Source: Bacteroidetes bacterium 2013_40CM_41_45 (GTDB lineage Bacteria; Bacteroidota; Bacteroidia; AKYH767-A; 2013-40CM-41-45). Taken from it: a stretch of DNA of 64,000 nucleotides. Shown piece after piece: positions 1 to 64,000 of the stretch. Positions within the stretch are counted from its first letter, which is position 1; each line of letters opens with the position of its first letter. The position numbers and the translations under genes were made by a program. The notes under the pieces were generated by a model. That model was not told where the DNA came from. It saw nothing but the letters and a program-made list of their open reading frames with translations, and searched no databases. Location of the stretch: contig NGFH01000007.1 in assembly GCA_002215675.1 (NCBI GenBank), positions 62,001-126,000 on the forward strand. The letters are read 5' to 3'.

Positions 1-294
1 TCATTCACATTGATAAAATACGAACGAATAGCGCAACTGGCAGTTTTTTTTCTCTTGTTGTTCCAAGGAACTGCAGAGGCTTTGCCGTTTGAAAAAGACA
101 GCATTCATCCATTTGTATACTATAAGCATTTCGGAGAAGACGAGGGATTGACTGGAAAAACCATTTATAGTATTATGCAGGATAAAGACGGGTTTATGTG
201 GTTTGGAACAAACGAAGGAGCTTTCAGATTTGATGGAAAAAATTTTAGACGGTTTACCAGGCAAGACGGAATAACAGACAATGAAGTGCACTAA
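1..294 (+). pseudogene. Truncated N-terminus of a beta-propeller (Reg_prop) sensor
   Basis: The frame is open from the window edge to a TAA at 292-294; a TTG at 10 or an upstream codon could start it. It encodes a signal-peptide-like hydrophobic stretch (AVFFLLLFQGTAEA) and then one blade resembling the two-component-regulator propeller repeat: DEGLTGKTIYSIMQDKDGFM followed by WFGTNEGAFRFDGKNF. Full-length proteins of this family in Bacteroidota have about 14 such blades followed by a signalling domain and are close to 1000 residues. Here everything after the first blade is missing, and the stop lies 26 bases from the 3' end of the tmRNA gene. I infer a remnant left by deletion or by recombination at ssrA. 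A short but genuine secreted protein is possible and cannot be excluded. Confidence 0.6.
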
Positions 295-320
295 CTATCA
301 AATAATTAGCGCTTTATTTG

Positions 321-688
321 TGGAGCTGGAGGGAATTGAACCCTCGTCCAGACAAGCAATCACTATGTTTTCTACATGCTTAGTGTTTTTCGGTTGTCGG
401 GATGAAGCCGGCTAAACACAAGCGAAGCAACATCCGTAGCAGCGGGTTTTGTTTTTCACTTCCGCAACCGCCGGGTGCAAAAGCTATCACATCTTACGAT
501 ACTTCCATTCGGTGACCGGTGTGAGAAATCACACGGAAGTAATTGGACTGGTTAATCAATGATTAAGCAGCCAATGCGTAATTATAGTTGCCAGTTAAGG
601 CTGTGAATGTTGAGATTTACGGGACGAGCAAACAACTCCCGGCATGCTTGCATAACAATTACACCTGCTGTCAAATCCAATCAGCCCC
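321..688 (-). ncRNA. ssrA: Transfer-messenger RNA (tmRNA)
   Basis: tmRNA rescues stalled ribosomes by acting first as a tRNA and then as a short message that tags the nascent chain for degradation. The two ends form a seven-pair acceptor stem: GGGGCUG (688-682) with CAGCUCC (328-322, one G-U pair), and A321 is the discriminator. The 3' part reads GGACGAGGGUUCAAUUCC, a normal T arm. CCA is not encoded; the genome continues CAAATAAAG. The 5' end GGGGCUGAUUGGAUUUGACA matches the usual tmRNA start. The message part is at 563-592. The length of 368 nt is normal for a one-piece tmRNA. Confidence 0.96.
563..592 (-). other. tmRNA tag-peptide reading frame
   Basis: Within ssrA the frame from the predicted resume codon GGC (592-590) reads Gly-Asn-Tyr-Asn-Tyr-Ala-Leu-Ala-Ala, followed by TAA (565-563). 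The ALAA ending is the classical ClpXP/ClpAP degron. Bacteroidota tags usually begin with Gly and end in YALAA, which fits. The choice of GGC rather than a neighbouring codon as the resume codon is inferred from family comparison. Confidence 0.85.
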
Positions 689-703
689 ATGTAAAAAAGT
701 TTG

Positions 704-742
704 CAAAGCTAAAGAGCAGTTTAAAGAACTGCTGCAAAGATA
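704..742 (-). promoter_or_regulatory. Candidate ssrA promoter, two TAnnTTTG boxes
   Basis: On the minus strand TATCTTTG (742-735) and TAGCTTTG (711-704) match the Bacteroidota -7 consensus TAnnTTTG, 15 and 46 nt before the tmRNA 5' end. Between them lies a 7-bp inverted repeat, AGCAGTT/AACTGCT (715-733). The nearer box is slightly farther from the mature end than usual, which would fit a short 5' leader removed by processing. Confidence 0.4.
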
Positions 743-760
743 CGACTTGAAAAGTGAAGC

Positions 761-1147
761 CTAATTTAGCTTATAGGGAACAATCATCTGGAACTCAGGG
801 ATAGTGACTTTGAATTTTTTGTGATTGTCGTGTCTTATCATGGTGTAATATCCTTTCATGGTTCCCGCTTCTGACTGTAAGTGGCATCCCGATACATACG
901 AGTATTTTTGACCCGGTTCAAGCACAGGTTGTTCGCCAACCACACCCTCTCCGTCTACTTCGTTGGTAAATCCTTTCGAATCAAAAATAAACCAATGCCT
1001 TCTGAGAAGCTGAATGACGTGTTCGCTTCGATTTTCAATTGTGATGCGGTACGCAAAAACAAATCGCTTTGCTTTCGGCACCGACTGCTCCGGAACGTAA
1101 AATGTCTCTACACTTACTTTTATTCCTGACGTTACTTCAGTGACCAT
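761..1147 (-). CDS. apaG: ApaG family protein
   Basis: The 128-residue product has the length of ApaG proteins (about 125) and carries the GxGxxG-containing segment GEGVVGEQP at residues 66-74 and the family pattern HWFIFDSKGF just before it. ApaG is a small all-beta (fibronectin-III-like) cytoplasmic protein; enterobacterial mutants are affected in cobalt and magnesium handling, but its biochemical role is unsettled. The ATG at 1147 is preceded by purine-rich sequence and two candidate -7 boxes. The gene stands 59 bases downstream of the T9SS plug gene on the same strand and has its own putative promoter. Identification is firm; the function is only as good as the family name. Confidence 0.93.
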   Translation of the reverse strand: MVTEVTSGIKVSVETFYVPEQSVPKAKRFVFAYRITIENRSEHVIQLLRRHWFIFDSKGFTNEVDGEGVVGEQPVLEPGQKYSYVSGCHLQSEAGTMKGYYTMIRHDNHKKFKVTIPEFQMIVPYKLN

Positions 1148-1163
1148 ATTTTTTTCTCCGTTT

Positions 1164-1181
1164 CAAAACTAAGCAAAATTA
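1164..1181 (-). promoter_or_regulatory. Candidate apaG promoter (-7 boxes)
   Basis: On the minus strand TAATTTTG (1181-1174) and TAGTTTTG (1171-1164) both match TAnnTTTG, 17-34 bases before the apaG ATG. No clear -33 TTTG element was recognised. Confidence 0.4.
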
Positions 1182-1206
1182 TTTCTGCGAAAGATGAAAA
1201 AAAATT

Positions 1207-2514
1207 TCAATATAATTTAACTGAGTTTATTTTTTTTATCCCCACCAATTGGTCATATCGGCTTGCCGTGGGCCGGTGATATACCAGGATGGTGTAATCA
1301 TTTTCGGTCTCGTAATGATTGCCCTCAACTATTGTTTCATCAATGACAGGAGAAGCATCTTCGAGGAAAACATAAAGGTAATTATAATAACCCTGCTTCA
1401 GAAGCATTGCTGTACGGTATGCATTTTTTTCAGAATCATAAATCATTTTGTTTTCCTGGGTGCACTGGTTCTGAGATAACATTCCGAAAACATAAAAGTT
1501 ACCATCTGTCCTCTGGAAATCATATGGAAGATTAAAATGAACCCACGCGTAGTCAGGTTCTAATTCGTCATTTTTTCCGTCATACGTTTTAACGGAATAA
1601 TATCCGTTCAGGTCATACTCCGTTGAATAGCGCTTGTACGAACGGCTTTCATCGTCAAAGAGATAAACATGATTGATTGCAGAATCTGATTGTATTTTTT
1701 GCACCCGCTCTGTAAGATAACGTAAACTGCGTATATCAAAATTTCTGTATTCGTTGCCCCCGTTAAAATCATTCCCGGTTTCGTATGAATAATCCAATTG
1801 ATTTTCCCGGAGAAAGAGCGGCTTCAACGTACTGATTGCATTGTCCCACCTGTCGTTCTGTTGTATAACGATGGTAACATCACCGAAAGGATTATCAATT
1901 TTATAATTGTCGTAAAAAACAGAGAAGTCAATTTTTTGTTTGGAGTTCCGGTCGTCAATCACTGAAGCACGGTGAACTGCTGCCTGAATGGTAAGCTTTG
2001 GATCGGTTATCATAAATCTTTTAGTGAGCACAAGTTTGCTTCTGTCGTTATCATTAAACACCAGCAAAAGATAATTTCCGGACACTAACGGAATAAGATT
2101 GCTGTTGGGAATAATAAGACGGTAATGCGTGTATGCCTGCAGGGTATTGAATGAAAAAGAGTAATCGGTTATCCGGTCGTCAGGAAAACCGGAAAGGTAT
2201 TGGTTCGTCATCAAATCAGATGGCACCCAGTTTGCAGTACAGTGAATAAGTGTGTAATAATATTCTTTGACACCCTGTTCAAGGTCATCAAATTGAAGCA
2301 GCAGTTTGTCTTCTGTATTAAGCCGGATAATAGGTGCTGATATTTCAAAACCAACGGGCGACAACAATACTGTTTTGACATTGCCTTGATACGTGAAATC
2401 CTCGTAGCGAAGAAAATTGTTCTTAAAATATTCTGTGGTGTCCTGCGAAAATGAATTCGAAGGAAGTACCTGGTATAAAGTATTAAGTATTATGAAGAAG
2501 AGAAAATTTCTCAT
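1207..2514 (-). CDS. Type IX secretion system plug protein (DUF5103)
   Basis: The 435-residue protein begins with a signal peptide (residues 1-23, ending NSFSQ) and resembles the DUF5103 / T9SS plug family: early FLRYEDFTYQGNVKTVLLSP and LLQFDDLEQGVKEYYYTLIH, then WVPSDLMTNQYLSGFPDD. In the known T9SS translocon this periplasmic protein closes the SprA outer-membrane channel when no substrate is engaged. Length and beta-rich composition fit. It sits next to apaG and downstream of a GIN lipoprotein and a PagL-like protein, separated by very short gaps (6 and 1 nt), which suggests an operon. Several T9SS cargoes in this window agree with a working system. Other translocon genes (sprA, porV, gldKLMN) are not in the window. 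Confidence 0.88.
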   Translation of the reverse strand: MRNFLFFIILNTLYQVLPSNSFSQDTTEYFKNNFLRYEDFTYQGNVKTVLLSPVGFEISAPIIRLNTEDKLLLQFDDLEQGVKEYYYTLIHCTANWVPSDLMTNQYLSGFPDDRITDYSFSFNTLQAYTHYRLIIPNSNLIPLVSGNYLLLVFNDNDRSKLVLTKRFMITDPKLTIQAAVHRASVIDDRNSKQKIDFSVFYDNYKIDNPFGDVTIVIQQNDRWDNAISTLKPLFLRENQLDYSYETGNDFNGGNEYRNFDIRSLRYLTERVQKIQSDSAINHVYLFDDESRSYKRYSTEYDLNGYYSVKTYDGKNDELEPDYAWVHFNLPYDFQRTDGNFYVFGMLSQNQCTQENKMIYDSEKNAYRTAMLLKQGYYNYLYVFLEDASPVIDETIVEGNHYETENDYTILVYHRPTASRYDQLVGIKKINSVKLY

Positions 2515-2520
2515 TCAGTA

Positions 2521-3261
2521 TTAGTATTGAATTAATTTTCCGCTGCCGGTAATCACGGAAGAAATGGAAGGTGTGCCCTTATAATAGACATTTCCTGAAT
2601 AGGATATTTCTGCATGCAATTCATCACAGGCATTCACGTATGTTTGGCCGGTGGTGTTGCTGATTACAGTTGCATGGTTCACCATGAGCCCGGTACAATC
2701 GCAAAATCCTTGCCCGATATTGTAAACATACAGAAAGCCTGCATTACCGCTGAATGAATTATCTCCGAATGCTGCATGTTGCTTGCAGTATACTTCATTG
2801 GCAATTACATTTAAATTAATGTCTGAAGTGTTCCAATTATCCACTTCAATAATGTCGTTCACCAGAGTATTCAAAGAATAAATTTTTCCTGAACCGAAAG
2901 TGTCTAACCTTCTCAATGCCGGAAGATGCACGTAAACATTGATTGGAACACTTAAATCACGCACCCAGTTGCAGCGGTTATTATTTTCAACGATAAGTTT
3001 TCCGTCACGGATTTCGGTAACAATGAGTGGAATAAGATTTTCGCCGGCATTTACTTCAAGATAAGTGAGCGAATCCTGCACGAAAATTACGTTGACATTA
3101 TTATAAACAATCATCTCGGTAAACGCATCGATACTCCTTTGTTCGGTTATAATATCACCTGTAGATTTGAAGCAATCAAAAAGGTTTTCCTTCTTGCATG
3201 AACTGAAAACCACGCATATCAAAACGCAACAGGCAAAAGAATATTTTATTCCATTCATCAT
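2521..3261 (-). CDS. Lipoprotein with head-GIN domain (DUF2807)
   Basis: The 246-residue product has a lipoprotein signal with lipobox FSSC (Cys22) followed by KKE. The body is a series of short beta strands with the DUF2807 (head GIN, putative autotransporter adhesin) pattern: FTEMIVYNNVNVIFVQDS, LVNDIIEVDNWNTSDI and the closing SGNVYYKGTPSISSVITGSG. The family forms right-handed beta-solenoid-like domains on the cell surface or in the periplasm; its ligand is unknown. The ATG lies 1 nt after the stop of the preceding PagL-like gene and the stop is 6 nt before the plug gene, so it is almost certainly co-transcribed. The adhesin label of the family is unproven. Confidence 0.85.
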   Translation of the reverse strand: MMNGIKYSFACCVLICVVFSSCKKENLFDCFKSTGDIITEQRSIDAFTEMIVYNNVNVIFVQDSLTYLEVNAGENLIPLIVTEIRDGKLIVENNNRCNWVRDLSVPINVYVHLPALRRLDTFGSGKIYSLNTLVNDIIEVDNWNTSDINLNVIANEVYCKQHAAFGDNSFSGNAGFLYVYNIGQGFCDCTGLMVNHATVISNTTGQTYVNACDELHAEISYSGNVYYKGTPSISSVITGSGKLIQY

Positions 3262-3262
3262 A

Positions 3263-4396
3263 TCAGAATCTATATCCTAATCCTGCTTCAACATTGTCCG
3301 CCTTTCCATAGTGCGTCCGCAGCGAATAATTAATAAACCAGTGGTCTGTGCAAAAATATTTTAGCCCGATTCTGTGATATGAGCTGCCATCGCCCTTAAA
3401 AGGAGAATAAAGATAATATCCAATATCGAGCATCGCGGTAAGATGAGAGAGCATCAGTTCATTGGCAATATATACTCCCGAGCGCATACGGTTGGGAATA
3501 ACGGGAGTGTAAACTCTATCACGGGCAAAACGTTCCGTAAGAGAAAGGTCATAAATAAAATCGGTTCCGATACCAAACCGGAATTTATGACTCAGGATTT
3601 TGAACACGGCGGTGGAAACAGTCCAGGAAAAATATTTTTTTCCCCCGGTAGGATAAATTTCTTTTGGCGCTCCTCCTGCTAACACTTCAAGCCTGACTTT
3701 TTTATCAGGTTGCTGAAGAGTTTCTTTTGGAGGTACCGAGTGCGCAGAATCGAGATAAAAAATAATTCCGCTGCTCAATGAAACATTGTTAATACCAAGA
3801 TTGGGCGTTGCATAAGAACCATTTGAAAAGTGCGTAAGTCCCATGGCAAGCCGAAAATCTAATCTTTTTGAAAGCACATATTTGGTTTGAAAAAAAATCT
3901 GAATCGCTGCATTCAGCTTTGTTCCGGTCAACGTGTTCTTGTGATTCTCTATTGCATCAAACCTTTTGGTGGTAAAGCCAAATCCATCGGCAAGATGAAT
4001 AGAAAAGAGAAAATTATTTTTTCTCACAACCGGCAAATCGGCATAAGCAAGCAGGCAGATTCCATTGCCCAGTACATCAGGATTTGCAAAATCAAAATAC
4101 GCCAGGGAGAATCCTGTCTGGGGAGTATTGTAAGCCTTCTGCAACTTATTTCCATAGCCCTGCATTCCGGCATTTACCTGGAACCCGTATGTGTGCCCTG
4201 TAACAAGATGATTGACTCGATGCGAGTGAGCCATTATGAATCCATAATGCAACTGGCCTTCAATCAGAAAATGATTTTCCTGTTGCCCCCAAACGGCAAG
4301 CGACAGGCAAGTAAGGATGAGAACAACCGGTCCGATTTTCAATGTTGAATAAATTTTAAAAGCTCCGCTGTAAAGATAGCAAGCAGAAAAAATCAA
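3263..4396 (-). CDS. PagL-like acyloxyacyl hydrolase / lipid A deacylase family protein
   Basis: The 377-residue protein has a hydrophobic export segment (about residues 20-38, ending VWGQ) and a beta-barrel-like body. The segment GLTHFSNGSYATPNLGINN matches the PagL signature, where His126 and Ser128 are catalytic; here these are His189 and Ser191. The third member in PagL, Glu140, corresponds by spacing to Asn203, so the acid may be replaced or supplied elsewhere. PagL removes a 3-O acyl chain from lipid A in the outer membrane. The protein is longer than PagL (about 170 residues) because a second barrel-like part follows residue 230. The start may be internal (near residue 20). Family membership is likely; activity is not certain. 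Confidence 0.72.
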   Translation of the reverse strand: MIFSACYLYSGAFKIYSTLKIGPVVLILTCLSLAVWGQQENHFLIEGQLHYGFIMAHSHRVNHLVTGHTYGFQVNAGMQGYGNKLQKAYNTPQTGFSLAYFDFANPDVLGNGICLLAYADLPVVRKNNFLFSIHLADGFGFTTKRFDAIENHKNTLTGTKLNAAIQIFFQTKYVLSKRLDFRLAMGLTHFSNGSYATPNLGINNVSLSSGIIFYLDSAHSVPPKETLQQPDKKVRLEVLAGGAPKEIYPTGGKKYFSWTVSTAVFKILSHKFRFGIGTDFIYDLSLTERFARDRVYTPVIPNRMRSGVYIANELMLSHLTAMLDIGYYLYSPFKGDGSSYHRIGLKYFCTDHWFINYSLRTHYGKADNVEAGLGYRF

Positions 4397-4401
4397 AACG
4401 G

Positions 4402-4854
4402 TTATGGATTAACGGTAATTGCAGGAGTAGTAACTGTATTACTTGCATGTCCGGCCCTGTCGATTACATAAATTGAAAAAGTAGCGCTCTGTGGAGAAGT
4501 TCCGGTGATACCGGCATTATCAAGGATAATGTTGAGCTGACCGTAAATGAGAAGTGAAGAAGAGGTCGGAGCAAGCTGGCTGATACGATACGGATATGTA
4601 ATTCCGAAACGGTTATCCGTAAGATAAAGATTATGTGCATCAGAAGTATTTTCTCCTAAATCACCATCACCATCTGAATACGAAATCACAAAAGTTAATG
4701 GCTCACCATATGCATTGACACTGGAATGTGACACACTTTCAAACCTGAGTTCAGGAACTTCACCGTAAACGGGTTTGTCTTTTTTGCACGAGGTAAAACA
4801 AAAAACTAACGTCAGTACACAGAAGGCAAAGAAAATATTTCTGAGGTATAACAT
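4402..4854 (-). CDS. Small surface lipoprotein, family unknown
   Basis: I chose the ATG at 4854, giving 150 residues, because it begins directly with the lipoprotein signal MLYLRNIFFAFCVLTLVF and lipobox FTSC; an in-frame TTG 15 bases upstream would overlap the preceding gene. The mature part contains YSDGDGDLGEN, a calcium-loop-like acidic motif common in Bacteroidota lipoproteins, and ends in an Ig-like strand pattern (ATFSIYVIDRAGHASNTV). It follows the CX4CH lipoprotein gene by 4 nt and precedes the PagL-like gene by 5 nt, so it belongs to the same operon. I do not recognise a named family and propose no function beyond a surface lipoprotein. Confidence 0.7.
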   Translation of the reverse strand: MLYLRNIFFAFCVLTLVFCFTSCKKDKPVYGEVPELRFESVSHSSVNAYGEPLTFVISYSDGDGDLGENTSDAHNLYLTDNRFGITYPYRISQLAPTSSSLLIYGQLNIILDNAGITGTSPQSATFSIYVIDRAGHASNTVTTPAITVNP

Positions 4855-4858
4855 TATT

Positions 4859-5827
4859 TTACTGCACAATAAATGAGAAGAATAATTTATAATAAACAGG
4901 CAAGTCGCTCCGCGGAAATTCTACAGTGGCCGGATTGTTGGTGTCTTTCAGGTAATAACGGAAATATACGTGAGTGCCTGGCGCCCAAGTAACCGGAAAT
5001 ATCACCATCCAGAACTGACTCGCACCAGCGTTAATGTAACTTGCTGATACTATTTGTGCCGCACTGAAATCGTTCTCAAGAAGCGATAGCTTGCATTGGT
5101 TAACAAGTAAATTCCCCACCGCAGTACTGTCGTCCCCTACCCAAAAAATAATTCTGAGATTCGCATTAGCATTAACCAGGAAAGGATTATAGGGAACACC
5201 CATATACCTGTTGCTATCAACTATTGAGGCGTAGAAAGGGATTAAAGTCAATGAATCCAATGCATTGTAAAAGAAATGATTCCCGTCATTAACAAGGAAA
5301 GGAAGATTATTAGGCGCTGACGGAATATTTCCATTCATGTCTTTGGCTCCATTCATAATCCAGGTATTGATTTGCTGAACCTGGGTCGGAGTTAACCTGG
5401 GGCCACCCTCCGGCCTTGGCATAAAATCAGGTGTAGTGGTTACAACCCGTTCATGAAGAAAAGAATTTGCAGTATCGTAGGGAATAACTCTATATTTAAA
5501 TGTATCAATAAAGTTTACTGTTATTTTATTCACGGGTTGATAAACAAGTGTTGAATACGTTGACTGAACGCTTCTAAAATCCGGCTCAAATGTTCCGTCA
5601 TGGCAGGCGGGAACATTGCATTTCACATTGAAAATATTTTTATGTAACCCGGCGATTGAATACGGGTCGGGGTTCTGCTCTGTGGTGGTATCTGTATTGT
5701 AATTCACGCCATCGTATGGATTAGCAGGTGGCACTTGATCGTCTTTAGAACAACTGCTATAAAAAAGAACAACCCCCGCCAGGGCAGTGAGAACGATTGA
5801 AAAATATTTTACTGAAAAATATTTCAT
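4859..5827 (-). CDS. Lipoprotein with CX4CH haem-like motif
   Basis: The 322-residue product has a lipobox YSSC (Cys26). The segment VKCNVPACHDG gives Cys70-X4-Cys75-His76, resembling a c-type haem site but with four rather than two residues between the cysteines. A methionine in FMPRPEGG (Met136) followed by LTPTQVQQINTWIMNGAKD resembles the distal ligand and C-terminal helix of single-haem cytochrome domains found with planctomycete-type proteins. The rest (residues 160-322) is beta-rich with no recognised domain. It lies between the Tat-exported DUF1501 gene (9 nt upstream) and another lipoprotein (4 nt downstream). It may be an outer-membrane-attached redox partner; haem attachment is inference. 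Confidence 0.65.
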   Translation of the reverse strand: MKYFSVKYFSIVLTALAGVVLFYSSCSKDDQVPPANPYDGVNYNTDTTTEQNPDPYSIAGLHKNIFNVKCNVPACHDGTFEPDFRSVQSTYSTLVYQPVNKITVNFIDTFKYRVIPYDTANSFLHERVVTTTPDFMPRPEGGPRLTPTQVQQINTWIMNGAKDMNGNIPSAPNNLPFLVNDGNHFFYNALDSLTLIPFYASIVDSNRYMGVPYNPFLVNANANLRIIFWVGDDSTAVGNLLVNQCKLSLLENDFSAAQIVSASYINAGASQFWMVIFPVTWAPGTHVYFRYYLKDTNNPATVEFPRSDLPVYYKLFFSFIVQ

Positions 5828-5836
5828 CCCTGTAAA

Positions 5837-7189
5837 TTAAAACATGGCTTGTTGCACGGCGCAGTTAGTATACGGCCTAAGCAATCCTGAAGGAATATCA
5901 TTATCATAACCAAGGATACGCGAAATGAGAGGAACAATTTCAATACTTTCTCCCTGCACAGCAGTAATCACCTGTGCTTGATGGACAACACTCGGAGGTC
6001 CTGCAACAAGGCAGAAAATTTCTCTTGCCACCTGGTCGCCACCCTGGGTTACTTCGGGAGCGGTATGGTCGAGTGCAAACCTTCCGTATGCATCTACAAT
6101 TGAATTAGCCAGGGAATTTCTTCCATGCTCAGGAGCTACAATCAATATGGTATCGTTCGCCATTCCCGGAGTTGCCTGAATAGTGTTCCATAAATGAGCT
6201 ACTGCCCAATCTGCTTTACGAAGGTTGTTACAGTATTGCGTAAAGTTCGTATGGCAAATGTCCACATCCTGCATGTTGACCACAAGAAGTTCAGGAGCGC
6301 GGTTCAATGTAGCGAGGTACTTAATTATTTCTTCAGCGAAAAAAACATTATACATGTCGTTGCTCATCACGTTAGCTGGAAGATTCCAGGGGTTATTGAA
6401 TTGTCCGGCAACGGCACGCGTGAATAAATCATTTATGAAAGCATTGACAATGACTGCATCTGCTTCGGTATTGGTTACACCGGCTGAATTATTTTCGTAA
6501 CTCACCGGGAAATTATTATCCATAAACGATTTAATATTCTTGACCACCGCTTCTTCCGTACTCGAAAATAAATGGGGGTTGCCTATGGCATCGTAGGAAT
6601 CTAAGCTGACTAAAAAAGTGGGCGCAATAAAATTAGCTCCGTACGCAGAGCCATACCCTGAGTATTTGCTATAGTTAAGCGAAGGAAACGGGCCAAGGGA
6701 ATTTGAAACCCACCAGGCGTTAAGAGCGGTTTGCTGCGGTGAATTATGCTTGCGGTAATATTCAAATACAGTCGGCATGTTGGGGTTATCTCTTATGCTC
6801 AGGTCGGCATTGGTGTAATTGCCGGTAATAGCTGTTGCATGGCCGTTATAATGTCCCGTGGGCCCGGCTCCATATCTGAATTCATTGAAAAGTGTACCGT
6901 AATTCTGAAGCGCCTGCGGCAGCGGAGAAGCAGGAAGCGGCTGCATGGCAGGAGCAATATCAGGAGAAATGGCTTCTGTTCCGTTGAGAATGCCGCGCAT
7001 TAAATTGCCTTCCGCTTTTTGAATGGAGTCAAGATTCCTTACTCCGCCTGCAAACAAACAGAATACAACATGGTTTGCAAGACGCGAACCGGTGGCAGCA
7101 AACAGCCGCCCCGATGGAAGAATATAAGGAACCGCAAAAGCGCCTGCTGTCGCTGCTCCCACTCTCTTTACAAAGTCTCTTCTTTTCAT
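5837..7189 (-). CDS. Tat-exported DUF1501 / alkaline-phosphatase-like protein
   Basis: The 450-residue protein starts MKRRDFVKRVG, a twin-arginine signal followed by a hydrophobic stretch ending near residue 31. The body fits the DUF1501 family, which shares the alkaline phosphatase/sulfatase fold: VNMQDVDICHTNFTQYC carries possible metal ligands (Asp, His), and LIVAPEHGRN is the expected second metal-site strand. DUF1501 proteins are exported, and in planctomycetes and Bacteroidota are encoded next to DUF1549/DUF1800 partners; no substrate has been shown. Here the upstream neighbours are two lipoproteins with LGR-P-type repeats and the downstream neighbour is the CX4CH lipoprotein. The gaps are 16 and 9 nt, so the group is probably one functional unit. 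Confidence 0.78.
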   Translation of the reverse strand: MKRRDFVKRVGAATAGAFAVPYILPSGRLFAATGSRLANHVVFCLFAGGVRNLDSIQKAEGNLMRGILNGTEAISPDIAPAMQPLPASPLPQALQNYGTLFNEFRYGAGPTGHYNGHATAITGNYTNADLSIRDNPNMPTVFEYYRKHNSPQQTALNAWWVSNSLGPFPSLNYSKYSGYGSAYGANFIAPTFLVSLDSYDAIGNPHLFSSTEEAVVKNIKSFMDNNFPVSYENNSAGVTNTEADAVIVNAFINDLFTRAVAGQFNNPWNLPANVMSNDMYNVFFAEEIIKYLATLNRAPELLVVNMQDVDICHTNFTQYCNNLRKADWAVAHLWNTIQATPGMANDTILIVAPEHGRNSLANSIVDAYGRFALDHTAPEVTQGGDQVAREIFCLVAGPPSVVHQAQVITAVQGESIEIVPLISRILGYDNDIPSGLLRPYTNCAVQQAMF

Positions 7190-7205
7190 CAGAATATGTT
7201 ATATG

Positions 7206-7685
7206 CTAATAATATCTATACTCATTTGAGGTCATGAATGAATAGTACATCATTTCAGACGTGATGCTGGTATCGTTTTGAACCAGGTTTTTCAGATAAT
7301 ATTTTTCAAACTCATTGGGGTTGCGGTTGAACAATTTTTTATACGAGTTCGTGATGAATGTCGGGATATCGTTTCTCATTACTTGCGATGTAGGAATATT
7401 GGTTCCCGGCAAATCAAGAAAGTTGCGGATAATCCGGTCTTCAATCAGTTTCTTGTCTCCAAAAGCCGAGTATGCCGTAAACAACTTTGCTAAATCATCA
7501 TTGGAAATCGTAGTGCCGAACAAGTCAGCATATGCTATGGAAATAAATTCTGTAGTTGACTTAGCCGTTCCCTTTACACCGCTCTGCTGCTTAACATCAA
7601 CATTCTTTACGTCAAAAACGTATGTTTTCTCTTTTGAGCAGCTGACTGCAACCGCAAGAATCGCTATGACAAATATTTTTTTCAT
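7206..7685 (-). CDS. Small lipoprotein with a YKxLFxRxPxxxE...SNEY module
   Basis: The 159-residue product has a short lipoprotein signal with lipobox AVSC (Cys16). Its C-terminal half, SYKKLFNRNPNEFEKYYLKN followed by SFMTSNEYRYY, resembles the module seen twice in the protein encoded just upstream and broadly resembles DUF4214 (LY..lLgR.Pd..g ... S.Ey). I cannot assign a function. It is followed after 16 nt by the DUF1501 gene and preceded after 21 nt by the longer lipoprotein gene. The shared module suggests that the two lipoproteins work together, possibly as a structural partner of the DUF1501 protein. Confidence 0.68.
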   Translation of the reverse strand: MKKIFVIAILAVAVSCSKEKTYVFDVKNVDVKQQSGVKGTAKSTTEFISIAYADLFGTTISNDDLAKLFTAYSAFGDKKLIEDRIIRNFLDLPGTNIPTSQVMRNDIPTFITNSYKKLFNRNPNEFEKYYLKNLVQNDTSITSEMMYYSFMTSNEYRYY

Positions 7686-7706
7686 TCTCTTTACAAATTA
7701 ATGAAT

Positions 7707-8624
7707 CTAGTTATTGATGCCGATAAATTCATCTTTTGATAAAATAGATTTCTGAAGTTCTACATAATCATCATTTTGTATGTAGAGCAATGTTCCGCTG
7801 GTCATTTCTACCGATGTGGGGGTGCGGAACAGATATTGCTTATATAAACCTCTTACTTCTCCCTCGTAAAAATCAATGGAACTGAAAAAGATATTTTCAA
7901 AATCATGTTTGCTCAGACCTGCTGTAAGAAATATAACTGACGAAGTTCCATTTACCATAGTAACACCTGCGGTAATTTCGTTCTGAGTAGGATATCGGTC
8001 AAGAAAATGTTGAAAAATAGAAACCACAAAATTAAAAGAGCCCATGTTGAGCTCATCGTAAAATGAATTGTCGATGTACCTGCGCTGAACTTCCTTAAAT
8101 TTGATAACGCCCGCAGCGAGCGAATCGGGAATTTCTTTCATTTTGTTCAACCGGTTTATTTCTATCTGTATATCATTCCAGAAAAGCATATATGATGTGT
8201 CCGTCAACAGGAGTTGATAAAGGAAAATGCGGCCGGTTATTTCAGCCGTGTCCATCCCCCCTAATAATTCTATCCTGGCCCGTTCGCAAAACTTATCTTT
8301 AAATTCCGGGTTCGAAAAAACATTATCAAGAAACTGGTTGCGGCTACTCATGGAAAGATTTTGCGAAAGCAGCAGGTTAAGTCCTGAATTTAATTCGGCA
8401 GTGCTTGGCTCCCTGCCAAGTGTGCTGATGTAAACTTTATTTACATAGTTTTCAATGATAACAGGGTTAATCGTTTGGTCAGGCGGAGCCTGGTTGCCGG
8501 GGATATGGTCTTCCACATATCTTTTACAGGATGAAAATAAAATCACAGCCCCCATCAGCAGAAGCAGAGAAAAAGAAATGAAACTTTTTTTACCTGTCAA
8601 TACCGGGTTTAAAAATCCTTTCAT
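7707..8624 (-). CDS. Lipoprotein with LGRxPxxxE repeats (DUF4214/DUF1800-like)
   Basis: The ATG at 8624 gives 305 residues starting with a lipoprotein signal and lipobox FSSC (Cys33). A longer in-frame start would overlap the upstream peptidase gene by 47 nt and put 31 charged residues before the signal, so I rejected it. The protein carries VNKVYISTLGREPSTAEL, FQHFLDRYPTQNEITAG and LYKQYLFRTPTSVEMTSG, each followed some 20-30 residues later by a helix ending in a SNPEF- or SKDEF-like motif. Such repeats recall DUF4214 and the N-terminal part of DUF1800/DUF1549 partners of DUF1501. It is the first lipoprotein of the DUF1501 group. Function unknown. Confidence 0.7.
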   Translation of the reverse strand: MKGFLNPVLTGKKSFISFSLLLLMGAVILFSSCKRYVEDHIPGNQAPPDQTINPVIIENYVNKVYISTLGREPSTAELNSGLNLLLSQNLSMSSRNQFLDNVFSNPEFKDKFCERARIELLGGMDTAEITGRIFLYQLLLTDTSYMLFWNDIQIEINRLNKMKEIPDSLAAGVIKFKEVQRRYIDNSFYDELNMGSFNFVVSIFQHFLDRYPTQNEITAGVTMVNGTSSVIFLTAGLSKHDFENIFFSSIDFYEGEVRGLYKQYLFRTPTSVEMTSGTLLYIQNDDYVELQKSILSKDEFIGINN

Positions 8625-8670
8625 GGGATAAATATCCGCTTTAAGGTTTAGCTGTGAATTACGTATGCTA

Positions 8671-10050
8671 TTATTTTCCTTCCGCAAAATACCTGAAGAA
8701 GAGCGGAATCGTTTCAATACCTTTCATAAAGTTAAAAACACCATAATGTTCATCAGGGCTGTGAATATTATCAGAGTCAAGCCCAAAGCCCATCAGCACG
8801 CTCTTTAATCCCAGCTCCTCTTCAAACAAAGCAACAATAGGAATGCTGCCGCCTCCACGCGTTGGTATCGGTTTTTTGCCGTACGTTTTTTCAATGGCTT
8901 TGCTTGCTGCACTAAATGCATGTGAGTCAGTCGGAGTTACTACCGGCTCGCCTCCGTGATGCGCCATAACTTTTACCTTAACCGTTTTAGGTGCAATCTT
9001 TTTGAAATGCTCGGCAAACAGATTTGATATTTTTTCTGATTTCTGATTCGGAACAAGCCGCATAGAAATTTTTGCATTTGCTTTTGAAGGAAGCACGGTC
9101 TTTGACCCTTCTCCCATATAACCGCCCCAAATTCCGTTGAGCTCAAGCGTGGGGCGAATGCCTGTGCGTTCCAGGGTGGTGAATCCTATTTCTCCAAATA
9201 ATTCATCAACGCCTAAGTCTTTCTTATATTCTTCTTCATTAAACGGAGTACGGTTCAGCTCTGTGCGTTCTTCTTTGGTAAGTTCAACAACATCATCATA
9301 AAAACCGGGAATGGTGATATGTCCGTTCTTGTCTTTCATAGAAGTAATCATCTCGCATAAAACCTGGATGGGGTTTGCCACAGCGCCTCCGTAAACACCC
9401 GAATGCAAATCGCGGTTGGGGCCCACCGCTTCAACTTCCATATAACTAAGTCCCCGCAGGCCGGCTTCAATAGATGGCGTGTCGTTAGCAACCATGGAAG
9501 TATCTGAAATCAGGATAATGTCTCCTGTAAGACGGCTTTTATTTGCACGAACCCATTCTCCCAAATTTGCTGAACCAACTTCTTCCTCACCTTCAATCAT
9601 GAACTTAACGTTGCAGGTAAGAGTTCCTGTGGCATTCATCATCTCGAATGCTTTAATGTGCATGTACACCTGCCCTTTGTCATCGCAGGAGCCGCGCGCA
9701 TAAATTTTTCCGTCTTTGATGACGGGCTCAAAAGGCGGAGATGTCCATAGATTAACCGGGTCTGCCGGTTGAACATCATAATGACCGTAAACAATTACAG
9801 TGGGAAGATTCTTATCAATAATTTTTTCCCCGTAAACAATAGGATGTCCCTTGGTAGGAGAAATTTCTACTTTATCGGCCCCGGCATCTTTCAATTTTTT
9901 GCTGATAAATTCCGCAGCGCGTTTTACATCGCCTGCATATTTGCTATCGGCACTAACAGAAGGAATGCGAAGCAATTCAAACAGTTCATCGAGAAAACGT
10001 TTTTCGTTGGTCTTGATATAATCGGTGGTTTCCATTACAAGTTCACTCAT
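8671..10050 (-). CDS. M20-family dipeptidase
   Basis: The 459-residue protein is a zinc peptidase of the M20 family close to cytosolic non-specific dipeptidases. It shows VYGHYDVQP (His90, Asp92), SCDDKG (bridging Asp near 123), MIEGEEEVGS (Glu155 general base, Glu156 ligand), ILISDTS, and DNIHSPDEHY near the C-terminus. No signal peptide is visible, so it should act in the cytoplasm on dipeptides. The ATG at 10050 is preceded by a TTTAGGGGTTTAGAGTTTAGGG-type word repeat. It is transcribed toward the lipoprotein group with a 46-nt gap; whether it shares their transcript is unclear. Family identification is firm. Confidence 0.93.
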   Translation of the reverse strand: MSELVMETTDYIKTNEKRFLDELFELLRIPSVSADSKYAGDVKRAAEFISKKLKDAGADKVEISPTKGHPIVYGEKIIDKNLPTVIVYGHYDVQPADPVNLWTSPPFEPVIKDGKIYARGSCDDKGQVYMHIKAFEMMNATGTLTCNVKFMIEGEEEVGSANLGEWVRANKSRLTGDIILISDTSMVANDTPSIEAGLRGLSYMEVEAVGPNRDLHSGVYGGAVANPIQVLCEMITSMKDKNGHITIPGFYDDVVELTKEERTELNRTPFNEEEYKKDLGVDELFGEIGFTTLERTGIRPTLELNGIWGGYMGEGSKTVLPSKANAKISMRLVPNQKSEKISNLFAEHFKKIAPKTVKVKVMAHHGGEPVVTPTDSHAFSAASKAIEKTYGKKPIPTRGGGSIPIVALFEEELGLKSVLMGFGLDSDNIHSPDEHYGVFNFMKGIETIPLFFRYFAEGK

Positions 10051-10202
10051 AGCAAAGAGTTTAGGGGTTTAGAGTTTAGGGTTGATAGTGATGATGTACG
10101 TGTCAAAGATAATAAATTGAAAAAATCTCATCTATGAGTAGTTGAGGTAAGCTTTTCAAACCTTAATCTTTATTCCTGCTATTTTTGCTGCGTTAAAAAG
10201 TA

Positions 10203-11540
10203 ATGATGAGAAATATTTTACTGCTGGGAGCCGGTAAATCATCGCATGTGCTTATCAAGTACCTGCTTGGCAATGCCATTGCCGAAAACTGGCAGGTAAC
10301 CGTTGCCGATATTTCTTTAGAGGCAGCGCAGGCAAATGTTGGTAATCACCCTGCAGGAAGAGTCATAGCGCTGGACATAAATAATGCGCAGCAGAGAGAA
10401 AAAACCATTAAAGCAGCCGACTTAATTATATCGCTCCTCCCTCCTGCTCTGCATTTATTTGCAGCAAAGGATTGCCTGCAATTCAGGAAGCATCTTGTAA
10501 CGGCATCATACGTTTCGCCCGAGATGAAAGCATTACATAACGATGCCGCCGGCAACGGATTAATCTTCCTTAATGAATGCGGCCTTGACCCGGGTATTGA
10601 CCACATGAGCGCAATGCAAATTATTGACAGCGTTCACCAGGCAGGGGGAAAAATTACCGAGTTCCGCTCTTATACAGGCGGATTGATTGCCCCTGAATCA
10701 AACAACAATCCATGGGGATATAAGTTTACCTGGAATCCGCGTAATGTGATTCTTGCCGGACAGGGAACAGCAAAATACCTGCACGGTGGAAAAACAAAGG
10801 AGGTTCCTTATAAAGACTTATTCAGCCATACAGAAAAAATTTCGGTCAGCGGTGTGGGAATACTGGAGGGCTATCCTAACCGCGATTCATTGAGTTACAT
10901 TTCTCTTTACGGCCTTGAAGGTATTTCAACTATGCTGCGCGGAACATTGCGCTATGAAGGGTTTTGCCGCGCATGGAATGTTTTTGTGCAATTGGGTTAT
11001 ACGGATGACAATACCCGGATTGCCGATTCGGAAAAGCTGACGTACGCTGCCTTAACTGAAAGGCTGCTTCCAAAAAACCTGCACGAAAAAACACTTGTGG
11101 AACGCCTTGCAGAATTCTGCGGAGAAAAAATTGATTCAGATGTAATGAAAAAGATTCAGTGGTCCGGAGTACTGAATGATGAAATTATTGGCCTGCATAA
11201 CGCAACACCGGCTCAGGCTCTTCAAAACCTTCTTGAAAAGAAATGGAAACTCAAAAAAGGCGACAAGGATATGATTGTAATGCAACACCTGTTTAAAATC
11301 CGAAATCCGAAATCTGAAACCCGAAATCTCATATCTTCATTGGTCGTTAAAGGGGATGATGCCGTTGATACAGCCATGGCTAAAACAGTAGGGCTGCCGT
11401 TGGGCATCGCAGCGAAATTGATACTGGCTGATAAAATCAAAAACAGGGGAGTAATGATTCCCGTCTACAGGGAAATCTACGAGCCGGTGCTCGAAGAATT
11501 ACAGAAGTACAATATTATTTTCGGGGAAACCAATCAATAG
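10203..11540 (+). CDS. Saccharopine dehydrogenase-like NAD(P) enzyme
   Basis: The 445-residue product has an N-terminal Rossmann fold (NILLLGAGKSSHVLIKYL) and the saccharopine reductase C-terminal fold; FLNECGLDPGIDHMSAM is the family hallmark. These enzymes interconvert saccharopine with alpha-aminoadipate semialdehyde and glutamate in lysine metabolism; Bacteroidota copies probably degrade lysine. The expected N-terminal lysine-ketoglutarate reductase is not adjacent. Residues around 363-372 (IRNPKSETRN) are encoded by a run of AAATCCGAAATC-type words, apparently inserted in frame. The stop overlaps the end of the convergent universal stress gene by 7 nt. The double ATG at 10203 and 10206 leaves the start ambiguous by one codon. 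Confidence 0.85.
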   Translation: MMRNILLLGAGKSSHVLIKYLLGNAIAENWQVTVADISLEAAQANVGNHPAGRVIALDINNAQQREKTIKAADLIISLLPPALHLFAAKDCLQFRKHLVTASYVSPEMKALHNDAAGNGLIFLNECGLDPGIDHMSAMQIIDSVHQAGGKITEFRSYTGGLIAPESNNNPWGYKFTWNPRNVILAGQGTAKYLHGGKTKEVPYKDLFSHTEKISVSGVGILEGYPNRDSLSYISLYGLEGISTMLRGTLRYEGFCRAWNVFVQLGYTDDNTRIADSEKLTYAALTERLLPKNLHEKTLVERLAEFCGEKIDSDVMKKIQWSGVLNDEIIGLHNATPAQALQNLLEKKWKLKKGDKDMIVMQHLFKIRNPKSETRNLISSLVVKGDDAVDTAMAKTVGLPLGIAAKLILADKIKNRGVMIPVYREIYEPVLEELQKYNIIFGETNQ

Positions 11541-12427
11541 CCGGTGGTAACCTTGCTGGCATCAATCCTGGGACGGATGCTCATAACGGGGACTTTGGAA
11601 TGATTGACAAGCGTCTGCGCTGCAGAGCCAATGCCTAAAAATCCGGGGCTGGCTTCCTGCTCGGTCATTATAATAATAAGGTCTGCATTAATCTCGTCTG
11701 CATACTTCAATGCCATTTTAGAAATGTCATCTCCGTCAAACATTTTGCGGGTGCAAATAACATTATGCTCGCTGATATAATCTTCTACCTGGCGCACCTT
11801 GATTTCAAATTTGCGGACAAAGTCGGCACTCTTTGATGTACGCAGTCCGGCAATATGGATGGTAGAGTTATAGAACTTCGCCATCTCAATGGCATAAGTA
11901 ACCTTCTGTCTTGAAACGGCTGAATCGTCAATCGGCAGAACAATATCTTTAAAGCCCACTTTTTTTGCATGTGCCTGAACCGTTATCACCGGGCATGGTG
12001 AGCCGCTAACTACCTTATACGCATTGCTTCCTAAAAGAAATTCAGATACACCGCTTGCTCCATGCGTACCCATAATAATCATGTTGGCATGTATTTCATT
12101 CGCCACCTTAATAATCTGCTTGTAAATAGACCCTACTTCCGCAAAAAAGTTCACCTGTATTGCCGATTTCTTATGGATACCTTCTGAAATAGACTTGAGT
12201 TTTTCCTTTGTGGTTTCTTCTATCTTGCTTTCAAATTCCGATTGTGACTTGGAGAACGCATTGCTGATAGCCGACGTAAATGAATACGTTTCAATGACAT
12301 GAAGCAAACTGATTTTCGCTTTGCAAAGCTTTGCCATAAATACTGCATGCTCCAGCGCAAGGGCGGCTGTCTCAGAAAAGTCATACGGTATCAGTATGTC
12401 TTTAATTTGGAATTTTTGTGAAGCCAT
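11534..12427 (-). CDS. Universal stress protein, two UspA domains (copy 1)
   Basis: The 297-residue protein consists of two UspA domains of about 145 residues. The first holds the nucleotide-binding pattern GxxG-X9-G(S/N) in MGTHGASGVSEFLLGSNA; in the second the corresponding region (IMTEQEASPGFLGIGSAAQT) lacks the first glycines and is probably degenerate. Tandem UspA proteins bind ATP or other nucleotides and respond to starvation and stress in the cytoplasm. It is a paralogue of the gene just upstream (17-nt gap), sharing for example HAN/KCSFIIMGT and FDGDDIS/IKGDDVA segments, so the pair arose by duplication and is probably co-transcribed from the promoter near 13360. The 3' end overlaps the convergent gene. 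Confidence 0.92.
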   Translation of the reverse strand: MASQKFQIKDILIPYDFSETAALALEHAVFMAKLCKAKISLLHVIETYSFTSAISNAFSKSQSEFESKIEETTKEKLKSISEGIHKKSAIQVNFFAEVGSIYKQIIKVANEIHANMIIMGTHGASGVSEFLLGSNAYKVVSGSPCPVITVQAHAKKVGFKDIVLPIDDSAVSRQKVTYAIEMAKFYNSTIHIAGLRTSKSADFVRKFEIKVRQVEDYISEHNVICTRKMFDGDDISKMALKYADEINADLIIIMTEQEASPGFLGIGSAAQTLVNHSKVPVMSIRPRIDASKVTTGY

Positions 12428-12444
12428 GGTGCAAAAATTTTATG

Positions 12445-13329
12445 TCAATAGGAAAAAGGTGTAACGACAATTGAGGTGGATTGTTCCGTAGGCCGAATAG
12501 TAAGCACGGGTATATCGGTTCCGTTAATGACTTCCTGCGCTGCCGAGCCTATAAACCGTTTGGTCCAGTTCATTTCTTCCTGGGTCATTATCATAATTAA
12601 ATCAGCCTTAACCTGTTTTGCGTATTTCATTAGCTCTTCTGCCACATCATCTCCTTTAATCATTTCTGCAGTGCAGATAATTTCGCGCTCGTCTATGAAA
12701 TTTTTTACCTGGTTAAGTTGGCGGTTTAACTTGTTTACGATAAACTCATCGCTTGTGGTTACAACAGATACCACTTTAATTGCCGAACCGAAATAGGTGG
12801 CAAGTTCAATGGCCTTGTTCACCTTCTGCCGCGTCTCCTTGGTCAGGTCAAGGGGGAGCAAAATCAACTGGCAGCCAAAGCGGTGTTTTTTTCCTTTAAT
12901 GGTAATAACCGGGCACGGTGCCTCTCGGATAACCCGCAATGCATTGGAGCCAATAAAACGCTTGATACCCACGCTGCCGCTGGTGCCCATAATGATGAAG
13001 CTGCATTTAAGTTTCTTAGCCGCTGCGTTTATCTCATCATAAATTTTTCCATACGAAATCATGGTGTTGGTTTTTACACCTGATTTATGAAAAGCATTTG
13101 AAGCTATATCGCTGAGCTTTTCCTTAATGTTTTTTTCCAGCGCTTTTTTGTTCTGCTTTTTAGATTTCAGGAAAAAAGAAAGCGGGTTATGCTCATCATC
13201 ATCAATGACATAGATAAGCGTTATTTCTGATTTGGTAAGACGAGCCAGGTTATAAGATTGGGATAACGCAATGAGAGATTGTTCTGAAAAGTCGACCGGA
13301 ACGAGTATGTGATTTTTTTGAGAACCCAT
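12445..13329 (-). CDS. Universal stress protein, two UspA domains (copy 2)
   Basis: The 294-residue paralogue of the downstream gene has the same two-domain UspA build. The first domain carries MGTSGSVGIKRFIGSNALRV, with eight rather than nine residues between the glycine motifs; the second domain is degenerate at the same place as in its neighbour. It begins MGSQKNHILVPVDFSEQS, the usual first strand and loop of Usp domains. It is the first gene of the pair and is divergent from the nucleoside phosphorylase gene, with 45 nt between the two starts, which holds a TATTTTTG -7 box. Role: cytoplasmic stress protein, ligand unknown. Confidence 0.92.
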   Translation of the reverse strand: MGSQKNHILVPVDFSEQSLIALSQSYNLARLTKSEITLIYVIDDDEHNPLSFFLKSKKQNKKALEKNIKEKLSDIASNAFHKSGVKTNTMISYGKIYDEINAAAKKLKCSFIIMGTSGSVGIKRFIGSNALRVIREAPCPVITIKGKKHRFGCQLILLPLDLTKETRQKVNKAIELATYFGSAIKVVSVVTTSDEFIVNKLNRQLNQVKNFIDEREIICTAEMIKGDDVAEELMKYAKQVKADLIMIMTQEEMNWTKRFIGSAAQEVINGTDIPVLTIRPTEQSTSIVVTPFSY

Positions 13330-13357
13330 AGGATAAAACTAATTCTTTTAATTTGTA

Positions 13358-13365
13358 CAAAAATA
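13358..13365 (-). promoter_or_regulatory. Candidate -7 box for the usp pair
   Basis: On the minus strand TATTTTTG matches TAnnTTTG, 28 bases before the ATG of the first universal stress gene and within the 45-bp divergent gap shared with the phosphorylase gene. A -33 element was not clear. Confidence 0.4.
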
Positions 13366-13374
13366 CTAATTCCG

Positions 13375-14247
13375 ATGAATATTATTCCCGAAACAGAACT
13401 AATTCTTAACAGTGACGGAAGCGTTTATCATCTTAATCTTTTACCTGCAGATATTTCTGATACCATCATCCATGTAGGAGACCCCGACAGGGTGAAAATA
13501 GTTGCATCATTTTTCCAAAAAATTGAATTAAGAAAACAAAAACGTGAGTTTTTTACCATTACCGGAAGCTATAACGGAAAACGTATCACAGTTATTTCAA
13601 CCGGTATAGGAACCGATAATATTGACATTGTTTATAACGAACTGGATGCCCTCGTAAATATTGATTTAAAGGCAAGAGTTATAAAAGAAAAAACTTCCTC
13701 ACTCAACCTGGTTCGCATTGGTACTTCCGGTTCGCTGCAGGAAGAAATAAAGCCCGATGCTTTTGTGTTTTCGAAATACGCGTTAGGGCTTGATGGACTG
13801 CTCAATCATTACAAACTGAAAAATACTGAAGAAGAAAAAATTATTATTGAATCATTCCTAAAAAGTTATTCCCCGTTTCATGGATTGCCCCTTCCCTATC
13901 TTGCCTCATGTTCAATGGAGCTTGAAGAAAAAATTTCCGATGAAATGCACAAAGGAATTACCGCTACATGTTCTGGCTTTTACGCACCACAAGGAAGAAA
14001 GCTCCGGTACGAACTCAGATATCCCGGTTTGATTGATATGCTCATATTATTCAAGCACAATAACTTAAAGATTACAAACTTTGAAATGGAAACAGCAGCT
14101 ACGTACGGGCTTGCGTCAATCCTTGGACATCAATGCTGCTCGGTAAGTGTAATTGTCGCCAACCGCATTACAAAACAACAGTCGCGCAACGCAGAAAAAG
14201 CAATGATGGATTTAATTGCAACAGTGCTGGAAAGGATTACCAGCTAA
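13375..14247 (+). CDS. Nucleoside phosphorylase (uridine phosphorylase-like)
   Basis: I chose the ATG at 13375 (290 residues), since an upstream in-frame start would run into the divergent gene. The protein shows HVGDPDRVKIVA (phosphate-binding GDPxR), ISTGIGTDNIDIVYNEL, RIGTSGSLQ and the nucleoside-binding NFEMETAATYGLA, the classical pattern of family 1 nucleoside phosphorylases, closest in style to uridine phosphorylases. These split a nucleoside with phosphate into base and ribose-1-phosphate in the cytoplasm. Base specificity cannot be read safely from sequence alone. The stop overlaps the end of the convergent T9SS cargo gene by 4 nt. Confidence 0.85.
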   Translation: MNIIPETELILNSDGSVYHLNLLPADISDTIIHVGDPDRVKIVASFFQKIELRKQKREFFTITGSYNGKRITVISTGIGTDNIDIVYNELDALVNIDLKARVIKEKTSSLNLVRIGTSGSLQEEIKPDAFVFSKYALGLDGLLNHYKLKNTEEEKIIIESFLKSYSPFHGLPLPYLASCSMELEEKISDEMHKGITATCSGFYAPQGRKLRYELRYPGLIDMLILFKHNNLKITNFEMETAATYGLASILGHQCCSVSVIVANRITKQQSRNAEKAMMDLIATVLERITS

Positions 14248-15833
14248 AATTGGTTTGCTTTGATAATTTTTTTTGTCGTTTTGATTCCTTCCCTACTGGT
14301 TACTGTAACAAAGTAAATTCCGGGTTTGAGTTGACTGACGTCAATTGAAATTTGAGACTTGAGATTTGAGACTTGAGAAAAAAGTTCTTTTCCAAAAACA
14401 TCATTTACTTCTATCCTTTCAATTTTTAATTCTGCATTTTGAATTCTTAATTCATTTCCTGCAGGGTTGGGAAAAATGCTGAACGAATTTTCATTTATAA
14501 TATCATTTGTAGAAAAGCCGATGGGTAATAACGCAACATTGAGCACTGTGAGCACACCATTATTCAATGCAACTCCGTTAAATGTTTGCGTTATGTAGCC
14601 GGTTGCTGAATATTGAATATTGTACGTTCCAGCCAGCGCAATTCCTGTTTCATAGGTGCCTGTAAAATCGGTACTGTCCAAAACAGCCGTGCTCAAAATC
14701 TGAACGTTGGCATTGTTAATCGGGTTGCCGTTGATGCTGTCCTTAACGGTTCCCTCCAGATAACATGCGCGTATATACGTTGGTGCAAAAACATAAAATC
14801 CCCCATTCATATCCGTTGCCAGGATATTTCCCGAAGGAAGATAAGGAGATACATCCCAGCATAAACCGCCGCCGGTAAAATAATTTCCCACCTGTATCAG
14901 GTTATGAGGGCGGGCGGCATCTACAATAGTTACCTGGCTGCCGTAACAGGCATTGACCAAATAATCATTAAGCACTCGTACGTTATGAACCTCCCATGCC
15001 GGGCTGTCGGTACAAAAATAAATATCGACCGAAGTGATATTACTGATATTGCTTACATCATAAGCAACAAGCGGAGTACCGTGAATTTCAACTGTTGCAT
15101 AAAAATAGTTGCTGTTATCCGAGAGCCATCCGTTATGACATATTAATCCAAGCGCCGGCTCCGCGGTAAGCACAACGGGGTTAGACCTCGTGGTAATATC
15201 GACTACAGAAAACTGCCCGGGATTTACTTCGCTCGTCCATAATGTATTTCCGCGCACGTAACAGTCGTGAACATAATGAGCAGAATATTGTCCCACATAA
15301 TGCGGGTTCCATGGGTTATTCAGGTCAGCGATAATTACTCCGCCCCCTGCTAAGTTGCTGCCGTTAATGTAAACATAACCGTTGTCAGTGGTCACGGTAT
15401 GCGCTCTTTTCAAAAGATTATTAATAGCACCATCTCCCTTCCAGATTTTCGATGGAGCAGAGTCGGGAAGATAGCTGAGATTAATAATCTGCAAACCATT
15501 ATTTAAATCATTAATGGTGTCAACTCCTTCGGTGGTAACGTAAGCGTACTTGCCCCATGTTTTTACTTCTCTCCATAAGTTATTAATACCGGGAACTGAC
15601 AAAACAAGATTCGGGGTAGTTGGAATCGAAACATCATAAATATCAATACCGGTTTTGGCTCCCACCAACGCATATTCTGTTCCGGCAGTGTCAACATAAT
15701 GCCACACACCGGCAAGAGTTACTCCGGGCGGATAGGTTATATGGGAACGCAATGTTAAATTTTGCTGCGCAGACGAAAGCGTTGCTAATGATATCAGCAA
15801 TGAAAAAAGAAAAATATTTTTCCTGGGATTCAT
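14244..15833 (-). CDS. T9SS cargo: choice-of-anchor B (LVIVD repeat) protein
   Basis: The 529-residue product has a signal peptide (cleavage near SSAQQ, residue 22), a beta-propeller-like body with LVIVD-type repeats (GIDIYDVSIPTTPNLV, GLQIINLSYLPDS, SVVDITTRSNPVVL, VAYDVSNISNIT), a carboxypeptidase-regulatory-like beta domain (YLEGTVKDSINGNPINNANV), and a T9SS type A sorting domain starting SFSIFPNPAGNEL and closing with LKPGIYFVTV. It would be carried through the outer membrane and anchored to the surface or released; its ligand is unknown. The sorting domain contains word-like repeats (AELKIERI, VSNLKSQISI) encoded by TTTGAGACTTGAGA-type sequence, probably inserted in frame. Confidence 0.85.
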   Translation of the reverse strand: MNPRKNIFLFSLLISLATLSSAQQNLTLRSHITYPPGVTLAGVWHYVDTAGTEYALVGAKTGIDIYDVSIPTTPNLVLSVPGINNLWREVKTWGKYAYVTTEGVDTINDLNNGLQIINLSYLPDSAPSKIWKGDGAINNLLKRAHTVTTDNGYVYINGSNLAGGGVIIADLNNPWNPHYVGQYSAHYVHDCYVRGNTLWTSEVNPGQFSVVDITTRSNPVVLTAEPALGLICHNGWLSDNSNYFYATVEIHGTPLVAYDVSNISNITSVDIYFCTDSPAWEVHNVRVLNDYLVNACYGSQVTIVDAARPHNLIQVGNYFTGGGLCWDVSPYLPSGNILATDMNGGFYVFAPTYIRACYLEGTVKDSINGNPINNANVQILSTAVLDSTDFTGTYETGIALAGTYNIQYSATGYITQTFNGVALNNGVLTVLNVALLPIGFSTNDIINENSFSIFPNPAGNELRIQNAELKIERIEVNDVFGKELFSQVSNLKSQISIDVSQLKPGIYFVTVTSREGIKTTKKIIKANQF

Positions 15834-15903
15834 ATTCCGGCGTGTTTATACAAAGATGATGAAATTTTCCATACACCCCGGAAAGTGCATGTTTCAATGC
15901 AAT

Positions 15904-16971
15904 TCAGAATAAAGAAAGCTGTGCATTGTCGGGATTATACATAAAGTCCTCCGTATTTAACTCATACGATTCTCTTCCCTTCATATATTTCTTTACTGCC
16001 ATCTTAAATAATTGTTTGATGGATTCGGCAATTTTTCCTTCACCGCGCATCCGAACTCCAAAGCGGCTGTCGTTAACCTGCCCGCCGTGACATTCCATTA
16101 TCTGGTGCCATACTTTATCTCCCCTGTCCGGAAAATTTTTGTACAGCCAGTCCCGGAAAATATCTTTGACAGCACCATTAAGTCTTACGATGGTATAGCC
16201 CGCATCCACAGCGCCATGCTCCGCGGCTGCTTTAATGACAGATGGAATTTCTTCTGTATTTAACCCCGGAATAAGCGGTGCATTCATTACTCCTGCCGGA
16301 ACTCCGGCTTTAGTCAATTCTTCAATTACTCTTAGCCGGTTCTTTGCCGTTACCGTTCTTGGTTCCATCACGAGCCGTAAGTCTTCGTTCAAAGAAGTGA
16401 TTGAAACCATCACATGCACCAAACGGAGTTTTGCAAGCTCGCTGAGCAAATCAAGGTCGCGCAGGATAAGTGCATTTTTTGTGATGATGCCAACCGGGTG
16501 ACGGTGTCTCAGCAGCACTTCAAGCATCCTGCGTGTAATTCTGAATTTTCTTTCTGCCGGTTGATAGCAATCTGTATTACCCGAAAGCATAATCGGTGCC
16601 GGTTTCCATTTCGGGTTCGACAGTTGCTTTTCTAAAAGTTCAGGGGCTTCGGGCTTTACAATAATTTTTCTTTCAAAGTCGAGGCCTGCGCTGAATCCCC
16701 AGTATTGATGCACATTACGTGCATAACAATAAATACAGCCGTGCTCACACCCCTGGTAAGGATTCATAGAGAGCGCCGGGCCAATATCCGGGCTGTCCAC
16801 TTTATTAACTATCTTTTTTGGATGCTCTTCAAAAAATTCCGTCTTGCCGTTGCTAAGCATCTCTTCATCGAGGCCTTCTATATGCTCCCTCACGTACTGC
16901 TGCCTGAGATAAGGATTAGCAGTGTTAATTTGCGAACCCCGCCCCTGAAAATATTCTTTTGTATCCGACAT
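15904..16971 (-). CDS. PA0069-family radical SAM protein
   Basis: The 355-residue protein contains NPYQGCEHGCIYCYARN, a CX3CX2C radical-SAM iron-sulfur motif, followed by LSGNTDCYQPAERKFRITR and VGIITKNALILRD, typical of the PA0069/SplB-like (COG1533) family. These enzymes cleave S-adenosylmethionine to a radical; the substrate of this subfamily is not known, although it is related to spore photoproduct lyase. Length is normal. The gene is monocistronic, with an 18-bp perfect palindrome 12 nt upstream of its ATG and a convergent arrangement with none of its neighbours. Start at the ATG MSDTKEYFQGRGSQ. Confidence 0.9.
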   Translation of the reverse strand: MSDTKEYFQGRGSQINTANPYLRQQYVREHIEGLDEEMLSNGKTEFFEEHPKKIVNKVDSPDIGPALSMNPYQGCEHGCIYCYARNVHQYWGFSAGLDFERKIIVKPEAPELLEKQLSNPKWKPAPIMLSGNTDCYQPAERKFRITRRMLEVLLRHRHPVGIITKNALILRDLDLLSELAKLRLVHVMVSITSLNEDLRLVMEPRTVTAKNRLRVIEELTKAGVPAGVMNAPLIPGLNTEEIPSVIKAAAEHGAVDAGYTIVRLNGAVKDIFRDWLYKNFPDRGDKVWHQIMECHGGQVNDSRFGVRMRGEGKIAESIKQLFKMAVKKYMKGRESYELNTEDFMYNPDNAQLSLF

Positions 16972-16982
16972 GAGATAGAAAA

Positions 16983-17000
16983 CGGAACAATGTTGTTCCG
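16983..17000. promoter_or_regulatory. 18-bp palindrome upstream of the radical SAM gene
   Basis: CGGAACAA-TG-TTGTTCCG is a perfect inverted repeat with a 2-bp centre, 12 bases upstream of the radical SAM ATG. Its position suggests an operator or a 5' hairpin; no T-run follows on either strand, so a terminator is unlikely. Confidence 0.4.
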
Positions 17001-17177
17001 TAGTATCAATAAAAAAATTACTTCGCTAAATTAAGAAAGCCGTGAGCGGGATAAAATGAATTTTGAAATTTTAGTTGTGAACAGGTAAAAGGAAACCAAC
17101 ATTTCCGCCTGTTAATAGTTTGACAGCTCTTCAAAATAAAATTTACCGCTTACAACCGCCCCTCTGCCTTTTTCGTC

Positions 17178-17206
17178 TATGGATATAAACACCATTAATA
17201 TCCATA
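17178..17206. promoter_or_regulatory. 9-bp inverted repeat just before the sigma operon
   Basis: TATGGATAT (17178-17186) and ATATCCATA (17198-17206) are perfect inverted arms separated by 11 bp and end 3 bases before the ATG at 17210. It may be an operator with about two helical turns between half-site edges, or a hairpin that masks the translation start. No other copy was noticed in the window. Confidence 0.4.
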
Positions 17207-17209
17207 ACC

Positions 17210-18010
17210 ATGAAAAAACTTTTACTCACTGCTTGCTGCATTATTATTCTCTCCATCACATCAAAAGCCCAGCTTGATACCATTCCAAATGCGGGGTTCG
17301 AAAACTGGCAGTACACACCCCTATGGACCATTGAAGCATTGGGCTGGCATACCAACAATTCGTCCATTGCTGCCTGGAATGTCGTGCCGGACTCCACGTC
17401 TTATACAGGGTTGTTGGCTCTGAAAATTGAGAAACAAAGTTACAGGGGAAGGATATGGTCGGGGTTTCCTTTGCAGAATCATCCGTCAGCGCTTAACGTT
17501 TTTATGAAAAACGGGCTGGGCATTGGCGATACTGCTTTCATCCACATTCAGGTCTATTTGTCCAATAGTATAGTAGACAGCGGCTATGCAGAAATCTACG
17601 GAGGCATCGGCACAAACTTTTTACCTTTCACAGTCAATATTTCGCAGAACACTCCTTCGGCCGATTCATGTGTGATTACACTTGAAGGCGGTAATTATCC
17701 CGGTGTTATCTCATTCGATGATTTGTCTTTCTCGTTCCCTACTTCCATTGATAAGCAAAGCGGGCGCAACGCATGGAATATTTTCCCGAATCCGTGTAGA
17801 GATATTTTGCATATGATTCCCATTGGCGCCAATGAAGAAAATGTAAAAGTTGTCCTCGCAGATATGACGGGAAAAAAAATTATGGAAGAAATTTTTTACA
17901 CGCCTCAAAAGAGATATGAATTGAATTTGTCTTTCCTCCCGGCAGGTGTGTATATGCTAGCTACAACATATTCTGAAACAACGAACAGTACTTTCATTAT
18001 AAAACAATAA
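17210..18010 (+). CDS. T9SS cargo protein of unknown function
   Basis: The 266-residue product has a signal peptide (residues 1-20, ending SKAQ), a central domain starting IPNAGFENWQYTPLWTIEAL that resembles the carbohydrate-binding-like (PCMD/GEVED-type) jelly-roll found in Bacteroidota surface proteins, and a T9SS type A sorting domain from about residue 188 (NAWNIFPNPCRDIL) to the end (LPAGVYMLATTY, then FIIKQ). It would be exported to the cell surface. It is the first gene of a run with a lipoprotein, an ECF sigma factor and a trans-envelope protein, with gaps of 9, 12 and -4 nt. The binding target is unknown. Confidence 0.75.
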   Translation: MKKLLLTACCIIILSITSKAQLDTIPNAGFENWQYTPLWTIEALGWHTNNSSIAAWNVVPDSTSYTGLLALKIEKQSYRGRIWSGFPLQNHPSALNVFMKNGLGIGDTAFIHIQVYLSNSIVDSGYAEIYGGIGTNFLPFTVNISQNTPSADSCVITLEGGNYPGVISFDDLSFSFPTSIDKQSGRNAWNIFPNPCRDILHMIPIGANEENVKVVLADMTGKKIMEEIFYTPQKRYELNLSFLPAGVYMLATTYSETTNSTFIIKQ

Positions 18011-18019
18011 CCTGGTGTT

Positions 18020-18376
18020 ATGAAAAATAAAAAGAGTTTCTTTATTGCTTTGCTTGTCTGTTCATTATTTTATTTTATTTCCGGATGCAAAAAAGAAGGC
18101 ACCGTATTGCCTCGCTGCGTATCTCTCAAAATCCAGCAGATAAAGCAAGAGCCAAAAAGAAATCCTCCCGCAGAAATATGGCAGTACAATTTTGATAACA
18201 GAATTGTGTATTACATCCCGCCTTTTTGCTGTGACCAGTACAGCGAATTGCTCGATGAGAATTGCAGAGTTATTTGTGCACCGGATGGCGGAATATCAGG
18301 ACGAGGTGATGGCGGTTGCCCTGATTTTCTTAGCAAGAGAACGAATGGAATCTTAATTTGGCAGGACGAAAGATGA
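18020..18376 (+). CDS. Small cysteine-rich lipoprotein (DUF6970-like)
   Basis: The 118-residue protein has a lipoprotein signal with lipobox ISGC (Cys23) followed by KKEG. The mature part contains YYIPPFCCDQYSELLDENC and ICAPDGGISGRGDGGCPDF, a pattern that I associate with the DUF6970 family of Bacteroidota lipoproteins; this assignment is from memory and moderate. The six or so cysteines could form disulfides. Function unknown. It lies between the T9SS cargo gene and the ECF sigma factor gene (12-nt gap to the latter), so it may belong to the regulon or signalling chain of that sigma factor. Confidence 0.75.
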   Translation: MKNKKSFFIALLVCSLFYFISGCKKEGTVLPRCVSLKIQQIKQEPKRNPPAEIWQYNFDNRIVYYIPPFCCDQYSELLDENCRVICAPDGGISGRGDGGCPDFLSKRTNGILIWQDER

Positions 18377-18388
18377 AACAGACCGTTA

Positions 18389-18946
18389 ATGGATTCCATA
18401 AGCGATGAAATACTGGTCAGGGAGTGTATTGCGGGAAACCGGCAGTACCAGGAAATGCTGTATAAAAAATTTTGCTGGAAGATGATGGGCGTCTGTATGC
18501 GCTATTCGAAGAACAAAGAAGAAGCCGAAGATTTTTTGCAGGAAGGATTCGTGAAAGTGTTCACTCATCTTCGCACTTATAAAGCCAAGGGCTCGCTGGA
18601 AGGATGGGTAAGGCGCATTGTTGTGAATACGATTCTTGACGGGATGAGAAAAAAATCACTGATGTTTAAAGTCGTGGATATAGAGGAAGCGGATAATGAA
18701 GTGCGAGCAGAAGATTTACTAAGCGAAGTTTCGGTAAACGATTTGGTGAATATGATACAGGAACTTGCGCCCGGTTACCGCACGGTGTTTAATCTTTTTG
18801 CGGTGGAAGGGTATTCGCATAAAGAAATCGGGGCGCGGCTTGGAATCAGCGAAGGAACATCGAAGTCGCAGTTTGCCATGGCGCGGAAAATTCTTCGCGA
18901 AAAAATAGATGAACAGGAAAAAGAAATTACATTAAAAAAAGGATGA
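18389..18946 (+). CDS. ECF RNA polymerase sigma factor
   Basis: The 185-residue protein is a sigma-70 family ECF factor. Region 2 (about residues 10-90) has EAEDFLQEGFVKVFTHLRTY and GSLEGWVRRIVVNTILDGMR, and region 4 (about 125-180) has the helix-turn-helix YSHKEIGARLGISEGTSKSQ. It should direct RNA polymerase to a small set of envelope or stress genes. The stop overlaps the start of the next gene by 4 nt (ATGA), indicating translational coupling to a membrane protein that probably acts as its anti-sigma or signal receiver. Confidence 0.93.
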   Translation: MDSISDEILVRECIAGNRQYQEMLYKKFCWKMMGVCMRYSKNKEEAEDFLQEGFVKVFTHLRTYKAKGSLEGWVRRIVVNTILDGMRKKSLMFKVVDIEEADNEVRAEDLLSEVSVNDLVNMIQELAPGYRTVFNLFAVEGYSHKEIGARLGISEGTSKSQFAMARKILREKIDEQEKEITLKKG

Positions 18947-20358
18947 TGCAGGGTCTGAAGAGGAAAAATTCATTTGATGATTACGGTGCAGAACCGTCTC
19001 CGCTGGCTTGGGAAAAAATTGAGAACCAACTTCCTGCACCTCGCGGCAAAAAGCGCGGCTGGCTGATTTGGAGCATAGCGGCGGTACTAATCGCAGGGGT
19101 TTTCCTCAGCGCATATTTGCTTGATGTAGAAATAAAATTAAAACCAAAAGGGGCGACAGAAAATTCTTCAACTGCTCATAAAGATGAAACCAACAGCGGC
19201 ATGAAAAAAAATATTACGGAAAAAAATCAGTCGCAAATCACGGAGCATTTAAAAGCGAATACTAAGGCCGTGGAAAAAATTTCTTCAGTACATATTGCTT
19301 CATCACAACTGGCAGAGATCAACAAAAAAGAAAAAAATAAAATTGTCTCTGCAGAGCCGGTAACCGAAAGTGTGAAAGAAAAAACAACGGAAGAAAATGA
19401 AGCCGTTCTTACCGAAAATATTGTAGTTCCTCCAGCAGAATTAGCTGCCGATAAAAGAGCATTCATCGAAAATATCCCGTCTATAATGGTAACGAAGATT
19501 CAGACGCCTGATATACAATTGGCGTTACGTACACCATTCACAGATTTCCAGCCGATGAAAAAAAAGCCTTCGGTTTCGCGCTGGCAGTTTGCGTTATCGG
19601 GCGGGGGAAATTACAACTATCGCACTCTTAATTTTTCATCTTCAGTCAATAGCAATATAAGCGAAGGAGAAAAAAAATATCTTGCTGAAAATGAAAAAGG
19701 CATTCAAACATTCTCATTCGAAACAGGTATCGGTTACAGCTTATCTACTCATTTCAACCTGAACTTCGGAATAAATTATTTTACTGCAGGGCAGGAACGA
19801 AATCAATCGGAAATAATTTTCAGCAGCGGCACGGCAGGAACTCCCAACCGGCTTTACACAGTAAACACCTCCGCAGGCGCTTTATCCGCTAACGGACAAC
19901 AGGTTGATAATGCCTACTACAACAATACCGACTCTACATTATTTACATCTAATTCCAGTTTGATTGGTTCGCCTCTACCGCAAGACAGCAGCACGACAAA
20001 AGATTTTATTTTAAGACAAGAGTTTTCTTTTATCGGCTTTCCGCTGTTGATTCAGTACCAACCGGCAGAACACCGGGTTACTCCTTATATTGGTTTTGGA
20101 TTTTCGGCAGGATATATCTTAAAGGAAAAAGTTACGTTTAACGATAAGGCCGTTGATTATAATTACCGGCAAAGCACCAATACGATACTGTTTTTTGCAG
20201 AGGCACAAGCAGGAGTGAAATACCGCGTTAGCAATAATCTTTTCTTAAAGCTCCAGCCCTCACTTCGCTATGGATTAAATTCTTTGAATGGCGATGACAC
20301 TATAAAGTGGATTCCATATTCAGCGGGAATCGGTGCCGGAATTAATTTCAGGTTTTAA
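18943..20358 (+). CDS. Sigma-coupled protein: cytoplasmic segment, TM helix, linker, outer-membrane barrel
   Basis: The 471-residue protein starts with a short cytoplasmic segment containing PSPLAWEKIENQL, a motif seen in anti-sigma-like proteins of Bacteroidota, then one transmembrane helix (about residues 39-60). A charged, low-complexity Lys/Glu/Thr/Ser linker of roughly 140 residues follows, then from about residue 210 a region with alternating beta strands typical of OmpA/porin-like eight-strand barrels (QFALSGGGNYNYRTLNF, GYSLSTHFNLNFGINYF, FIGFPLLIQYQP, ending GIGAGINFRF). The order suggests a chain spanning inner membrane, periplasm and outer membrane. It overlaps the sigma gene by 4 nt. 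It may sense the outer membrane and control the sigma factor. The topology is inference. Confidence 0.75.
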   Translation: MMQGLKRKNSFDDYGAEPSPLAWEKIENQLPAPRGKKRGWLIWSIAAVLIAGVFLSAYLLDVEIKLKPKGATENSSTAHKDETNSGMKKNITEKNQSQITEHLKANTKAVEKISSVHIASSQLAEINKKEKNKIVSAEPVTESVKEKTTEENEAVLTENIVVPPAELAADKRAFIENIPSIMVTKIQTPDIQLALRTPFTDFQPMKKKPSVSRWQFALSGGGNYNYRTLNFSSSVNSNISEGEKKYLAENEKGIQTFSFETGIGYSLSTHFNLNFGINYFTAGQERNQSEIIFSSGTAGTPNRLYTVNTSAGALSANGQQVDNAYYNNTDSTLFTSNSSLIGSPLPQDSSTTKDFILRQEFSFIGFPLLIQYQPAEHRVTPYIGFGFSAGYILKEKVTFNDKAVDYNYRQSTNTILFFAEAQAGVKYRVSNNLFLKLQPSLRYGLNSLNGDDTIKWIPYSAGIGAGINFRF

Positions 20359-20377
20359 CCTGAGGCCATATTTTTTT

Positions 20378-20899
20378 TCACCCTTGCACCAGGCGCATGT
20401 ACTCAAGCCAGGGTCCTATCTCCTGCTTATATTGCTTTGCCATGACACGGGCAATCTGAGCAATGTGCGTCAGGTCGTGAATAGTCCATGTGGAAAGTAA
20501 TTGTCTTAGTTTTACTTCGCCAAACTTAGGATGTATTCCGGTTCTGTCGAAATCTTTTTCAGTGAGGCCAAGCGAGCGGAGTGTTTTTAAATTTTCTGCA
20601 CGCACAGATTTAAATTCTGTCAGCAAATCGCCCAGGGATTTTCCTTTGCTTTCTTCAAACATTGCCGTGCGATTAAACACGGGAAACGTTTCATGGCTTC
20701 CGTTCAGAATGATTTTCAACCGCGCCATCCAATCAGTTCTTTCCCCGTGAATAAGATGCCCGAGAACATCATAAGGGCTCCACGTATCTCCTCCTTCATT
20801 ATTCTTCGTCCAGTCATCCGGAAGACCACTCAGCAATTGCTCAAGCACTACAGGAGTACGTTCAAGAATAAGGATGGATTTATCTAAATTAAAATTCAA
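20378..20899 (-). CDS. DinB family protein
   Basis: The 173-residue protein fits the DinB/YfiT-like four-helix-bundle metalloenzyme family. Likely metal ligands are His in DVLGHLIHGERTDW and the two His of WTIHDLTHIAQIAR near the C-terminus. Members include bacillithiol- and mycothiol-dependent transferases, but most have no known substrate. It has no signal peptide. It is convergent with the trans-envelope protein gene (19-nt gap) and lies 24 nt downstream of the large T9SS cargo gene on the same strand. Substrate not predictable. Confidence 0.87.
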   Translation of the reverse strand: MNFNLDKSILILERTPVVLEQLLSGLPDDWTKNNEGGDTWSPYDVLGHLIHGERTDWMARLKIILNGSHETFPVFNRTAMFEESKGKSLGDLLTEFKSVRAENLKTLRSLGLTEKDFDRTGIHPKFGEVKLRQLLSTWTIHDLTHIAQIARVMAKQYKQEIGPWLEYMRLVQG

Positions 20900-20923
20900 A
20901 AGAAAAATCTTTCAAAAAATATT

Positions 20924-23900
20924 TCACCTCGCAATAACCAGCTTTTTTATTTGCCGTTGCTGCTGCGCCTGAACCGAAACAAAATAAATTCCGTTCGCAA
21001 GGCCATCCGCGTTAAAATAAACTTTTTCAACCGGCTCCGTTACGGTCAGTTTTTCTTCAAGAATGGTCTGCCCAAGCGGATTCATTATACTGACAACTGC
21101 GTGTGAACCCGGCGGCAGCGAAAACTCGGCAGCAAACATATTGCCCGCGGGATTCGGATAAACATTAAAGTTTTCAATTGAATTTACCTTCGGCTCTTCA
21201 ACATCTACAGTGTACCCTACAGTAAATTGGTAATAGATATTATCTCCGAAATCAGGGTTGAAAGTTTTTATTACCGGCCCTGTAGATTTTTTAATCCTGA
21301 AGGAACCTGAACCCTGCTGCGAAGAAAAATACCAGAACGATAAGCCCTCTCCTCCGTCATCTTTCATGTAAACCGTGTAACAATCATTCGGAAGCAAAAC
21401 CGTATCACGGTAATAGGTATTGTTAGCTAAGAAGTCACGATAAATGATAGTGTCGCCATTGCTGTTCGTGAGTATGTAGCGGTTTTGATATCCCCAGTTA
21501 TTGGTTTTCAATTCAAAGACCAGGTTTGACTGGAGCATGACAGGAGTGTCAAAATCAGAATAGAGTGTATCGTTCTGTGCATACTGGTCTGTTCCGCCAT
21601 TTGGATTGTTGACGCGCGCCATAAAAGTATTTTGTCCGGAGCTTAACCAATTGGGCTGAGGCAATGTTATCTCTGTTGATTCAAGAAAATTAAGAGTGCC
21701 TGTCCAATGGTAATTTGCCATCGTCCCTCCTGCTCTGCCATAGGTAATATCCAGTGAAGTGAGTGTAATGGAGCCTGTATTTTTTATTGCAATTACCGGG
21801 TTATTGCAGATTGGATTGAGTCGTGAAAATTCGGTGCGCTTAGAGGGTGATTTGATATAATCCACCGCCGCATCCAGTGTAAAATTAGGAGCGCCATAGC
21901 TCACGAGTTGGTGATTGACCCGGTAATTAGCTGAGCCGGGGTTGGGGTCAGCAGGTAAGCTGTAATCGAGCGTAATAGTTTGGCCTGAAGTTACATTAGG
22001 GGTAAGTTCCAAATCTCTCTCGTTAACCTCTGCACCCGGGCACCAACCCTCGCGGTCGAATATCCATGTTCCGCCTTGTGGATAGATGGGATTGGTGGCA
22101 CATCCTTTTGTTAGCTGCCATGGAAAATTTATTGAGTTGTTGAGTGTGATGGTATGTGTATGAGGAATAAACTCTCCTTCCTGTCCGTGTCCGCTGATTG
22201 CAGAACGGACTTTAAATTGCGAAGCCGAATTGGAGAGCTGAAAAGTTACCGGCTCAAAATAATTGTCGTAAACAATATCATTGTATGAAGGAGAAACCCA
22301 TGTTCCATTGGGCCAGATTTGCTGGATAGATTTTACATTGCGCGGAGGAGTTCCCTCGTAAAACACAAACCTGATATCCATATCCTCCTGGTACGGTGCG
22401 CCTTCCATTGCAACATAATGTGCACCTTTAAACACAGGGGTATAGTCCGTAACATCAAACGCCCACGTCTTGCCTATGAGGCCATTCATATTTAAATTAA
22501 TCCCGTAAGGAGTAATAAAATTAATCAGTTCAAGACGCATGGGCCGCCTGGGATAATATACAAGCGTTGTAACATTAATGGTATTCTGTATGGCAACAGG
22601 AACAGAATCTACCAGCACGCCCGTCTCATCATAAACATAAGCATAGCCCGAATTCCAGACATAAATAGTATCAATAACGTTGAGTGCATTATTGATGACG
22701 TTGTATGAAATAACTGAAGTAGCGGGGAGCGAAAAGGAATCGAGGACAGTTGTCGACTGCACGGATGTTGTATAAGTGCCCTGAACAAAAGTTGTATTCG
22801 GGCGGAATGTGGTTGATGAGAAATTCCTGTGCAGCAAATGTCCGCGGTTGCTGTGCCAGGTTGGATTAATAATCTCAGAATTAAAACCATTGGGACTGGA
22901 ATCCATTGCGGTAGTTCCTGTTCCTTCGTTAAACTTATAATACACCTGCAGGTTTGCATAATCGGGATGGGAAGCGGTAATATCGTTATACATCAACTGT
23001 TGAATTGATGACTGACTTAATTCTTTATTCCAAACGCTGAGCTCGTCAAAGTCGCCAAAATATTTTACGCTTCCGTCCCACGACAAACCAACCAGCCATT
23101 TCTGAATATTGATGGGCTTGAATTTATTTGAGCCCGATACAAACAGGTTTCCGTTCAGGTAAATGTTCATGACACCGGTCGTTGCATTTTTGGTAAAAGC
23201 CCAATGGGTCCATTTACCTTCAAAGTCCGCCGGGGTTGCCGCTGCGTTGATACGGTCATAATTGCTGCCATCATTTCCGCAGTCCCAATAAACATTGGAA
23301 TCGCTCCAGGGCAGGTGAATATTCAGGTGCCTGCGGTTCAAGCTGTCTACTGCTTCCATCATAACCGTATTAGCCGGAAGCACTGCAGCATTTCCATACG
23401 TCCAGAATGCAACCGTAACTTCATTGGCTATAGAGTTGAAGAAAGAATTGTTCATGTTCACATACTGCACACTGCCGTTAAGACTCAGATATGAATCCGG
23501 AGATGTATTGGTAAGCCCCGCAGCAAATCCTGCGTCATGACCGTTCACAACATTGTCAGTTCCTGAAGAAGCATTGGTATAGCTGAATTCTACAATCACG
23601 TTTGAAGTTCCATCCCAGTTAAACGGAGTGTGAAAATTAAAACTGTGTATCCCGGTTGAGGAAATATTCGTATTCAGAAAATAAACTTCGGTGAATCCCG
23701 TTAGCTGGGGAGCATTTGCATCAAGAACGTTTTGCGAAGTAGGCTTAAGTTTAATACGGAGATTATTTACCGCGCTGCCAAGCGAAAAAATATCAAGGCG
23801 CAGGCCGGTAATGTTACCAGCTGTAATTCCTGCTGAAGAAAGTTCTGCTGCCGTAAAAAGATACTGCGCCCTGCTTACCGATTGCGAAGTTCCGAGCGGA

Positions 23901-24388
23901 TGGCTAAGAGTCGCTGTTCCGCTACCAATGGTTCCGGTGGTCTCTGAAATAGTGCTGGTGTACGTAATATCCTGCTGGGTATATTGAATGTATTGCCACA
24001 CAGGTGCTGCGGTATAATTGTAAACAGAACCAGAAAAATTACTGATGTCGTGCGAGTTGTGGCGCGTTTTAAGCGAATCGGTTTGTGAGGAGTCAACAAC
24101 ATAAGTGTAGTTGTTGTAGTCCCATTCACCGCACCCCAGGTTAGTATTAGAGCTGGTAGAAACAAGACCGTTTTTGCAGCGCATGCTATATAGCATTATA
24201 ATTTTTTCGTAGGTCTTGGAAGTATCATTCGGAAAAAGAAATACACCTGCTCGCATAGTGGTATCGAACCGAAAAACCTGCACTACCGTAGTGTCTCCGA
24301 CTGCAGAAAACGAGCGATGAGAATAACCAAGTGTAGCAAAGAAGAAAATAAATGCAATAAAATTTCCGGAGAGTATTTTTAGTTTCAT
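20924..24388 (-). CDS. Large T9SS cargo: PNGase F-like domains with inserted LamG
   Basis: The 1154-residue product has a signal peptide (about residues 1-29), then a segment resembling the N-terminal jelly-roll of peptide-N-glycosidase F (KIIMLYSMRCKNG, LGCGEWDY), a LamG/concanavalin-like domain around residues 295-480 (SVQYVNMNNSFF, EVTVAFWTYG, FGDFDELSVWNKELSQ), continued PNGase-like parts including MRLELINFITPYGINLNMNG, and the C-terminal jelly-roll (SGHGQEGEFIPHTHTITLNN, then GTWIFDREGWCPGAEV). A T9SS sorting domain ends the chain (FNVYPNPAGNMF, LANGIYFVSV). PNGase F removes N-glycans from glycoproteins. Whether this protein is catalytic is uncertain: the position of the catalytic Asp60 appears as Glu in CGEWDY. 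Confidence 0.8.
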   Translation of the reverse strand: MKLKILSGNFIAFIFFFATLGYSHRSFSAVGDTTVVQVFRFDTTMRAGVFLFPNDTSKTYEKIIMLYSMRCKNGLVSTSSNTNLGCGEWDYNNYTYVVDSSQTDSLKTRHNSHDISNFSGSVYNYTAAPVWQYIQYTQQDITYTSTISETTGTIGSGTATLSHPLGTSQSVSRAQYLFTAAELSSAGITAGNITGLRLDIFSLGSAVNNLRIKLKPTSQNVLDANAPQLTGFTEVYFLNTNISSTGIHSFNFHTPFNWDGTSNVIVEFSYTNASSGTDNVVNGHDAGFAAGLTNTSPDSYLSLNGSVQYVNMNNSFFNSIANEVTVAFWTYGNAAVLPANTVMMEAVDSLNRRHLNIHLPWSDSNVYWDCGNDGSNYDRINAAATPADFEGKWTHWAFTKNATTGVMNIYLNGNLFVSGSNKFKPINIQKWLVGLSWDGSVKYFGDFDELSVWNKELSQSSIQQLMYNDITASHPDYANLQVYYKFNEGTGTTAMDSSPNGFNSEIINPTWHSNRGHLLHRNFSSTTFRPNTTFVQGTYTTSVQSTTVLDSFSLPATSVISYNVINNALNVIDTIYVWNSGYAYVYDETGVLVDSVPVAIQNTINVTTLVYYPRRPMRLELINFITPYGINLNMNGLIGKTWAFDVTDYTPVFKGAHYVAMEGAPYQEDMDIRFVFYEGTPPRNVKSIQQIWPNGTWVSPSYNDIVYDNYFEPVTFQLSNSASQFKVRSAISGHGQEGEFIPHTHTITLNNSINFPWQLTKGCATNPIYPQGGTWIFDREGWCPGAEVNERDLELTPNVTSGQTITLDYSLPADPNPGSANYRVNHQLVSYGAPNFTLDAAVDYIKSPSKRTEFSRLNPICNNPVIAIKNTGSITLTSLDITYGRAGGTMANYHWTGTLNFLESTEITLPQPNWLSSGQNTFMARVNNPNGGTDQYAQNDTLYSDFDTPVMLQSNLVFELKTNNWGYQNRYILTNSNGDTIIYRDFLANNTYYRDTVLLPNDCYTVYMKDDGGEGLSFWYFSSQQGSGSFRIKKSTGPVIKTFNPDFGDNIYYQFTVGYTVDVEEPKVNSIENFNVYPNPAGNMFAAEFSLPPGSHAVVSIMNPLGQTILEEKLTVTEPVEKVYFNADGLANGIYFVSVQAQQQRQIKKLVIAR

Positions 24389-24413
24389 GTTATTGTTGAT
24401 TTGAAAAGAAAAC

Positions 24414-24421
24414 CAAAATTA
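24414..24421 (-). promoter_or_regulatory. Candidate -7 box for the PNGase F-like gene
   Basis: On the minus strand TAATTTTG matches TAnnTTTG and lies 25 bases before the ATG at 24388, the spacing seen for other genes in this window. Confidence 0.4.
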
Positions 24422-24501
24422 ACATTTTCTTTTCAGCAGGTAAGAAAGCGTTTATACAGGGCAAAACAACTCCAGCGAAGCATATGAAAGAGCCCGAAAA
24501 T

Positions 24502-25209
24502 TTATTTTGCCCCTGCCTGTCCGTATTTTACAAGCGTTAAGTTCCCGTCCTTTACCAGGCCGACGTACAGTGCATAAAATTTGAAGGATTTATCCCCTGG
24601 CTCAAGAGGAGTTGTTTCTAATATCTTCAATACATTTTTAAATGTTCCCGCTGCAGTTGTCATGCTATCAGTCATGCTGATAACTTCTGCCCTGTCCATC
24701 GCGATTCCCGGTGCAATTTCCTGGTAATAACGCGCTCCAAGCAATGGAAGCCCCGGCATCAGGATACCCGGCCTATTGCTTCCCTCTCCAATCCAGGTGC
24801 CTGAATGAGTTGCTACTGTATCACCTTTGTAAATATCCACATCCTCTCCGAAATAAAAAATACTCCCGGTTTCTTTGCACATTGCTACATAGTTTCTTGA
24901 CACTTCAACTACCTTACCGTTAACTGATTCACGCTCTTCCACCACTCTCGTATTAATATTGCCTATCGTTTTTGTATCATTCAGAACCGTAATCACCAGC
25001 TGCGTTGTGTCTTTATCTTTTACACCCACAAGCGTCAACTGGTAGTTAGGCCGCAGATAGAAATACGGATTCATGCCCATATTAATATTAACAAAATGGC
25101 AATTCTCCTGGTTGAATGATTCAGTATAGAGTTTTTCTGTTTTAGTTTGCCCGTAAACAAAAGTAAATGCAAGTGCAATAAAAAATATTACTAGCGATAA
25201 CGCTTTCAT
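24502..25209 (-). CDS. Secreted protein of a widespread uncharacterised family
   Basis: The 235-residue product has a signal peptide (residues 1-20, ending VYGQ) and no lipobox or sorting domain, so it is probably periplasmic. The body shows NPYFYLRPNYQLTLVG, NTRVVEERESVNGKVVEVSR, GSIFYFGEDVDIYKGDTV, GILMPGLPLLGARYYQEI and TAAGTFKNVLKILETTPLEP. I recognise this order from proteins found in many phyla that begin NPYF.L.PG and contain a WYFGE segment, but I know no assigned function. It is flanked by a -7 box (25235-25242) and is probably transcribed alone. Confidence 0.7.
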   Translation of the reverse strand: MKALSLVIFFIALAFTFVYGQTKTEKLYTESFNQENCHFVNINMGMNPYFYLRPNYQLTLVGVKDKDTTQLVITVLNDTKTIGNINTRVVEERESVNGKVVEVSRNYVAMCKETGSIFYFGEDVDIYKGDTVATHSGTWIGEGSNRPGILMPGLPLLGARYYQEIAPGIAMDRAEVISMTDSMTTAAGTFKNVLKILETTPLEPGDKSFKFYALYVGLVKDGNLTLVKYGQAGAK

Positions 25210-25234
25210 GTTGTTGCTGATTTTAGAAGGAAAA

Positions 25235-25242
25235 CAAAAGTA
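25235..25242 (-). promoter_or_regulatory. Candidate -7 box for the 24.5-kb secreted-protein gene
   Basis: On the minus strand TACTTTTG matches TAnnTTTG, 25 bases before the ATG at 25209. Confidence 0.4.
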
Positions 25243-25260
25243 ATATTTTCCTGCAGCAGC

Positions 25261-25296
25261 AAAGAAAAAGCCTCTTGCCGTGCACGGGCAAGAGGC
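25261..25296 (-). terminator. Rho-independent terminator of the PKD/SprB cargo gene
   Basis: On the minus strand GCCTCTTGCC (25296-25287) and GGCAAGAGGC (25279-25270) form a perfect 10-bp stem with a 7-nt loop, followed by TTTTTCTTT. It lies 26 bases after the stop of the gene ending at 25323. Confidence 0.88.
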
Positions 25297-25322
25297 AACA
25301 AGAAACCGCCGGATAAATAATT

Positions 25323-26915
25323 TTATTTTATAATCGAAATCGTCTTTGTTACCGAATAATAATTTGATCGGAGAGAAAGTAAGTAGATGCCTTGTTTCAG
25401 CGGGCTTATGTCAAATACCATCCCGTGTTTTCCGGCAGCCATATCATTATTAAAACTTTGTAATTTATTGCCAAGCATATCGTAAAGAATAATATCTGTA
25501 TTGGCAGAAGCAGCCAGCGAGTAATCAATAAATAAATAATCTGCAGCTGGGTTGGGAAACACTGAAAAATAATTTTCCGGCGCAGCGTCATTAATTCCTG
25601 AAGGGCCGGGCGGTACAACGGTAACAGTTATTACAGAAAAAGTAGTTGACATCCGCACAAGATTAAAGCTGTCGCAGTAAGTGGCGCTGCAACCCAAAGG
25701 ATCACTTATTGTAAGGCATATAAAATAAAATCCGGGAGATGCATAGGTGTGTGTCGGGTAGGCTGTATTAGAAGTTGTATTATCCCCCCAACTCCAGAGA
25801 TAGCTAAGCGGAGGCGCTCCCGTTGCCAGGTTCACAGCATTATAAGTCTGGGGACTAACATAATTGAGTATAAAGAATGAGCTACATCCTCCCATGCTGT
25901 CAACAAAAGCGCTTGCACACGCAGTGCATCCCAATGCATCTGTAATGCAGCAGTTATACATTCCGGGCGGAAGATTAGTGATGGTTTGAGTGGTAGCAGA
26001 GGTATTCCATAAATAAGTGAACGGTGGATTTCCTCCTGAAGGATTTGCAGTTGCCAAGCCGTCCGTACACGAAGGACAGCTTGCATCTGCAGATACAACT
26101 GATAGTGCAATATTATTGCAATTCATTCCTGTGACGGTAATGGTATCACAGAACGTGCTGTAACAAGTAGAAGTGGAATCCTGTATGTTAAGACAAACCG
26201 TATAGGTGCCGGGTATGCTGTATTGACGCGAAGGGTTTTGTAAACCGCTTTGACTTGCGTCACCAAAGGTCCAATGATAGTTGGTATAAATGGAGGTTCC
26301 GGTTGAGGCATTGGTAAAAGTGATGGTATTATTAGCAGTTTGCGACCACGTAAAATTTGCCTGGCATGTGGAAATTCCAATAGTTGCTGTATTGCATGCG
26401 GTGCATCCGTTTACATCTGTAACACAACAGGTGTATGTACCCGGAAGCAATCCTGTTGCAGTAGGGGTTGCTTGCGGAGGTACGGTTTGCCAGAGATAAT
26501 TATAAGGCGGTGTTCCGGATGAAGCAATTGCCGAGGCAGTGCCATCAGTACAGGTGCCGCAGCCTGCCGGGGTCGCTGTAGCGCTTACCGTCATGTTGCA
26601 GATGAGAACACCCGTTACCATAAAGCTGTCACAGAATGAACTGCTGCAGTTTCCTATGCTGTCAGTAATTGTGAGGCAAGCACTGTAGATGCCGGGAACA
26701 TTATAGGTGTGACCAGGATTCTGTGCAACAGAATATCCCTGATCACCGAAATTCCAGAAATAGTTTGTTGTGGGGCTTGTTCCGGTAGAAGTATTTGTAA
26801 ATGAAATAATATTGTTAGCACTTTGCAGCCAGGTAAAACTTGCCTGGCATTGAGCAAAAATTTGAGAGTTTAACGAGCTAACAAGAATAATGCAGAAGAG
26901 TAATTTTTTTTTCAT
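25323..26915 (-). CDS. T9SS cargo with PKD and SprB-like repeats
   Basis: The ATG at 26915 gives 530 residues starting with the signal peptide MKKKLLFCIILVSSLNSQIF; an upstream in-frame ATG adds 12 residues. Three PKD domains (each with a YFWNFGD-, YHWTFGD- or YLWSWGD-like strand and a P-G-xYxxCLTI ending) alternate with two SprB-like cysteine repeats (CxxCTDG ... PPYNYLW ... LLPGTYTCCVTDVNGCTAC). The C-terminal T9SS sorting domain begins YFSVFPNPAADYL and ends LKQGIYLLSL. Such proteins are cell-surface adhesins or gliding-associated. The Trp-Cys-rich repeats are nearly identical in places, so the array probably grows by duplication. A perfect terminator follows. Confidence 0.87.
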   Translation of the reverse strand: MKKKLLFCIILVSSLNSQIFAQCQASFTWLQSANNIISFTNTSTGTSPTTNYFWNFGDQGYSVAQNPGHTYNVPGIYSACLTITDSIGNCSSSFCDSFMVTGVLICNMTVSATATPAGCGTCTDGTASAIASSGTPPYNYLWQTVPPQATPTATGLLPGTYTCCVTDVNGCTACNTATIGISTCQANFTWSQTANNTITFTNASTGTSIYTNYHWTFGDASQSGLQNPSRQYSIPGTYTVCLNIQDSTSTCYSTFCDTITVTGMNCNNIALSVVSADASCPSCTDGLATANPSGGNPPFTYLWNTSATTQTITNLPPGMYNCCITDALGCTACASAFVDSMGGCSSFFILNYVSPQTYNAVNLATGAPPLSYLWSWGDNTTSNTAYPTHTYASPGFYFICLTISDPLGCSATYCDSFNLVRMSTTFSVITVTVVPPGPSGINDAAPENYFSVFPNPAADYLFIDYSLAASANTDIILYDMLGNKLQSFNNDMAAGKHGMVFDISPLKQGIYLLSLRSNYYSVTKTISIIK

Positions 26916-27092
26916 GGTTTTTGTTTTTAAAAAATGAAATATTTTATTCATGATTTCTCAGCTATTTACAATTGTAAGACAATGAACCGGTGGCCTCCGC
27001 TGCCTCGTCAGAAAATTTTTATTCGATACGAAAGTAACCAAATAATTTCCGGGAAAAGAGTACACCCTCGCACAATTGCCGATATGTACTTA

Positions 27093-28199
27093 CTATGCTT
27101 GTACTTTTTCAGGTAATATTCCCATGGGCGGAAATGCAAATACGGCATCGTTTGCCTGCACTATTTCCATAATTCTGAAATTTATTTCCTCCCTTACTCC
27201 AAGATAAATTTCCCAGTCATTAGTGCGTGCATAAAATTGCACCAATATGTTCAGCGAGTTGGGACCAAAGTCGCTAAAGCGCACAATGCTTCCCGCTTCA
27301 ATCATACGGTGCTCATCAATCGCTTGTTTTATGTCCCCAATAATTTTTTTCAACTGTTCATTTGAAGTAGAATACGTTAAGCCGATGATAAAATAAGCGC
27401 GCCTTTCATATCGCTCCGACTGGTTTTCCAGTTCTGCATCAATCATTTTTTTGTTTGGAACAGTTACATAACTCTTGTCGGCCGTGCGGATGCGTGTGCT
27501 GCGAAAGCCGATGGATTCCACTTTTCCTGTAACCGAACCTACCTGCACATGGTCACCAATTACAAAGGGTTTGTCAAAAAAAATAGTGAATGAAGCAATA
27601 AGATTTTCTATGGATTCCTTCGCAGCAAGTGCTACAGCAAGTCCGCCAATGCCAAGCCCTGCAACCAGCGTGGCTACGTTTACATTAAAGACAGCGCTCA
27701 TAATAAAGAAGACACTCATTATGCCTGTAATCAGCTTGAGCAAATCGCGGATAAAGGGAACAAGCTGGTTATCGAGCTTGGTTTCCGTCTGATGCGCGCG
27801 GTGCATAAATACGAGGCTGAAAAATTCTATCACCCGCATCAGTATCCATGTGAACGAAAGGCATACGGCAACAAGAAACAAACGCCACACGGACATTTTA
27901 AGTCCGAAATTTTCGATAGACGCCAGCTCCCACTGTGACGGCCACTGCAGCTGAACAAAAGCAAGATAAAACGTGAGCAGCGAGAGAAATAAAACAAACG
28001 GCCGGGTGAGCAGCGCAACAAATTTATCTGCGCCAACTCCTTTTGAGTAGCGCTCCACGAATTTAAAAAGAAGCCGTGAGAGAAGTTTAGAGACAAACTT
28101 CCTGAAGATAATTCCCAGGAGTATAATTCCGCCGGCAACAAGGTACCGCCGGACATTGTTGCCCAGAAATTCTTGGTTCAGAAATTCTGCATCAAACAT
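27093..28199 (-). CDS. MscS-family mechanosensitive channel
   Basis: The 368-residue protein has several N-terminal membrane segments (about residues 18-35, 62-82, 105-130, 160-190), then the MscS pore helix and cytoplasmic beta domain: VATLVAGLGIGGLAVALAAK followed by ESIENLIASFTIFFDKPFVI and GDHVQVGSVTGKVESIGFRS. These channels open under membrane tension and release osmolytes. It follows, on the same strand, an ECF sigma factor gene and a small membrane-protein gene, suggesting an envelope-stress group. A strong hairpin (28199-28219) covers the start codon. Confidence 0.93.
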   Translation of the reverse strand: MFDAEFLNQEFLGNNVRRYLVAGGIILLGIIFRKFVSKLLSRLLFKFVERYSKGVGADKFVALLTRPFVLFLSLLTFYLAFVQLQWPSQWELASIENFGLKMSVWRLFLVAVCLSFTWILMRVIEFFSLVFMHRAHQTETKLDNQLVPFIRDLLKLITGIMSVFFIMSAVFNVNVATLVAGLGIGGLAVALAAKESIENLIASFTIFFDKPFVIGDHVQVGSVTGKVESIGFRSTRIRTADKSYVTVPNKKMIDAELENQSERYERRAYFIIGLTYSTSNEQLKKIIGDIKQAIDEHRMIEAGSIVRFSDFGPNSLNILVQFYARTNDWEIYLGVREEINFRIMEIVQANDAVFAFPPMGILPEKVQA

Positions 28200-28219
28200 T
28201 GAGGAATACGATTCCTCAA
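28199..28219 (-). promoter_or_regulatory. Hairpin over the mscS start codon
   Basis: On the minus strand TTGAGGAAT-CGT-ATTCCTCAA is a perfect 9-bp stem with a 3-nt loop, and its last A is the A of the mscS ATG. It lacks a T-run, so it is more likely to affect translation or transcript stability than to terminate. Confidence 0.45.
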
Positions 28220-28249
28220 AAGTAAGTAAAGTGAACTATTCGTTTCGCT

Positions 28250-28618
28250 TTAGTTCGTTTCAGAGGGTTCGGCTCCAGCCTTTTTTTCCCAATGACGCCA
28301 CCCCATAGAGCCATAACATTGTTGACGGAACTTTTCGCGCTCTTCAGGTGTCATCGCGGCCATCTTTTCTTCCATGCGTTTGCGCCAGTACCAGCCCCCG
28401 CGATGTCCCCAATGCCCTCTTCCCCCACGCATTCCTCCAAAAAGTATTTTAGAAAGCACCAGCAGACCAATAGCTTGCCACCATCCTATAACAGGTCCGC
28501 TGAAAAGCGCCGGAACAAGCCAGTTCCACAGCGACATCACTACATATCCGAATACGAGTACTGCAGCGGCAACAAACAGCACCACCTTAATTGCTTTTAA
28601 CACATACCATTTTTTCAT
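28250..28618 (-). CDS. Small membrane protein linked to an ECF sigma factor
   Basis: The 122-residue product has two hydrophobic segments (about residues 8-32 and 42-60) and a His/Trp/Arg-rich region (GGMRGGRGHWGHRGGWYWRK), then a helical segment MAAMTPEEREKFRQQCYGSM similar to the C-terminal region of CpxP/Spy- or DUF-type periplasmic stress proteins (TPEERxxF). I do not recognise a named family. It lies 14 nt downstream of the sigma factor gene and 50 nt upstream of the mscS start; it may act as the sigma factor's membrane partner or be a target. Function unknown. Confidence 0.7.
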   Translation of the reverse strand: MKKWYVLKAIKVVLFVAAAVLVFGYVVMSLWNWLVPALFSGPVIGWWQAIGLLVLSKILFGGMRGGRGHWGHRGGWYWRKRMEEKMAAMTPEEREKFRQQCYGSMGWRHWEKKAGAEPSETN

Positions 28619-28632
28619 TTTAGTTTTTAGTT

Positions 28633-29232
28633 TTAGTTGTTTAATAATTCATCATAGATTTCCTGGAGCCGCTCACGCAGGGAGAGCACTGCATACCTCT
28701 TGCGCGAGATAAGCGTATTGACCGGTACACCCGTTGCAGAAGAAATTTCTTTAAAGCTTTTTCCTTCTATTTCTGTTTGTACAAAAACATCGCGGTGCTT
28801 GCGCGGCATTTGATTAAGCGCTCTATTCATTTCATCACGCACAACTTCGCGCATCAGCAACATTTCCGGTCCATCCGACACATCCGGGAACAAGTCATAA
28901 AATTCTTCCGCTGCGGTTTCGTCTTCACGAACACCAGCTGCAAATGTTTCCCTGCTGAAAGGCACCGCTTTTTTCTTGCGGAATAAGTCGGTGATTTTAT
29001 TGCGCGCAGTAGTAAAGAGCCACGCAGATATTTTCTCAACCGGTTTCATGAGACGGTACATTTCCGTAAGCTCATAAAATACATCCTGCAGAACGTCTTC
29101 TGCATCTTCCGGCTCAGCAACACGGTTTTTTATGAAGCTGAATAACCGCCCGCGTTCTTTGCGAACGGTTTCTGAGATTTGCTCGTTCTGTTCAGCGGTC
29201 ATGATTCCGGTTATGGCGATTGCGGCATTCAT
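28633..29232 (-). CDS. ECF RNA polymerase sigma factor (second in window)
   Basis: The 199-residue protein has region 2 (EPEDAEDVLQDVFYELTEMY, ISAWLFTTARNKITDLFRKK) and region 4 (KSFKEISSATGVPVNTLISR). An internal ATG at 29202 would remove ten residues (MNAAIAITGI) and is equally plausible. The region 4 helix carries GVPVNTLISRKRYAVLSLR, a form common in Bacteroidota ECF factors without a classical adjacent anti-sigma gene. It is followed by a two-TM His/Trp-rich protein and by mscS. Upstream lies an imperfect inverted repeat and an orphan sorting-domain fragment. Confidence 0.92.
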   Translation of the reverse strand: MNAAIAITGIMTAEQNEQISETVRKERGRLFSFIKNRVAEPEDAEDVLQDVFYELTEMYRLMKPVEKISAWLFTTARNKITDLFRKKKAVPFSRETFAAGVREDETAAEEFYDLFPDVSDGPEMLLMREVVRDEMNRALNQMPRKHRDVFVQTEIEGKSFKEISSATGVPVNTLISRKRYAVLSLRERLQEIYDELLNN

Positions 29233-29287
29233 CTATAAAGGTAGACGAATGAGGTGGAAAGATATTTTAAAATATTTGAAAAATTTT

Positions 29288-29352
29288 CTTAATCCTAATC
29301 CTACTCATTGTCTTAGTCCTTTTTTGAATCTTAGACTAAGATTAGGATTAAG
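29288..29352. repeat. Imperfect inverted repeat in intergenic space
   Basis: CTTAATCCTAAT (29288-29299) pairs with ATTAGGATTAAG (29341-29352) and CTTAGTC (29312-29318) with GACTAAG (29334-29340), leaving a 12-nt bulge. The arms are made of repeated AATCCT words, like the other intergenic word repeats. The 269-bp gap 29233-29501 otherwise holds only the orphan fragment at 29367-29459 and TTCTTAATT words. Confidence 0.6.
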
Positions 29353-29366
29353 ACAAAATTCAAATC

Positions 29367-29459
29367 TCAGTTGACGTCAGTGAACTGCCTTCCGGAATTT
29401 ATTTTGTAAAAGTGAAAACAAGCAGAGGGATAAGCACAGTGAAATTCATAAAAGAATAA
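29367..29459 (+). pseudogene. Orphan T9SS C-terminal sorting-domain fragment
   Basis: In one frame the sequence reads SVDVSELPSGIYFVKVKTSR, then GISTVKFIKE and TAA, the last third of a T9SS type A sorting domain (compare LKPGIYFVTV in the cargo at 14244-15833). There is no start codon and no body upstream, only AATCCT and TTAGAC repeats. It is best read as the decayed 3' end of a lost secreted-protein gene. The preceding words (ATTCAAATCTCAG) resemble the word repeats found inside the sorting domain at 14.3 kb. Confidence 0.7.
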
Positions 29460-29501
29460 CCGTTCACTAATTTTGCATTCTTAATTTTTAATTCTTAATT
29501 C

Positions 29502-30104
29502 TTAATTCTTCACTCCCCTATTCATCTGCCGGATTTTTTCGAGATGCTCTTGCTTCTTTTTATTTCTAAGCCGGTTTGCTGTATCGGTAAAATAGCGGTG
29601 AGAGTTGAGGAAATCTTCCTGCAGCTTGTTCCAGTCGGCTTCGGTTTGTATGCTGCCGTTGGTGTTCATTTCTTTAAGCAGAGTGCTTCCGGTGGTAAAA
29701 AAATCGTCCCTGCCTAAATAGTCGAGGTCGGCATCGCAGATAATTTCTTCAAGATGATTTTTTGGTTTCTGCGGGTAAATCGTTGCCATTATCATTCCGC
29801 AGATGGAGTCGATTTCATCACTGTTGTAGCCAAACTCCGGAAGTTTTTTCTTTGCTAGGTCGCAGCCCCGCTGCTCGTGATTCTTAGAACCTTCAATGAA
29901 ACCGGAGTCGTGAAAGAGAACCGCCACTTTCACCAGTTCTAAATCATGCTCAGAAATTTTTTCCTTCTCCCCTAACATTTCTGCCGCTACAAGCACGTCC
30001 AGCACATGATGTACGCCATGATAGTACAAGTTATCGGGTAATTCCCTGGTAAGCTTATCGAGAATAAAATTTTTTGTTTTTTCGTAACGTGTCATCGGAT
30101 TCAT
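29502..30104 (-). CDS. HD-domain phosphohydrolase
   Basis: The 200-residue protein has the HD superfamily metal ligands in order: HGVHHVLDV, VAVLFHDSGF (the HD pair), NHEQRGCDLAK and the late aspartate ICDADLDYLGRDD. HD enzymes hydrolyse phosphate esters, often of nucleotides. The ATG at 30104 overlaps the stop of the histidine kinase gene by 4 nt (ATGA), so the two are translationally coupled and probably act together. The C-terminus is rich in Lys/Arg/Gln. The substrate is unknown; a role in removing a nucleotide signal for the kinase is a hypothesis only. Confidence 0.88.
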   Translation of the reverse strand: MNPMTRYEKTKNFILDKLTRELPDNLYYHGVHHVLDVLVAAEMLGEKEKISEHDLELVKVAVLFHDSGFIEGSKNHEQRGCDLAKKKLPEFGYNSDEIDSICGMIMATIYPQKPKNHLEEIICDADLDYLGRDDFFTTGSTLLKEMNTNGSIQTEADWNKLQEDFLNSHRYFTDTANRLRNKKKQEHLEKIRQMNRGVKN

Positions 30105-31744
30105 CGGGCTAATTCAACCCCCAGGGCATTGCGAATTACTTTCTCCTTCAGGTCTTCGGGCTTGAAGGGTTTCATCAGGTAATCGTTCATTCCCGCAGCC
30201 ATGCACATATCAATGCGCTCCTTAGTAACGCTGGCCGTCATGGCACAAATCCGGATTTTATTTTTGGGCGAGCCCAAATCATTACGGATAAAACGCGTGG
30301 TTTCAAAACCGTCAATGTCGGGCAACTGGATATCCATCAGTATCATGCTGTAATCATTTGCCGATACTTTTTCAATAGCTGTCCTTCCGTTCTCTGCAAC
30401 ATCAACTTCTATGCCCTGGAAAATATCGTGCAGGGTATCCACTGCTACCATCTGGTTGAACTCATTGTCTTCAACCAACAGAATTCTTTTGCCCTTCATA
30501 TCTTCCATGGTGCTGTGCTCATCAACCAATGTTTCCTGCGGGCGGGGCGCTGCTTTATATGTGAGCACAAAATAAAATTCGGAACCCTGCCCCGGAGTGC
30601 TGGCCACTTTAAGAGCGCCGTGATGCATTTCTACCAATTGTCTTGAAATGGTTAATCCCAATCCAGTGCCTCCGAATTTCCTTGTGATGTCTGATGAGGC
30701 CTGTCCGAATGATTCAAATATGGTATCAATCTTATCAGCCGGAATTCCAATACCCGTATCTTTTACGCTGAATTTTATATAGTATTTGTCGTCTACTTTT
30801 TTATCAACTGTAGCCGAAATGGTAACGCTTCCTTTTTCAGTGAACTTAAGTGCATTGCCCGTCAGGTTCATAATAATCTGCGTGATGCGCGTTTCATCTC
30901 CGACAACATATTCGGGAACTCCTTCGTCAATTATCTCTTTAAGTTGAATTCCTTTCTCTTCCGCTTTCAAACTAAGTATGGTATGAATATTATGCAACGC
31001 AACATGCAGCGGGAACGGAACTTTTTCCAGCTCCATTTTACCTGCTTCAATTTTGGCAAGGTCAAGAATATCGTTGATGATGACTAAAAGATTTGCACCG
31101 CTTTTCTTAATTACATTCAAATATTTATCCTGTAGTTCGTTGAGCGGTGATTTAAGGAGAAGGTTGGTGAGACCCACGATGGCATTCATGGGCGTGCGGA
31201 TTTCATGACTCATGTTTGCCAAAAACTGGTCCCTGAACTTTTGCGTCTCACGCAATTCAGCAAGAGTAAGATTCAACTCGGCGGTACGTTCTTCAACGAG
31301 TCGCTGCAATCTTTCTTCCCTTGTGCGCGCTTCAAGCAACGCTGAATCGTTCGAGGTGCGAAGCCGTTTGTTATTGATCGAAAATATATTGAAGACCAGC
31401 CGCGGATGTTTAATAGCAAGCCAGTAGAAATCATCTTTCTGGATTTCGATGGTTGTAACATCACTAAGCGCAATCGTAGTAGCTGTGGCGGTAGCCTCTG
31501 CAAGAAAACTTTCTCCCATAATGGCAAGCTCTTCCAGTTCGGCAAGCAGAATATCCTCGTTATAAATACCTACCTTACCCTTGCGAATTATGTAAAGAGA
31601 TTCCGGTACGGAACCTTTCTTAATAAGAACTGCGCCCTTCGGATAATTTTTCACTTCCGACTTGGAAAGCACCTCGCTGATGACCTGCCCATCAAGGTGA
31701 AGAAACAATCCGCACTGAATTATAGTGTTATCCTGTTCAATCAT
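30101..31744 (-). CDS. Hybrid histidine kinase with N-terminal cNMP-binding-like domain
   Basis: The ATG at 31744 gives 547 residues; a GTG two codons earlier is possible. Order: cyclic-nucleotide-binding-like beta roll (residues 8-125, with LIKKGSVPESLYIIRKGKVG and MGESFLAEA), coiled coil (135-172), HisKA with FLANMSHEIRTP (phospho-acceptor His near 180), HATPase (VGDETRITQIIMNLTGNALK, DTGIGIPADK, FGGTGLGLTI), and a C-terminal receiver (ILLVEDNEFNQ; acceptor Asp in ILMDIQLPD; lysine in LMKPFK). There are no membrane helices, so it is cytoplasmic. In the beta roll the arginine that contacts cyclic phosphate in CAP-like domains (PRxAT) is not evident, so the ligand may differ. Confidence 0.92.
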   Translation of the reverse strand: MIEQDNTIIQCGLFLHLDGQVISEVLSKSEVKNYPKGAVLIKKGSVPESLYIIRKGKVGIYNEDILLAELEELAIMGESFLAEATATATTIALSDVTTIEIQKDDFYWLAIKHPRLVFNIFSINNKRLRTSNDSALLEARTREERLQRLVEERTAELNLTLAELRETQKFRDQFLANMSHEIRTPMNAIVGLTNLLLKSPLNELQDKYLNVIKKSGANLLVIINDILDLAKIEAGKMELEKVPFPLHVALHNIHTILSLKAEEKGIQLKEIIDEGVPEYVVGDETRITQIIMNLTGNALKFTEKGSVTISATVDKKVDDKYYIKFSVKDTGIGIPADKIDTIFESFGQASSDITRKFGGTGLGLTISRQLVEMHHGALKVASTPGQGSEFYFVLTYKAAPRPQETLVDEHSTMEDMKGKRILLVEDNEFNQMVAVDTLHDIFQGIEVDVAENGRTAIEKVSANDYSMILMDIQLPDIDGFETTRFIRNDLGSPKNKIRICAMTASVTKERIDMCMAAGMNDYLMKPFKPEDLKEKVIRNALGVELAR

Positions 31745-31800
31745 AAACACAAAGAAAAGAAAAAAGGATGGAATGGAAATTTACCAAAAGTGGTATCTCA

Positions 31801-32661
31801 TCAGAAAAATAATTCTGCAAGCACAAATACACAGAAAACGATGCTTGCCGTTCCGTTAGCTGTAAAGAAAGAAAGGTTAACCCTGCTCAAGTCCCCCGGT
31901 TTAACAATGGAATGCTGGTAAAGGAGCAATGCTGAAAAAATTGCAACGCCTGCCCAGTAAAAACCATCGAAGCCGGCATAAATTCCCTCCCAAACCAGGC
32001 AGGCGAACGTAAGCAGGTGTAATACCGAAGAAACAACAAGAGCTTTTTTTATACCCATATGTGCAGGAATGGAAAATAACCTTTGCTTCTTGTCGAAGTC
32101 GACATCCTGCAAAGCATAGATAATATCGAAGCCGGCAACCCATGAGAGAACTGCAATCGATAATGGTATAGGGAGTAAATGAAATTTTCCTGTTACAGCA
32201 ATATATGCTCCTACAGGTGCAAGAGATAATCCAAGCCCAAGAATGAGATGACTTAGTGAAGTGAACCGTTTGGTGTAAGAATATCCGAGTGTTACTAATA
32301 GTGCAACAGGAGATAAATAAAAACACAACGGGTTGATGAACCAGCAAGTCACGATGAATAATAGTGAAGATATTATGGTAAGCCAAAGTGCTGTTTTTGC
32401 CTTAATAATTCCCGCCGGAATTTCTCTCGAAGCCGTGCGCTCATTTTGCTTGTCGAACTCCCTGTCGGCATATCGGTTAAAAGACATGGCAGCACTACGT
32501 GCGAAGACCATGCACAGTAAGACTTTTACCAGGAGAGGCCAGCTGAAAAGCACTGCGTTAAAGTGCAGCGCAAGAAAAAAACCTATCAGCGCAAACGGTA
32601 AAGCAAAAATGGTATGACTGAACTTGACTAAAGATAAATATCCCGTGACTTTTCCGCTCAC
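31801..32661 (-). CDS. UbiA-family prenyltransferase (menaquinone type)
   Basis: The 286-residue integral membrane protein has about eight hydrophobic segments and both Asp-rich motifs: NRYADREFDKQNERTASREI and YALQDVDFDKKQRLFSIP. UbiA enzymes attach an isoprenoid chain to an aromatic acid in the inner membrane; in bacteria using the futalosine route, MqnP is a UbiA-like member of this kind and would make menaquinone precursors. The start is GTG, overlapping the subtilase stop by 4 nt (GTGA). That coupling to a secreted protease is unexpected. Exact substrate not provable here; another quinone pathway enzyme is the main alternative. Confidence 0.87.
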   Translation of the reverse strand: MSGKVTGYLSLVKFSHTIFALPFALIGFFLALHFNAVLFSWPLLVKVLLCMVFARSAAMSFNRYADREFDKQNERTASREIPAGIIKAKTALWLTIISSLLFIVTCWFINPLCFYLSPVALLVTLGYSYTKRFTSLSHLILGLGLSLAPVGAYIAVTGKFHLLPIPLSIAVLSWVAGFDIIYALQDVDFDKKQRLFSIPAHMGIKKALVVSSVLHLLTFACLVWEGIYAGFDGFYWAGVAIFSALLLYQHSIVKPGDLSRVNLSFFTANGTASIVFCVFVLAELFF

Positions 32662-34829
32662 TTCACCACCAGTTTTTTCGATTCTACCAAAACATTTCCT
32701 GCGTAGAGTGAGCAGAAATAAATTCCCTGTGATAAATTTTCCACCGGGAAAGAAACATAACCGGCCGTATTTTCCAGAGGAACCTGAATCATGTTTTTTC
32801 CGAGCACATCAGACAGCCGGATGAAGTATTTTTGAGAGGGCTTTTTTCCCGGAAGTGAATAATAAACATTCGCATTCTCATCAGCAGGGTTGGGAGACAA
32901 CGTTATTGTTCCGTTTAATTTATCCGGTTCATTTATTCCAATCGTGCAACCCGCGACGGTAGCAAATGCGTCCACTTTTCCATAGCCCCAAACCGGGTTA
33001 GGCAAATTGTTGCCCGTCCAACTGTCGGTCTTTGCGCAATTCAGTATTGCCGCTTTTACCTGCTGGTATGTATGTGTGGGATTCTTTTGCAAATACAACG
33101 CAGCGGTACCCGCAACTATGGGCGATGCCATAGAAGTCCCGCCGTCAACAATATGTCTTCCTCCGGCAGCAACCATAAAATCTGAAGGACCATTAAGCAA
33201 TGCTGTTACACGCGGTCCGTATCCTGTTCCCGCAATATTCTCGCCCGAAGCCGTGATGTCCGGTTTGATTCTTCCATCACGCGTTGGGCCCCGGCTTGAA
33301 AACCCGGACAACTTTCCGGGAGGTGCAATCGCAGGATAAAACTGAATGGTATTATGAACATCAGTATAATGCCCGCGGTTGGTATAACTGCCAACAGTAA
33401 TCACTTCATCTCTGCATGAAAAACTGCTTACCATAGTTTCCGTTGTATCGGGCGGTATGTACTTTACTATTTCCGGCATTACCGATGAAGATGGAAGAGT
33501 GCCCTGGTAGAATTGAAAGCTCCATGCATCTATCCTGCCGTTTCCTCTGGTCATGATTCGCCACAAGTAATTAGGTGTATCAGGTTCGATACAATATTCA
33601 AGAGAAAATGTACTTCCGAAAACTGTTGCTTGTCCTTGCACAACTCCAATCCGGTTAATGCCGTTAAAAACGTCAATTGAAAATGGAGGGCCAAGAAGCG
33701 AAGGCACCGTGCTAAAAGGAGTTCCACCCCGGTAGGTGTAATTTACATTGTCGTCAGCGCCCGCGGAAAATTCAATACTATTCATATCAGCAGTGTCACC
33801 GAAGATTCCAACATATCCATCACAGTATGGAGAACCAAAAGAAGTGTTGAGCCATGTAAAAGCAGTGTCGGCAGGAACATTATACCCGAAATGCAATTTT
33901 GCAATGCCTGCATTTCCGGCTGCGCAAACAACACTCCTTCCCGGCTGTGCGGAAATTAAACCCCCAATAAGCTGTGCCTGCAAATCTTGCCCGTCATGGG
34001 AACCCAGATAAGTTCCAAGAGAGATATTGATGACAACCGGCTTGCCCATTGCATTTGCCTTTGTAAAAATATAATCAATGGCATCCGTAAGCGATGCGAG
34101 AAATACATTATCGCTTACATTCAAATCAGGTGAAACAAAAATGATATCCGAACCCGGTGCTACGCCTTGATAATTATTGACCGCAAACCCGTTCCCCGTC
34201 GCAATGCCCGAAACAAGGGAACCGTGCCCGTATGGACCATCCTGGTGAGCGGAAGCGCTTCCGTTATTAATGGCAACAGAATTCCATTCCGTGCCGTATC
34301 CATAGGGCATAGGTGTTATGCCGCCCGGGTCGTTGTTTATTTTTTGGTCCCACAAAAATTTAATTCTGGTGTTGCCGTTAATATCCCTGAAGTCGGGATG
34401 CAGCAAATCAATTCCCTCGTCAATAATACCCATCACCACTCCTGTTCCGTCATAGGCCTGCGCAAGCGGAGGAAAACCGGCATGAACAGGCCAGACATTA
34501 TTATTAATAGTCATCGTATCGCAGAGCTTCTCAAGCTTCATATCATTACACTCAATGCGGGAAACATAATTTTTGCTCGCAAGCACAGGCACTGCCGACA
34601 GCGGCATTCTTACTGCAGCAATATCTCCGGCTGAATATTTGAAAACACCGCCAAGTTGCTGAATTAAGGTTTTAATTTTTTCTACATCACCTTTTACAAA
34701 CACAGCAATTTCATCTTGCAGGCGCGAAGAGTTCTGAAGTTTTCTGTTCAGTGAAAAATTCATTTTGGTCTGCCCCTGCGCAGACATAATAAAAACCATC
34801 GCAACTACAATGCTGAGTAATTTTTTCAT
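32658..34829 (-). CDS. T9SS cargo: S8 subtilisin-like peptidase
   Basis: The 723-residue product has a signal peptide (cleavage near SAQGQ, residue 20), an inhibitor-I9-like propeptide (about 20-100), and a subtilase domain with Asp137 (MGIIDEGIDLLHPDF), His202 (PYGHGSLVSGIA), and a Ser in HIVDGGTSMASPIVAG (near residue 560-580), plus the oxyanion Asn in VVCAAGNAGI. A long insert lies between His and Ser. A T9SS sorting domain ends it (LSPNPADENANVY, LSQGIYFCSL). It should be a secreted or surface protease for protein degradation. A TAACTTTG -7 box stands 18 bases before the ATG. The downstream ubiA start overlaps its stop. Confidence 0.92.
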   Translation of the reverse strand: MKKLLSIVVAMVFIMSAQGQTKMNFSLNRKLQNSSRLQDEIAVFVKGDVEKIKTLIQQLGGVFKYSAGDIAAVRMPLSAVPVLASKNYVSRIECNDMKLEKLCDTMTINNNVWPVHAGFPPLAQAYDGTGVVMGIIDEGIDLLHPDFRDINGNTRIKFLWDQKINNDPGGITPMPYGYGTEWNSVAINNGSASAHQDGPYGHGSLVSGIATGNGFAVNNYQGVAPGSDIIFVSPDLNVSDNVFLASLTDAIDYIFTKANAMGKPVVINISLGTYLGSHDGQDLQAQLIGGLISAQPGRSVVCAAGNAGIAKLHFGYNVPADTAFTWLNTSFGSPYCDGYVGIFGDTADMNSIEFSAGADDNVNYTYRGGTPFSTVPSLLGPPFSIDVFNGINRIGVVQGQATVFGSTFSLEYCIEPDTPNYLWRIMTRGNGRIDAWSFQFYQGTLPSSSVMPEIVKYIPPDTTETMVSSFSCRDEVITVGSYTNRGHYTDVHNTIQFYPAIAPPGKLSGFSSRGPTRDGRIKPDITASGENIAGTGYGPRVTALLNGPSDFMVAAGGRHIVDGGTSMASPIVAGTAALYLQKNPTHTYQQVKAAILNCAKTDSWTGNNLPNPVWGYGKVDAFATVAGCTIGINEPDKLNGTITLSPNPADENANVYYSLPGKKPSQKYFIRLSDVLGKNMIQVPLENTAGYVSFPVENLSQGIYFCSLYAGNVLVESKKLVVK

Positions 34830-34846
34830 CCTTAAGAATTTGTAAA

Positions 34847-34854
34847 CAAAGTTA
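34847..34854 (-). promoter_or_regulatory. Candidate -7 box for the subtilase operon
   Basis: On the minus strand TAACTTTG matches TAnnTTTG, 18 bases before the ATG at 34829. Confidence 0.4.
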
Positions 34855-34959
34855 AACGAATCTGAACCTTGGTTGTATGAATCGGCAGTTAATTATTACA
34901 CGTTTTTCAAACCTTTAGTTACGCGGTAAATTCTATTAAGAAAGTTGAATTAAGAAAAC

Positions 34960-34967
34960 TACTTTTG
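34960..34967 (+). promoter_or_regulatory. Candidate -7 box for ettA
   Basis: TACTTTTG matches TAnnTTTG, 25 bases before the ettA ATG. The 34830-34992 gap holds this and the divergent subtilase box and little else. Confidence 0.45.
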
Positions 34968-34992
34968 CAGTTCTTAAATTTCTTCAAATAAC

Positions 34993-36669
34993 ATGGCAGA
35001 CGATAAAAAAATAATCTTTTCTATGGTAGGAGTCAATAAGATATACCCTCCACAGAAACAGGTACTTAAAGATATTTACCTTTCCTTTTACTATGGTGCT
35101 AAAATCGGTATCCTGGGGTTAAACGGTGCGGGAAAGTCAACACTTCTTAAAATAATTGCAGGTCTTGAAAAATCATACCAGGGCGATGTTGTTTTTTCTC
35201 CGGGCTATTCTGTTGGTTACCTCTCGCAGGAACCTATACTGGACGATACCAAGACAGCAAAAGAAGTTGTAATGGAAGGCGCCAAAGAGGTGGTCGACTT
35301 GCTGAAAGAGTACGAAGATATCAGCAATAAATTTGGCGAAGAGATGACCGATGAGCAAATGAATAAGCTCGTTGACAGGCAAGCTCGTGTGCAGGAGAAG
35401 ATAGAAGCACACAACGGCTGGGAACTGGATAATAAAATTGAAGTGGCGATGGATGCATTGCGCTGTGTAGAGCCGGATACTCCTGTGAAAAATCTTTCGG
35501 GCGGTGAGCGCAGAAGAATTGCATTGTGCCGCCTGCTGCTGCAGGAACCGGACATTCTTTTGCTCGATGAGCCGACCAATCACCTGGATGCAGAATCTGT
35601 GCTTTGGTTAGAACAGCATCTTCAGCAATACCAGGGCACTGTGATTGCCGTAACGCACGACCGTTATTTTCTTGACAACGTAGCAGGATGGATTCTTGAG
35701 CTTGACCGGGGCGAAGGCATTCCATGGAAAGGAAATTACTCATCATGGCTTGAGCAGAAATCGAACCGGCTTGCACAGGAGGAAAAAACAGAAAGTCGCA
35801 GACAGAAAACTTTGCAGCGCGAATTGGAATGGGTGCGCATGTCACCCAAAGGACGGCACGCAAAAGCTAAAGCGCGTATTTCCGCTTACGACAAGCTGCT
35901 GAATGCCGATGTAAAGGAGCGAGAAGAAAAACTGGAACTTTTTATTCCGCCCGGCCCGCGCTTGGGAAATGTTGTGATTGAAGCGGAAAATATTTCCAAA
36001 GCATACGATGACAAGATGCTGTTTGAAAATCTTACTTTCTCTCTGCCTCCGGCGGGAATTGTCGGAGTCATCGGTCCTAACGGTGCAGGTAAAACAACTT
36101 TATTCCGACTCATTCTTGGAAAAGAAAAACCAGACACAGGCAGTATCCGCATTGGAGACACGGTAAAGACCGCTTACGTTGACCAGAGTCACCACGACCT
36201 GATGCCGGGAAAAACTGTTTACGAAATTATTTCGGGCGGAACTGATACGATGATTGCAGGGGGAAAGCAAATTAACTCGCGCGCCTATGTTTCGCGTTTT
36301 AATTTCAGCGGCACCGACCAGGGAAAAAAACTCGAAACATTATCGGGCGGAGAGCGCAACCGTGTGCATCTTGCCATTGCTTTAAGAGAAGGCGCCAATG
36401 TTCTGCTGCTTGACGAACCCACGAATGATATTGATATAAATACGCTTCGCGCGCTTGAAGAAGCCATTGAAAATTTTGCCGGCTGTGCTGTCGTTATCTC
36501 TCACGACCGCTGGTTCCTTGACCGTATCGCCACTCATATTTTAGCGTTTGAAGGCGACTCACAGGTGTATTTCTTTGACGGAAATTTTACCGAGTACGAG
36601 GAAAATAAAAAGCAGCGCCTGGGCGATGTTTCTCCTCACAGAATTAAATACAGAAGTTTGGTGAGATGA
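34993..36669 (+). CDS. ettA: ABC-F translation factor EttA
   Basis: The 558-residue protein has two ABC ATPase domains, no membrane segments and a linker, the ABC-F build. Walker A: GLNGAGKSTLLK and GPNGAGKTTLFR; signature LSGGE in both halves (NLSGGERRRIALCRLLL, TLSGGERNRVHLAIAL); Walker B: LLLDEPTNHLD and LLLDEPTNDID; linker region with WVRMSPKGRHAKAKARI, a hallmark of EttA. EttA binds the ribosomal E site and adjusts early elongation to the ATP/ADP ratio. Its length matches E. coli EttA (555). It is preceded by a candidate promoter and followed after 94 nt by pfkA. Confidence 0.95.
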   Translation: MADDKKIIFSMVGVNKIYPPQKQVLKDIYLSFYYGAKIGILGLNGAGKSTLLKIIAGLEKSYQGDVVFSPGYSVGYLSQEPILDDTKTAKEVVMEGAKEVVDLLKEYEDISNKFGEEMTDEQMNKLVDRQARVQEKIEAHNGWELDNKIEVAMDALRCVEPDTPVKNLSGGERRRIALCRLLLQEPDILLLDEPTNHLDAESVLWLEQHLQQYQGTVIAVTHDRYFLDNVAGWILELDRGEGIPWKGNYSSWLEQKSNRLAQEEKTESRRQKTLQRELEWVRMSPKGRHAKAKARISAYDKLLNADVKEREEKLELFIPPGPRLGNVVIEAENISKAYDDKMLFENLTFSLPPAGIVGVIGPNGAGKTTLFRLILGKEKPDTGSIRIGDTVKTAYVDQSHHDLMPGKTVYEIISGGTDTMIAGGKQINSRAYVSRFNFSGTDQGKKLETLSGGERNRVHLAIALREGANVLLLDEPTNDIDINTLRALEEAIENFAGCAVVISHDRWFLDRIATHILAFEGDSQVYFFDGNFTEYEENKKQRLGDVSPHRIKYRSLVR

Positions 36670-36726
36670 AAAAAGTTAAAGTGTCATGCGTTACATGTTA
36701 TACAGAGGTTGAATGAGTTTATTTTT

Positions 36727-36763
36727 TCGTATAACTAATAACGTATAACGTATAACGTTATTG
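36727..36763 (+). repeat. Word repeat before pfkA (TATAACG units)
   Basis: The sequence CGTATAACTAATAACGTATA continues as ACGTATAACG units up to the pfkA start. Very similar units occur at 48814-48893 and 54087-54143, each directly upstream of a gene. Confidence 0.6.
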
Positions 36764-37762
36764 ATGAAGACAGGTTCAAATAAAAAAGCCCGCATAAAAA
36801 AGATTGCTGTTCTTACTTCGGGAGGCGATGCACCCGGCATGAATGCCTGTATTCGTGCGGTGGTGCGTACCGGAATAAATTACGACCTCGAAGTGTTCGG
36901 AGTCCTTCGAGGGTTTGAAGGAATGATTGAAGATGAGTTTGTGCTGATGAACGCTTCCTCCGTTGCCAATATTATTCATCGTGGCGGCACCATGCTGAAG
37001 ACAGCGCGCAGCAAAAGCTTTATGACAAAAGCAGGCATGCTTGCTGCCAAAGAAAACCTGGAATACCATTCCATTGACGGAGTGATTGCCATTGGCGGTG
37101 ATGGCACTTTCCGTGGCGCTGTTGAGTTTGGAAAAATATGTTCTGTTCCTTTCATCGGTTGCCCGGGTACGATTGACAACGATTTATTCGGTACCGATTT
37201 TACAATTGGTTATGACACGGCCATTAACACAGTGGCAGAAGCTGTAGATCGCATTCGTGATACAGCGGAGAGTCATGGGCGGGTATTTTTTGTGGAAGTG
37301 ATGGGACGGGACGCAGGATTAATTGCTTTGCGCAGCGGCATTGCTTCGGGTGCAGAAGCTATTCTCATTCCTGAAACACCCACAAAGCTTGATGAGTTAA
37401 TCGAACATCTTTCCAAAGGAAGAAAAGATAAGTCATCAAAGATTGTGATTATTGCGGAGGGCGATGAGGCAGGTGGCGCTTTTACCATTGCAGGAAAAGT
37501 AAAAAAGAAAATTCCGTCTCTCGATATCCGGGTAACCGTGCTGGGGCATATTCAGCGCGGTGGAAATCCTTCTGCTATGGACAGGGTAAATGCTTCGCGA
37601 ATAGGTTTTGCTTCGGTGGAAGCGCTGCTGCATGGAAAGAAAAACGTGATGACCGGCATCGTTGATAAGAAAATTGCTTTCACTCCTTTTCAAAAAGCGG
37701 TAAAACATATTCTTAAACCCGATGAAACTTTGTTAAGGATGATTGATATTCTGGCGAAATAA
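36764..37762 (+). CDS. pfkA: 6-phosphofructokinase
   Basis: I chose the ATG at 36764 (332 residues); the preceding in-frame TTG is also possible. The protein shows TSGGDAPGMNACIRAVVR (ATP site), AIGGDGTFRGA, PGTIDNDLFGTDFTIGYDTA (catalytic Asp in the TIDND motif), VEVMGRDAGLIALR, and LGHIQRGGNPSAMDR. It phosphorylates fructose 6-phosphate in glycolysis. The GGDGT motif with Gly rather than Asp after the second G suggests an ATP-dependent rather than a pyrophosphate-dependent enzyme. The first 12 residues are Lys/Arg-rich. It is convergent with the thioredoxin-like gene (10-nt gap). Confidence 0.95.
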   Translation: MKTGSNKKARIKKIAVLTSGGDAPGMNACIRAVVRTGINYDLEVFGVLRGFEGMIEDEFVLMNASSVANIIHRGGTMLKTARSKSFMTKAGMLAAKENLEYHSIDGVIAIGGDGTFRGAVEFGKICSVPFIGCPGTIDNDLFGTDFTIGYDTAINTVAEAVDRIRDTAESHGRVFFVEVMGRDAGLIALRSGIASGAEAILIPETPTKLDELIEHLSKGRKDKSSKIVIIAEGDEAGGAFTIAGKVKKKIPSLDIRVTVLGHIQRGGNPSAMDRVNASRIGFASVEALLHGKKNVMTGIVDKKIAFTPFQKAVKHILKPDETLLRMIDILAK

Positions 37763-37772
37763 AATCTCAGGG

Positions 37773-38336
37773 TTAAAAATCCTTTTTCCACTTTATGCTG
37801 CAGCCGATGCTTGGGCGCTGAAATTGCGGCACAGGTTTTCCTTCGAGTACACTATTCAAAACGTTGCGCAAATCTTTTCCCGTAAGCGGAATATTTCCCG
37901 ACGTTCTTGAATCATCAAGCTGGCCGTGGTAAATCAACAGGAGATTTTTATCAAAGACATAAAAGTCGGGAGTGCAGGCGGCATCGTAAGCTCTTGCCAC
38001 TTCCTGGGTTTCGTCATAGAGATACGGAAAATTGTAGCCGAGTCCTTTCGCTGTCTTTTTCATTTCAACAGGGCCGTCTTCAGGATACTGTTCAATATCA
38101 TTAGAGCTTATGCCGATGAATGAAATGCCTTTAGGTGTGTATTCGTTTGCAACGCGAACGATTTCAGGATTCACATGCTTTACATACGGACAATGATTAC
38201 AGATGAACATTAGAACAGTTGCCTGGTCAGACTTCAATCTTTCTAATGACAATGTTTCTCCCGATACCGTATCAAATAAACTGAAAGGCGGTGCTTCCGT
38301 TCCTAATGCAAGCTTATATGAAGATTCTATAGCCAT
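37773..38336 (-). CDS. Thioredoxin-like (AhpC/TSA fold) protein
   Basis: The 187-residue protein has the thioredoxin fold with FICNHCPYVKHVN, a CxxC site (CNHC) of a subfamily annotated as thioredoxin family or redoxin, followed by FIGISSNDIEQYPEDGPVEM and YDAACTPDFYVFDKN. It begins MAIESSYKLALGTEAPPFSL, the typical entrance of AhpC/TSA proteins. No signal peptide is visible, so it should be cytoplasmic. It probably reduces disulfides or peroxides; the true substrate is unknown. A TAACTTTG -7 box stands 17 bases before the ATG. Confidence 0.88.
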   Translation of the reverse strand: MAIESSYKLALGTEAPPFSLFDTVSGETLSLERLKSDQATVLMFICNHCPYVKHVNPEIVRVANEYTPKGISFIGISSNDIEQYPEDGPVEMKKTAKGLGYNFPYLYDETQEVARAYDAACTPDFYVFDKNLLLIYHGQLDDSRTSGNIPLTGKDLRNVLNSVLEGKPVPQFQRPSIGCSIKWKKDF

Positions 38337-38352
38337 GTTTTTGATATATAAG

Positions 38353-38360
38353 CAAAGTTA
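38353..38360 (-). promoter_or_regulatory. Candidate -7 box for the thioredoxin-like gene
   Basis: On the minus strand TAACTTTG matches TAnnTTTG, 17 bases before the ATG at 38336. Confidence 0.4.
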
Positions 38361-38415
38361 ATAAATAAGTATGAAAAAAGATTGAGAGAGCTAATAACGG
38401 TCGTCTCCAAAAATT

Positions 38416-39183
38416 TTACAAATTCTCAAACGCGATAAATTTTTTCCGCTTCATCTTTTTAAAATGAGATGGAGTTAATCCTGTAACTTTTTTAAACTGA
38501 TTGGATAAGTGCGCCACGCTGCTGTAGCTAAGCTTGTACGCTATTTCGCTCAGGGTAAGCTCATCCGAAAGAAGCATCTCTTTTACCATCTCTATTTTAT
38601 GCGACATGATGCAATGCTCAATAGTAGTGCCTCTTTCCTCAGAAAAAAGATGCGATAGGTAACTGTAATCGAGATTTAATTTTTTGCTCAGGTAATCTGA
38701 GAATTTTTTTTTCGGTATTTCACCGGGGCTGTAAACCATTTCTACTATGGCATTTCTTATTTTTTCAACCAGCAGGTTTCTCCTGTTTGTTATCAGGTCG
38801 AATCCAAACTTGCGCAACATAACCCGGAGCTGCTCGCGTTTTTCTTCATCGGGGTTGCCAAGGATTTCTACTTCACCTAATTCCACTTTTGTGTAACGAA
38901 ACTTCAGCAGTTCCAATACGGTTTCCACAACCATTTTGCAACTGGCACTTACCATATTTTTTACATAAAGTTTTGTAATGTTTTCATCGGGCTGATTTGC
39001 ATAATATTCATGTGCATTTAATTCGCCAACTACCCGTTTCCACGGTACCTCTGCCACAGTTGCAGCACGATTCACATGATTAAAGCTTATACTTTTCATG
39101 ACAGGTAAATATGTGTCATCCGAATTGCCCTCAAAGGTGCTGCATAAATAAAGAGGGAAAAATAATTTTCGATAACTGTACAT
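38416..39183 (-). CDS. AraC-family regulator with HMA-like N-terminal domain
   Basis: The 255-residue protein ends with an AraC DNA-binding domain (residues 155-250: YLSKKLNLDYSYLSHLFSEE, LTLSEIAYKLSYSSVAHLSN, FKKVTGLTPSHFKKMK). The preceding part (about 66-150) resembles the heavy-metal-associated fold that Bacteroidota AraC proteins of this group carry, with KLYVKNMVSASCKMVV; the usual CxxC is reduced to SASC, so metal binding is doubtful. Residues 1-60 are not matched to that family; an internal ATG at 39099 would give 227 residues. It probably regulates a nearby small operon or a distant target. The first cysteine loss is a real feature of the sequence. Confidence 0.82.
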   Translation of the reverse strand: MYSYRKLFFPLYLCSTFEGNSDDTYLPVMKSISFNHVNRAATVAEVPWKRVVGELNAHEYYANQPDENITKLYVKNMVSASCKMVVETVLELLKFRYTKVELGEVEILGNPDEEKREQLRVMLRKFGFDLITNRRNLLVEKIRNAIVEMVYSPGEIPKKKFSDYLSKKLNLDYSYLSHLFSEERGTTIEHCIMSHKIEMVKEMLLSDELTLSEIAYKLSYSSVAHLSNQFKKVTGLTPSHFKKMKRKKFIAFENL

Positions 39184-39245
39184 AAATCAATGATGAATAT
39201 ACACGTATAGCTTCAGATTAACGAATAGAATAAATGTTTGTGACT

Positions 39246-39290
39246 AAGAGAAAAAACAAACCCTGCCAAAAGAATGCTTTCAGCAGGGTT
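39246..39290 (-). terminator. Rho-independent terminator of the small DUF5670 gene
   Basis: On the minus strand AACCCTGC (39290-39283) and GCAGGGTT (39266-39259) form an 8-bp stem with a 16-nt loop, followed by TGTTTTTTCTC. It lies 36 bases after the stop at 39326. Confidence 0.75.
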
Positions 39291-39325
39291 CTCAGTTATG
39301 GATGATAACTGAAAAATTATCGTGG

Positions 39326-39484
39326 CTATTTTACAACTCTGTCTCCCCGGATAATTCTAAGCAGTATGGCAATAATAGCAATTACCAAAAGTGCATGAAT
39401 TATTGAGCCCGCATGGTATGCGAAAAATCCTATCGCCCACGCAATAATTAAAATTATCGCTATGATATAAAGCAGGCTTCCCAT
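39326..39484 (-). CDS. Lmo0937/DUF5670-family small membrane protein
   Basis: The 52-residue frame is below usual gene-calling limits. It begins MGSLLYIIAIILIIAWAIGF, continues FAYHAGSIIHALLVIAIIAI and ends LLRIIRGDRVVK: two hydrophobic helices with a small loop and a basic tail, the pattern of the Lmo0937 (DUF5670) family that is common in stress regulons. A perfect hairpin with a T-run follows. It lies 89 nt downstream of the disordered Gln/Lys/Ser-rich protein gene and on the same strand. Function unknown; a role in membrane stress response is the usual guess for the family. Confidence 0.85.
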   Translation of the reverse strand: MGSLLYIIAIILIIAWAIGFFAYHAGSIIHALLVIAIIAILLRIIRGDRVVK

Positions 39485-39573
39485 ATGTATGATTAAATGT
39501 TATGGGTAAATTAAAGCAATAAGGAAATTTGCTGTGCCCTTAATACTCATCGCTTTAATTTACCCATAATATC

Positions 39574-39873
39574 TTAGCTTCTTCTTTGTTGTTGCGAGCG
39601 TTGTCCTGGATTTTGGCCGCTATGCTTATCTGAATCTTGTTGTCCGCGCTTCTGTCCGCTTTGGCCGGATTGACCACTTGCAGGGGTGCTGTAACCTTTG
39701 CTTCCCGCACGTCCTTTTTCACGCTCTTCCTGGTTTTCCTCATCTTTGTCTTGTTCTTTTTCATAAGGTGCTTTGCCGGTTTTTCCCTGGCCGGTTTGCC
39801 CGGATCGACTTCCTGAATTTTGCTGACCGCTTTGCCTGGTTGAACCCGGGCGGTCTTTTTGATCATCTTTCAT
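39574..39873 (-). CDS. Small intrinsically disordered stress-type protein
   Basis: The ATG at 39873 gives 99 residues of low-complexity Gln/Gly/Ser/Lys/Asp/Glu sequence (MKDDQKDRPGSTRQSGQQNS, KEQDKDEENQEEREKGRAGS), with no hydrophobic core. It resembles hydrophilin- or Con-10/YciG-like protective proteins in composition, but I assign no family. I chose this frame over another open frame of similar length on the same strand because it has the more organised composition and an ATG preceded by a purine-rich stretch. It stands beside the DUF5670 gene and may share its stress regulation. Reading through both frames would be needed to be sure. Confidence 0.6.
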   Translation of the reverse strand: MKDDQKDRPGSTRQSGQQNSGSRSGQTGQGKTGKAPYEKEQDKDEENQEEREKGRAGSKGYSTPASGQSGQSGQKRGQQDSDKHSGQNPGQRSQQQRRS

Positions 39874-40194
39874 TTTTCTTGATTTTAATTTTTTACCCCG
39901 CAATCCTGCGGGGACAGGTGTAACTTAAAATTACTACGCAAAGGTCAGCGCACGCCTGAGAAAAAGTGTTACATAATTTTTGAAAAAAGTTACATCATTT
40001 AGCTATGAGAAAGTCTTGAAGTCTGTAATTTGAGTTTACTATTAAAAATTGTAGAATATTTTATACAAAGCGGGATTTTTTTTCGCACATTTTTTTCATC
40101 TTTTTGTAAATACTTTTAAAATCAGAGAGGGAAAAAGTTATGATGAATTTTTCTTTGGCATAATTTTTACACAAGTAAAAGGTATTTTTAATCA
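39874..40194. other. AT-rich gap without a recognised gene
   Basis: This 321-bp stretch between the disordered protein gene and the frameshifted peptide gene has no open frame that I can support. It is AT-rich, with TTTTTTTCGC and GAAAAAG runs that may hold promoters for both divergent sides; no -7 box was convincing. Confidence 0.6.
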
Positions 40195-40331
40195 ATGAAA
40201 AAAGTAATTTTAATTATAGCTGCAGGATCGATTTCAATGACGGCGCCTGCGCAGATTCCGCAAAAAGCAATGCAATAAAAATTATTAAGAAAACATTAGA
40301 CTCGCTTCATGAAAAAATTCCTGTGAAATAA
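40195..40331 (+). pseudogene. Frameshifted small secreted protein
   Basis: From the ATG at 40195 the frame reads MKKVILIIAAGSISMTAPAQ then IPQKAMQ and stops at 40276-40278. In the +1-shifted frame the sequence right after the signal peptide reads DSAKSNAIKIIKKTLDSLHE then KIPVK and TAA at 40329-40331. A one-base change near 40256 would join them into a 46-residue secreted product. So the gene is either broken in this strain or there is a sequencing error. Function unknown; it sits 27 bases before the glycosyltransferase gene. Confidence 0.6.
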
Positions 40332-40357
40332 ATAACTTTAGGACCCTTATTAAAAAT

Positions 40358-41416
40358 ATGAAAATCGCTCAAGTGCCTCCGCTAATTGAATCCGTTCCTC
40401 CGAAAGGATATGGCGGCACTGAGCGCGTTGTGTCCTTACTTACAGAAGAATTAGTAAAACGCGGGCATGAGGTTACTTTGTTTGCTTCAGCCGATTCTGT
40501 TACAGATGCCAGGCTGGTTCCTATTTGCCCCAAAGGATTGCGCCAATACAATGAAAATGTTGCCGGGCTTGCTTATCATTATATTCAGCTGGAAGCGGTG
40601 AAGAGAAAATCTCCTGAATTTGATGTGATTCATTTTCACAATGACTACATACATTTTCCTGTTTCGCGGTTGATGAACTATGCTCATGTTACTACACTGC
40701 ATGGCAGGCTGGATACTCCTGGCTTAAATTCACTCTATAAACAATTCAGCGATATGCCCGTGGTATCAATTTCCGACAGCCAGCGTCTTCCTCTGCCGCA
40801 TGCATTCTGGATCTCAACCATATATCATGGCTTGCCGTTGGATATGTACAAGCCCGGAAAAGGTGAAGGAGGTTATCTTGCCTTCCTGGGAAGAATTTCT
40901 CCGGAGAAACGTCCCGACAGGGCTATAGAAATTGCGAGGAAGACGGGTGTGCCTTTAAAAATTGCTGCAAAGATTGACGCGGCGGACAAAAAATATTTCG
41001 AAGAAAACATCAGAGGTTTGCTTGACCATCCGTTAATAGAATTTGTCGGTGAAATCGGTGAAGAAGACAAAGAAGAATTTCTCGGCAACGCATCTGCCCT
41101 GCTCTTTCCTATTGACTGGCCCGAACCTTTCGGGCTTGTGATGATTGAGGCGATGGCATGCGGCACTCCCGTTATTGCATTCAATGCAGGTTCGGTGCCC
41201 GAAGTTATTGATGAAGGAATTACCGGCTACGTGGTTTCATCCATTGATGAAGCGTTGGATGCCGTAATCAATTTGCCGCTCCTTAGCCGTAAAGAAGTAA
41301 GGCGTAGATTTGAGGAGCGTTTTGATGTACGAATGATGGTTGACCATTATGAAAATATTTATTCGAGAGTTATTGAAATAAAAAAGCACAGAACACATTC
41401 TATTAATCTTTCATAA
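40358..41416 (+). CDS. GT4-family glycosyltransferase
   Basis: The 352-residue protein has the GT-B fold of glycosyltransferase family 4: KGYGGTERVVSLLTEELVKR near the N-terminus, FDVIHFHNDYIHF, a Gly-rich GYLAFLGRISPEKRPDRAIE, and the EX7E motif in PEPFGLVMIEAMACGTPVIA. It transfers a sugar from a nucleotide-sugar donor to an unknown acceptor. No signal peptide; cytoplasmic. The next gene, 19 bases on and on the same strand, is a glycogen-debranching-type enzyme, and GT4/debranching pairs are common, so it probably serves storage or osmoprotective glucan metabolism. The acceptor is not known. Confidence 0.9.
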   Translation: MKIAQVPPLIESVPPKGYGGTERVVSLLTEELVKRGHEVTLFASADSVTDARLVPICPKGLRQYNENVAGLAYHYIQLEAVKRKSPEFDVIHFHNDYIHFPVSRLMNYAHVTTLHGRLDTPGLNSLYKQFSDMPVVSISDSQRLPLPHAFWISTIYHGLPLDMYKPGKGEGGYLAFLGRISPEKRPDRAIEIARKTGVPLKIAAKIDAADKKYFEENIRGLLDHPLIEFVGEIGEEDKEEFLGNASALLFPIDWPEPFGLVMIEAMACGTPVIAFNAGSVPEVIDEGITGYVVSSIDEALDAVINLPLLSRKEVRRRFEERFDVRMMVDHYENIYSRVIEIKKHRTHSINLS

Positions 41417-41438
41417 TGAAAGAATAACTTAAAGCTTG

Positions 41439-43628
41439 ATGGCAAAACATAAAGCAAGCGATACGGTTATCCAGCTGGAAAATAAATTCTACGTTTCCAC
41501 AAATTCCTCCTATGCGGATAACAGTATTAAAATTCTCAATCACTCCGATACCTTCGGAATATTCGACCGATGGGGAGATATAACACCTTACGGTGAAGCT
41601 GTCCAGGGTATTTATCACAAGGGAACACGCTATATAAGTGAAAGCGAATTCAACCTGAACGGAGACCGTCCCCTGTTATTAAGCTCAGCAATAAAGGAAG
41701 ACAACGAAATTTTTTCTGTTGACCTTACCAACGAATCATTTCCTGAAATGGACGGCAGGCCGGCAATTCCAAAAGGCGTTATACATATCATGCGCAATAA
41801 GTTTATCCGTGACGGGCGGCTTTACGAAACGATTGGGTTCAGGAACTTCGGCAACACGGCCTATGCATTCGATGCATCGCTGAATTTTCACAGTGACTTC
41901 CGCGACATTTTCGAAATCCGTGGAATGAGAAGAGAAAAACGTGGAGAGATTTTTGAAATCAGGCACGTGGGCAATGACAAGCTGCGAATAAGATACCGCG
42001 GGCTTGACGGGATAGAAAGAATAACAACCATTCATCTGCGTAATGCGCCCGATTCATGGGAAGGGCAAACCAGCGCTGTCTTTCTTTTGTCGCTTGCGCC
42101 CGAGCAACGTTTTATTCTGGAATATTCTTTCACATTCACCAGCAACAAAAATGAAAATTCCATTTACAGTTATGAGAAGGCAAAAAAGAAAATGGAAGAA
42201 GAGCTTACGGTTTCAAGGAAAGAATTCGCACACATCTATACTTCAAACGAACAATTTAACCAATGGGTAAACCGCTCTCACAGCGACCTTCTTTCCCTGA
42301 TGGCGAGTACTCCGGACGGGCGGTATCCGTATGCGGGAGTACCCTGGTACAATACCGCGTTCGGGCGGGACGGAATTATTACTGCATTGGAAACATTGTG
42401 GGTGGCTCCCGATATTGCCAGGGATGTGCTTTTGTTCCTGGCAAAAAACCAGGCGACAGAAATAAATTCTTTCAGCGATTCACAACCGGGAAAAATTCTT
42501 CACGAAATGCGTGAGGGAGAAATGGTGGAGACCAAAGAAATTCCTTTCAAAAAATATTACGGCTCTGTTGATGCGACACCTTTATTCATTATGCTGGCAG
42601 GTGCATACTATCAACGCACTGCCGACTTAGAAACAATTCAGTCCATCTGGAAAAATATCCTGGCGGCACTTGATTGGATGGAGCGGTATGGTGATTATGA
42701 CAAGGATGGCTTTATAGAATATCATAAAAGTGAACACGGCCTGGTTAATCACGGATGGAAAGATTCTTTAGATTCCATCAGCTATGCAGACGGTTCGCTG
42801 GCTGTTCATCCCATTGCCGTGTGCGAAGTGCAGGCGTATGCTTACCAGGCTAAGCTCAACGCATCCATGCTGGCAGCAGTGCTTGAAGACAAAGAGCTTT
42901 CCACTAAGCTGCGTGATGAAGCGCACCGGCTCAAGCAGCAATTTCATGAATCATTTTGGGACGATGAAATGGGAACCTACGCTCTTGCTCTTGACGGAAA
43001 TAAAAAACAATGTCGCGTGCTTGCATCTAATGCAGGCCACTGTCTGTTTGCCGGCATTGCCGACCACCAGGTTGCGGAGCGCATTGTAAAAAATCTTTTA
43101 AAAGATGATATGTTCTCCGGATGGGGAATTCGCACGTTGAGCACCCGGGAAAAACGTTTCAACCCCATGTCGTATCATAACGGCTCGGTGTGGGCGCACG
43201 ATGTGGCCATGATTACGTATGGTTTTGCGCGCTATGGTTTTCGCAAAGAAGCCATGCAGCTGACTGCAGCGCTTTTCGATGCATCGCTTTTCATAGAGCA
43301 GCAACGAATCCCCGAGCTCTTCTGCGGATTCCAGCGCAGGCATGGTGAAGGGCCCACTGCGTATCCCGTAGCATGCTCTCCGCAGTCGTGGTCAGTAGGT
43401 GCTGTTTTTCTCATGCTCGAAGCATGTCTGCATATGGAAATCAATGCCCCGCAACGCAAAGTAGTTTTCAGGCGTCCGCTGCTGCCCGATTTTATGGACA
43501 CCATTCTTATTACAGATTTCCGTCTCAATAATGAACGGGTATCTTTTGAACTTCACCGTTACAAAGACGGCATAGGGCTCGATGTGAAAGAGAACAGCAC
43601 CGAATGGGAAATCGTGCTGGTGAAATAA
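41439..43628 (+). CDS. Amylo-alpha-1,6-glucosidase-type debranching enzyme
   Basis: Start ATG at 41439 (729 residues); an upstream in-frame TTG is possible. The N-terminal part (residues 20-250; GIYHKGTRYISESEFNLNGD) is the glycogen-debranching N-terminal domain, and the C-terminal part is the (alpha/alpha)6 catalytic domain: YAGVPWYNTAFGRDGIITAL (Asp), HGLVNHGWKDSLDSISYADG, MSYHNGSVWAHDVAMITYGF, PVACSPQSWSVGAV. It removes alpha-1,6 branches from glycogen or related glucans in the cytoplasm. It follows the GT4 gene, with a 23-nt gap, so the two are likely an operon. The hairpin 20 bases downstream is oriented for the gene on the other strand. Confidence 0.9.
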   Translation: MAKHKASDTVIQLENKFYVSTNSSYADNSIKILNHSDTFGIFDRWGDITPYGEAVQGIYHKGTRYISESEFNLNGDRPLLLSSAIKEDNEIFSVDLTNESFPEMDGRPAIPKGVIHIMRNKFIRDGRLYETIGFRNFGNTAYAFDASLNFHSDFRDIFEIRGMRREKRGEIFEIRHVGNDKLRIRYRGLDGIERITTIHLRNAPDSWEGQTSAVFLLSLAPEQRFILEYSFTFTSNKNENSIYSYEKAKKKMEEELTVSRKEFAHIYTSNEQFNQWVNRSHSDLLSLMASTPDGRYPYAGVPWYNTAFGRDGIITALETLWVAPDIARDVLLFLAKNQATEINSFSDSQPGKILHEMREGEMVETKEIPFKKYYGSVDATPLFIMLAGAYYQRTADLETIQSIWKNILAALDWMERYGDYDKDGFIEYHKSEHGLVNHGWKDSLDSISYADGSLAVHPIAVCEVQAYAYQAKLNASMLAAVLEDKELSTKLRDEAHRLKQQFHESFWDDEMGTYALALDGNKKQCRVLASNAGHCLFAGIADHQVAERIVKNLLKDDMFSGWGIRTLSTREKRFNPMSYHNGSVWAHDVAMITYGFARYGFRKEAMQLTAALFDASLFIEQQRIPELFCGFQRRHGEGPTAYPVACSPQSWSVGAVFLMLEACLHMEINAPQRKVVFRRPLLPDFMDTILITDFRLNNERVSFELHRYKDGIGLDVKENSTEWEIVLVK

Positions 43629-43647
43629 ATTAGCTTCAGCATCCATC

Positions 43648-43694
43648 AAAAAAAACTGCCCGCAAAGTTTACCTGACGAGATATATGCGGGCAG
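43648..43694 (-). terminator. Rho-independent terminator for the YodC-like gene
   Basis: On the minus strand CTGCCCGC (43694-43687) and GCGGGCAG (43663-43656) form an 8-bp stem with a 23-nt loop, followed by eight T (43655-43648). It lies 51 bases after the stop at 43746. It may also weakly terminate the plus-strand debranching gene. Confidence 0.75.
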
Positions 43695-43745
43695 ATGTCA
43701 ATTATAAAAATTGACAATGCACCAAAGTAACCTGATTATTTATTC

Positions 43746-44006
43746 CTACGGCATTTCTTCCGTTCCGTTTTTTTCTTTCGGCTTCGGTATATTCACAATG
43801 TTTGGAGGCCTTACCACAAATTCTTTTTCTAATTCATCGGGAGTAAACTCATGCACCAGCCGCTCTACATCTGTTGACAACCTGCAAATAATCACCTTAC
43901 GTTTTTTATCAATCTCAACAATGACCAGGGTCAACTCTTTCTGATTTAGCGGGACTACACTTTCTCCTATTTTAAAATCATCGATGCTATATGGTTTTGA
44001 TGGCAT
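43746..44006 (-). CDS. YodC/DUF2158-like small protein
   Basis: The 86-residue protein contains FKIGESVVPLNQKELTLVIV and KRKVIICRLSTDVERLVHEF, an arrangement like the YodC (DUF2158) fold, a small beta domain in which a lead strand has a GdVV/GESVV motif, and a Lys/Pro-rich tail. It is cytoplasmic; function unknown. The sequence is flanked by a terminator downstream. The start at 44006 is the ATG MPSKPYSIDDFKIG. I judge the YodC relation as plausible rather than proven. Confidence 0.6.
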   Translation of the reverse strand: MPSKPYSIDDFKIGESVVPLNQKELTLVIVEIDKKRKVIICRLSTDVERLVHEFTPDELEKEFVVRPPNIVNIPKPKEKNGTEEMP

Positions 44007-44218
44007 AAAATAATTTCATGTAAATAAAATAAAAACGCCAAAACTAAAAAAATATTATTCCACGTTTTATTGAAATTCTTGCACTTAAAACAGTTTTAGA
44101 CGGGTGAATGATTTTCATCGATGCTTCGCTTAAGTCTGTCGATGGTTGACGTGAAGAAAATGAAAGTTGGTATATTTGACGGGACGAAAGCCTGGCAACA
44201 CAGAAAAGAATAAACTCT

Positions 44219-44674
44219 ATGTACTGCAAACATTGCGGAAATCAAATTGATTCTGATAGTAAATTCTGTTCATTTTGTGGTCGTGAAGTTAATCTACAAG
44301 GAAGACCCACTGCATCACAATTAGAAATTCCAAAATCCGCCATTCAAAATACTATTACGAAAAATGTTTATCAAAACAAATATGACTCGACTTACGAAAA
44401 AGATTCACCAACGACTGCAGTAGGCATAGTCTTAATCATTTTATCTTTAGTACTATTTTATTTAACGGATGGCAGTATTTCTGGCAACAATGACATCGCT
44501 GTAATGAGTATTATTTCACTGGTAGTAAGAATCGGAATAACAGTTTGGGTAGTTGATATTGCAAAGAAATTAAATCGTAATTCAACTGGATGGGGAATAT
44601 TTGCCTTTTTTCTTCCATTCATTTCACTCATTGTAATTGGTCAGATGAGGAAATTAGCAGTTCCCGCTCCCTAG
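44219..44674 (+). CDS. Zinc-ribbon membrane protein
   Basis: The 151-residue protein starts with a zinc ribbon MYCKHCGNQIDSDSKFCSFC, with four cysteines in CxxC-X11-CxxC spacing, a Ser/Thr/Gln-rich linker, and then three hydrophobic helices (about 69-86, 94-114, 126-142). Such zinc_ribbon_2 proteins sit in the inner membrane. Codon use is more AT-rich than that of its neighbours, together with the following gene, which suggests transfer. The next gene starts 49 nt on. Function unknown. Confidence 0.75.
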   Translation: MYCKHCGNQIDSDSKFCSFCGREVNLQGRPTASQLEIPKSAIQNTITKNVYQNKYDSTYEKDSPTTAVGIVLIILSLVLFYLTDGSISGNNDIAVMSIISLVVRIGITVWVVDIAKKLNRNSTGWGIFAFFLPFISLIVIGQMRKLAVPAP

Positions 44675-44723
44675 GAGCTGATACCTTTGTCTGGATGCAA
44701 GTCCTGACAAACACAAAATTATC

Positions 44724-45389
44724 ATGAAGAAAACAATTCAAGAACTTATCCGGGAAGGAGATGACTTGTTGAGAAATCATGCCCATGAATTATATGAAGA
44801 ACATATTGAAGATTATTATTTAAAATTCACGACTAAAGTTAGATTAGTTTTTCGCAAGCTTGTTCCTGACCCACTTGAATTAGAAAAAGAATTTAATCTT
44901 CTTGAAATAGCACACTTTGATGAAGCTCAGTTAAATGAAATTCTCAAGTTACTAAAAAAAGCAGAATGTTATTTCGAAATTGACACCGCAGATGGTTTCT
45001 GGCATTTTCTTCATCCACTGGTGATTAAGTTAGCTAAGGAAAAGTTTGAGCAAATGTATTATGCAGATGCAGTTGAAACGGTGTTCAAAGAAATCAACTC
45101 AATCGTAAAAAAACATTATAAGATTGCAACAGGCATTGAAGAAGACGGAGCGACTCTTATGAATAGAGCATTTTCAGTTAATAATCCTATTTTCTGTTTT
45201 GATGACATTACAACAGAAACTGGAAGAAATATACAACAAGGATACATGCAGATATTTGCAGGTGCAATGATTGGAATTCGAAATCCAAAAGCACATAATA
45301 ATATGACACCGGACAAGAACAAAGCAATGAATTTACTTTTTATTGCATCATTTTTGGCGTTAAAGTTGGAAGACCTTAAAATGATATAA
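44724..45389 (+). CDS. TIGR02391 (Ymh)-family protein, HEPN-like
   Basis: The 221-residue protein has an N-terminal helical part and a C-terminal region typical of the TIGR02391 (Hypoth_Ymh) family: DGFWHFLHPLVIKLAKEKFE, DAVETVFKEINSIVKKHYK, and the conserved IGIRNPKAHNN. The RNPKAH fits the R-X4-H motif of HEPN ribonuclease-like proteins; members are found in phage-defence and mobile contexts and in plasmids. It is in an AT-rich patch with the zinc-ribbon membrane protein and an inverted-repeat element downstream. A defence or toxin role is inference from the family. Start at the ATG 44724. Confidence 0.75.
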   Translation: MKKTIQELIREGDDLLRNHAHELYEEHIEDYYLKFTTKVRLVFRKLVPDPLELEKEFNLLEIAHFDEAQLNEILKLLKKAECYFEIDTADGFWHFLHPLVIKLAKEKFEQMYYADAVETVFKEINSIVKKHYKIATGIEEDGATLMNRAFSVNNPIFCFDDITTETGRNIQQGYMQIFAGAMIGIRNPKAHNNMTPDKNKAMNLLFIASFLALKLEDLKMI

Positions 45390-45481
45390 ATATCTTCCTA
45401 GAGAGAATAAATCAAGAGGCAACTTAGGATGATTAGGACGGTAAGTTGCGAATGTATTAATGTTCAGCTTCTAAAAAAATT

Positions 45482-45582
45482 ACCTCACCCCTTTCGTCCC
45501 CTCTCCTTGAGGAGAGGGGAGCCAATATACGCTACACTGTACTCCTCCTCTCTTTCAGGAGAAGAGACTTGGGAGGTGAGGT
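45482..45582. repeat. Imperfect inverted-repeat element (miniature, about 100 bp)
   Basis: ACCTCACCCC at the left end and GGGAGGTGAGGT at the right end form terminal inverted repeats, each arm holding a smaller internal hairpin (CCCCTCTCC/GGAGAGGGG, 9 bp, at 45498-45519; TCTCTT/AAGAGA in the right arm). The 279-bp gap 45390-45668 has no gene; it holds this element, a terminator, and the helicase start. It may be a non-autonomous element or a long two-arm hairpin. Confidence 0.6.
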
Positions 45583-45586
45583 TTTT

Positions 45587-45611
45587 AAAAAGAGTTTGAA
45601 AACTCTTTTTT
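45587..45611. terminator. Bidirectional terminator-like hairpin
   Basis: AAAAAGAGTTT (45587-45597) pairs with AAACTCTTTTT (45600-45610) with a very short loop; T-runs on both strands. It could end the TIGR02391 transcript. It stands 58 bases before the helicase TTG start. Confidence 0.55.
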
Positions 45612-45668
45612 GCATTCATTAGCACTGCATGTTTTATCCCTATTTTTGAGCACAACTTTTAAAATCCC

Positions 45669-48062
45669 TTGCATTATCTTGAAGAATTGAACGAAGCGCA
45701 GCGCAAAGCTGTGGAGTGCCTTGACGGGCCGGTAATGATTATTGCCGGTGCAGGCTCGGGCAAAACGCGTGTCCTTACCTATCGCATTGCTCACCTTATG
45801 CGCAGCCGCAGCGTGGATGCATTTAACATCCTGGCGCTTACGTTCACCAATAAAGCCGCACGTGAAATGCGCGAACGTATTGCTGTTCTTGCCGGTGATG
45901 AAGCACGCAACCTTTGGATGGGTACGTTTCATTCTGTGTTTGCGCGGGTGCTGCGAGTAGAAGCGGAAAAGCTGGGCTATCCTTCTAACTTTTCTATTTA
46001 CGATACCGATGATTCGCGCTCGTTGCTGAAAGATATTATTAAAGAGCATAATCTTGACGACAAACTTTACCGCCCCGATATGGTGCACAACCGAATCTCC
46101 GGCGCAAAGAACAATTTGATTTCTGCCGATGAATATCTTGCCAACAGTGAAATCATGATGCAGGACACGGAAGCCGGCAGGCCCAAGATGGGATACCTCT
46201 ATAAGTTTTATACGCAGCGGTGCTTTAAGGCAGCAGGGATGGACTTTGATGATTTGCTTTTCAACATGTACCGCCTGCTGGAAAAATTTCCGGATGCGTT
46301 GTACAAGTACCAGCACAAGTTTCATTACCTGATGGTGGATGAATTCCAGGATACGAATCCATTGCAGTATGTGATTGTAAAAAAACTTGCCGCGCTCAAT
46401 GAAAATATCAGCGTGGTGGGCGATGATGCGCAGAGCATTTATGCATTTCGCGGAGCAACGATAAAAAATATCCTCACGTTCAGGAATGATTATCCCGATG
46501 TGCAGATATTTAAGCTGGAACAAAATTACCGCTCCACGAAAATGATTGTGAGCGCTGCCAACAGCATTATCCGTCACAATAAAGACCAGCATCCCAAAGA
46601 AGTATGGACGAACAACGACACGGGAAATAAAATACGTTTGCTGCGCGCCCTCACCGATAATGAGGAAGGGAATAATGTGGCGCATTCTATCTTCGAGGAG
46701 AAAATAAATAACCAGCTCCACAACCGCGACTTCGCCATACTATACCGAACCAATGCGCAGAGCCGCGCCATGGAAGAAGCGCTCCGCAAGCTGAACATCC
46801 CGTACCGGATATATGGCGGGCTTTCGTTCTACAAGCGGAAAGAAATAAAAGACATGCTGTCGTATTTCCGCCTTGTGATAAACAACAATGACGAAGAGGC
46901 GCTGAAACGGATTATCAATATTCCCGCGCGCGGTATTGGTAAAAGCACAGTAGATAAATTAGTGGTTGCTGCTGCCGATGCAGATGTAAGCGTGTGGAAT
47001 GTGATTTCGGAGCCGGAGAAATTCAGCGCCATGATGCAATTTAATTCAGGGATAAGAAGCAAGCTGAATGACTTTATGAATTTGATTCGCAGCCTGAGTG
47101 TGAAAGTTCCGCTGCTCAATGCCTATGACCTTGCCAGCAGCATTGCATCATCCAGCGGTTTGCTGAAAGAATTTTATGATGACAAAACTCCGGAGGGAAT
47201 GAACCGCTATGAAAACATACAGGAGTTGCTGAATGCCATTAAAGAATTTACGGTAAGCGGAAAATCACCGGTGCCCGCGCCCGAGCAGGGTTTGCAAAAT
47301 GAGCTGGGAGAAACGGTGCGCACACTGCCTATATTTATGCAGGACATTGCGCTGTTCACCGATGCGGACGAGGATGACAAAGACGATGATAAAGTTTCGC
47401 TGATGACAGTTCACTCTGCCAAAGGACTTGAGTTTCCGCATGTGTACATCGTGGGGCTGGAAGAAAATATGTTTCCCTCTGCATGGATGCTTGACGACCG
47501 TGCCGACCTGGAGGAAGAAAGGCGTTTGTTTTACGTTGCCGTTACGCGCGCTGAAACAAAGCTCACGTTATCGTACGCGGAAAGCCGTTACCGCTGGGGT
47601 AAATTAATTTCGTGCGAGCCAAGCAGGTTTCTGAATGAAGTGGATGCGCAATGTTTAGAAGCGGTTGCTATCAAGAGAAATGCATTTGCATTTAACAACT
47701 TTGGCTCACCATCTTTTGAGGATAGAGGACGAACGCAATATTCAACTGCAAATTCACGACCGCAAAATGGAAAACGAAAAACAGAAACTTCAAACCAAAA
47801 ACCGCAGCCCCAAAATCCTCAGCATTTAAAAAGAATTTCTGCATTGAAAAACACCGCGAATGCAAATTCATTTACCGGCGATGATGCACGTGAAATACAG
47901 GTGGGTATGGATGTGGAACACCAACGTTTTGGTGATGGGAAAGTGATGCTTATTGAAGGTAATTATCCGGATATAAAAGCCACCGTTTTTTTCCAGGGTA
48001 TGGGACATAAGCAACTGTTGCTGCGGTTTGCAAAGCTGAAAATCAAAAAGGACCGGGATTAA
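45669..48062 (+). CDS. UvrD/PcrA-type DNA helicase
   Basis: The 797-residue protein is a superfamily 1A helicase: Walker A IIAGAGSGKTRVLTYRI, motif Ia (LALTFTNKAAREMR), Walker B LMVDEFQDTN, motif III VVGDDAQSIYAFRGA, motif IV LEQNYRST, motif V VSLMTVHSAKGLEFPHVYIV, motif VI LFYVAVTRAETKLTLSYA, and the C-terminal Tudor-like domain (VGMDVEHQRFGDGKVMLIEG). It unwinds DNA in repair and fork rescue. The start is TTG (MHYLEELNEAQ); no ATG fits. Residues about 690-740 are Asn/Gln/Lys-rich low complexity. I leave the symbol open, since PcrA, UvrD and Rep are not separable here. Confidence 0.93.
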   Translation: MHYLEELNEAQRKAVECLDGPVMIIAGAGSGKTRVLTYRIAHLMRSRSVDAFNILALTFTNKAAREMRERIAVLAGDEARNLWMGTFHSVFARVLRVEAEKLGYPSNFSIYDTDDSRSLLKDIIKEHNLDDKLYRPDMVHNRISGAKNNLISADEYLANSEIMMQDTEAGRPKMGYLYKFYTQRCFKAAGMDFDDLLFNMYRLLEKFPDALYKYQHKFHYLMVDEFQDTNPLQYVIVKKLAALNENISVVGDDAQSIYAFRGATIKNILTFRNDYPDVQIFKLEQNYRSTKMIVSAANSIIRHNKDQHPKEVWTNNDTGNKIRLLRALTDNEEGNNVAHSIFEEKINNQLHNRDFAILYRTNAQSRAMEEALRKLNIPYRIYGGLSFYKRKEIKDMLSYFRLVINNNDEEALKRIINIPARGIGKSTVDKLVVAAADADVSVWNVISEPEKFSAMMQFNSGIRSKLNDFMNLIRSLSVKVPLLNAYDLASSIASSSGLLKEFYDDKTPEGMNRYENIQELLNAIKEFTVSGKSPVPAPEQGLQNELGETVRTLPIFMQDIALFTDADEDDKDDDKVSLMTVHSAKGLEFPHVYIVGLEENMFPSAWMLDDRADLEEERRLFYVAVTRAETKLTLSYAESRYRWGKLISCEPSRFLNEVDAQCLEAVAIKRNAFAFNNFGSPSFEDRGRTQYSTANSRPQNGKRKTETSNQKPQPQNPQHLKRISALKNTANANSFTGDDAREIQVGMDVEHQRFGDGKVMLIEGNYPDIKATVFFQGMGHKQLLLRFAKLKIKKDRD

Positions 48063-48145
48063 ACAGATTAAGCGGATTAAGCGGGATAAAATCCGTTAAA
48101 ATCCTATAAATCCATTCGTAAATTCGTCCATCAGCTGACGGATTC
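48063..48145 (+). repeat. Word repeat between helicase and DUF4290 gene
   Basis: Repeated AACAGATTAAGCGGATTAAG and ATCCATTCGTAAATTCG words fill the gap between the helicase stop and the DUF4290 promoter; similar to other gaps in the window. Confidence 0.5.
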
Positions 48146-48156
48146 GTAGATTACCT

Positions 48157-48164
48157 TATATTTG
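48157..48164 (+). promoter_or_regulatory. Candidate -7 box for the DUF4290 gene
   Basis: TATATTTG matches TAnnTTTG, 16 bases before the ATG at 48181, and is followed by GCACTC, as in the box before the TlpA-like gene (50244-50251). Confidence 0.5.
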
Positions 48165-48180
48165 GCACTCAATTTTTAAA

Positions 48181-48813
48181 ATGGACAAGAATACCTCAAT
48201 GGAATACAATACCTCAAGGGAAAAACTTATTATCCCTGAATACGGGCGCAACGTTCAGAAAATGATACAGCATGCGCAAATGATTGAAGATAGGGAAGAG
48301 CGGACAAAAATTGCGAAACAGATTGTGAACGTAATGGCGATGCTTAACCCAAGTCAGCGCGATGTAAATGATTTTCGTCACAAACTATGGGACCATCTTT
48401 TCCTGATTTCAAATTTTGAACTGGATGTTGACGCACCGTTTCCGAAACCGGAGGAAGACCCCGTACATATCAAGCCGAAAAGATTTCACTATCCTGAATC
48501 AGCAAGCCGCAACCGCCACTACGGAAAAAATGTGGAGATGGCGATAGAAAAAGTTGCTGCCATGCCCGAAGGTGCACCCAGGCAGCAGGCCGTAAAAGAC
48601 CTGGCGAATTTTATGAAGCTTTGCTACCTGACCTGGAATACCGATACCGTAAATGACGACCAGATTTTCCGCGACCTTAGAAGACTATCAGGCGGAAAAA
48701 TTGAAGTGGATATAACGGTATCACTAAATCATTCTCATGAACTTTTGCCGCCGGTACAGAAGAAATCCAAAAATAAAAACCGCCACAAAAACCGCAGGCA
48801 TAGGCACAAGTAA
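48181..48813 (+). CDS. DUF4290 domain protein
   Basis: The 210-residue protein fits DUF4290 of Bacteroidota: LIIPEYGRNVQKMIQHAQMI, DREERTKIAKQIVNVMAMLN, LWDHLFLISNFELDVDAPFP, and a strongly basic C-terminus (KKSKNKNRHKNRRHRHK) that may bind nucleic acid or be disordered. It regularly precedes murA in this phylum, as here (86-nt gap), which is the only clue to function. No signal or membrane segment. Start at ATG 48181; a second Met (SMEYNT) follows at residue 7. Confidence 0.9.
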   Translation: MDKNTSMEYNTSREKLIIPEYGRNVQKMIQHAQMIEDREERTKIAKQIVNVMAMLNPSQRDVNDFRHKLWDHLFLISNFELDVDAPFPKPEEDPVHIKPKRFHYPESASRNRHYGKNVEMAIEKVAAMPEGAPRQQAVKDLANFMKLCYLTWNTDTVNDDQIFRDLRRLSGGKIEVDITVSLNHSHELLPPVQKKSKNKNRHKNRRHRHK

Positions 48814-48893
48814 TAGTTATAAGTTATTAGTTATACGTTATTAGAAAATTACTTTTTTACATCTTATAACATATAACGTATAACATATAATTT
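48814..48893 (+). repeat. Word repeat between the DUF4290 gene and murA
   Basis: TAGTTATAAGTTATTAGTTA followed by CATATAACGTATAACATAT words fill the gap before murA; the same TATAACG words occur at 36727-36763 and 54087-54143. Confidence 0.5.
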
Positions 48894-48899
48894 CCCCCC

Positions 48900-50204
48900 A
48901 TGAATAGTTTTGAAGTAATAGGAGGAGCCGAACTAAAAGGAGAAATAGTTCCACAGGGAGCGAAGAACGAAGCGCTGCAAATTATTTCTGCAGTTTTGCT
49001 TACTTCCGAAACCATTACCATCAGTAATATACCGGACATACGCGATGTCAACAAGCTGATTGAACTGCTTGCTGCCATGGGTGTGGAGGTTAAAAAAACT
49101 GCTGATGACACGTACACGTTCCGCGCAGCCAACATCAATTTTGATTTTTTCAAGACGAAAGAATTTACAAGCGCTGCATCTGCGCTGCGCGGTTCTATCA
49201 TGATTGCCGGTCCCTTGCTTTCACGCTTTGGCAGTGCAAGCATTCCGAAGCCCGGCGGAGATAAAATCGGCCGGAGAAGGTTGGATACGCACTTCATCGG
49301 CTTTCAGAATCTCGGAGCGAAATTCAATTTTGATACGGATGAAAATTTTTTCACAGTTACAGCAAAGAAGCTGAAAGGTACATCTATGCTTCTGGATGAA
49401 GCATCCGTTACAGGAACTGCAAACATCATCATGGCTTCCGTTCTTGCAGAAGGTACAACCACCATTTACAATGCAGCCTGCGAGCCATACATACAACAGC
49501 TTTGTAAGATGCTCAACCGCATGGGAGCAAAAATCTCGGGCATCAGCTCCAACCTGCTCACCATTGAAGGAGTAGCATCACTGAAAGGTACAACGCACCG
49601 CCTTCTTCCCGACATGATTGAAATAGGAAGCTTCATTGGGCTGGCAGCAATGACGCGTTCTGAAATCACGATTAAAGATGTGGGTTACGAAAACCTGGGA
49701 ATCATTCCTGATGTTTTCAGAAAGCTTGGAATCACGGTCAACAAAAAAAATGATGACATCCATATTCCCCGCCAGGATCATTATGAAATAGAAACATTTA
49801 TTGATGGTTCCATCCTTACCATTGCCGATGCCATCTGGCCGGGGTTTACTCCCGATTTGCTGAGCGTTGTGCTCGTTACGGCAACACAGGCAAACGGTAC
49901 GGTGCTCATTCACCAGAAAATGTTTGAGAGCAGATTATTCTTTGTAGACAAGCTTATTGATATGGGAGCGCAAATTATTCTCTGCGACCCGCATCGGGCT
50001 ACGGTGATTGGCTTAAACCGAAAAAATCTTTTGCGCGGAATACAGATGACATCGCCCGATATCCGTGCCGGTGTGGCGCTGCTTATAGCTGCACTTTCTG
50101 CAAAGGGAAAAAGCGTAATCCATGCTATAGAGCAGATAGACCGCGGTTACCAGCGGATAGACGAGCGGTTGCAGAAATTAGGGGCGCAGATTAAAAGAAT
50201 CTGA
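48900..50204 (+). CDS. murA: UDP-N-acetylglucosamine 1-carboxyvinyltransferase
   Basis: The 434-residue enzyme starts [26 protein letters not shown] with the typical first strand and Lys-Asn of the EPSP-synthase-like fold and transfers enolpyruvate to UDP-GlcNAc, the first committed step of peptidoglycan synthesis in the cytoplasm. The usual catalytic loop PGGC is here PGGD (Asp121, at the position of E. coli Cys115), followed by [11 protein letters not shown]. This Cys-to-Asp form is known to prevent fosfomycin from binding covalently in other bacteria. The gene follows DUF4290 as usual in the phylum. Confidence 0.95.
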
Positions 50205-50243
50205 CCAATCGCCTGTTTCATTATCAAATCACCTCTTATTTTG

Positions 50244-50251
50244 TACATTTG
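50244..50251 (+). promoter_or_regulatory. Candidate -7 box for the TlpA-like gene
   Basis: TACATTTG matches TAnnTTTG, 45 bases before the ATG at 50297, followed by GCACTC. Confidence 0.45.
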
Positions 50252-50296
50252 GCACTCCTTTTGATAATTGCTAAACAAAACCTCAAAACCAATATC

Positions 50297-50848
50297 ATGA
50301 AAAAATCAATTTTTATTTTATCCATCCTTATTGTAGGAATTGCTACTACGGGCTTTATCCGTTCGCAACAGGAAAAAGGAAAAGGAGAAGTTCCAACCGG
50401 ACTTAACGTTGGAGAAAAAGCTCCTGAAATTGTTCTTAACGACCCCAATGATAAGCCCATCAAACTTTCTTCCCTCAGAGGTAAAGTAGTTTTGATTGAT
50501 TTCTGGGCATCATGGTGCGGGCCGTGCAGGCGCGAAAATCCTAACGTGGTGCAGGCGTATGAAAAATACAACAAGAAAAAGTTTAAGAACGCAAAAGGAT
50601 TTGCCGTTTACAGTGTATCCCTTGACCGGGCAAAAGATGCGTGGGTAAAGGCAATTGAAGCAGACCATCTTACCTGGAATACGCATGTAAGTGATTTAAA
50701 ATGGTGGTATTCAGAAGCAGCGCAGACCTATAAGGTGCAAGGTATTCCGACGAACTGGCTGATTGATTCCAAAGGAATTATCATAGCTCAGAGCCTTAGG
50801 GGACCTGCTTTGGAACAGGAACTCGATAAATTAGTAGTTCAGGAGTAA
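50297..50848 (+). CDS. TlpA/ResA-like thiol-disulfide oxidoreductase
   Basis: The ATG at 50297 gives 183 residues starting with the export signal [20 protein letters not shown]; the upstream in-frame ATG at 50249 is rejected since it would precede the signal by 16 residues. The thioredoxin fold shows [16 protein letters not shown] (CxxC) and a cis-Pro region [12 protein letters not shown]. It should reduce disulfides in the periplasm, as in cytochrome or surface-protein maturation. The next feature is a perfect terminator, so it is monocistronic with its own promoter. Confidence 0.9.
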
Positions 50849-50869
50849 TTTATTTACTGATATATTTGA

Positions 50870-50905
50870 ACCGTCCCGCAATACTGCGGGACGGTTTTTG
50901 TTTTT
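50870..50905 (+). terminator. Rho-independent terminator
   Basis: ACCGTCCCGCA (50870-50880) and TGCGGGACGGT (50885-50895) form a perfect 11-bp stem with a 4-nt loop, followed by TTTTGTTTTT; it ends the TlpA-like gene. Confidence 0.92.
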
Positions 50906-50985
50906 ACACATGTCAAAATGACTAAAAATTATGTTCTGGCAAAATAGTTGAGATACAAACAGGCCTGGAAATATTTTTCATTAAT

Positions 50986-51552
50986 ATGAACGCAAAAGAA
51001 ACAAACACAGACCATAACGGAAATAAAGAGTTCCGGGATAAAAACACATCCGGAGGGCCTGATGATATGCCGGAAATTTCTTCTCACGGCGAAGCCGAAA
51101 AAAATCCCGCTGCAGAACTTGAAGAGGAGCTTGCAGTAACAAAAGACAAACTGCTCCGCCTGTATTCGGAATTCGACAACTTCAAAAAAAGAACTACGCG
51201 CGAGAAGATTGAGTTTTCTAAAATGGCAAATGCCGATGTTATTCTCGCCATGATTCCCGTATTGGACGATTTTGAGCGCGCTGTTAAATCCGTTACAGAA
51301 ATGAAACAGGATACCGCTCTGATAGAGGGCATAAACCTGGTTTACACAAAAATGAAAACCGCGTTGGAGCAAAAAGGACTGAAGGAAATGAAAACCATCG
51401 GAGAAAATTTTAATGCCGATTTGCACGATGCCCTGTCTAACATTGAAGTTGAGGATAAGAAGCTTAAAGGAAAAGTGGTGGAGGAAGTGCAGAAAGGATA
51501 TTACCTGAACGGAGCAGTTCTCCGCCATGCGAAAGTTATTGTGGGAAGTTAA
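50986..51552 (+). CDS. grpE: GrpE nucleotide-exchange factor
   Basis: The 188-residue protein has an acidic N-terminus (residues 1-40), a long coiled coil (EELAVTKDKLLRLYSEFDNF) and the GrpE C-terminal beta domain (GENFNADLHDALSNIEVEDK, VVEEVQKGYYLNGAVLRHAK). GrpE releases ADP from DnaK. It is followed after 40 nt by dnaJ; dnaK is not in the window, as in many Bacteroidota, where it lies elsewhere. Start at ATG 50986. Confidence 0.95.
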   Translation: MNAKETNTDHNGNKEFRDKNTSGGPDDMPEISSHGEAEKNPAAELEEELAVTKDKLLRLYSEFDNFKKRTTREKIEFSKMANADVILAMIPVLDDFERAVKSVTEMKQDTALIEGINLVYTKMKTALEQKGLKEMKTIGENFNADLHDALSNIEVEDKKLKGKVVEEVQKGYYLNGAVLRHAKVIVGS

Positions 51553-51559
51553 TTTTTGT

Positions 51560-51594
51560 GATTCATATATTCGTATAGATTCGTATTCGTAGAT
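51560..51594 (+). repeat. Word repeat between grpE and dnaJ
   Basis: ATTCATATATTCGTATAGAT and TCGTATTCGTAG words directly before the dnaJ ATG; the TCGTA word also occurs in 48110-48150 and 52782-52842. Confidence 0.5.
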
Positions 51595-52750
51595 GGCTAA
51601 AAGAGATTTTTACGAAGTGCTCGGAGTGGGTCGCAATGCAACGGAAGCCGAAATAAAAAAGGCTTACCGCCAGATGGCCTTGAAATACCATCCTGACAAA
51701 AACCCGGGCAATAAGGAAGCGGAAGAAAAATTTAAGGAAGCGGCATCTGCCTATGAAGTGCTGAGCGATAAGGAAAAACGCCAGAAGTATGACCAGTTCG
51801 GACACCAGGGCGTAGGCAGCAGCGCTGCCGGCAACGGAGGGTATGGCGGGATGAATATGGAAGACATCTTCCAGAATTTCGGTGATATTTTTGGCGGGCA
51901 CAATCCTTTTGAAAGTTTTTTTGGCGGAGGGCAATCGCGCGGTGGAAGACGCTATGTGAACCGCGGAAGCAACCTTCGTATTAAAGTAAGATTAACGCTG
52001 GAAGAAATTGCACATGGCGTTGAGAAAAAAATCAAGGTAAATAAGCTGGTTGCCTGCACCACGTGTCAGGGAAGCGGAGCACAAAACAGTTCATCATTTC
52101 AAACATGTCCTACCTGTCACGGGCAAGGACAGATAAGAAGGGTAACAAATACCATCCTGGGGCAGATGCAGACTACATCAACCTGCCCGCAATGTAATGG
52201 CGAGGGACAGGTGATTACAGCAAAGTGTAAGACGTGTAACGGTTCGGGAGTGATGCATGGTGAGGAAGTCATAAGCATTAATATTCCTGCAGGAGTAGGA
52301 GAAAGAATGCAGCTTACTATGAGCGGCAAGGGGAATGCGGGCGAGCGCGGCGGAGTTCCCGGCGATTTGGTGATTGCGATTGAAGAAATAGAACACTCAT
52401 ACCTGACGCGCGACGGAATTAACCTGCTCTATAATTTACACATCGGCTTTTCTGATGCTGCGCTCGGAACTTCGGTTGATATTCCCACATTGGAGGGAAA
52501 AGCAAGAATTAAAATTGAACCCGGCACTCACGCGGGGAAAGTATTGCGGCTCAAAGGAAAAGGGCTTCCCGACATAAACAGTCACCGGCGTGGAGATATT
52601 CTTGTGAATGTAGATGTATGGACTCCCCAAAATCTTTCACCGGAAGAAAGACAAATTCTTGAAAAGCTGCGTTTATCACCCAACTTCAAACCCAATCCAA
52701 AGAAGGGAGAAAAGGGTTTCTTTGAACGGATGAAAGAATATTTCCATTAA
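51593..52750 (+). CDS. dnaJ: Chaperone DnaJ
   Basis: The 385-residue protein has a J domain (residues 4-70) with the HPD loop in [10 protein letters not shown], a Gly/Phe-rich region ([20 protein letters not shown]), four zinc-finger CxxCxGxG repeats ([32 protein letters not shown]) and two C-terminal substrate-binding domains. It is a full-length type I DnaJ, partner of DnaK in the cytoplasm. Its downstream neighbour, after 97 nt with word repeats, is the plsC-type acyltransferase. Confidence 0.96.
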
Positions 52751-52781
52751 TTGCATCTATCCCACTTTATATTTTTCCTGG

Positions 52782-52842
52782 ATACGAATAACGAATGATA
52801 CGAATTTGCGAATTCGTAAATTCGAAATAATTCGATATTCGC
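52782..52842 (+). repeat. Word repeat between dnaJ and the acyltransferase gene
   Basis: GATACGAATAACGAATGATA and CGAATTCGTAAATTCGAAAT words occupy the gap and run up to the acyltransferase start. Confidence 0.5.
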
Positions 52843-52847
52843 ACCCT

Positions 52848-53582
52848 ATGTTTCTCGTCCGCGCCTTAAGGTTTCTCTATGGTATCCTGGTGGCAATTTT
52901 GTTTGCTGTGTCGCTGATTCTTGTTGTTCCCATCTACTTCGCCCTGTTTTCTCTGCTTCCCGAAAAAAAAGCCCCGCACATTGCGCATAAAATTTCGAGG
53001 GTGTGGGCGAAAACACTTTACATACTTTTTCTCATTCGTGTAAAAATAAAAGGCAAAGAGCTGATTGACGAAAAGAAAACTTATGTTTTTATCGCGAATC
53101 ATCTTTCGCAGCTCGATATTCCTGCTTATGTCATTGCCTGTAATAATACCATCCGTTTCCTGGCAAAGATTGAACTCACTAAGATTCCGCTGATGGGTTA
53201 TGTCATTCATAAACTTTATCTCAGTGTAGACCGCTCAAGCAAGGAAGCCCGCAGCCAAAGCATGCTCAATATGCGCAGGTCAATTGAGGAGGGAATTTCT
53301 GTTTTCATCTGTCCTGAAGGAACGCGGAACCGGACTCGCGAGCCGCTGCTCGATTTCAAGGATGGTGCTTTCCGTCTTGCTATTGAAGCGCAGGTGCCGC
53401 TTGCAGTGCTCACCATAACAGATTCGCAAAAGTTGCTTTCACCGCTGCGCCCTGTAGAGCTTGCCCCAGGAACCATTCACGCCATATGGGACAAACCCAT
53501 TGAAACCGTTGGCATGACAGAAGCAGACCTGCCTGCACTGAAAGAAAAAGCACGGGCTTTGATGCTGAAGCACCTGGTTTGA
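52848..53582 (+). CDS. 1-acyl-glycerol-3-phosphate acyltransferase (PlsC-like)
   Basis: The ATG at 52848 gives 244 residues; an upstream in-frame TTG would start in the word repeat and is rejected. The protein has one or two N-terminal membrane helices (about 6-36) and the acyltransferase motifs NHLSQLDIPAYV (HX4D) and ICPEGTRNRTRE. It adds an acyl chain to lysophosphatidic acid at the inner membrane in phospholipid synthesis. The 3' end is 5 nt from the convergent ribH end. Confidence 0.88.
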   Translation: MFLVRALRFLYGILVAILFAVSLILVVPIYFALFSLLPEKKAPHIAHKISRVWAKTLYILFLIRVKIKGKELIDEKKTYVFIANHLSQLDIPAYVIACNNTIRFLAKIELTKIPLMGYVIHKLYLSVDRSSKEARSQSMLNMRRSIEEGISVFICPEGTRNRTREPLLDFKDGAFRLAIEAQVPLAVLTITDSQKLLSPLRPVELAPGTIHAIWDKPIETVGMTEADLPALKEKARALMLKHLV

Positions 53583-53587
53583 GAACC

Positions 53588-54067
53588 TCAAGCTTTTAAC
53601 ACAGCCATCTTAACAGCAGTTACTGCGGCTTCAACCCCTTTGTTTCCAAGCTTCCCTCCTGCCCTATCTTTTGCCTGCTTCAGATTGTTGCAGGTTAATA
53701 CACCAAAGACAAAAGGAATTCCATACTCCAGGTTTAAATCCATAATTCCTTTTGAAACCGACTGGCAGATGTAATCAAAGTGAGGTGTCTCGCCACGAAT
53801 AACACAGCCGATGCAAATCACCGCATCGCATTTGTTTTTCTCGAAACAAACCCGGGCTCCCAGGGGGAGTTCAAAGCTGCCCGGAACATCAATGCGAAAA
53901 ATATTATCGCGCCTGCATTTTGCAGAAAGTAATGTTTTATATGCGCCGTCAAAAAGCGCCTCGGTAATTTCGTTGTTCCATGATGAAACAACAATCCCAA
54001 TCTTAAGCGAAGCGGCTGAAGGAACATCAGCCGGGTTGAATTCGGATACGTTTTTTTTTGGTGACAC
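53588..54067 (-). CDS. ribH: 6,7-dimethyl-8-ribityllumazine synthase
   Basis: The 159-residue protein starts with GTG and shows the lumazine synthase pattern: IGIVVSSWNNEITEALFDGA, DVPGSFELPLGAR, AVICIGCVIRGETPHFDYIC, and PFVFGVLTCNNLKQAKDRAG. It condenses ribityl-aminouracil with a butanone phosphate in riboflavin synthesis, usually as an icosahedral 60-mer in the cytoplasm. It lies downstream of the TPR protein gene on the same strand, an arrangement common in the phylum. The word repeat fills the 76-nt gap between them. Confidence 0.95.
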   Translation of the reverse strand: MSPKKNVSEFNPADVPSAASLKIGIVVSSWNNEITEALFDGAYKTLLSAKCRRDNIFRIDVPGSFELPLGARVCFEKNKCDAVICIGCVIRGETPHFDYICQSVSKGIMDLNLEYGIPFVFGVLTCNNLKQAKDRAGGKLGNKGVEAAVTAVKMAVLKA

Positions 54068-54086
54068 GAAGAATAGAAATCGTTAC

Positions 54087-54143
54087 ATGTTATACGTTAT
54101 ACGTAAAAGCGCCCATATAACATATGACGTATAACGTATAACG
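54087..54143 (-). repeat. Word repeat between TPR gene and ribH
   Basis: TACATGTTATACGTTATACG and ATAACATATGACGTATAACG words; the same TATAACG words as before pfkA and murA. Confidence 0.55.
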
Positions 54144-54821
54144 CTATTTCACTTTTGCCCGCGCTCTCGCAATATATTTTTCTACCTCCGTGCCCTCTGT
54201 AGATTTCGGGTAATCATTCTTAATCCGCTCATAAGCTTCGGCTGCGTCCTTGTATTCGCCTTTGGATTCATAAACTCCGCCGAGCTTCATCAGGATATGT
54301 GGTGTGGTGAAATTATTGGAATTCGTCTTCGATGCTTTTTGGTAATACGTTATCGCATCATCGGGCTGATTTAATTCCATATACGCATCGCCTATCCCGG
54401 TCAAAGCAAGTGATGAAGTGATTATATCTTTTCCGTCATAATCCTTTAAAGCATCAATTGCTTCCTGGTATTTACCTGTGCGGAGATAGCTCATGCCCAG
54501 GTAAAGTTTTGCGAGATTGCCCGAAGGGCTGACTCCATAACTATTTGCAATTTCTTCGAAGCCCGGGTAATTGCCGTCACCATTTACGGCAAGGCGCAGC
54601 GAATCATTTTTAAAATATTGCTCGGCAATAAACATCTGCGCGCGCGCCTCTTTTTCCTTTCCGCCTACATACATCTTTGAGTAAAGGAGGTATCCGACAA
54701 TAATCACCACTACCGCTCCCACAGCAATAGAAAGCGTCCTCCGGTTTTCTTCAATGTATTTTTCCGTTTTACTAAGGGTTTCGGAAATATCTATGTTCTT
54801 TTCGTCTTTAATTTCTGCCAT
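54144..54821 (-). CDS. TPR-containing membrane protein (YfgM-like)
   Basis: The 225-residue protein has a charged cytoplasmic N-terminus (residues 1-28), one TM helix (about 29-48, LSIAVGAVVVIIVGYLLYSK), and tetratricopeptide repeats in the periplasmic part (GKYQEAIDALKDYDG, NQPDDAITYYQKASKTN, GEYKDAAEAYERIKNDYPKS). This build is shared with YfgM, an ancillary subunit of the Sec translocon; here the role is not proven. It precedes ribH in the same direction. A TATTTTTG box lies 38 bases before the ATG. Confidence 0.85.
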   Translation of the reverse strand: MAEIKDEKNIDISETLSKTEKYIEENRRTLSIAVGAVVVIIVGYLLYSKMYVGGKEKEARAQMFIAEQYFKNDSLRLAVNGDGNYPGFEEIANSYGVSPSGNLAKLYLGMSYLRTGKYQEAIDALKDYDGKDIITSSLALTGIGDAYMELNQPDDAITYYQKASKTNSNNFTTPHILMKLGGVYESKGEYKDAAEAYERIKNDYPKSTEGTEVEKYIARARAKVK

Positions 54822-54858
54822 GCTGGTTTTGATATATTTGAAAAAATTTTAAGGTGTG

Positions 54859-54866
54859 CAAAAATA
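54859..54866 (-). promoter_or_regulatory. Candidate -7 box for the TPR protein-ribH operon
   Basis: On the minus strand TATTTTTG matches TAnnTTTG, 38 bases before the ATG at 54821, followed by CAC. Confidence 0.45.
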
Positions 54867-55003
54867 TATTTTTTTTGATATAGAGGGAGTTATTGGTTAA
54901 TTAAGTGGATTATGCATATTAAGTTGAGTAAGTCCTCGTATTTTCCTCAATTAACTTATTAAACTCAATTTTCTCAATTAACTTTCTCACTATACGAACA
55001 ACA

Positions 55004-55855
55004 ATGGAACCATACCTCCAATCTTTTGAACGGCTCGTCAATATAATGAACGAACTGCGCGAAAAATGCCCGTGGGACATGAAACAAACTATGGAATCGC
55101 TGCGGCATCTTACCATAGAAGAAACCTATGAACTTTCAGAAGCTATACTGGATGCGGGCCAACCAGGCAGTAAAGCAGGCCTGCCTGCCGATTCACAAGC
55201 CATCGCGTGGCAGGCAGGAATGAATAAAGTATGCAACGAGCTGGGCGACCTGCTGCTGCATATTGTTTTTTATTCCCGTATTGCAACGGAGCAAAATGCT
55301 TTTACGCTGAAAGAAGTAATTGACCACCTGAGCGAAAAGCTAATTCAACGCCACCCGCATATTTATGGAGACGTGAAAGTGAAAGATGCCGAAGAAGTAA
55401 AGCATAACTGGGAAAAAATTAAGCTGGCTGAAAAAGACAAGGAAGGAAATCCCATGAATAAAACCGTGCTTGAGGGTGTGCCCAAATCACTGCCGGCAAT
55501 GATTAAAGCATGGCGCATACAGGAAAAAGCAAGAGGCGCAGGCTTTGACTGGGAAAAACCGGAACAGGTTTTTGAAAAAGTGAAAGAAGAGCTGGAAGAA
55601 CTTCAGAAAGAAACCTTGCAGCAAAACCAGAAAAGGACAGAAGAGGAATTTGGAGATTTACTTTTTGCATTAATAAATTATGCCCGCTTCATCCATGTGA
55701 ACCCTGAAGATGCACTGGAAAAAACCAACCGCAAATTCATAAGCCGCTTCAGTTATATGGAAGAGAAAGTGCGCACTTCAGGAAAGCACCTTAGCGACCT
55801 CTCTCTTGCAGAAATGGATGTGTATTGGGATGAAGCGAAAGAGAAGGAGGTTTGA
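55004..55855 (+). CDS. mazG: Nucleoside triphosphate pyrophosphohydrolase MazG
   Basis: The 283-residue protein has two MazG domains with EExYE and ELGDLLxxIVF motifs (EETYELSEAI, NELGDLLLHIVFYSRIAT; EFGDLLFALINYARFI). MazG hydrolyses nucleoside triphosphates and limits alarmone or abnormal-nucleotide levels in the cytoplasm. E. coli MazG has 263 residues; the extra 20 are residues about 51-71 (AGQPGSKAGLPADSQAIAWQ), encoded by a palindromic element inserted in frame between a helix and the ELGDLL motif. A word-repeat gap of 182 bp precedes it. Confidence 0.93.
   Translation: MEPYLQSFERLVNIMNELREKCPWDMKQTMESLRHLTIEETYELSEAILDAGQPGSKAGLPADSQAIAWQAGMNKVCNELGDLLLHIVFYSRIATEQNAFTLKEVIDHLSEKLIQRHPHIYGDVKVKDAEEVKHNWEKIKLAEKDKEGNPMNKTVLEGVPKSLPAMIKAWRIQEKARGAGFDWEKPEQVFEKVKEELEELQKETLQQNQKRTEEEFGDLLFALINYARFIHVNPEDALEKTNRKFISRFSYMEEKVRTSGKHLSDLSLAEMDVYWDEAKEKEV
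55180..55218 (+). repeat. Palindromic element inserted in frame in mazG
   Basis: CCTGCCTGCC (55180-55189) and GGCAGGCAGG (55209-55218) are perfect 10-bp inverted arms with 19 bases between. They code for part of an extra 20-residue stretch in MazG without breaking the frame. Confidence 0.75.
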
Positions 55856-55963
55856 GGTTTGCATCGCCTTCGGCAAGCCTATGGCGACCGAAGGAAGTTT
55901 TTAGTTAAGTTTTGCTTTAGATTATTTTTTTTCTATACCTTTACTATTCTAAAACCCAAGCCC

Positions 55964-57718
55964 ATGAAAAAACTGACGATTTTTTTGGCGCTGTTTATCT
56001 CCCTTATCGGAATAAATAATTTTCTTCTGGCGCAATGCGCTGCGCCTACTGCCCAGGCAGACCTTGATATAGCAAACGTTCGAGCGAGAATACAATGCGG
56101 AGGAGACATGTGGTGGGATGCTGTCGCTTCGCTGGGCCCTAAATATGAAGTTCCCATTGGTTCCGGCAAGTATTCCATGTTCTCGGGCGGATTATGGGTC
56201 GGCGGAGTTGACGGATCGAATAATCTTCACGTTGCCGCACAAACATACCGGCAAAGCGGTAGTGATTTTTGGGCCGGCCCTTTGGATACAACAAGCGCTT
56301 TAGTGAGTCCGACCACCTGCTCGCAATTTGACCAGGTGTGGAAAATTACGAGACAGGAAGTAGTAAATTTTATTGGCGGCGGACCAACAACTACTCCTAT
56401 CAGCACATGGCCCGGCAATGGCAGCGGAAACCAGGCGCATTATCTTGCTCCTTTTCATGATGCAAATGGAGACGGCATTTATAATCCTGCTAATGGAGAC
56501 TATCCTGATTTTGGATTTGCCGGTTCACCAAACTGCTGCAACATTCTGCATGGCGACCAGGCCATATGGTGGGTGATTAACGATGCGGGAAATATTCATA
56601 CCGAAACAAGTGGCGCTTCTTTAGGAATTGAAATGCAATGCCAGGCATTTGCGTACAATACCAATGACGCTGACATTAACAATACTACTTTTTATCAATA
56701 CCTCTTGATTAATCGTTCCACCAATACATATCATTCTACCTACTTTGGAATTTACGCTGATGCTGACCTTGGAAATTATCTGGACGATTATATAGGTTGT
56801 GATGTACCCAGGGGCATGGGGTACTGTTACAACGGAGATTCTGACGATGACGGACCATCAGGATATGGTCTGTTTCCTCCTGCAATAGGAATTGATTTTC
56901 TTAAAGGTCCGCTTGCTGATGCCGGTGACGGAGTCGACAACAACAGGAACTGTTTAACAGATGAAGCAGGAGAAGAAATCATTATGAGCAATTTTCAGTA
57001 CTGGAATAATGATTTTACAAATTCGGGAAATCCTCAAAACGCTACTCATTATTACAATTATCTGAAATCTGTTTGGAAAAATGGCTCTCATGTGACTTAC
57101 GGAGGGTTTGGAAACGGAACTGGAAATGGTGCTACAAATATCCCATCTAATTTTATGTTCCCTGGAAATTCCGACCAACAATATGGGTGGGGTATGGGAG
57201 GAAATTGTACAACTCCGGCACCGCAACAGGCAGATTGGGATGAATACATTGCCGGCAATGTTCCCTATGACAGACGCTTTTTAATGTCTGCAGGTCCGTT
57301 CACTTTAAGCCCGGGAGCCGTACATTGTATTACTGCAGCAACGATATGGGCGCGTGATTTAACAAGCCCCGGACCATTTTATTCACTTGCCGCTCTTCAG
57401 GCAGCCGATGATAAGGTTCAGTTGTTTTTTGATAACTGCTTTGATATTAACGTACTTGGAATTAATGAAAAAGAAAATGTGCATGCAGATATTTTCCCGA
57501 ATCCTGTCAATGAGTTATTGGAAGTTAACCTCGGAAATATTATTACTGAAGGAACGTTCAGCGTTTATGACGTTACCGGAAGAATTGTAAAACAGGTTAG
57601 CTTAAAGCAACAGCAAAAATTTTCTGTATCGTGCAAGGATTTGTCTTCGGGAATTTATGTATACCGCATTTTGCTTCCGAATGGAAAGACAAACGGAGGT
57701 AGGTTTATAAAAGAATAA
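55964..57718 (+). CDS. T9SS cargo of a Bacteroidota-specific family
   Basis: I chose the ATG at 55964 (584 residues) because it begins the signal peptide MKKLTIFLALFISLIGINNF; an upstream frame start would add 35 residues with no signal. The body shows NVRARIQCGGDMWWDAVASL, GKYSMFSGGLWVGGVDG and AQTYRQSGSDFWAGPLDTTS, a pattern of large secreted proteins common in Bacteroidota but without an assigned function. The T9SS sorting domain starts ADIFPNPVNELL and ends SGIYVYRILLPNGKT. A perfect terminator follows. It probably acts on the cell surface; ligand unknown. Confidence 0.8.
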   Translation: MKKLTIFLALFISLIGINNFLLAQCAAPTAQADLDIANVRARIQCGGDMWWDAVASLGPKYEVPIGSGKYSMFSGGLWVGGVDGSNNLHVAAQTYRQSGSDFWAGPLDTTSALVSPTTCSQFDQVWKITRQEVVNFIGGGPTTTPISTWPGNGSGNQAHYLAPFHDANGDGIYNPANGDYPDFGFAGSPNCCNILHGDQAIWWVINDAGNIHTETSGASLGIEMQCQAFAYNTNDADINNTTFYQYLLINRSTNTYHSTYFGIYADADLGNYLDDYIGCDVPRGMGYCYNGDSDDDGPSGYGLFPPAIGIDFLKGPLADAGDGVDNNRNCLTDEAGEEIIMSNFQYWNNDFTNSGNPQNATHYYNYLKSVWKNGSHVTYGGFGNGTGNGATNIPSNFMFPGNSDQQYGWGMGGNCTTPAPQQADWDEYIAGNVPYDRRFLMSAGPFTLSPGAVHCITAATIWARDLTSPGPFYSLAALQAADDKVQLFFDNCFDINVLGINEKENVHADIFPNPVNELLEVNLGNIITEGTFSVYDVTGRIVKQVSLKQQQKFSVSCKDLSSGIYVYRILLPNGKTNGGRFIKE

Positions 57719-57740
57719 CTCATCAAATAAACATTTAACG

Positions 57741-57769
57741 AAAAGTCGGAAATTTTTTCCGACTTTTTT
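57741..57769 (+). terminator. Rho-independent terminator
   Basis: AAAGTCGGAAA (57742-57752) pairs with TTTCCGACTTT (57756-57766), 11 bp with a short T-rich loop, followed by a T-run. It ends the T9SS cargo gene that stops at 57718. Confidence 0.9.
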
Positions 57770-57907
57770 ATTTTATTCCGACAAGACGGCATTTGATTTT
57801 CTCTCTTAAAGACACTCTGTCTTTTAGGAACATCACTTTTTTACATGGTATAAAAGTTGACATGGCTTTTCAAAAAATAAAAATAAAAACAGAAAGGAGA
57901 AAAAACT

Positions 57908-58366
57908 ATGACACTTATTAAATGGAAAAACAAACCGGCAAATGTGTTTGACACGTTCCCGGCAGTGCCTACCCTCTTCAACGATTTCTTTGAAGGTATG
58001 TTTAACAGTGATTTGATGAACCGCGAAATGATGCGGTACGTTCCTTCGGTGAACATTGCCGAGCGCAAAGATGATTTCCGTATAGAGCTCGCAGCTCCCG
58101 GCTATACGCGCGAGGATTTTAAAGTGGAGCACGATAACGGTGTGCTTACCATCAGCTCTGAAAAGAAAGATGAAAAGTCAAACAGCGATGACCGTTATAC
58201 ACGCAGGGAGTTTTCGTATGCATCGTTTAAGCGCACATTCAGCTTGCCCGAATATGTTGATGCAGAAAAAATTTCTGCTGAATACAAAGACGGATTGCTT
58301 GCACTTACCATTCCTAAAAAGGAAGAAGCAAAGCAAAAACCGCTAAGAGAAATAAAAATTTCGTAA
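57908..58366 (+). CDS. Hsp20 / alpha-crystallin small heat-shock protein
   Basis: The 152-residue protein has the alpha-crystallin domain (about 45-140): VPSVNIAERKDDFRIELAAP, GVLTISSEKKDEKSN, REFSYASFKRTFSLPEYVDA, YKDGLLALTIPKKEEAK. It prevents aggregation of unfolded proteins in the cytoplasm. The start has AGAAAGGAG 8 bases before ATG, a Shine-Dalgarno that is unusually strong for this phylum, suggesting high expression. It has its own terminator and is likely stress-induced. Confidence 0.93.
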   Translation: MTLIKWKNKPANVFDTFPAVPTLFNDFFEGMFNSDLMNREMMRYVPSVNIAERKDDFRIELAAPGYTREDFKVEHDNGVLTISSEKKDEKSNSDDRYTRREFSYASFKRTFSLPEYVDAEKISAEYKDGLLALTIPKKEEAKQKPLREIKIS

Positions 58367-58389
58367 CGAGATTTGTGTTGAGTGGTTGA

Positions 58390-58429
58390 GAAACGTCTTC
58401 TGCCCCGTGCGGAGGGCGTTTCTTTTTTT
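58390..58429 (+). terminator. Rho-independent terminator of hsp20
   Basis: GAAACGTCTTCTGC (58390-58403) pairs with GCGGAGGGCGTTTC (58409-58422) over 14 bp including G-U pairs, with a 5-nt loop, then seven T. It lies 24 bases after the hsp20 stop. Confidence 0.9.
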
Positions 58430-58463
58430 ATTTTAAACTCTAAACAGTTTCTATCTTCGTTCC

Positions 58464-59267
58464 GTGAAAAAGAAAAAAAACAAGCCGCTTATACTTGTAA
58501 CCAACGATGACGGAATTACTGCGCCCGGGCTGCGCGCCCTTGCAGAAACCATGCAGCAGCTGGGAGATGTGGTAGTAGTTGCACCCGACAGCCCTCAATC
58601 CGGCATGGGGCATGCTATTACGCTGAACAACCCGCTGCGCCTTGAAGAAGTCGAAATAGCTGAAGGACTAAAAGGGTTTCAGTGTTCCGGCACCCCGGTT
58701 GATTGCGTAAAGATTGCCATTGACAGGATTATTCACGGCAAGCCGGACTTGTGTGTTTCAGGAATCAATCACGGTTCTAATTCGTCCATCAATGTAATTT
58801 ATTCCGGAACCATGTCTGCCGCTGTTGAAGGAGCTATTGAAGGAATTCCCTCAGTGGGTTTTTCTTTTCTCGATTATTCGTACAATGCTAACCTGGCTGC
58901 CCCAAAACATTATGCCAAAATAATAGCAAGCAATGTCCTGAGGCATGGACTGCAGCAGGGAACTTTGCTTAATGTAAACATTCCCGCACTTCCGCTTCTC
59001 AAAAATAATTCTGATAAAAATTCTATCCGCGGAGTAAAAATCTGCCGGCAGGCCAATGCAAAATGGGAAGAAGAATTTGATGAACGTGTTGACCCCAACC
59101 ACAGGAAATATTATTGGCTCACTGGTAAATTCAAAAACTATGATAAGGGAGAAGATACTGATGTGTGGGCGTTGTCACATGGCTATGTTTCCATTGTTCC
59201 CGTGCAATTTGATTTGACGGCTCATCATGCTATACCATTTCTCAATAAATTCCGTTTCGATAGCTAA
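58464..59267 (+). CDS. surE: 5'/3'-nucleotidase SurE
   Basis: The 267-residue protein starts GTG and shows LILVTNDDGITAPGLRALAE, VVVAPDSPQSGMGHAITLNN, CSGTPVDCVKIAIDRI and GINHGSNSSINVIYSGTMSA, the SurE hallmarks with the metal-binding Asp pair. It removes phosphate from nucleoside monophosphates in the cytoplasm. It is followed by a small membrane protein, a VOC protein and lpxB with gaps of 13, 5 and 45 nt, likely one operon. Confidence 0.94.
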   Translation: MKKKKNKPLILVTNDDGITAPGLRALAETMQQLGDVVVVAPDSPQSGMGHAITLNNPLRLEEVEIAEGLKGFQCSGTPVDCVKIAIDRIIHGKPDLCVSGINHGSNSSINVIYSGTMSAAVEGAIEGIPSVGFSFLDYSYNANLAAPKHYAKIIASNVLRHGLQQGTLLNVNIPALPLLKNNSDKNSIRGVKICRQANAKWEEEFDERVDPNHRKYYWLTGKFKNYDKGEDTDVWALSHGYVSIVPVQFDLTAHHAIPFLNKFRFDS

Positions 59268-59280
59268 GTAAACAAACCGT

Positions 59281-59571
59281 ATGATACGTAAAGACCATTT
59301 TCTCACCGGCTTCATTAGCGGATTGCTGGCGCCATTCATCGGGTTTTATATTTATTATCTTATCAGCTTCCGGTACATGAGCTTACAGATGTACGTTTCG
59401 CGGTTAACGGAATTCGGCCTTGAAGCAGGGGTCATAAGCTTATCGCTCATTGCCAACCTTATCGTATTTTTCTATTTCATTAAAATTAAGGCTGACGTAT
59501 CAGCACGGGGCGTAATCGGGGCAACTTTTGCGTACGGCATTGTGGTTATCTGTCTAAAATATCTCCGCTGA
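59281..59571 (+). CDS. Small membrane protein between surE and lpxB
   Basis: The 96-residue product has three hydrophobic segments (about 7-27, 44-66, 74-92) with Arg/Lys at the ends, as an inner-membrane protein would. It begins MIRKDHFLTGFISGLLAPFI. I do not recognise the family. It lies 13 nt after surE and 5 nt before the VOC gene, and its position in a lipid-related operon suggests an envelope role, which is inference. Confidence 0.75.
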   Translation: MIRKDHFLTGFISGLLAPFIGFYIYYLISFRYMSLQMYVSRLTEFGLEAGVISLSLIANLIVFFYFIKIKADVSARGVIGATFAYGIVVICLKYLR

Positions 59572-59576
59572 TATCC

Positions 59577-60005
59577 GTGAAACCAATTATTGACCATATA
59601 CAAATTACGGTTAAGGACCTGGAAATTGCGGAGCCATTTTATGATAAGTTTCTATCTATCCTGGGATTTGATATTAATCATAAAAAAAAAGGCAGGGTTG
59701 CAAAACATGAATTTGATGTTGTTGAATATTCCCATCCGTTACTGATTTTTGGTATCAATTCTCCCCGGAAAACATTTAAGGAAGAAACCATTCACAGAAG
59801 AAAACCCGGGGCATTGCACCATCTTGCATTTAAAGCAGAATCCCCGGAAGAGGTTGACAGGATTTATTTGCAGATTAAAGAAGCAGGTGCGAACATAGTT
59901 GAGAAACCTAAGTTCTATCCTCAGCATGGGGAGAATTATTACGCTCTTTTTTTTAAAGACTTAGAGGGAATTAAATATGAAATTGTTTATGAGGAGCGAA
60001 AATAA
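59577..60005 (+). CDS. VOC-family protein (glyoxalase fold)
   Basis: The 142-residue protein starts at GTG and has the vicinal-oxygen-chelate fold: PIIDHIQITVKDLEIAEPFY, ALHHLAFKAESPEEVDRIYL, LFFKDLEGIKYEIVYEE. The His of DHIQI, His of HHLAF and Glu of KYEIV are possible metal ligands. It is probably a small cytoplasmic lyase, dioxygenase or epimerase; the substrate cannot be predicted. It lies between the membrane protein and lpxB. Confidence 0.85.
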   Translation: MKPIIDHIQITVKDLEIAEPFYDKFLSILGFDINHKKKGRVAKHEFDVVEYSHPLLIFGINSPRKTFKEETIHRRKPGALHHLAFKAESPEEVDRIYLQIKEAGANIVEKPKFYPQHGENYYALFFKDLEGIKYEIVYEERK

Positions 60006-60050
60006 ATTTATTGCTGAAAATTTCTCCCGGTTTTAACTAATAACCTGCAC

Positions 60051-61169
60051 ATGAAATACTACATCATCGCTGGCGAAGCATCGGGCGATATGCACGGCGC
60101 CAACCTGATGAAAGAATTAAAGAGACAGGACAGCGGTGCTGTTTTCCGCTGCTGGGGCGGAGACCGGATGCAAAAATCAGGCGGAGAAATTGTAAAGCAT
60201 TACCGCGAACTCGCTTTCATGGGGTTTACCGAGGTAATAATGAATCTGAAAACGATTCTCAAAAATATTTCCTTTTGCAAACAAGATATCCTGGAATGGA
60301 AACCGGATGCAGTTATTCTTATTGATTATCCTGGTTTCAATTTACGGATTGCAGAGTTCGCTCACCTGCAAAAGCTGAAAGTGATTTATTATATCTCTCC
60401 CCAGGTGTGGGCATGGAAGCAATCGCGTGTGGAGAAAATAAAAAAGTTTGTCGACCGCATGCTGGTGATTCTCCCGTTTGAAAAAGAGTTTTATAAAAAA
60501 TTTAATTACGAAGTAGATTACGTTGGTCACCCACTGCTGGATGAAATAAATACAACCGCACACACTTCTTCAGATGAATGGCGAAGGCAAAATGGGCTTG
60601 CAGATAAGCCAATCATAGCGCTGTTGCCGGGAAGCCGTATGCAGGAAATAAATAAAATGCTGCCTTTAATGCTTTCGACCGTAAATAAATTTCCCGGATA
60701 TCAATTTGCTGCAAGCGCTGCCCCATCGGCAGATAAGGCAACGATTGAAAAAATATGCGCGGGATTCCCTGTTAAAATCATTTATAATGACTCTTATTCA
60801 TTGCTGAAAAATTCTTTTGCAGCGCTTGTAACTTCAGGAACCGCTACTCTTGAAACAGCACTCTTCGGCGTGCCCCAGGTAGTATGTTATAAAGGAGGAA
60901 CAGTCTCTTATCTTATCGCCCGGCAGCTCGTAAATGTTAAATTCATTTCTCTTGTAAACCTTATTATGGACAGGGAAGTAGTGAAAGAATTAATTCAGAA
61001 TCAGCTTACCGAAAAAAATATTACCGCAGAGCTTGAGAAAATTTTGCTGGATGAAAACAGGAAAATAATTTTGGAACAATATGATGAGCTTCGTACACGG
61101 CTCGGTGGCAACGGCGCCTCAGAAAGAGCCGCAGAAAAAATAGTTGAGTTTCTAACTGAAAGAAAATAA
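60051..61169 (+). CDS. lpxB: Lipid-A-disaccharide synthase
   Basis: The 372-residue enzyme starts MKYYIIAGEASGDMHGANLM, the classical N-terminus, and shows MGFTEVIMNLKTILKNI, VILIDYPGFNLRIAEF, YYISPQVWAWKQSRV, IALLPGSRMQEI, and VTSGTATLETALFGVPQVVC. It joins two acylated glucosamine units in lipid A synthesis at the inner membrane. The window also has a PagL-like gene, so the cell makes and may modify lipid A. The 3' side has an imperfect inverted repeat and a convergent thiolase. Confidence 0.96.
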   Translation: MKYYIIAGEASGDMHGANLMKELKRQDSGAVFRCWGGDRMQKSGGEIVKHYRELAFMGFTEVIMNLKTILKNISFCKQDILEWKPDAVILIDYPGFNLRIAEFAHLQKLKVIYYISPQVWAWKQSRVEKIKKFVDRMLVILPFEKEFYKKFNYEVDYVGHPLLDEINTTAHTSSDEWRRQNGLADKPIIALLPGSRMQEINKMLPLMLSTVNKFPGYQFAASAAPSADKATIEKICAGFPVKIIYNDSYSLLKNSFAALVTSGTATLETALFGVPQVVCYKGGTVSYLIARQLVNVKFISLVNLIMDREVVKELIQNQLTEKNITAELEKILLDENRKIILEQYDELRTRLGGNGASERAAEKIVEFLTERK

Positions 61170-61190
61170 GTATAAAAAGCTAATGTAAGT

Positions 61191-61254
61191 TTTCACCACG
61201 GAGGCACCGTGGCACAGAGTATGTTTTTAATTCTGTGTCTCTGTGGTAAATTTC
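61191..61254. repeat. Imperfect inverted repeat between lpxB and thiolase gene
   Basis: TTTCACCACGGAGGCACCGTGG and CTGTGTCTCTGTGGTAAA form an imperfect hairpin built of CACAGAG/CTCTGTG words. It separates convergent genes and may act as a weak bidirectional terminator. Confidence 0.5.
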
Positions 61255-61269
61255 TTTACTTCAGAGTTT

Positions 61270-62448
61270 TCAATTAAGCATCTCGAAGATTCCTGCTGCT
61301 CCCTGCCCTGTTCCAACACACATGGTAACCATACCGTATTTTTTGTTCCTGCGTTTCAATTCATTTAATATCTGAACTGAAAGCTTGGCACCTGAGCATC
61401 CCAGCGGATGACCGAGTGCTATGGCGCCTCCGTTTACGTTTACAATTTCCGGATTCAATTCCAACTTGCGGATAACTGCGAGCGACTGCGATGCAAATGC
61501 TTCGTTCAGTTCAATCAAATCCATATCGTCTTTTTTCAGGCCTGCTCTTTTCAATGCCATCGAAATAGCTTCAACCGGGCCAATTCCCATGATACGCGGC
61601 TCAACCCCCGTTACACCATAAGAAACAAACCGGGCGATAGGTTTTACATTTAACTGCTTCAGCATTTTTTCGCTTACAACGATTACAAACGCAGCCCCGT
61701 CACTTGTCTGCGAGGAATTGCCTGCCGTCACTGTGCCCTTTGCATCAAATACAGGTTTAAGCTGTGCGAGTTTCTCAAGAGATGTATCAGCCCGGGGACC
61801 TTCATCGGTATCTACAACGTATGTTCTTGTTTTTGGCTTTTCGTTTTCATCCAGATAATTTTCTGAAACCGAAACCGGAACAATGCCATCTTTAAAAAAA
61901 CCTTTTTCAATTGCATTGACGGCACGCTGATTGGAACGGAGCGCAAAAACATCCTGGTCTTCACGGCTCACGTTATACTCCCGTGCAACGGCTTCAGCTG
62001 TCAATCCCATTCCCCAGTAATAATCGGGATGAACTTGAACTACATCAGGGTTGGGAGAAATTTTCCATCCCCCAAACGGGATGGGCGACATGGTTTCAAC
62101 ACCTCCGGCAATAATACAATCTGCCATGCCGGAGTGAATTTTTGCAGACGCGATTGCAATGGTTTCAAGTCCCGAAGAACAATAGCGGTTCACGGTCATG
62201 CCGGGCACTTTTACCGTATCGAGCCCCATCAGTGAAATCATCCTGCCGATATTAAGTCCCTGCTCCGCCTCGGGCGTTGCATTGCCGACAATTACATCGT
62301 CTATTTTTTCTTTCTCAAGGTTGGGAACGGAAGCTACCAGATGCCGGATAATGGTTACCGCTAAATCATCGGGCCTGGTAAATCTTAATTTTCCTTTGGG
62401 CGCTTTACCGACCGGTGAACGAAAACCCGCAATAATGTATGAGTTCAT
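61270..62448 (-). CDS. Acetyl-CoA acyltransferase (thiolase)
   Basis: The ATG at 62448 gives 392 residues; an upstream in-frame ATG would start in the word repeat. Active-site pattern: MTVNRYCSSGLETIAIASAK (Cys near 90), GGAIALGHPLGCSGAKL (His), CVGTGQGAAGIFEML (Cys). The enzyme splits 3-ketoacyl-CoA with CoA in beta-oxidation or works in reverse. The downstream partner on the same strand, after a small YwqK-like gene upstream, is a hydroxyacyl-CoA dehydrogenase/enoyl-CoA hydratase fragment at the window end, so a fatty-acid oxidation operon is likely. The N-terminal SYIIAGFRSPVGK is typical. Confidence 0.92.
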   Translation of the reverse strand: MNSYIIAGFRSPVGKAPKGKLRFTRPDDLAVTIIRHLVASVPNLEKEKIDDVIVGNATPEAEQGLNIGRMISLMGLDTVKVPGMTVNRYCSSGLETIAIASAKIHSGMADCIIAGGVETMSPIPFGGWKISPNPDVVQVHPDYYWGMGLTAEAVAREYNVSREDQDVFALRSNQRAVNAIEKGFFKDGIVPVSVSENYLDENEKPKTRTYVVDTDEGPRADTSLEKLAQLKPVFDAKGTVTAGNSSQTSDGAAFVIVVSEKMLKQLNVKPIARFVSYGVTGVEPRIMGIGPVEAISMALKRAGLKKDDMDLIELNEAFASQSLAVIRKLELNPEIVNVNGGAIALGHPLGCSGAKLSVQILNELKRRNKKYGMVTMCVGTGQGAAGIFEMLN

Positions 62449-62453
62449 TTTGA

Positions 62454-62545
62454 AAGTATCATGTATGAAGTACAATGTACAATGTACAACGTAAATTGCA
62501 CATGAATCTTTTCATAATACGTAGTACATGATACTTCGTACTTTC
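62454..62545 (-). repeat. Word repeat with inverted arms before the thiolase gene
   Basis: AAGTATCATGTA (62454-62465) and TACATGATACTT (62525-62536) are perfect 12-bp inverted arms; between them lie GTACAATGTACAATGTACAA words. Confidence 0.6.
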
Positions 62546-62547
62546 AA

Positions 62548-63183
62548 CTACTTCTTTTTTGTGCTATCCCTCTTAGCCGGAGGCACTTTATTCGTCTGCT
62601 TTTCGCGCTCTAACTGTTTTTTCTGAAGGTCTCTTTGTTTCTTTTCATCATCCTTTTTCTTCTGCTGCTCTTCTGCAATGTTTACGTCAACTCCATTCTT
62701 ATAGCTAACCGTACTAACAACAGCGCCTTTGCGGTTATACACTTTCCATGCTCCATCTCTTAACCCATTCTTATAAGCACCCTCTGAACGAACACTGCCA
62801 TCCTCAAAATACCGCAGCCATTTGCCATCTTTTTTTCCATTAACGTAATTGCCTTCCATTGCCGTTTGCCCCGAATAAAAATACTTGGTATAGCTCCCTT
62901 CCTTAATGCCACCCACGTATTCCTGTTCCTCCATAATCTTATTATAGGCGTAGTATTTCTTAGCCATCCCTTCTTTGCGGTCATTAATATATTCAATTTC
63001 CGCAATTTTTTCCCCGAAAAAGTTAAAGTACATCCATAATCCCTGTGCCCTGCCCAGTTCATCGGTCTTGTTTTTATGTTTTTCTTTGGAAGGAGCATAC
63101 TTTGGCTTCTCTTCCTTTGCTTGCGCAAAGGTTAAAAGCGGCAACAGCAATAAAAAAGCGCTGACCTTTAGTAGGCACTTCAT
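62548..63183 (-). CDS. MORN-repeat (YwqK-type) exported protein
   Basis: The ATG at 63183 gives 211 residues starting with the signal peptide MKCLLKVSAFLLLLPLLTFA; an upstream ATG adds six residues. The body is a run of MORN-like repeats (QGLWMYFNFFGEKIAEIEYI, KEGMAKKYYAYNKIMEEQEY, KDGKWLRYFEDGSVRSEGAY, RDGAWKVYNRKGAVV), then a long Lys/Glu/Gln-rich coiled tail. YwqK-type names come from an antitoxin family, but exported proteins with this repeat are common and no toxin is adjacent. Function unknown. It lies between the thiolase and the dehydrogenase gene. Confidence 0.8.
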   Translation of the reverse strand: MKCLLKVSAFLLLLPLLTFAQAKEEKPKYAPSKEKHKNKTDELGRAQGLWMYFNFFGEKIAEIEYINDRKEGMAKKYYAYNKIMEEQEYVGGIKEGSYTKYFYSGQTAMEGNYVNGKKDGKWLRYFEDGSVRSEGAYKNGLRDGAWKVYNRKGAVVSTVSYKNGVDVNIAEEQQKKKDDEKKQRDLQKKQLEREKQTNKVPPAKRDSTKKK

Positions 63184-63227
63184 AAAATAGGTGGCATTCA
63201 AAATTTTAGAAGTCGCTAAAATAAAAA

Positions 63228-64000
63228 TTAATTTCTAAGTGGTTTTCCTGTTTTCAATATGCTCTCCATTCGCTGCAGCGTTTTCTTTTCCCCACATAAT
63301 GAAACGAATGCTTCACGTTCCAAATCAAGCAGATACTGTTCCGAAACGAAAGCAGGCGATGAAAGGTTGCCGCCGCACATTATCCACGCGAGCTTCTTCG
63401 AGATAAGTTTGTCATGTTCAGATATAAAATTTCCTGCAAACATGTTTTCGGCACCTGCGTAAATCATTCCAAGCGCACTTTTCCCCAGCACCTTAATGTC
63501 TTTGCGCATAGCCGGCCTTGTGTAGCCGGTTTCTGCAAGAGTCATAGCGGCGGCTTTTGCATCGCTTATAAGGCAGCTTTGGTTCATAGTAATCATATCC
63601 TGTCCCGGGCGAAATATCCCTAAATCAAATGCTTCATGGGCTGAAGTAGCCACTTTTGCCATGGCTATGGTTAGATAGCGTTCTCTAAGAACTGCCGTTT
63701 CAATCTCGCCTTCAATGTAGGAATCGGAGGCGCGGAGCACGAATTCTTTCGTTCCGCCACCGCCCGGAATCAGCCCTACTCCAAATTCAACCATACCGAT
63801 ATATGTTTCTGCAGATGCCTGAACATGAGCAGCATGCAGCGAAATTTCACATCCCCCGCCCAGTGCCAAGCCATGGGGAGCCACTACTACCGGAACAGCG
63901 GCATACTTTACGCGCATATTAGCGCCCTGGAATGCACGCACGGCAAAATCAATCTCATCATATTCCTGCTCCAGGGCAAGCATTAAGACCAAGCCAAGGT
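63228..64000 (-). CDS. 3-hydroxyacyl-CoA dehydrogenase / enoyl-CoA hydratase, partial
   Basis: The frame is open to the window edge, so the 5' part is outside; the visible 257 codons are the C-terminal portion. It shows VVVAPHGLALGGGCEISLHA, a crotonase oxyanion region, ETYIGMVEFGVGLIPGGGGT with the catalytic Glu region, and a C-terminal helical part ending SILKTGKPLRN, matching the hydratase half of fused FadB/FadJ-type enzymes of Bacteroidota. It hydrates enoyl-CoA in fatty-acid oxidation; the dehydrogenase half should lie beyond the window. A TTG near 63992 is an artefact of the window edge, not a start. Confidence 0.88.
   Translation of the reverse strand, partial: LGLVLMLALEQEYDEIDFAVRAFQGANMRVKYAAVPVVVAPHGLALGGGCEISLHAAHVQASAETYIGMVEFGVGLIPGGGGTKEFVLRASDSYIEGEIETAVLRERYLTIAMAKVATSAHEAFDLGIFRPGQDMITMNQSCLISDAKAAAMTLAETGYTRPAMRKDIKVLGKSALGMIYAGAENMFAGNFISEHDKLISKKLAWIMCGGNLSSPAFVSEQYLLDLEREAFVSLCGEKKTLQRMESILKTGKPLRN

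Follow-up and report, generated by a model that had tools for sequence, protein, structure and literature searches.

The DUF1501 and DUF1800 families are predicted to share an operon, with a twin-arginine motif on DUF1501 (PMC5122149), and DUF1501 clusters occur in PVC bacteria (PMC4452313). PSCyt2/PSCyt3 genes, whose function is unknown, adjoin conserved unknown families (PMC5615132), and one planctomycete genome carries 41 occurrences each of the PSCyt2 and PSD1 domains (PMC2754498). None of the papers open to search assigns a function to DUF1501 or to its partners DUF1800 and PSCyt/PSD. We analysed a window of 64,000 nucleotides (the whole stretch of DNA introduced above) in which positions 4402-8624 hold a gene block that looks like a taken-apart relative of these systems:

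7707..8624, minus strand: LGRP1, 305 aa, with an ATG start at 8624
7206..7685, minus strand: LGRP2, 159 aa
5837..7189, minus strand: Tat-exported protein (P0003), 450 aa
4859..5827, minus strand: CX4CH lipoprotein, 322 aa
4402..4854, minus strand: small lipoprotein, 150 aa, the last gene of the block

The ORF coordinates confirmed what a sequence-only reading had described, namely five genes in one direction separated by gaps of 21, 16, 9 and 4 nt. Its assignment of four lipobox lipoproteins and one twin-arginine (Tat) substrate also stood: the lipobox Cys is invariant in all four lipoproteins (27-33 aligned relatives each), and the Tat signal model TIGR01409 scored 17.2 bits against a cut-off of 16.7. 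We placed the LGRP1 start at the ATG at 8624 because the lipoprotein signal fits there. The frame can be extended to a TTG at 8717, and this longer frame would overlap the upstream peptidase gene.

The block recurs. Scanning a genome collection yielded 337 Tat homologues, and the 80 kept are nearly all from uncultured Bacteroidota. The sequence-only reading had named two outcomes that would refute it, a lack of conserved synteny and placement of the proteins in unrelated characterised families, and neither came about. The order LGRP1-LGRP2-Tat-CX4CH-small lipoprotein is kept in 38 of 40 loci fetched from other Bacteroidia genomes, although Tat protein identity falls to about 38%. Among 60 Tat-bearing contigs with room for the whole block, 56 hold the full set of five, or 57 if L179, with its split or duplicated CX4CH frame, is included. 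The sets incomplete despite room (Tat only in L230 and L231, Tat plus CX4CH in L238) imply that the Tat protein is able to occur apart from the rest of the block. Block edges are sharp, with no further neighbour constant across loci, and a search for a plasmid-borne cassette found none. Recurrence of the five-family order is far beyond chance, and the block is a real, conserved, uncharacterised system.

Among its closest counterparts is the DUF1800-DUF1501 (PF08811-PF07394) pair, in which a Tat-exported alkaline-phosphatase-like protein is likewise encoded directly after a helical partner. The host genome itself carries two ordinary pairs of this kind (for example C3:321353/320205), and these, like a pair on the annotated Azospirillum plasmid pAB510f, place the partner before DUF1501. 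The cassette, in contrast, lacks DUF1800: a search of its own genome matched two loci, neither near the cassette, and two lipoproteins with their own signal peptides take the helical role. A cytochrome-type lipoprotein and a small one come in addition. In another counterpart, the PSCyt1-PSCyt2(DUF1549)-PSD1(DUF1553) systems of Planctomycetes and Verrucomicrobia, a PSCyt1-type domain and LGR-P-type helical modules similarly accompany a DUF1501-like protein, but there long proteins unite domains that the cassette keeps on separate lipoproteins.

The Tat protein showed the following features:

7088..7189, minus strand: twin-arginine signal peptide, about residues 1-34 (MKRRDFVKR...RLFAA)
6851..6853, minus strand: His113 codon, invariant in 29 sequences, tentatively in register with PafA Thr79
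6251..6262, minus strand: D310-x-x-H313, predicted metal ligands, invariant in 29 sequences
6119..6130, minus strand: E354-[HC]-G-R357 motif, with E354, G356 and R357 invariant in 29 sequences
6065..6070, minus strand: D374-H375, predicted metal ligands, invariant in 29 sequences

Comparison of its predicted model (pLDDT 84, pTM 0.83) with known structures gave the alkaline-phosphatase superfamily fold, with PafA at Z 27.4 (rmsd 3.7 over 308 residues) and sulfatases and NPPs at Z 23-25; Phosphodiest matched 8 of 29 family members (best 3.9e-5). The proposed identity with DUF1501 survived in part. In the motif region hhalign hinted at a relationship (probability 78, E 1.8e-5; the DUF1800 control gave 1.9), and superfamily-level relationship is supported by shared motifs: D310-x-x-H313 matches DTH, E354-[HC]-G-R357 matches E[FH]GR and D374-H375 matches DH[GW], each of which is present in 30 of 30 canonical DUF1501 members. 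Formal membership, however, was not reached. P0003 had no Pfam match and was missed by a DUF1501 search of its own genome, a single member of 29 matched PF07394 (E 0.0032, 17.1 bits against a gathering cut-off of 27), and GG[VI]R replaces the canonical GGND. When the Tat profile was run against PDB sequences, only topoisomerase matches came back, which we judged to be chance.

Unlike other members of the superfamily, the Tat protein appears, from alignment, to place an invariant His113 in the slot of the Thr/Ser/Cys nucleophile. The register (PTGHYNGHATAITG against PTHTAPGHATIFTG of PafA homologues) comes from motif matching and from an alignment that scored poorly overall (probability 0.9 per cent for the Tat profile against PafA and 0.5 per cent against NPP), of which we used, with caution, the local register alone. 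In the same tentative register, the strand-1 Asp ligand is Ala47. With a His apparently in the nucleophile's place, the label 'hydrolase' is uncertain for this protein, and we flag this apparent exchange as an oddity at the level of the superfamily.

Both helical lipoproteins carry the repeat module attributed to them earlier, an LGR-P (DUF4214/phycobilisome-linker) module. LGRP1 (lipid Cys33), with more than one module, scored 25.3 bits against DUF4214 (PF13946), over the cut-off of 23.2; DUF4214 was found in 28 of 33 relatives and PBS_linker in 8 of 33, and a PDB search matched phycobilisome linkers (6.5e-11). LGRP2 (lipid Cys16), with a single module, reached 20.7 bits, under the same cut-off, and DUF4214 was found in 21 of 28 relatives. 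Linker-type proteins (PF13946, PF00427) organise assemblies; those of the cassette differ from phycobilisome linkers in being lipid-anchored, outside phototrophs and paired with a Tat protein. The HMM searches proposed earlier gave DUF4214 for LGRP1, the one block protein to reach a Pfam cut-off for the families discussed; Pfam and NCBIfam yielded no usable family assignment for the Tat, CX4CH and small proteins. The further idea that DUF1549/DUF1553/DUF1800 roles are divided among the lipoproteins drew sub-threshold matches: for the LGRP1 family, PSD1 (PF07587) at best E 0.0028 and 17.5 bits against 28.5, and PSCyt2 (PF07583) at E 0.02; for LGRP1 and DUF1800, hhalign probability 52, with one DUF1800 segment matched by two methods. 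The resulting link of LGRP1/LGRP2 to these families is weak. A search for PSD1 in Bacteroidota, over 61 genomes, returned no match, but its controls were equally silent and it is hence uninformative on absence.

The fourth gene would supply the cytochrome part:

5600..5620, minus strand: C70-x4-C75-H76, predicted haem-c attachment motif, invariant in 32 sequences
5417..5422, minus strand: M136-P137, likely distal haem ligand region, invariant in 32 sequences
4862..5311, minus strand: C-terminal Ig-like beta-sandwich, residues 173-322, from the predicted model

The haem-like motif noted on a separate lipoprotein proved robust. The CX4CH family aligned to PSCyt1 proteins at hhalign probability 99.1 (E 1.6e-18, the alignment taking in part of the signal peptide) and shows the PSCyt1 pattern CXnCH ... 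P..S.L ... MP ... WI..GA; CX4CH spacing is also present in Pfam PSCyt1 proteins of Bacteroidota, and none of the 32 family members reached the PSCyt1 (PF07635) Pfam cut-off. The sandwich resembles carbohydrate-binding and Ig modules, with the PPAD IgSF domain as best structural match (Z 9.3, 105 residues). Structure searches with the CX4CH model report the beta-sandwich only, in Foldseek with nothing at E under 1e-3; they list no cytochrome match, which does not exclude one. One weak FoxE match in a PDB sequence search (E 0.013) was not taken as evidence. The protein is probably a one-haem PSCyt1-type cytochrome domain joined to a beta-sandwich. Covalent haem is possible, since a CcsA-type haem-lyase family is present in the host and 98 of 100 genomes; TatC is present in the host and 94 of 100.

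We give an even chance to the reading that the block encodes a one-operon envelope complex in which the DUF1800-DUF1501 and PSCyt1-PSCyt2-PSD1/DUF1501 systems recur in taken-apart form. The gene block, its conservation, the folds and homologies and the invariant residues are results of the analysis; from them we infer co-transcription, physical complex, haem, metal and electron transfer. The five genes would be co-transcribed, and the Tat protein would fold in the cytoplasm, probably with metal, before export. As the core, it would retain one predicted metal site (D310, H313, D374 and H375, with E354). The helical linker-type modules of LGRP1 and LGRP2, tethered by lipid to the outer membrane, would fix this core there, and the CX4CH lipoprotein, with one c-type haem, would pass electrons to or from the core. 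The beta-sandwich and the small lipoprotein (conserved DGDGDLGE motif, Ig-like by sequence pattern, no Pfam match) would be docking or surface modules. By analogy with sulfatase/phosphodiesterase folds and PSCyt genes, the substrate would most likely be an oxyanion-bearing or carbohydrate envelope polymer, a weak suggestion. Because the cassette separates domains fused elsewhere, core, anchor, haem and accessory roles could be deleted or purified individually, and its invariant residues form a defined set for testing.

A doubtful extension is a haem-coupled outer-membrane metalloenzyme with a His-for-nucleophile core, clamped by phycobilisome-linker-like lipoproteins and fed by a lipid-anchored mono-haem cytochrome; its chemistry would depend on electron transfer and act on a substrate in the envelope or outside the cell. 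If true, the superfamily would gain a new type of reaction and DUF1501 its first function. Unlikely, though the likeliest alternative to the envelope complex, is a purely hydrolytic or binding complex in which the Tat protein acts in the periplasm as a phosphatase/sulfatase-like enzyme, with the PSCyt1-like domain as a non-redox scaffold. The nearest folds, the retained metal-ligand set and the carbohydrate-binding-like sandwich suit it; the apparent His and Ala47 substitutions do not, and a CX4CH motif and distal Met invariant in 32 of 32 sequences are hard to explain without haem.

It is rather unlikely that these are co-expressed envelope proteins of a mere operon, with the Tat protein acting alone in the periplasm. 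The Tat-only loci fit that account, and mirror-tree correlations among block proteins (r 0.57-0.82) are no higher than the 0.68-0.88 obtained with the peptidase next door as control, which leaves contact without support from co-evolution. Export signals may also point this way. By the surface-export criterion of at least two acidic residues among the six after the lipid Cys (PMC12578637), the signal is present in the window's CX4CH lipoprotein (SKDDQV after Cys26) and LGRP1 (KRYVED) and absent from LGRP2 and the small lipoprotein; the aligned sequences gave 24/32 for CX4CH, 28/33 for LGRP1, 14/28 for LGRP2 and 19/27 for the small lipoprotein. Since the lipoproteins tend to carry such signals and a surface-secretion domain is missing from the Tat protein, the outer membrane may separate the two. 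Against independent action stand the near-perfectly kept gene order across deep divergence and the parallels with canonical pairs in the same genomes. A promoter scan yielded hits at chance level, and terminator-like sites, though above chance (14 versus 7.5), lay mostly inside genes; neither scan was drawn on as evidence.

Improbable is a reading in which the alkaline-phosphatase-fold protein has lost catalysis and acts as the binding or signalling module of a surface adhesin or gliding-related complex: the apparent loss of nucleophile and one metal ligand would allow it, as would a T9SS-type neighbour in some loci, but that neighbour is missing from most, and the invariant His/Asp/Glu cluster argues for a retained active site. 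The neighbour, a gene for a 1180-aa CUB/PKD/type IX secreted protein, follows the block in 8 of 10 subfamily-B loci.

The minus-strand block at 4402-8624 of the window is a real, strongly conserved and uncharacterised five-protein envelope system encoding, in order, two LGR-P lipoproteins (LGRP1 and LGRP2), a DUF1501-like Tat protein, a lipoprotein with a CX4CH motif (the CX4CH protein) and a small lipoprotein. Re-deriving the five ORFs from the sequence returned the coordinates of the sequence-only reading and its gaps of 21, 16, 9 and 4 nt. Its count of four lipoproteins and one Tat substrate also held: the lipobox cysteine is invariant throughout the aligned relatives and the twin-arginine signal scores just over the NCBI cut-off.

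8624, minus strand: ATG start of LGRP1
4854, minus strand: ATG start of the small lipoprotein

Directly downstream on the same strand (1207-4342), outside the conserved block, lie genes for a PagL-like lipid A deacylase-type protein, a DUF2807 lipoprotein and, scoring 434 bits, a type IX secretion plug protein.

Searching with the Tat protein gave matches in 44 of 100 related genomes, including a second subfamily with identity down to ~40%, and HMMs of the five families recovered the complete ordered block in 38 of 40 fetched loci. A scan of 84,980 species genomes yielded 337 Tat relatives; the best 80 come nearly all from metagenome-assembled Bacteroidota, and 56 of the 60 contigs having enough flank carry the complete block (57 counting L179, whose CX4CH frame is split or duplicated). 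One contig, L238, has only the Tat and CX4CH genes. Two Cytophagales contigs (L230, L231) carry a strong Tat homologue (49-51% identity) alone, the other four genes not being found nearby. No further neighbour is constant among the loci compared; an M20 peptidase lies upstream in 24 of 80 subfamily-A loci, and in 8 of 10 subfamily-B loci the block is followed by a ~1170-1194-aa type IX secreted protein (CUB/PKD/CHU_C), as in two contigs:

L064, 9621-13205: CUB/PKD/CHU_C protein downstream of the block
L071, 1854-5414: CUB/PKD/CHU_C protein downstream of the block

A Pfam search of the window's Tat protein gave no match; among 29 family members, Phosphodiest matched 8 (best 3.9e-5), Sulfatase matched too and DUF1501 matched once. 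Its AlphaFold model (pLDDT 84, pTM 0.83) has a predicted alkaline-phosphatase-superfamily fold; the match to PafA reaches Z 27.4 across 308 residues, and those to sulfatases and nucleotide phosphodiesterases Z 23-25. In an hhalign comparison with Bacteroidota DUF1501 proteins (prob 78, E 1.8e-5) the D..H, E.GR and DH motifs lined up; a DUF1800 control gave prob 1.9. Invariant across the 29 sequences are AGG.R (47-51), G112-H113, D310, H313, E354, G356, R357, D374 and H375; the counterparts among 30 canonical DUF1501 proteins are GG[NPA], SH[FYW] (27/30), DTH, E[FH]GR and DH[GW]. In a local register with PafA homologues (PTGHYNGHATAITG versus PTHTAPGHATIFTG; overall hhalign probability <1%), H113 falls opposite Thr79, the nucleophile of PafA. 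If this register is right, the Tat protein would keep M1-type ligands, with Ala47 replacing the M2-type Asp and His the nucleophile; canonical DUF1501 has the same His, so the replacement would then hold for the whole family.

Profile comparison by hhalign (prob 99.1, E 1.6e-18) identifies the N-terminal half of the CX4CH protein as PSCyt1-type, with the conserved series CX4CH, P..S.L..R, MP and WI..GA. In Bacteroidota, Pfam PSCyt1 matches come in CX2CH as well as CX4CH forms, which makes the wider spacing ordinary for the phylum. The C-terminal half is a predicted beta-sandwich with Ig-like structure matches (best, PPAD IgSF domain, Z 9.3); the model does not show haem. A CcsA-type haem-lyase family protein occurs in the host and 98 of 100 genomes. 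The host also encodes, outside the window (L116, G000:C5:31538-31669), another PSCyt1-type protein of ~482 aa with a CX4CH motif.

LGRP1 exceeds the Pfam DUF4214 cut-off and LGRP2 falls just under it. Among 33 LGRP1-family members, 28 match DUF4214, 8 PBS_linker and 5 PSD1 (best 0.0028), with one weak match each to PSCyt2 and DUF1800, and the family profile finds phycobilisome linkers of solved structure (6.5e-11). Two methods aligned the final LGRP1 module to a similar part of DUF1800 (prob 52, E 0.04); an LGR-P module common to LGRP1, DUF1800 and PSD1 is plausible from these comparisons.

The system is classed as a variant form of the DUF1501-associated kind. The sequence-only reading had proposed a divergent DUF1501-type exported redox or hydrolase complex; its division of roles survives as the best reading, with cytochrome and partner roles split among separate lipoproteins in a putative complex, putatively redox. 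The block proteins fall below the curated DUF1501, PSCyt1 and DUF1800 thresholds. The host has two ordinary DUF1800-DUF1501 pairs away from the block, and both families occur in the same 25 of 61 genomes of the phylum. An annotated pair on an Azospirillum plasmid places the partner gene before DUF1501, the same order as here. Published reports describe the function as unknown, for DUF1501/DUF1800 accompanying chitin synthases (PMC5122149), for PSCyt genes adjoining two unknown families (PMC5615132), for PSD1 and PSCyt2, with 41 occurrences of each in Rhodopirellula (PMC2754498), and for the DUF1501 clusters of PVC bacteria (PMC4452313).

Alongside the observed gene block, conservation, folds, homology and invariant residues, a mechanism can be proposed. 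Given the Tat route, the Tat protein would fold and load metal ahead of export; LGRP1 and LGRP2, with lipid anchors and linker-type modules, would keep the core at the outer membrane; and the CX4CH protein, with its invariant haem motif, may transfer electrons. Acidic export-signal-like residues (criterion from PMC12578637) come after the lipid cysteine in the majority of CX4CH and LGRP1 sequences and in roughly half of those of LGRP2, suggesting a possible cell-surface location. Unlike many canonical Bacteroidota DUF1501, the Tat protein is without a type IX C-terminal domain and so should stay periplasmic unless carried. Those canonical proteins (L002, many of L078-L101) combine a Tat signal with an apparent type IX domain, which looks like Tat export followed by surface secretion. 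Canonical Bacteroidota DUF1800 (L129, L130 and others in L129-L158) are mostly without a clear N-terminal hydrophobic signal, although the DUF1501 proteins they pair with are Tat substrates, suggesting that DUF1800 may hitch-hike through Tat with DUF1501.
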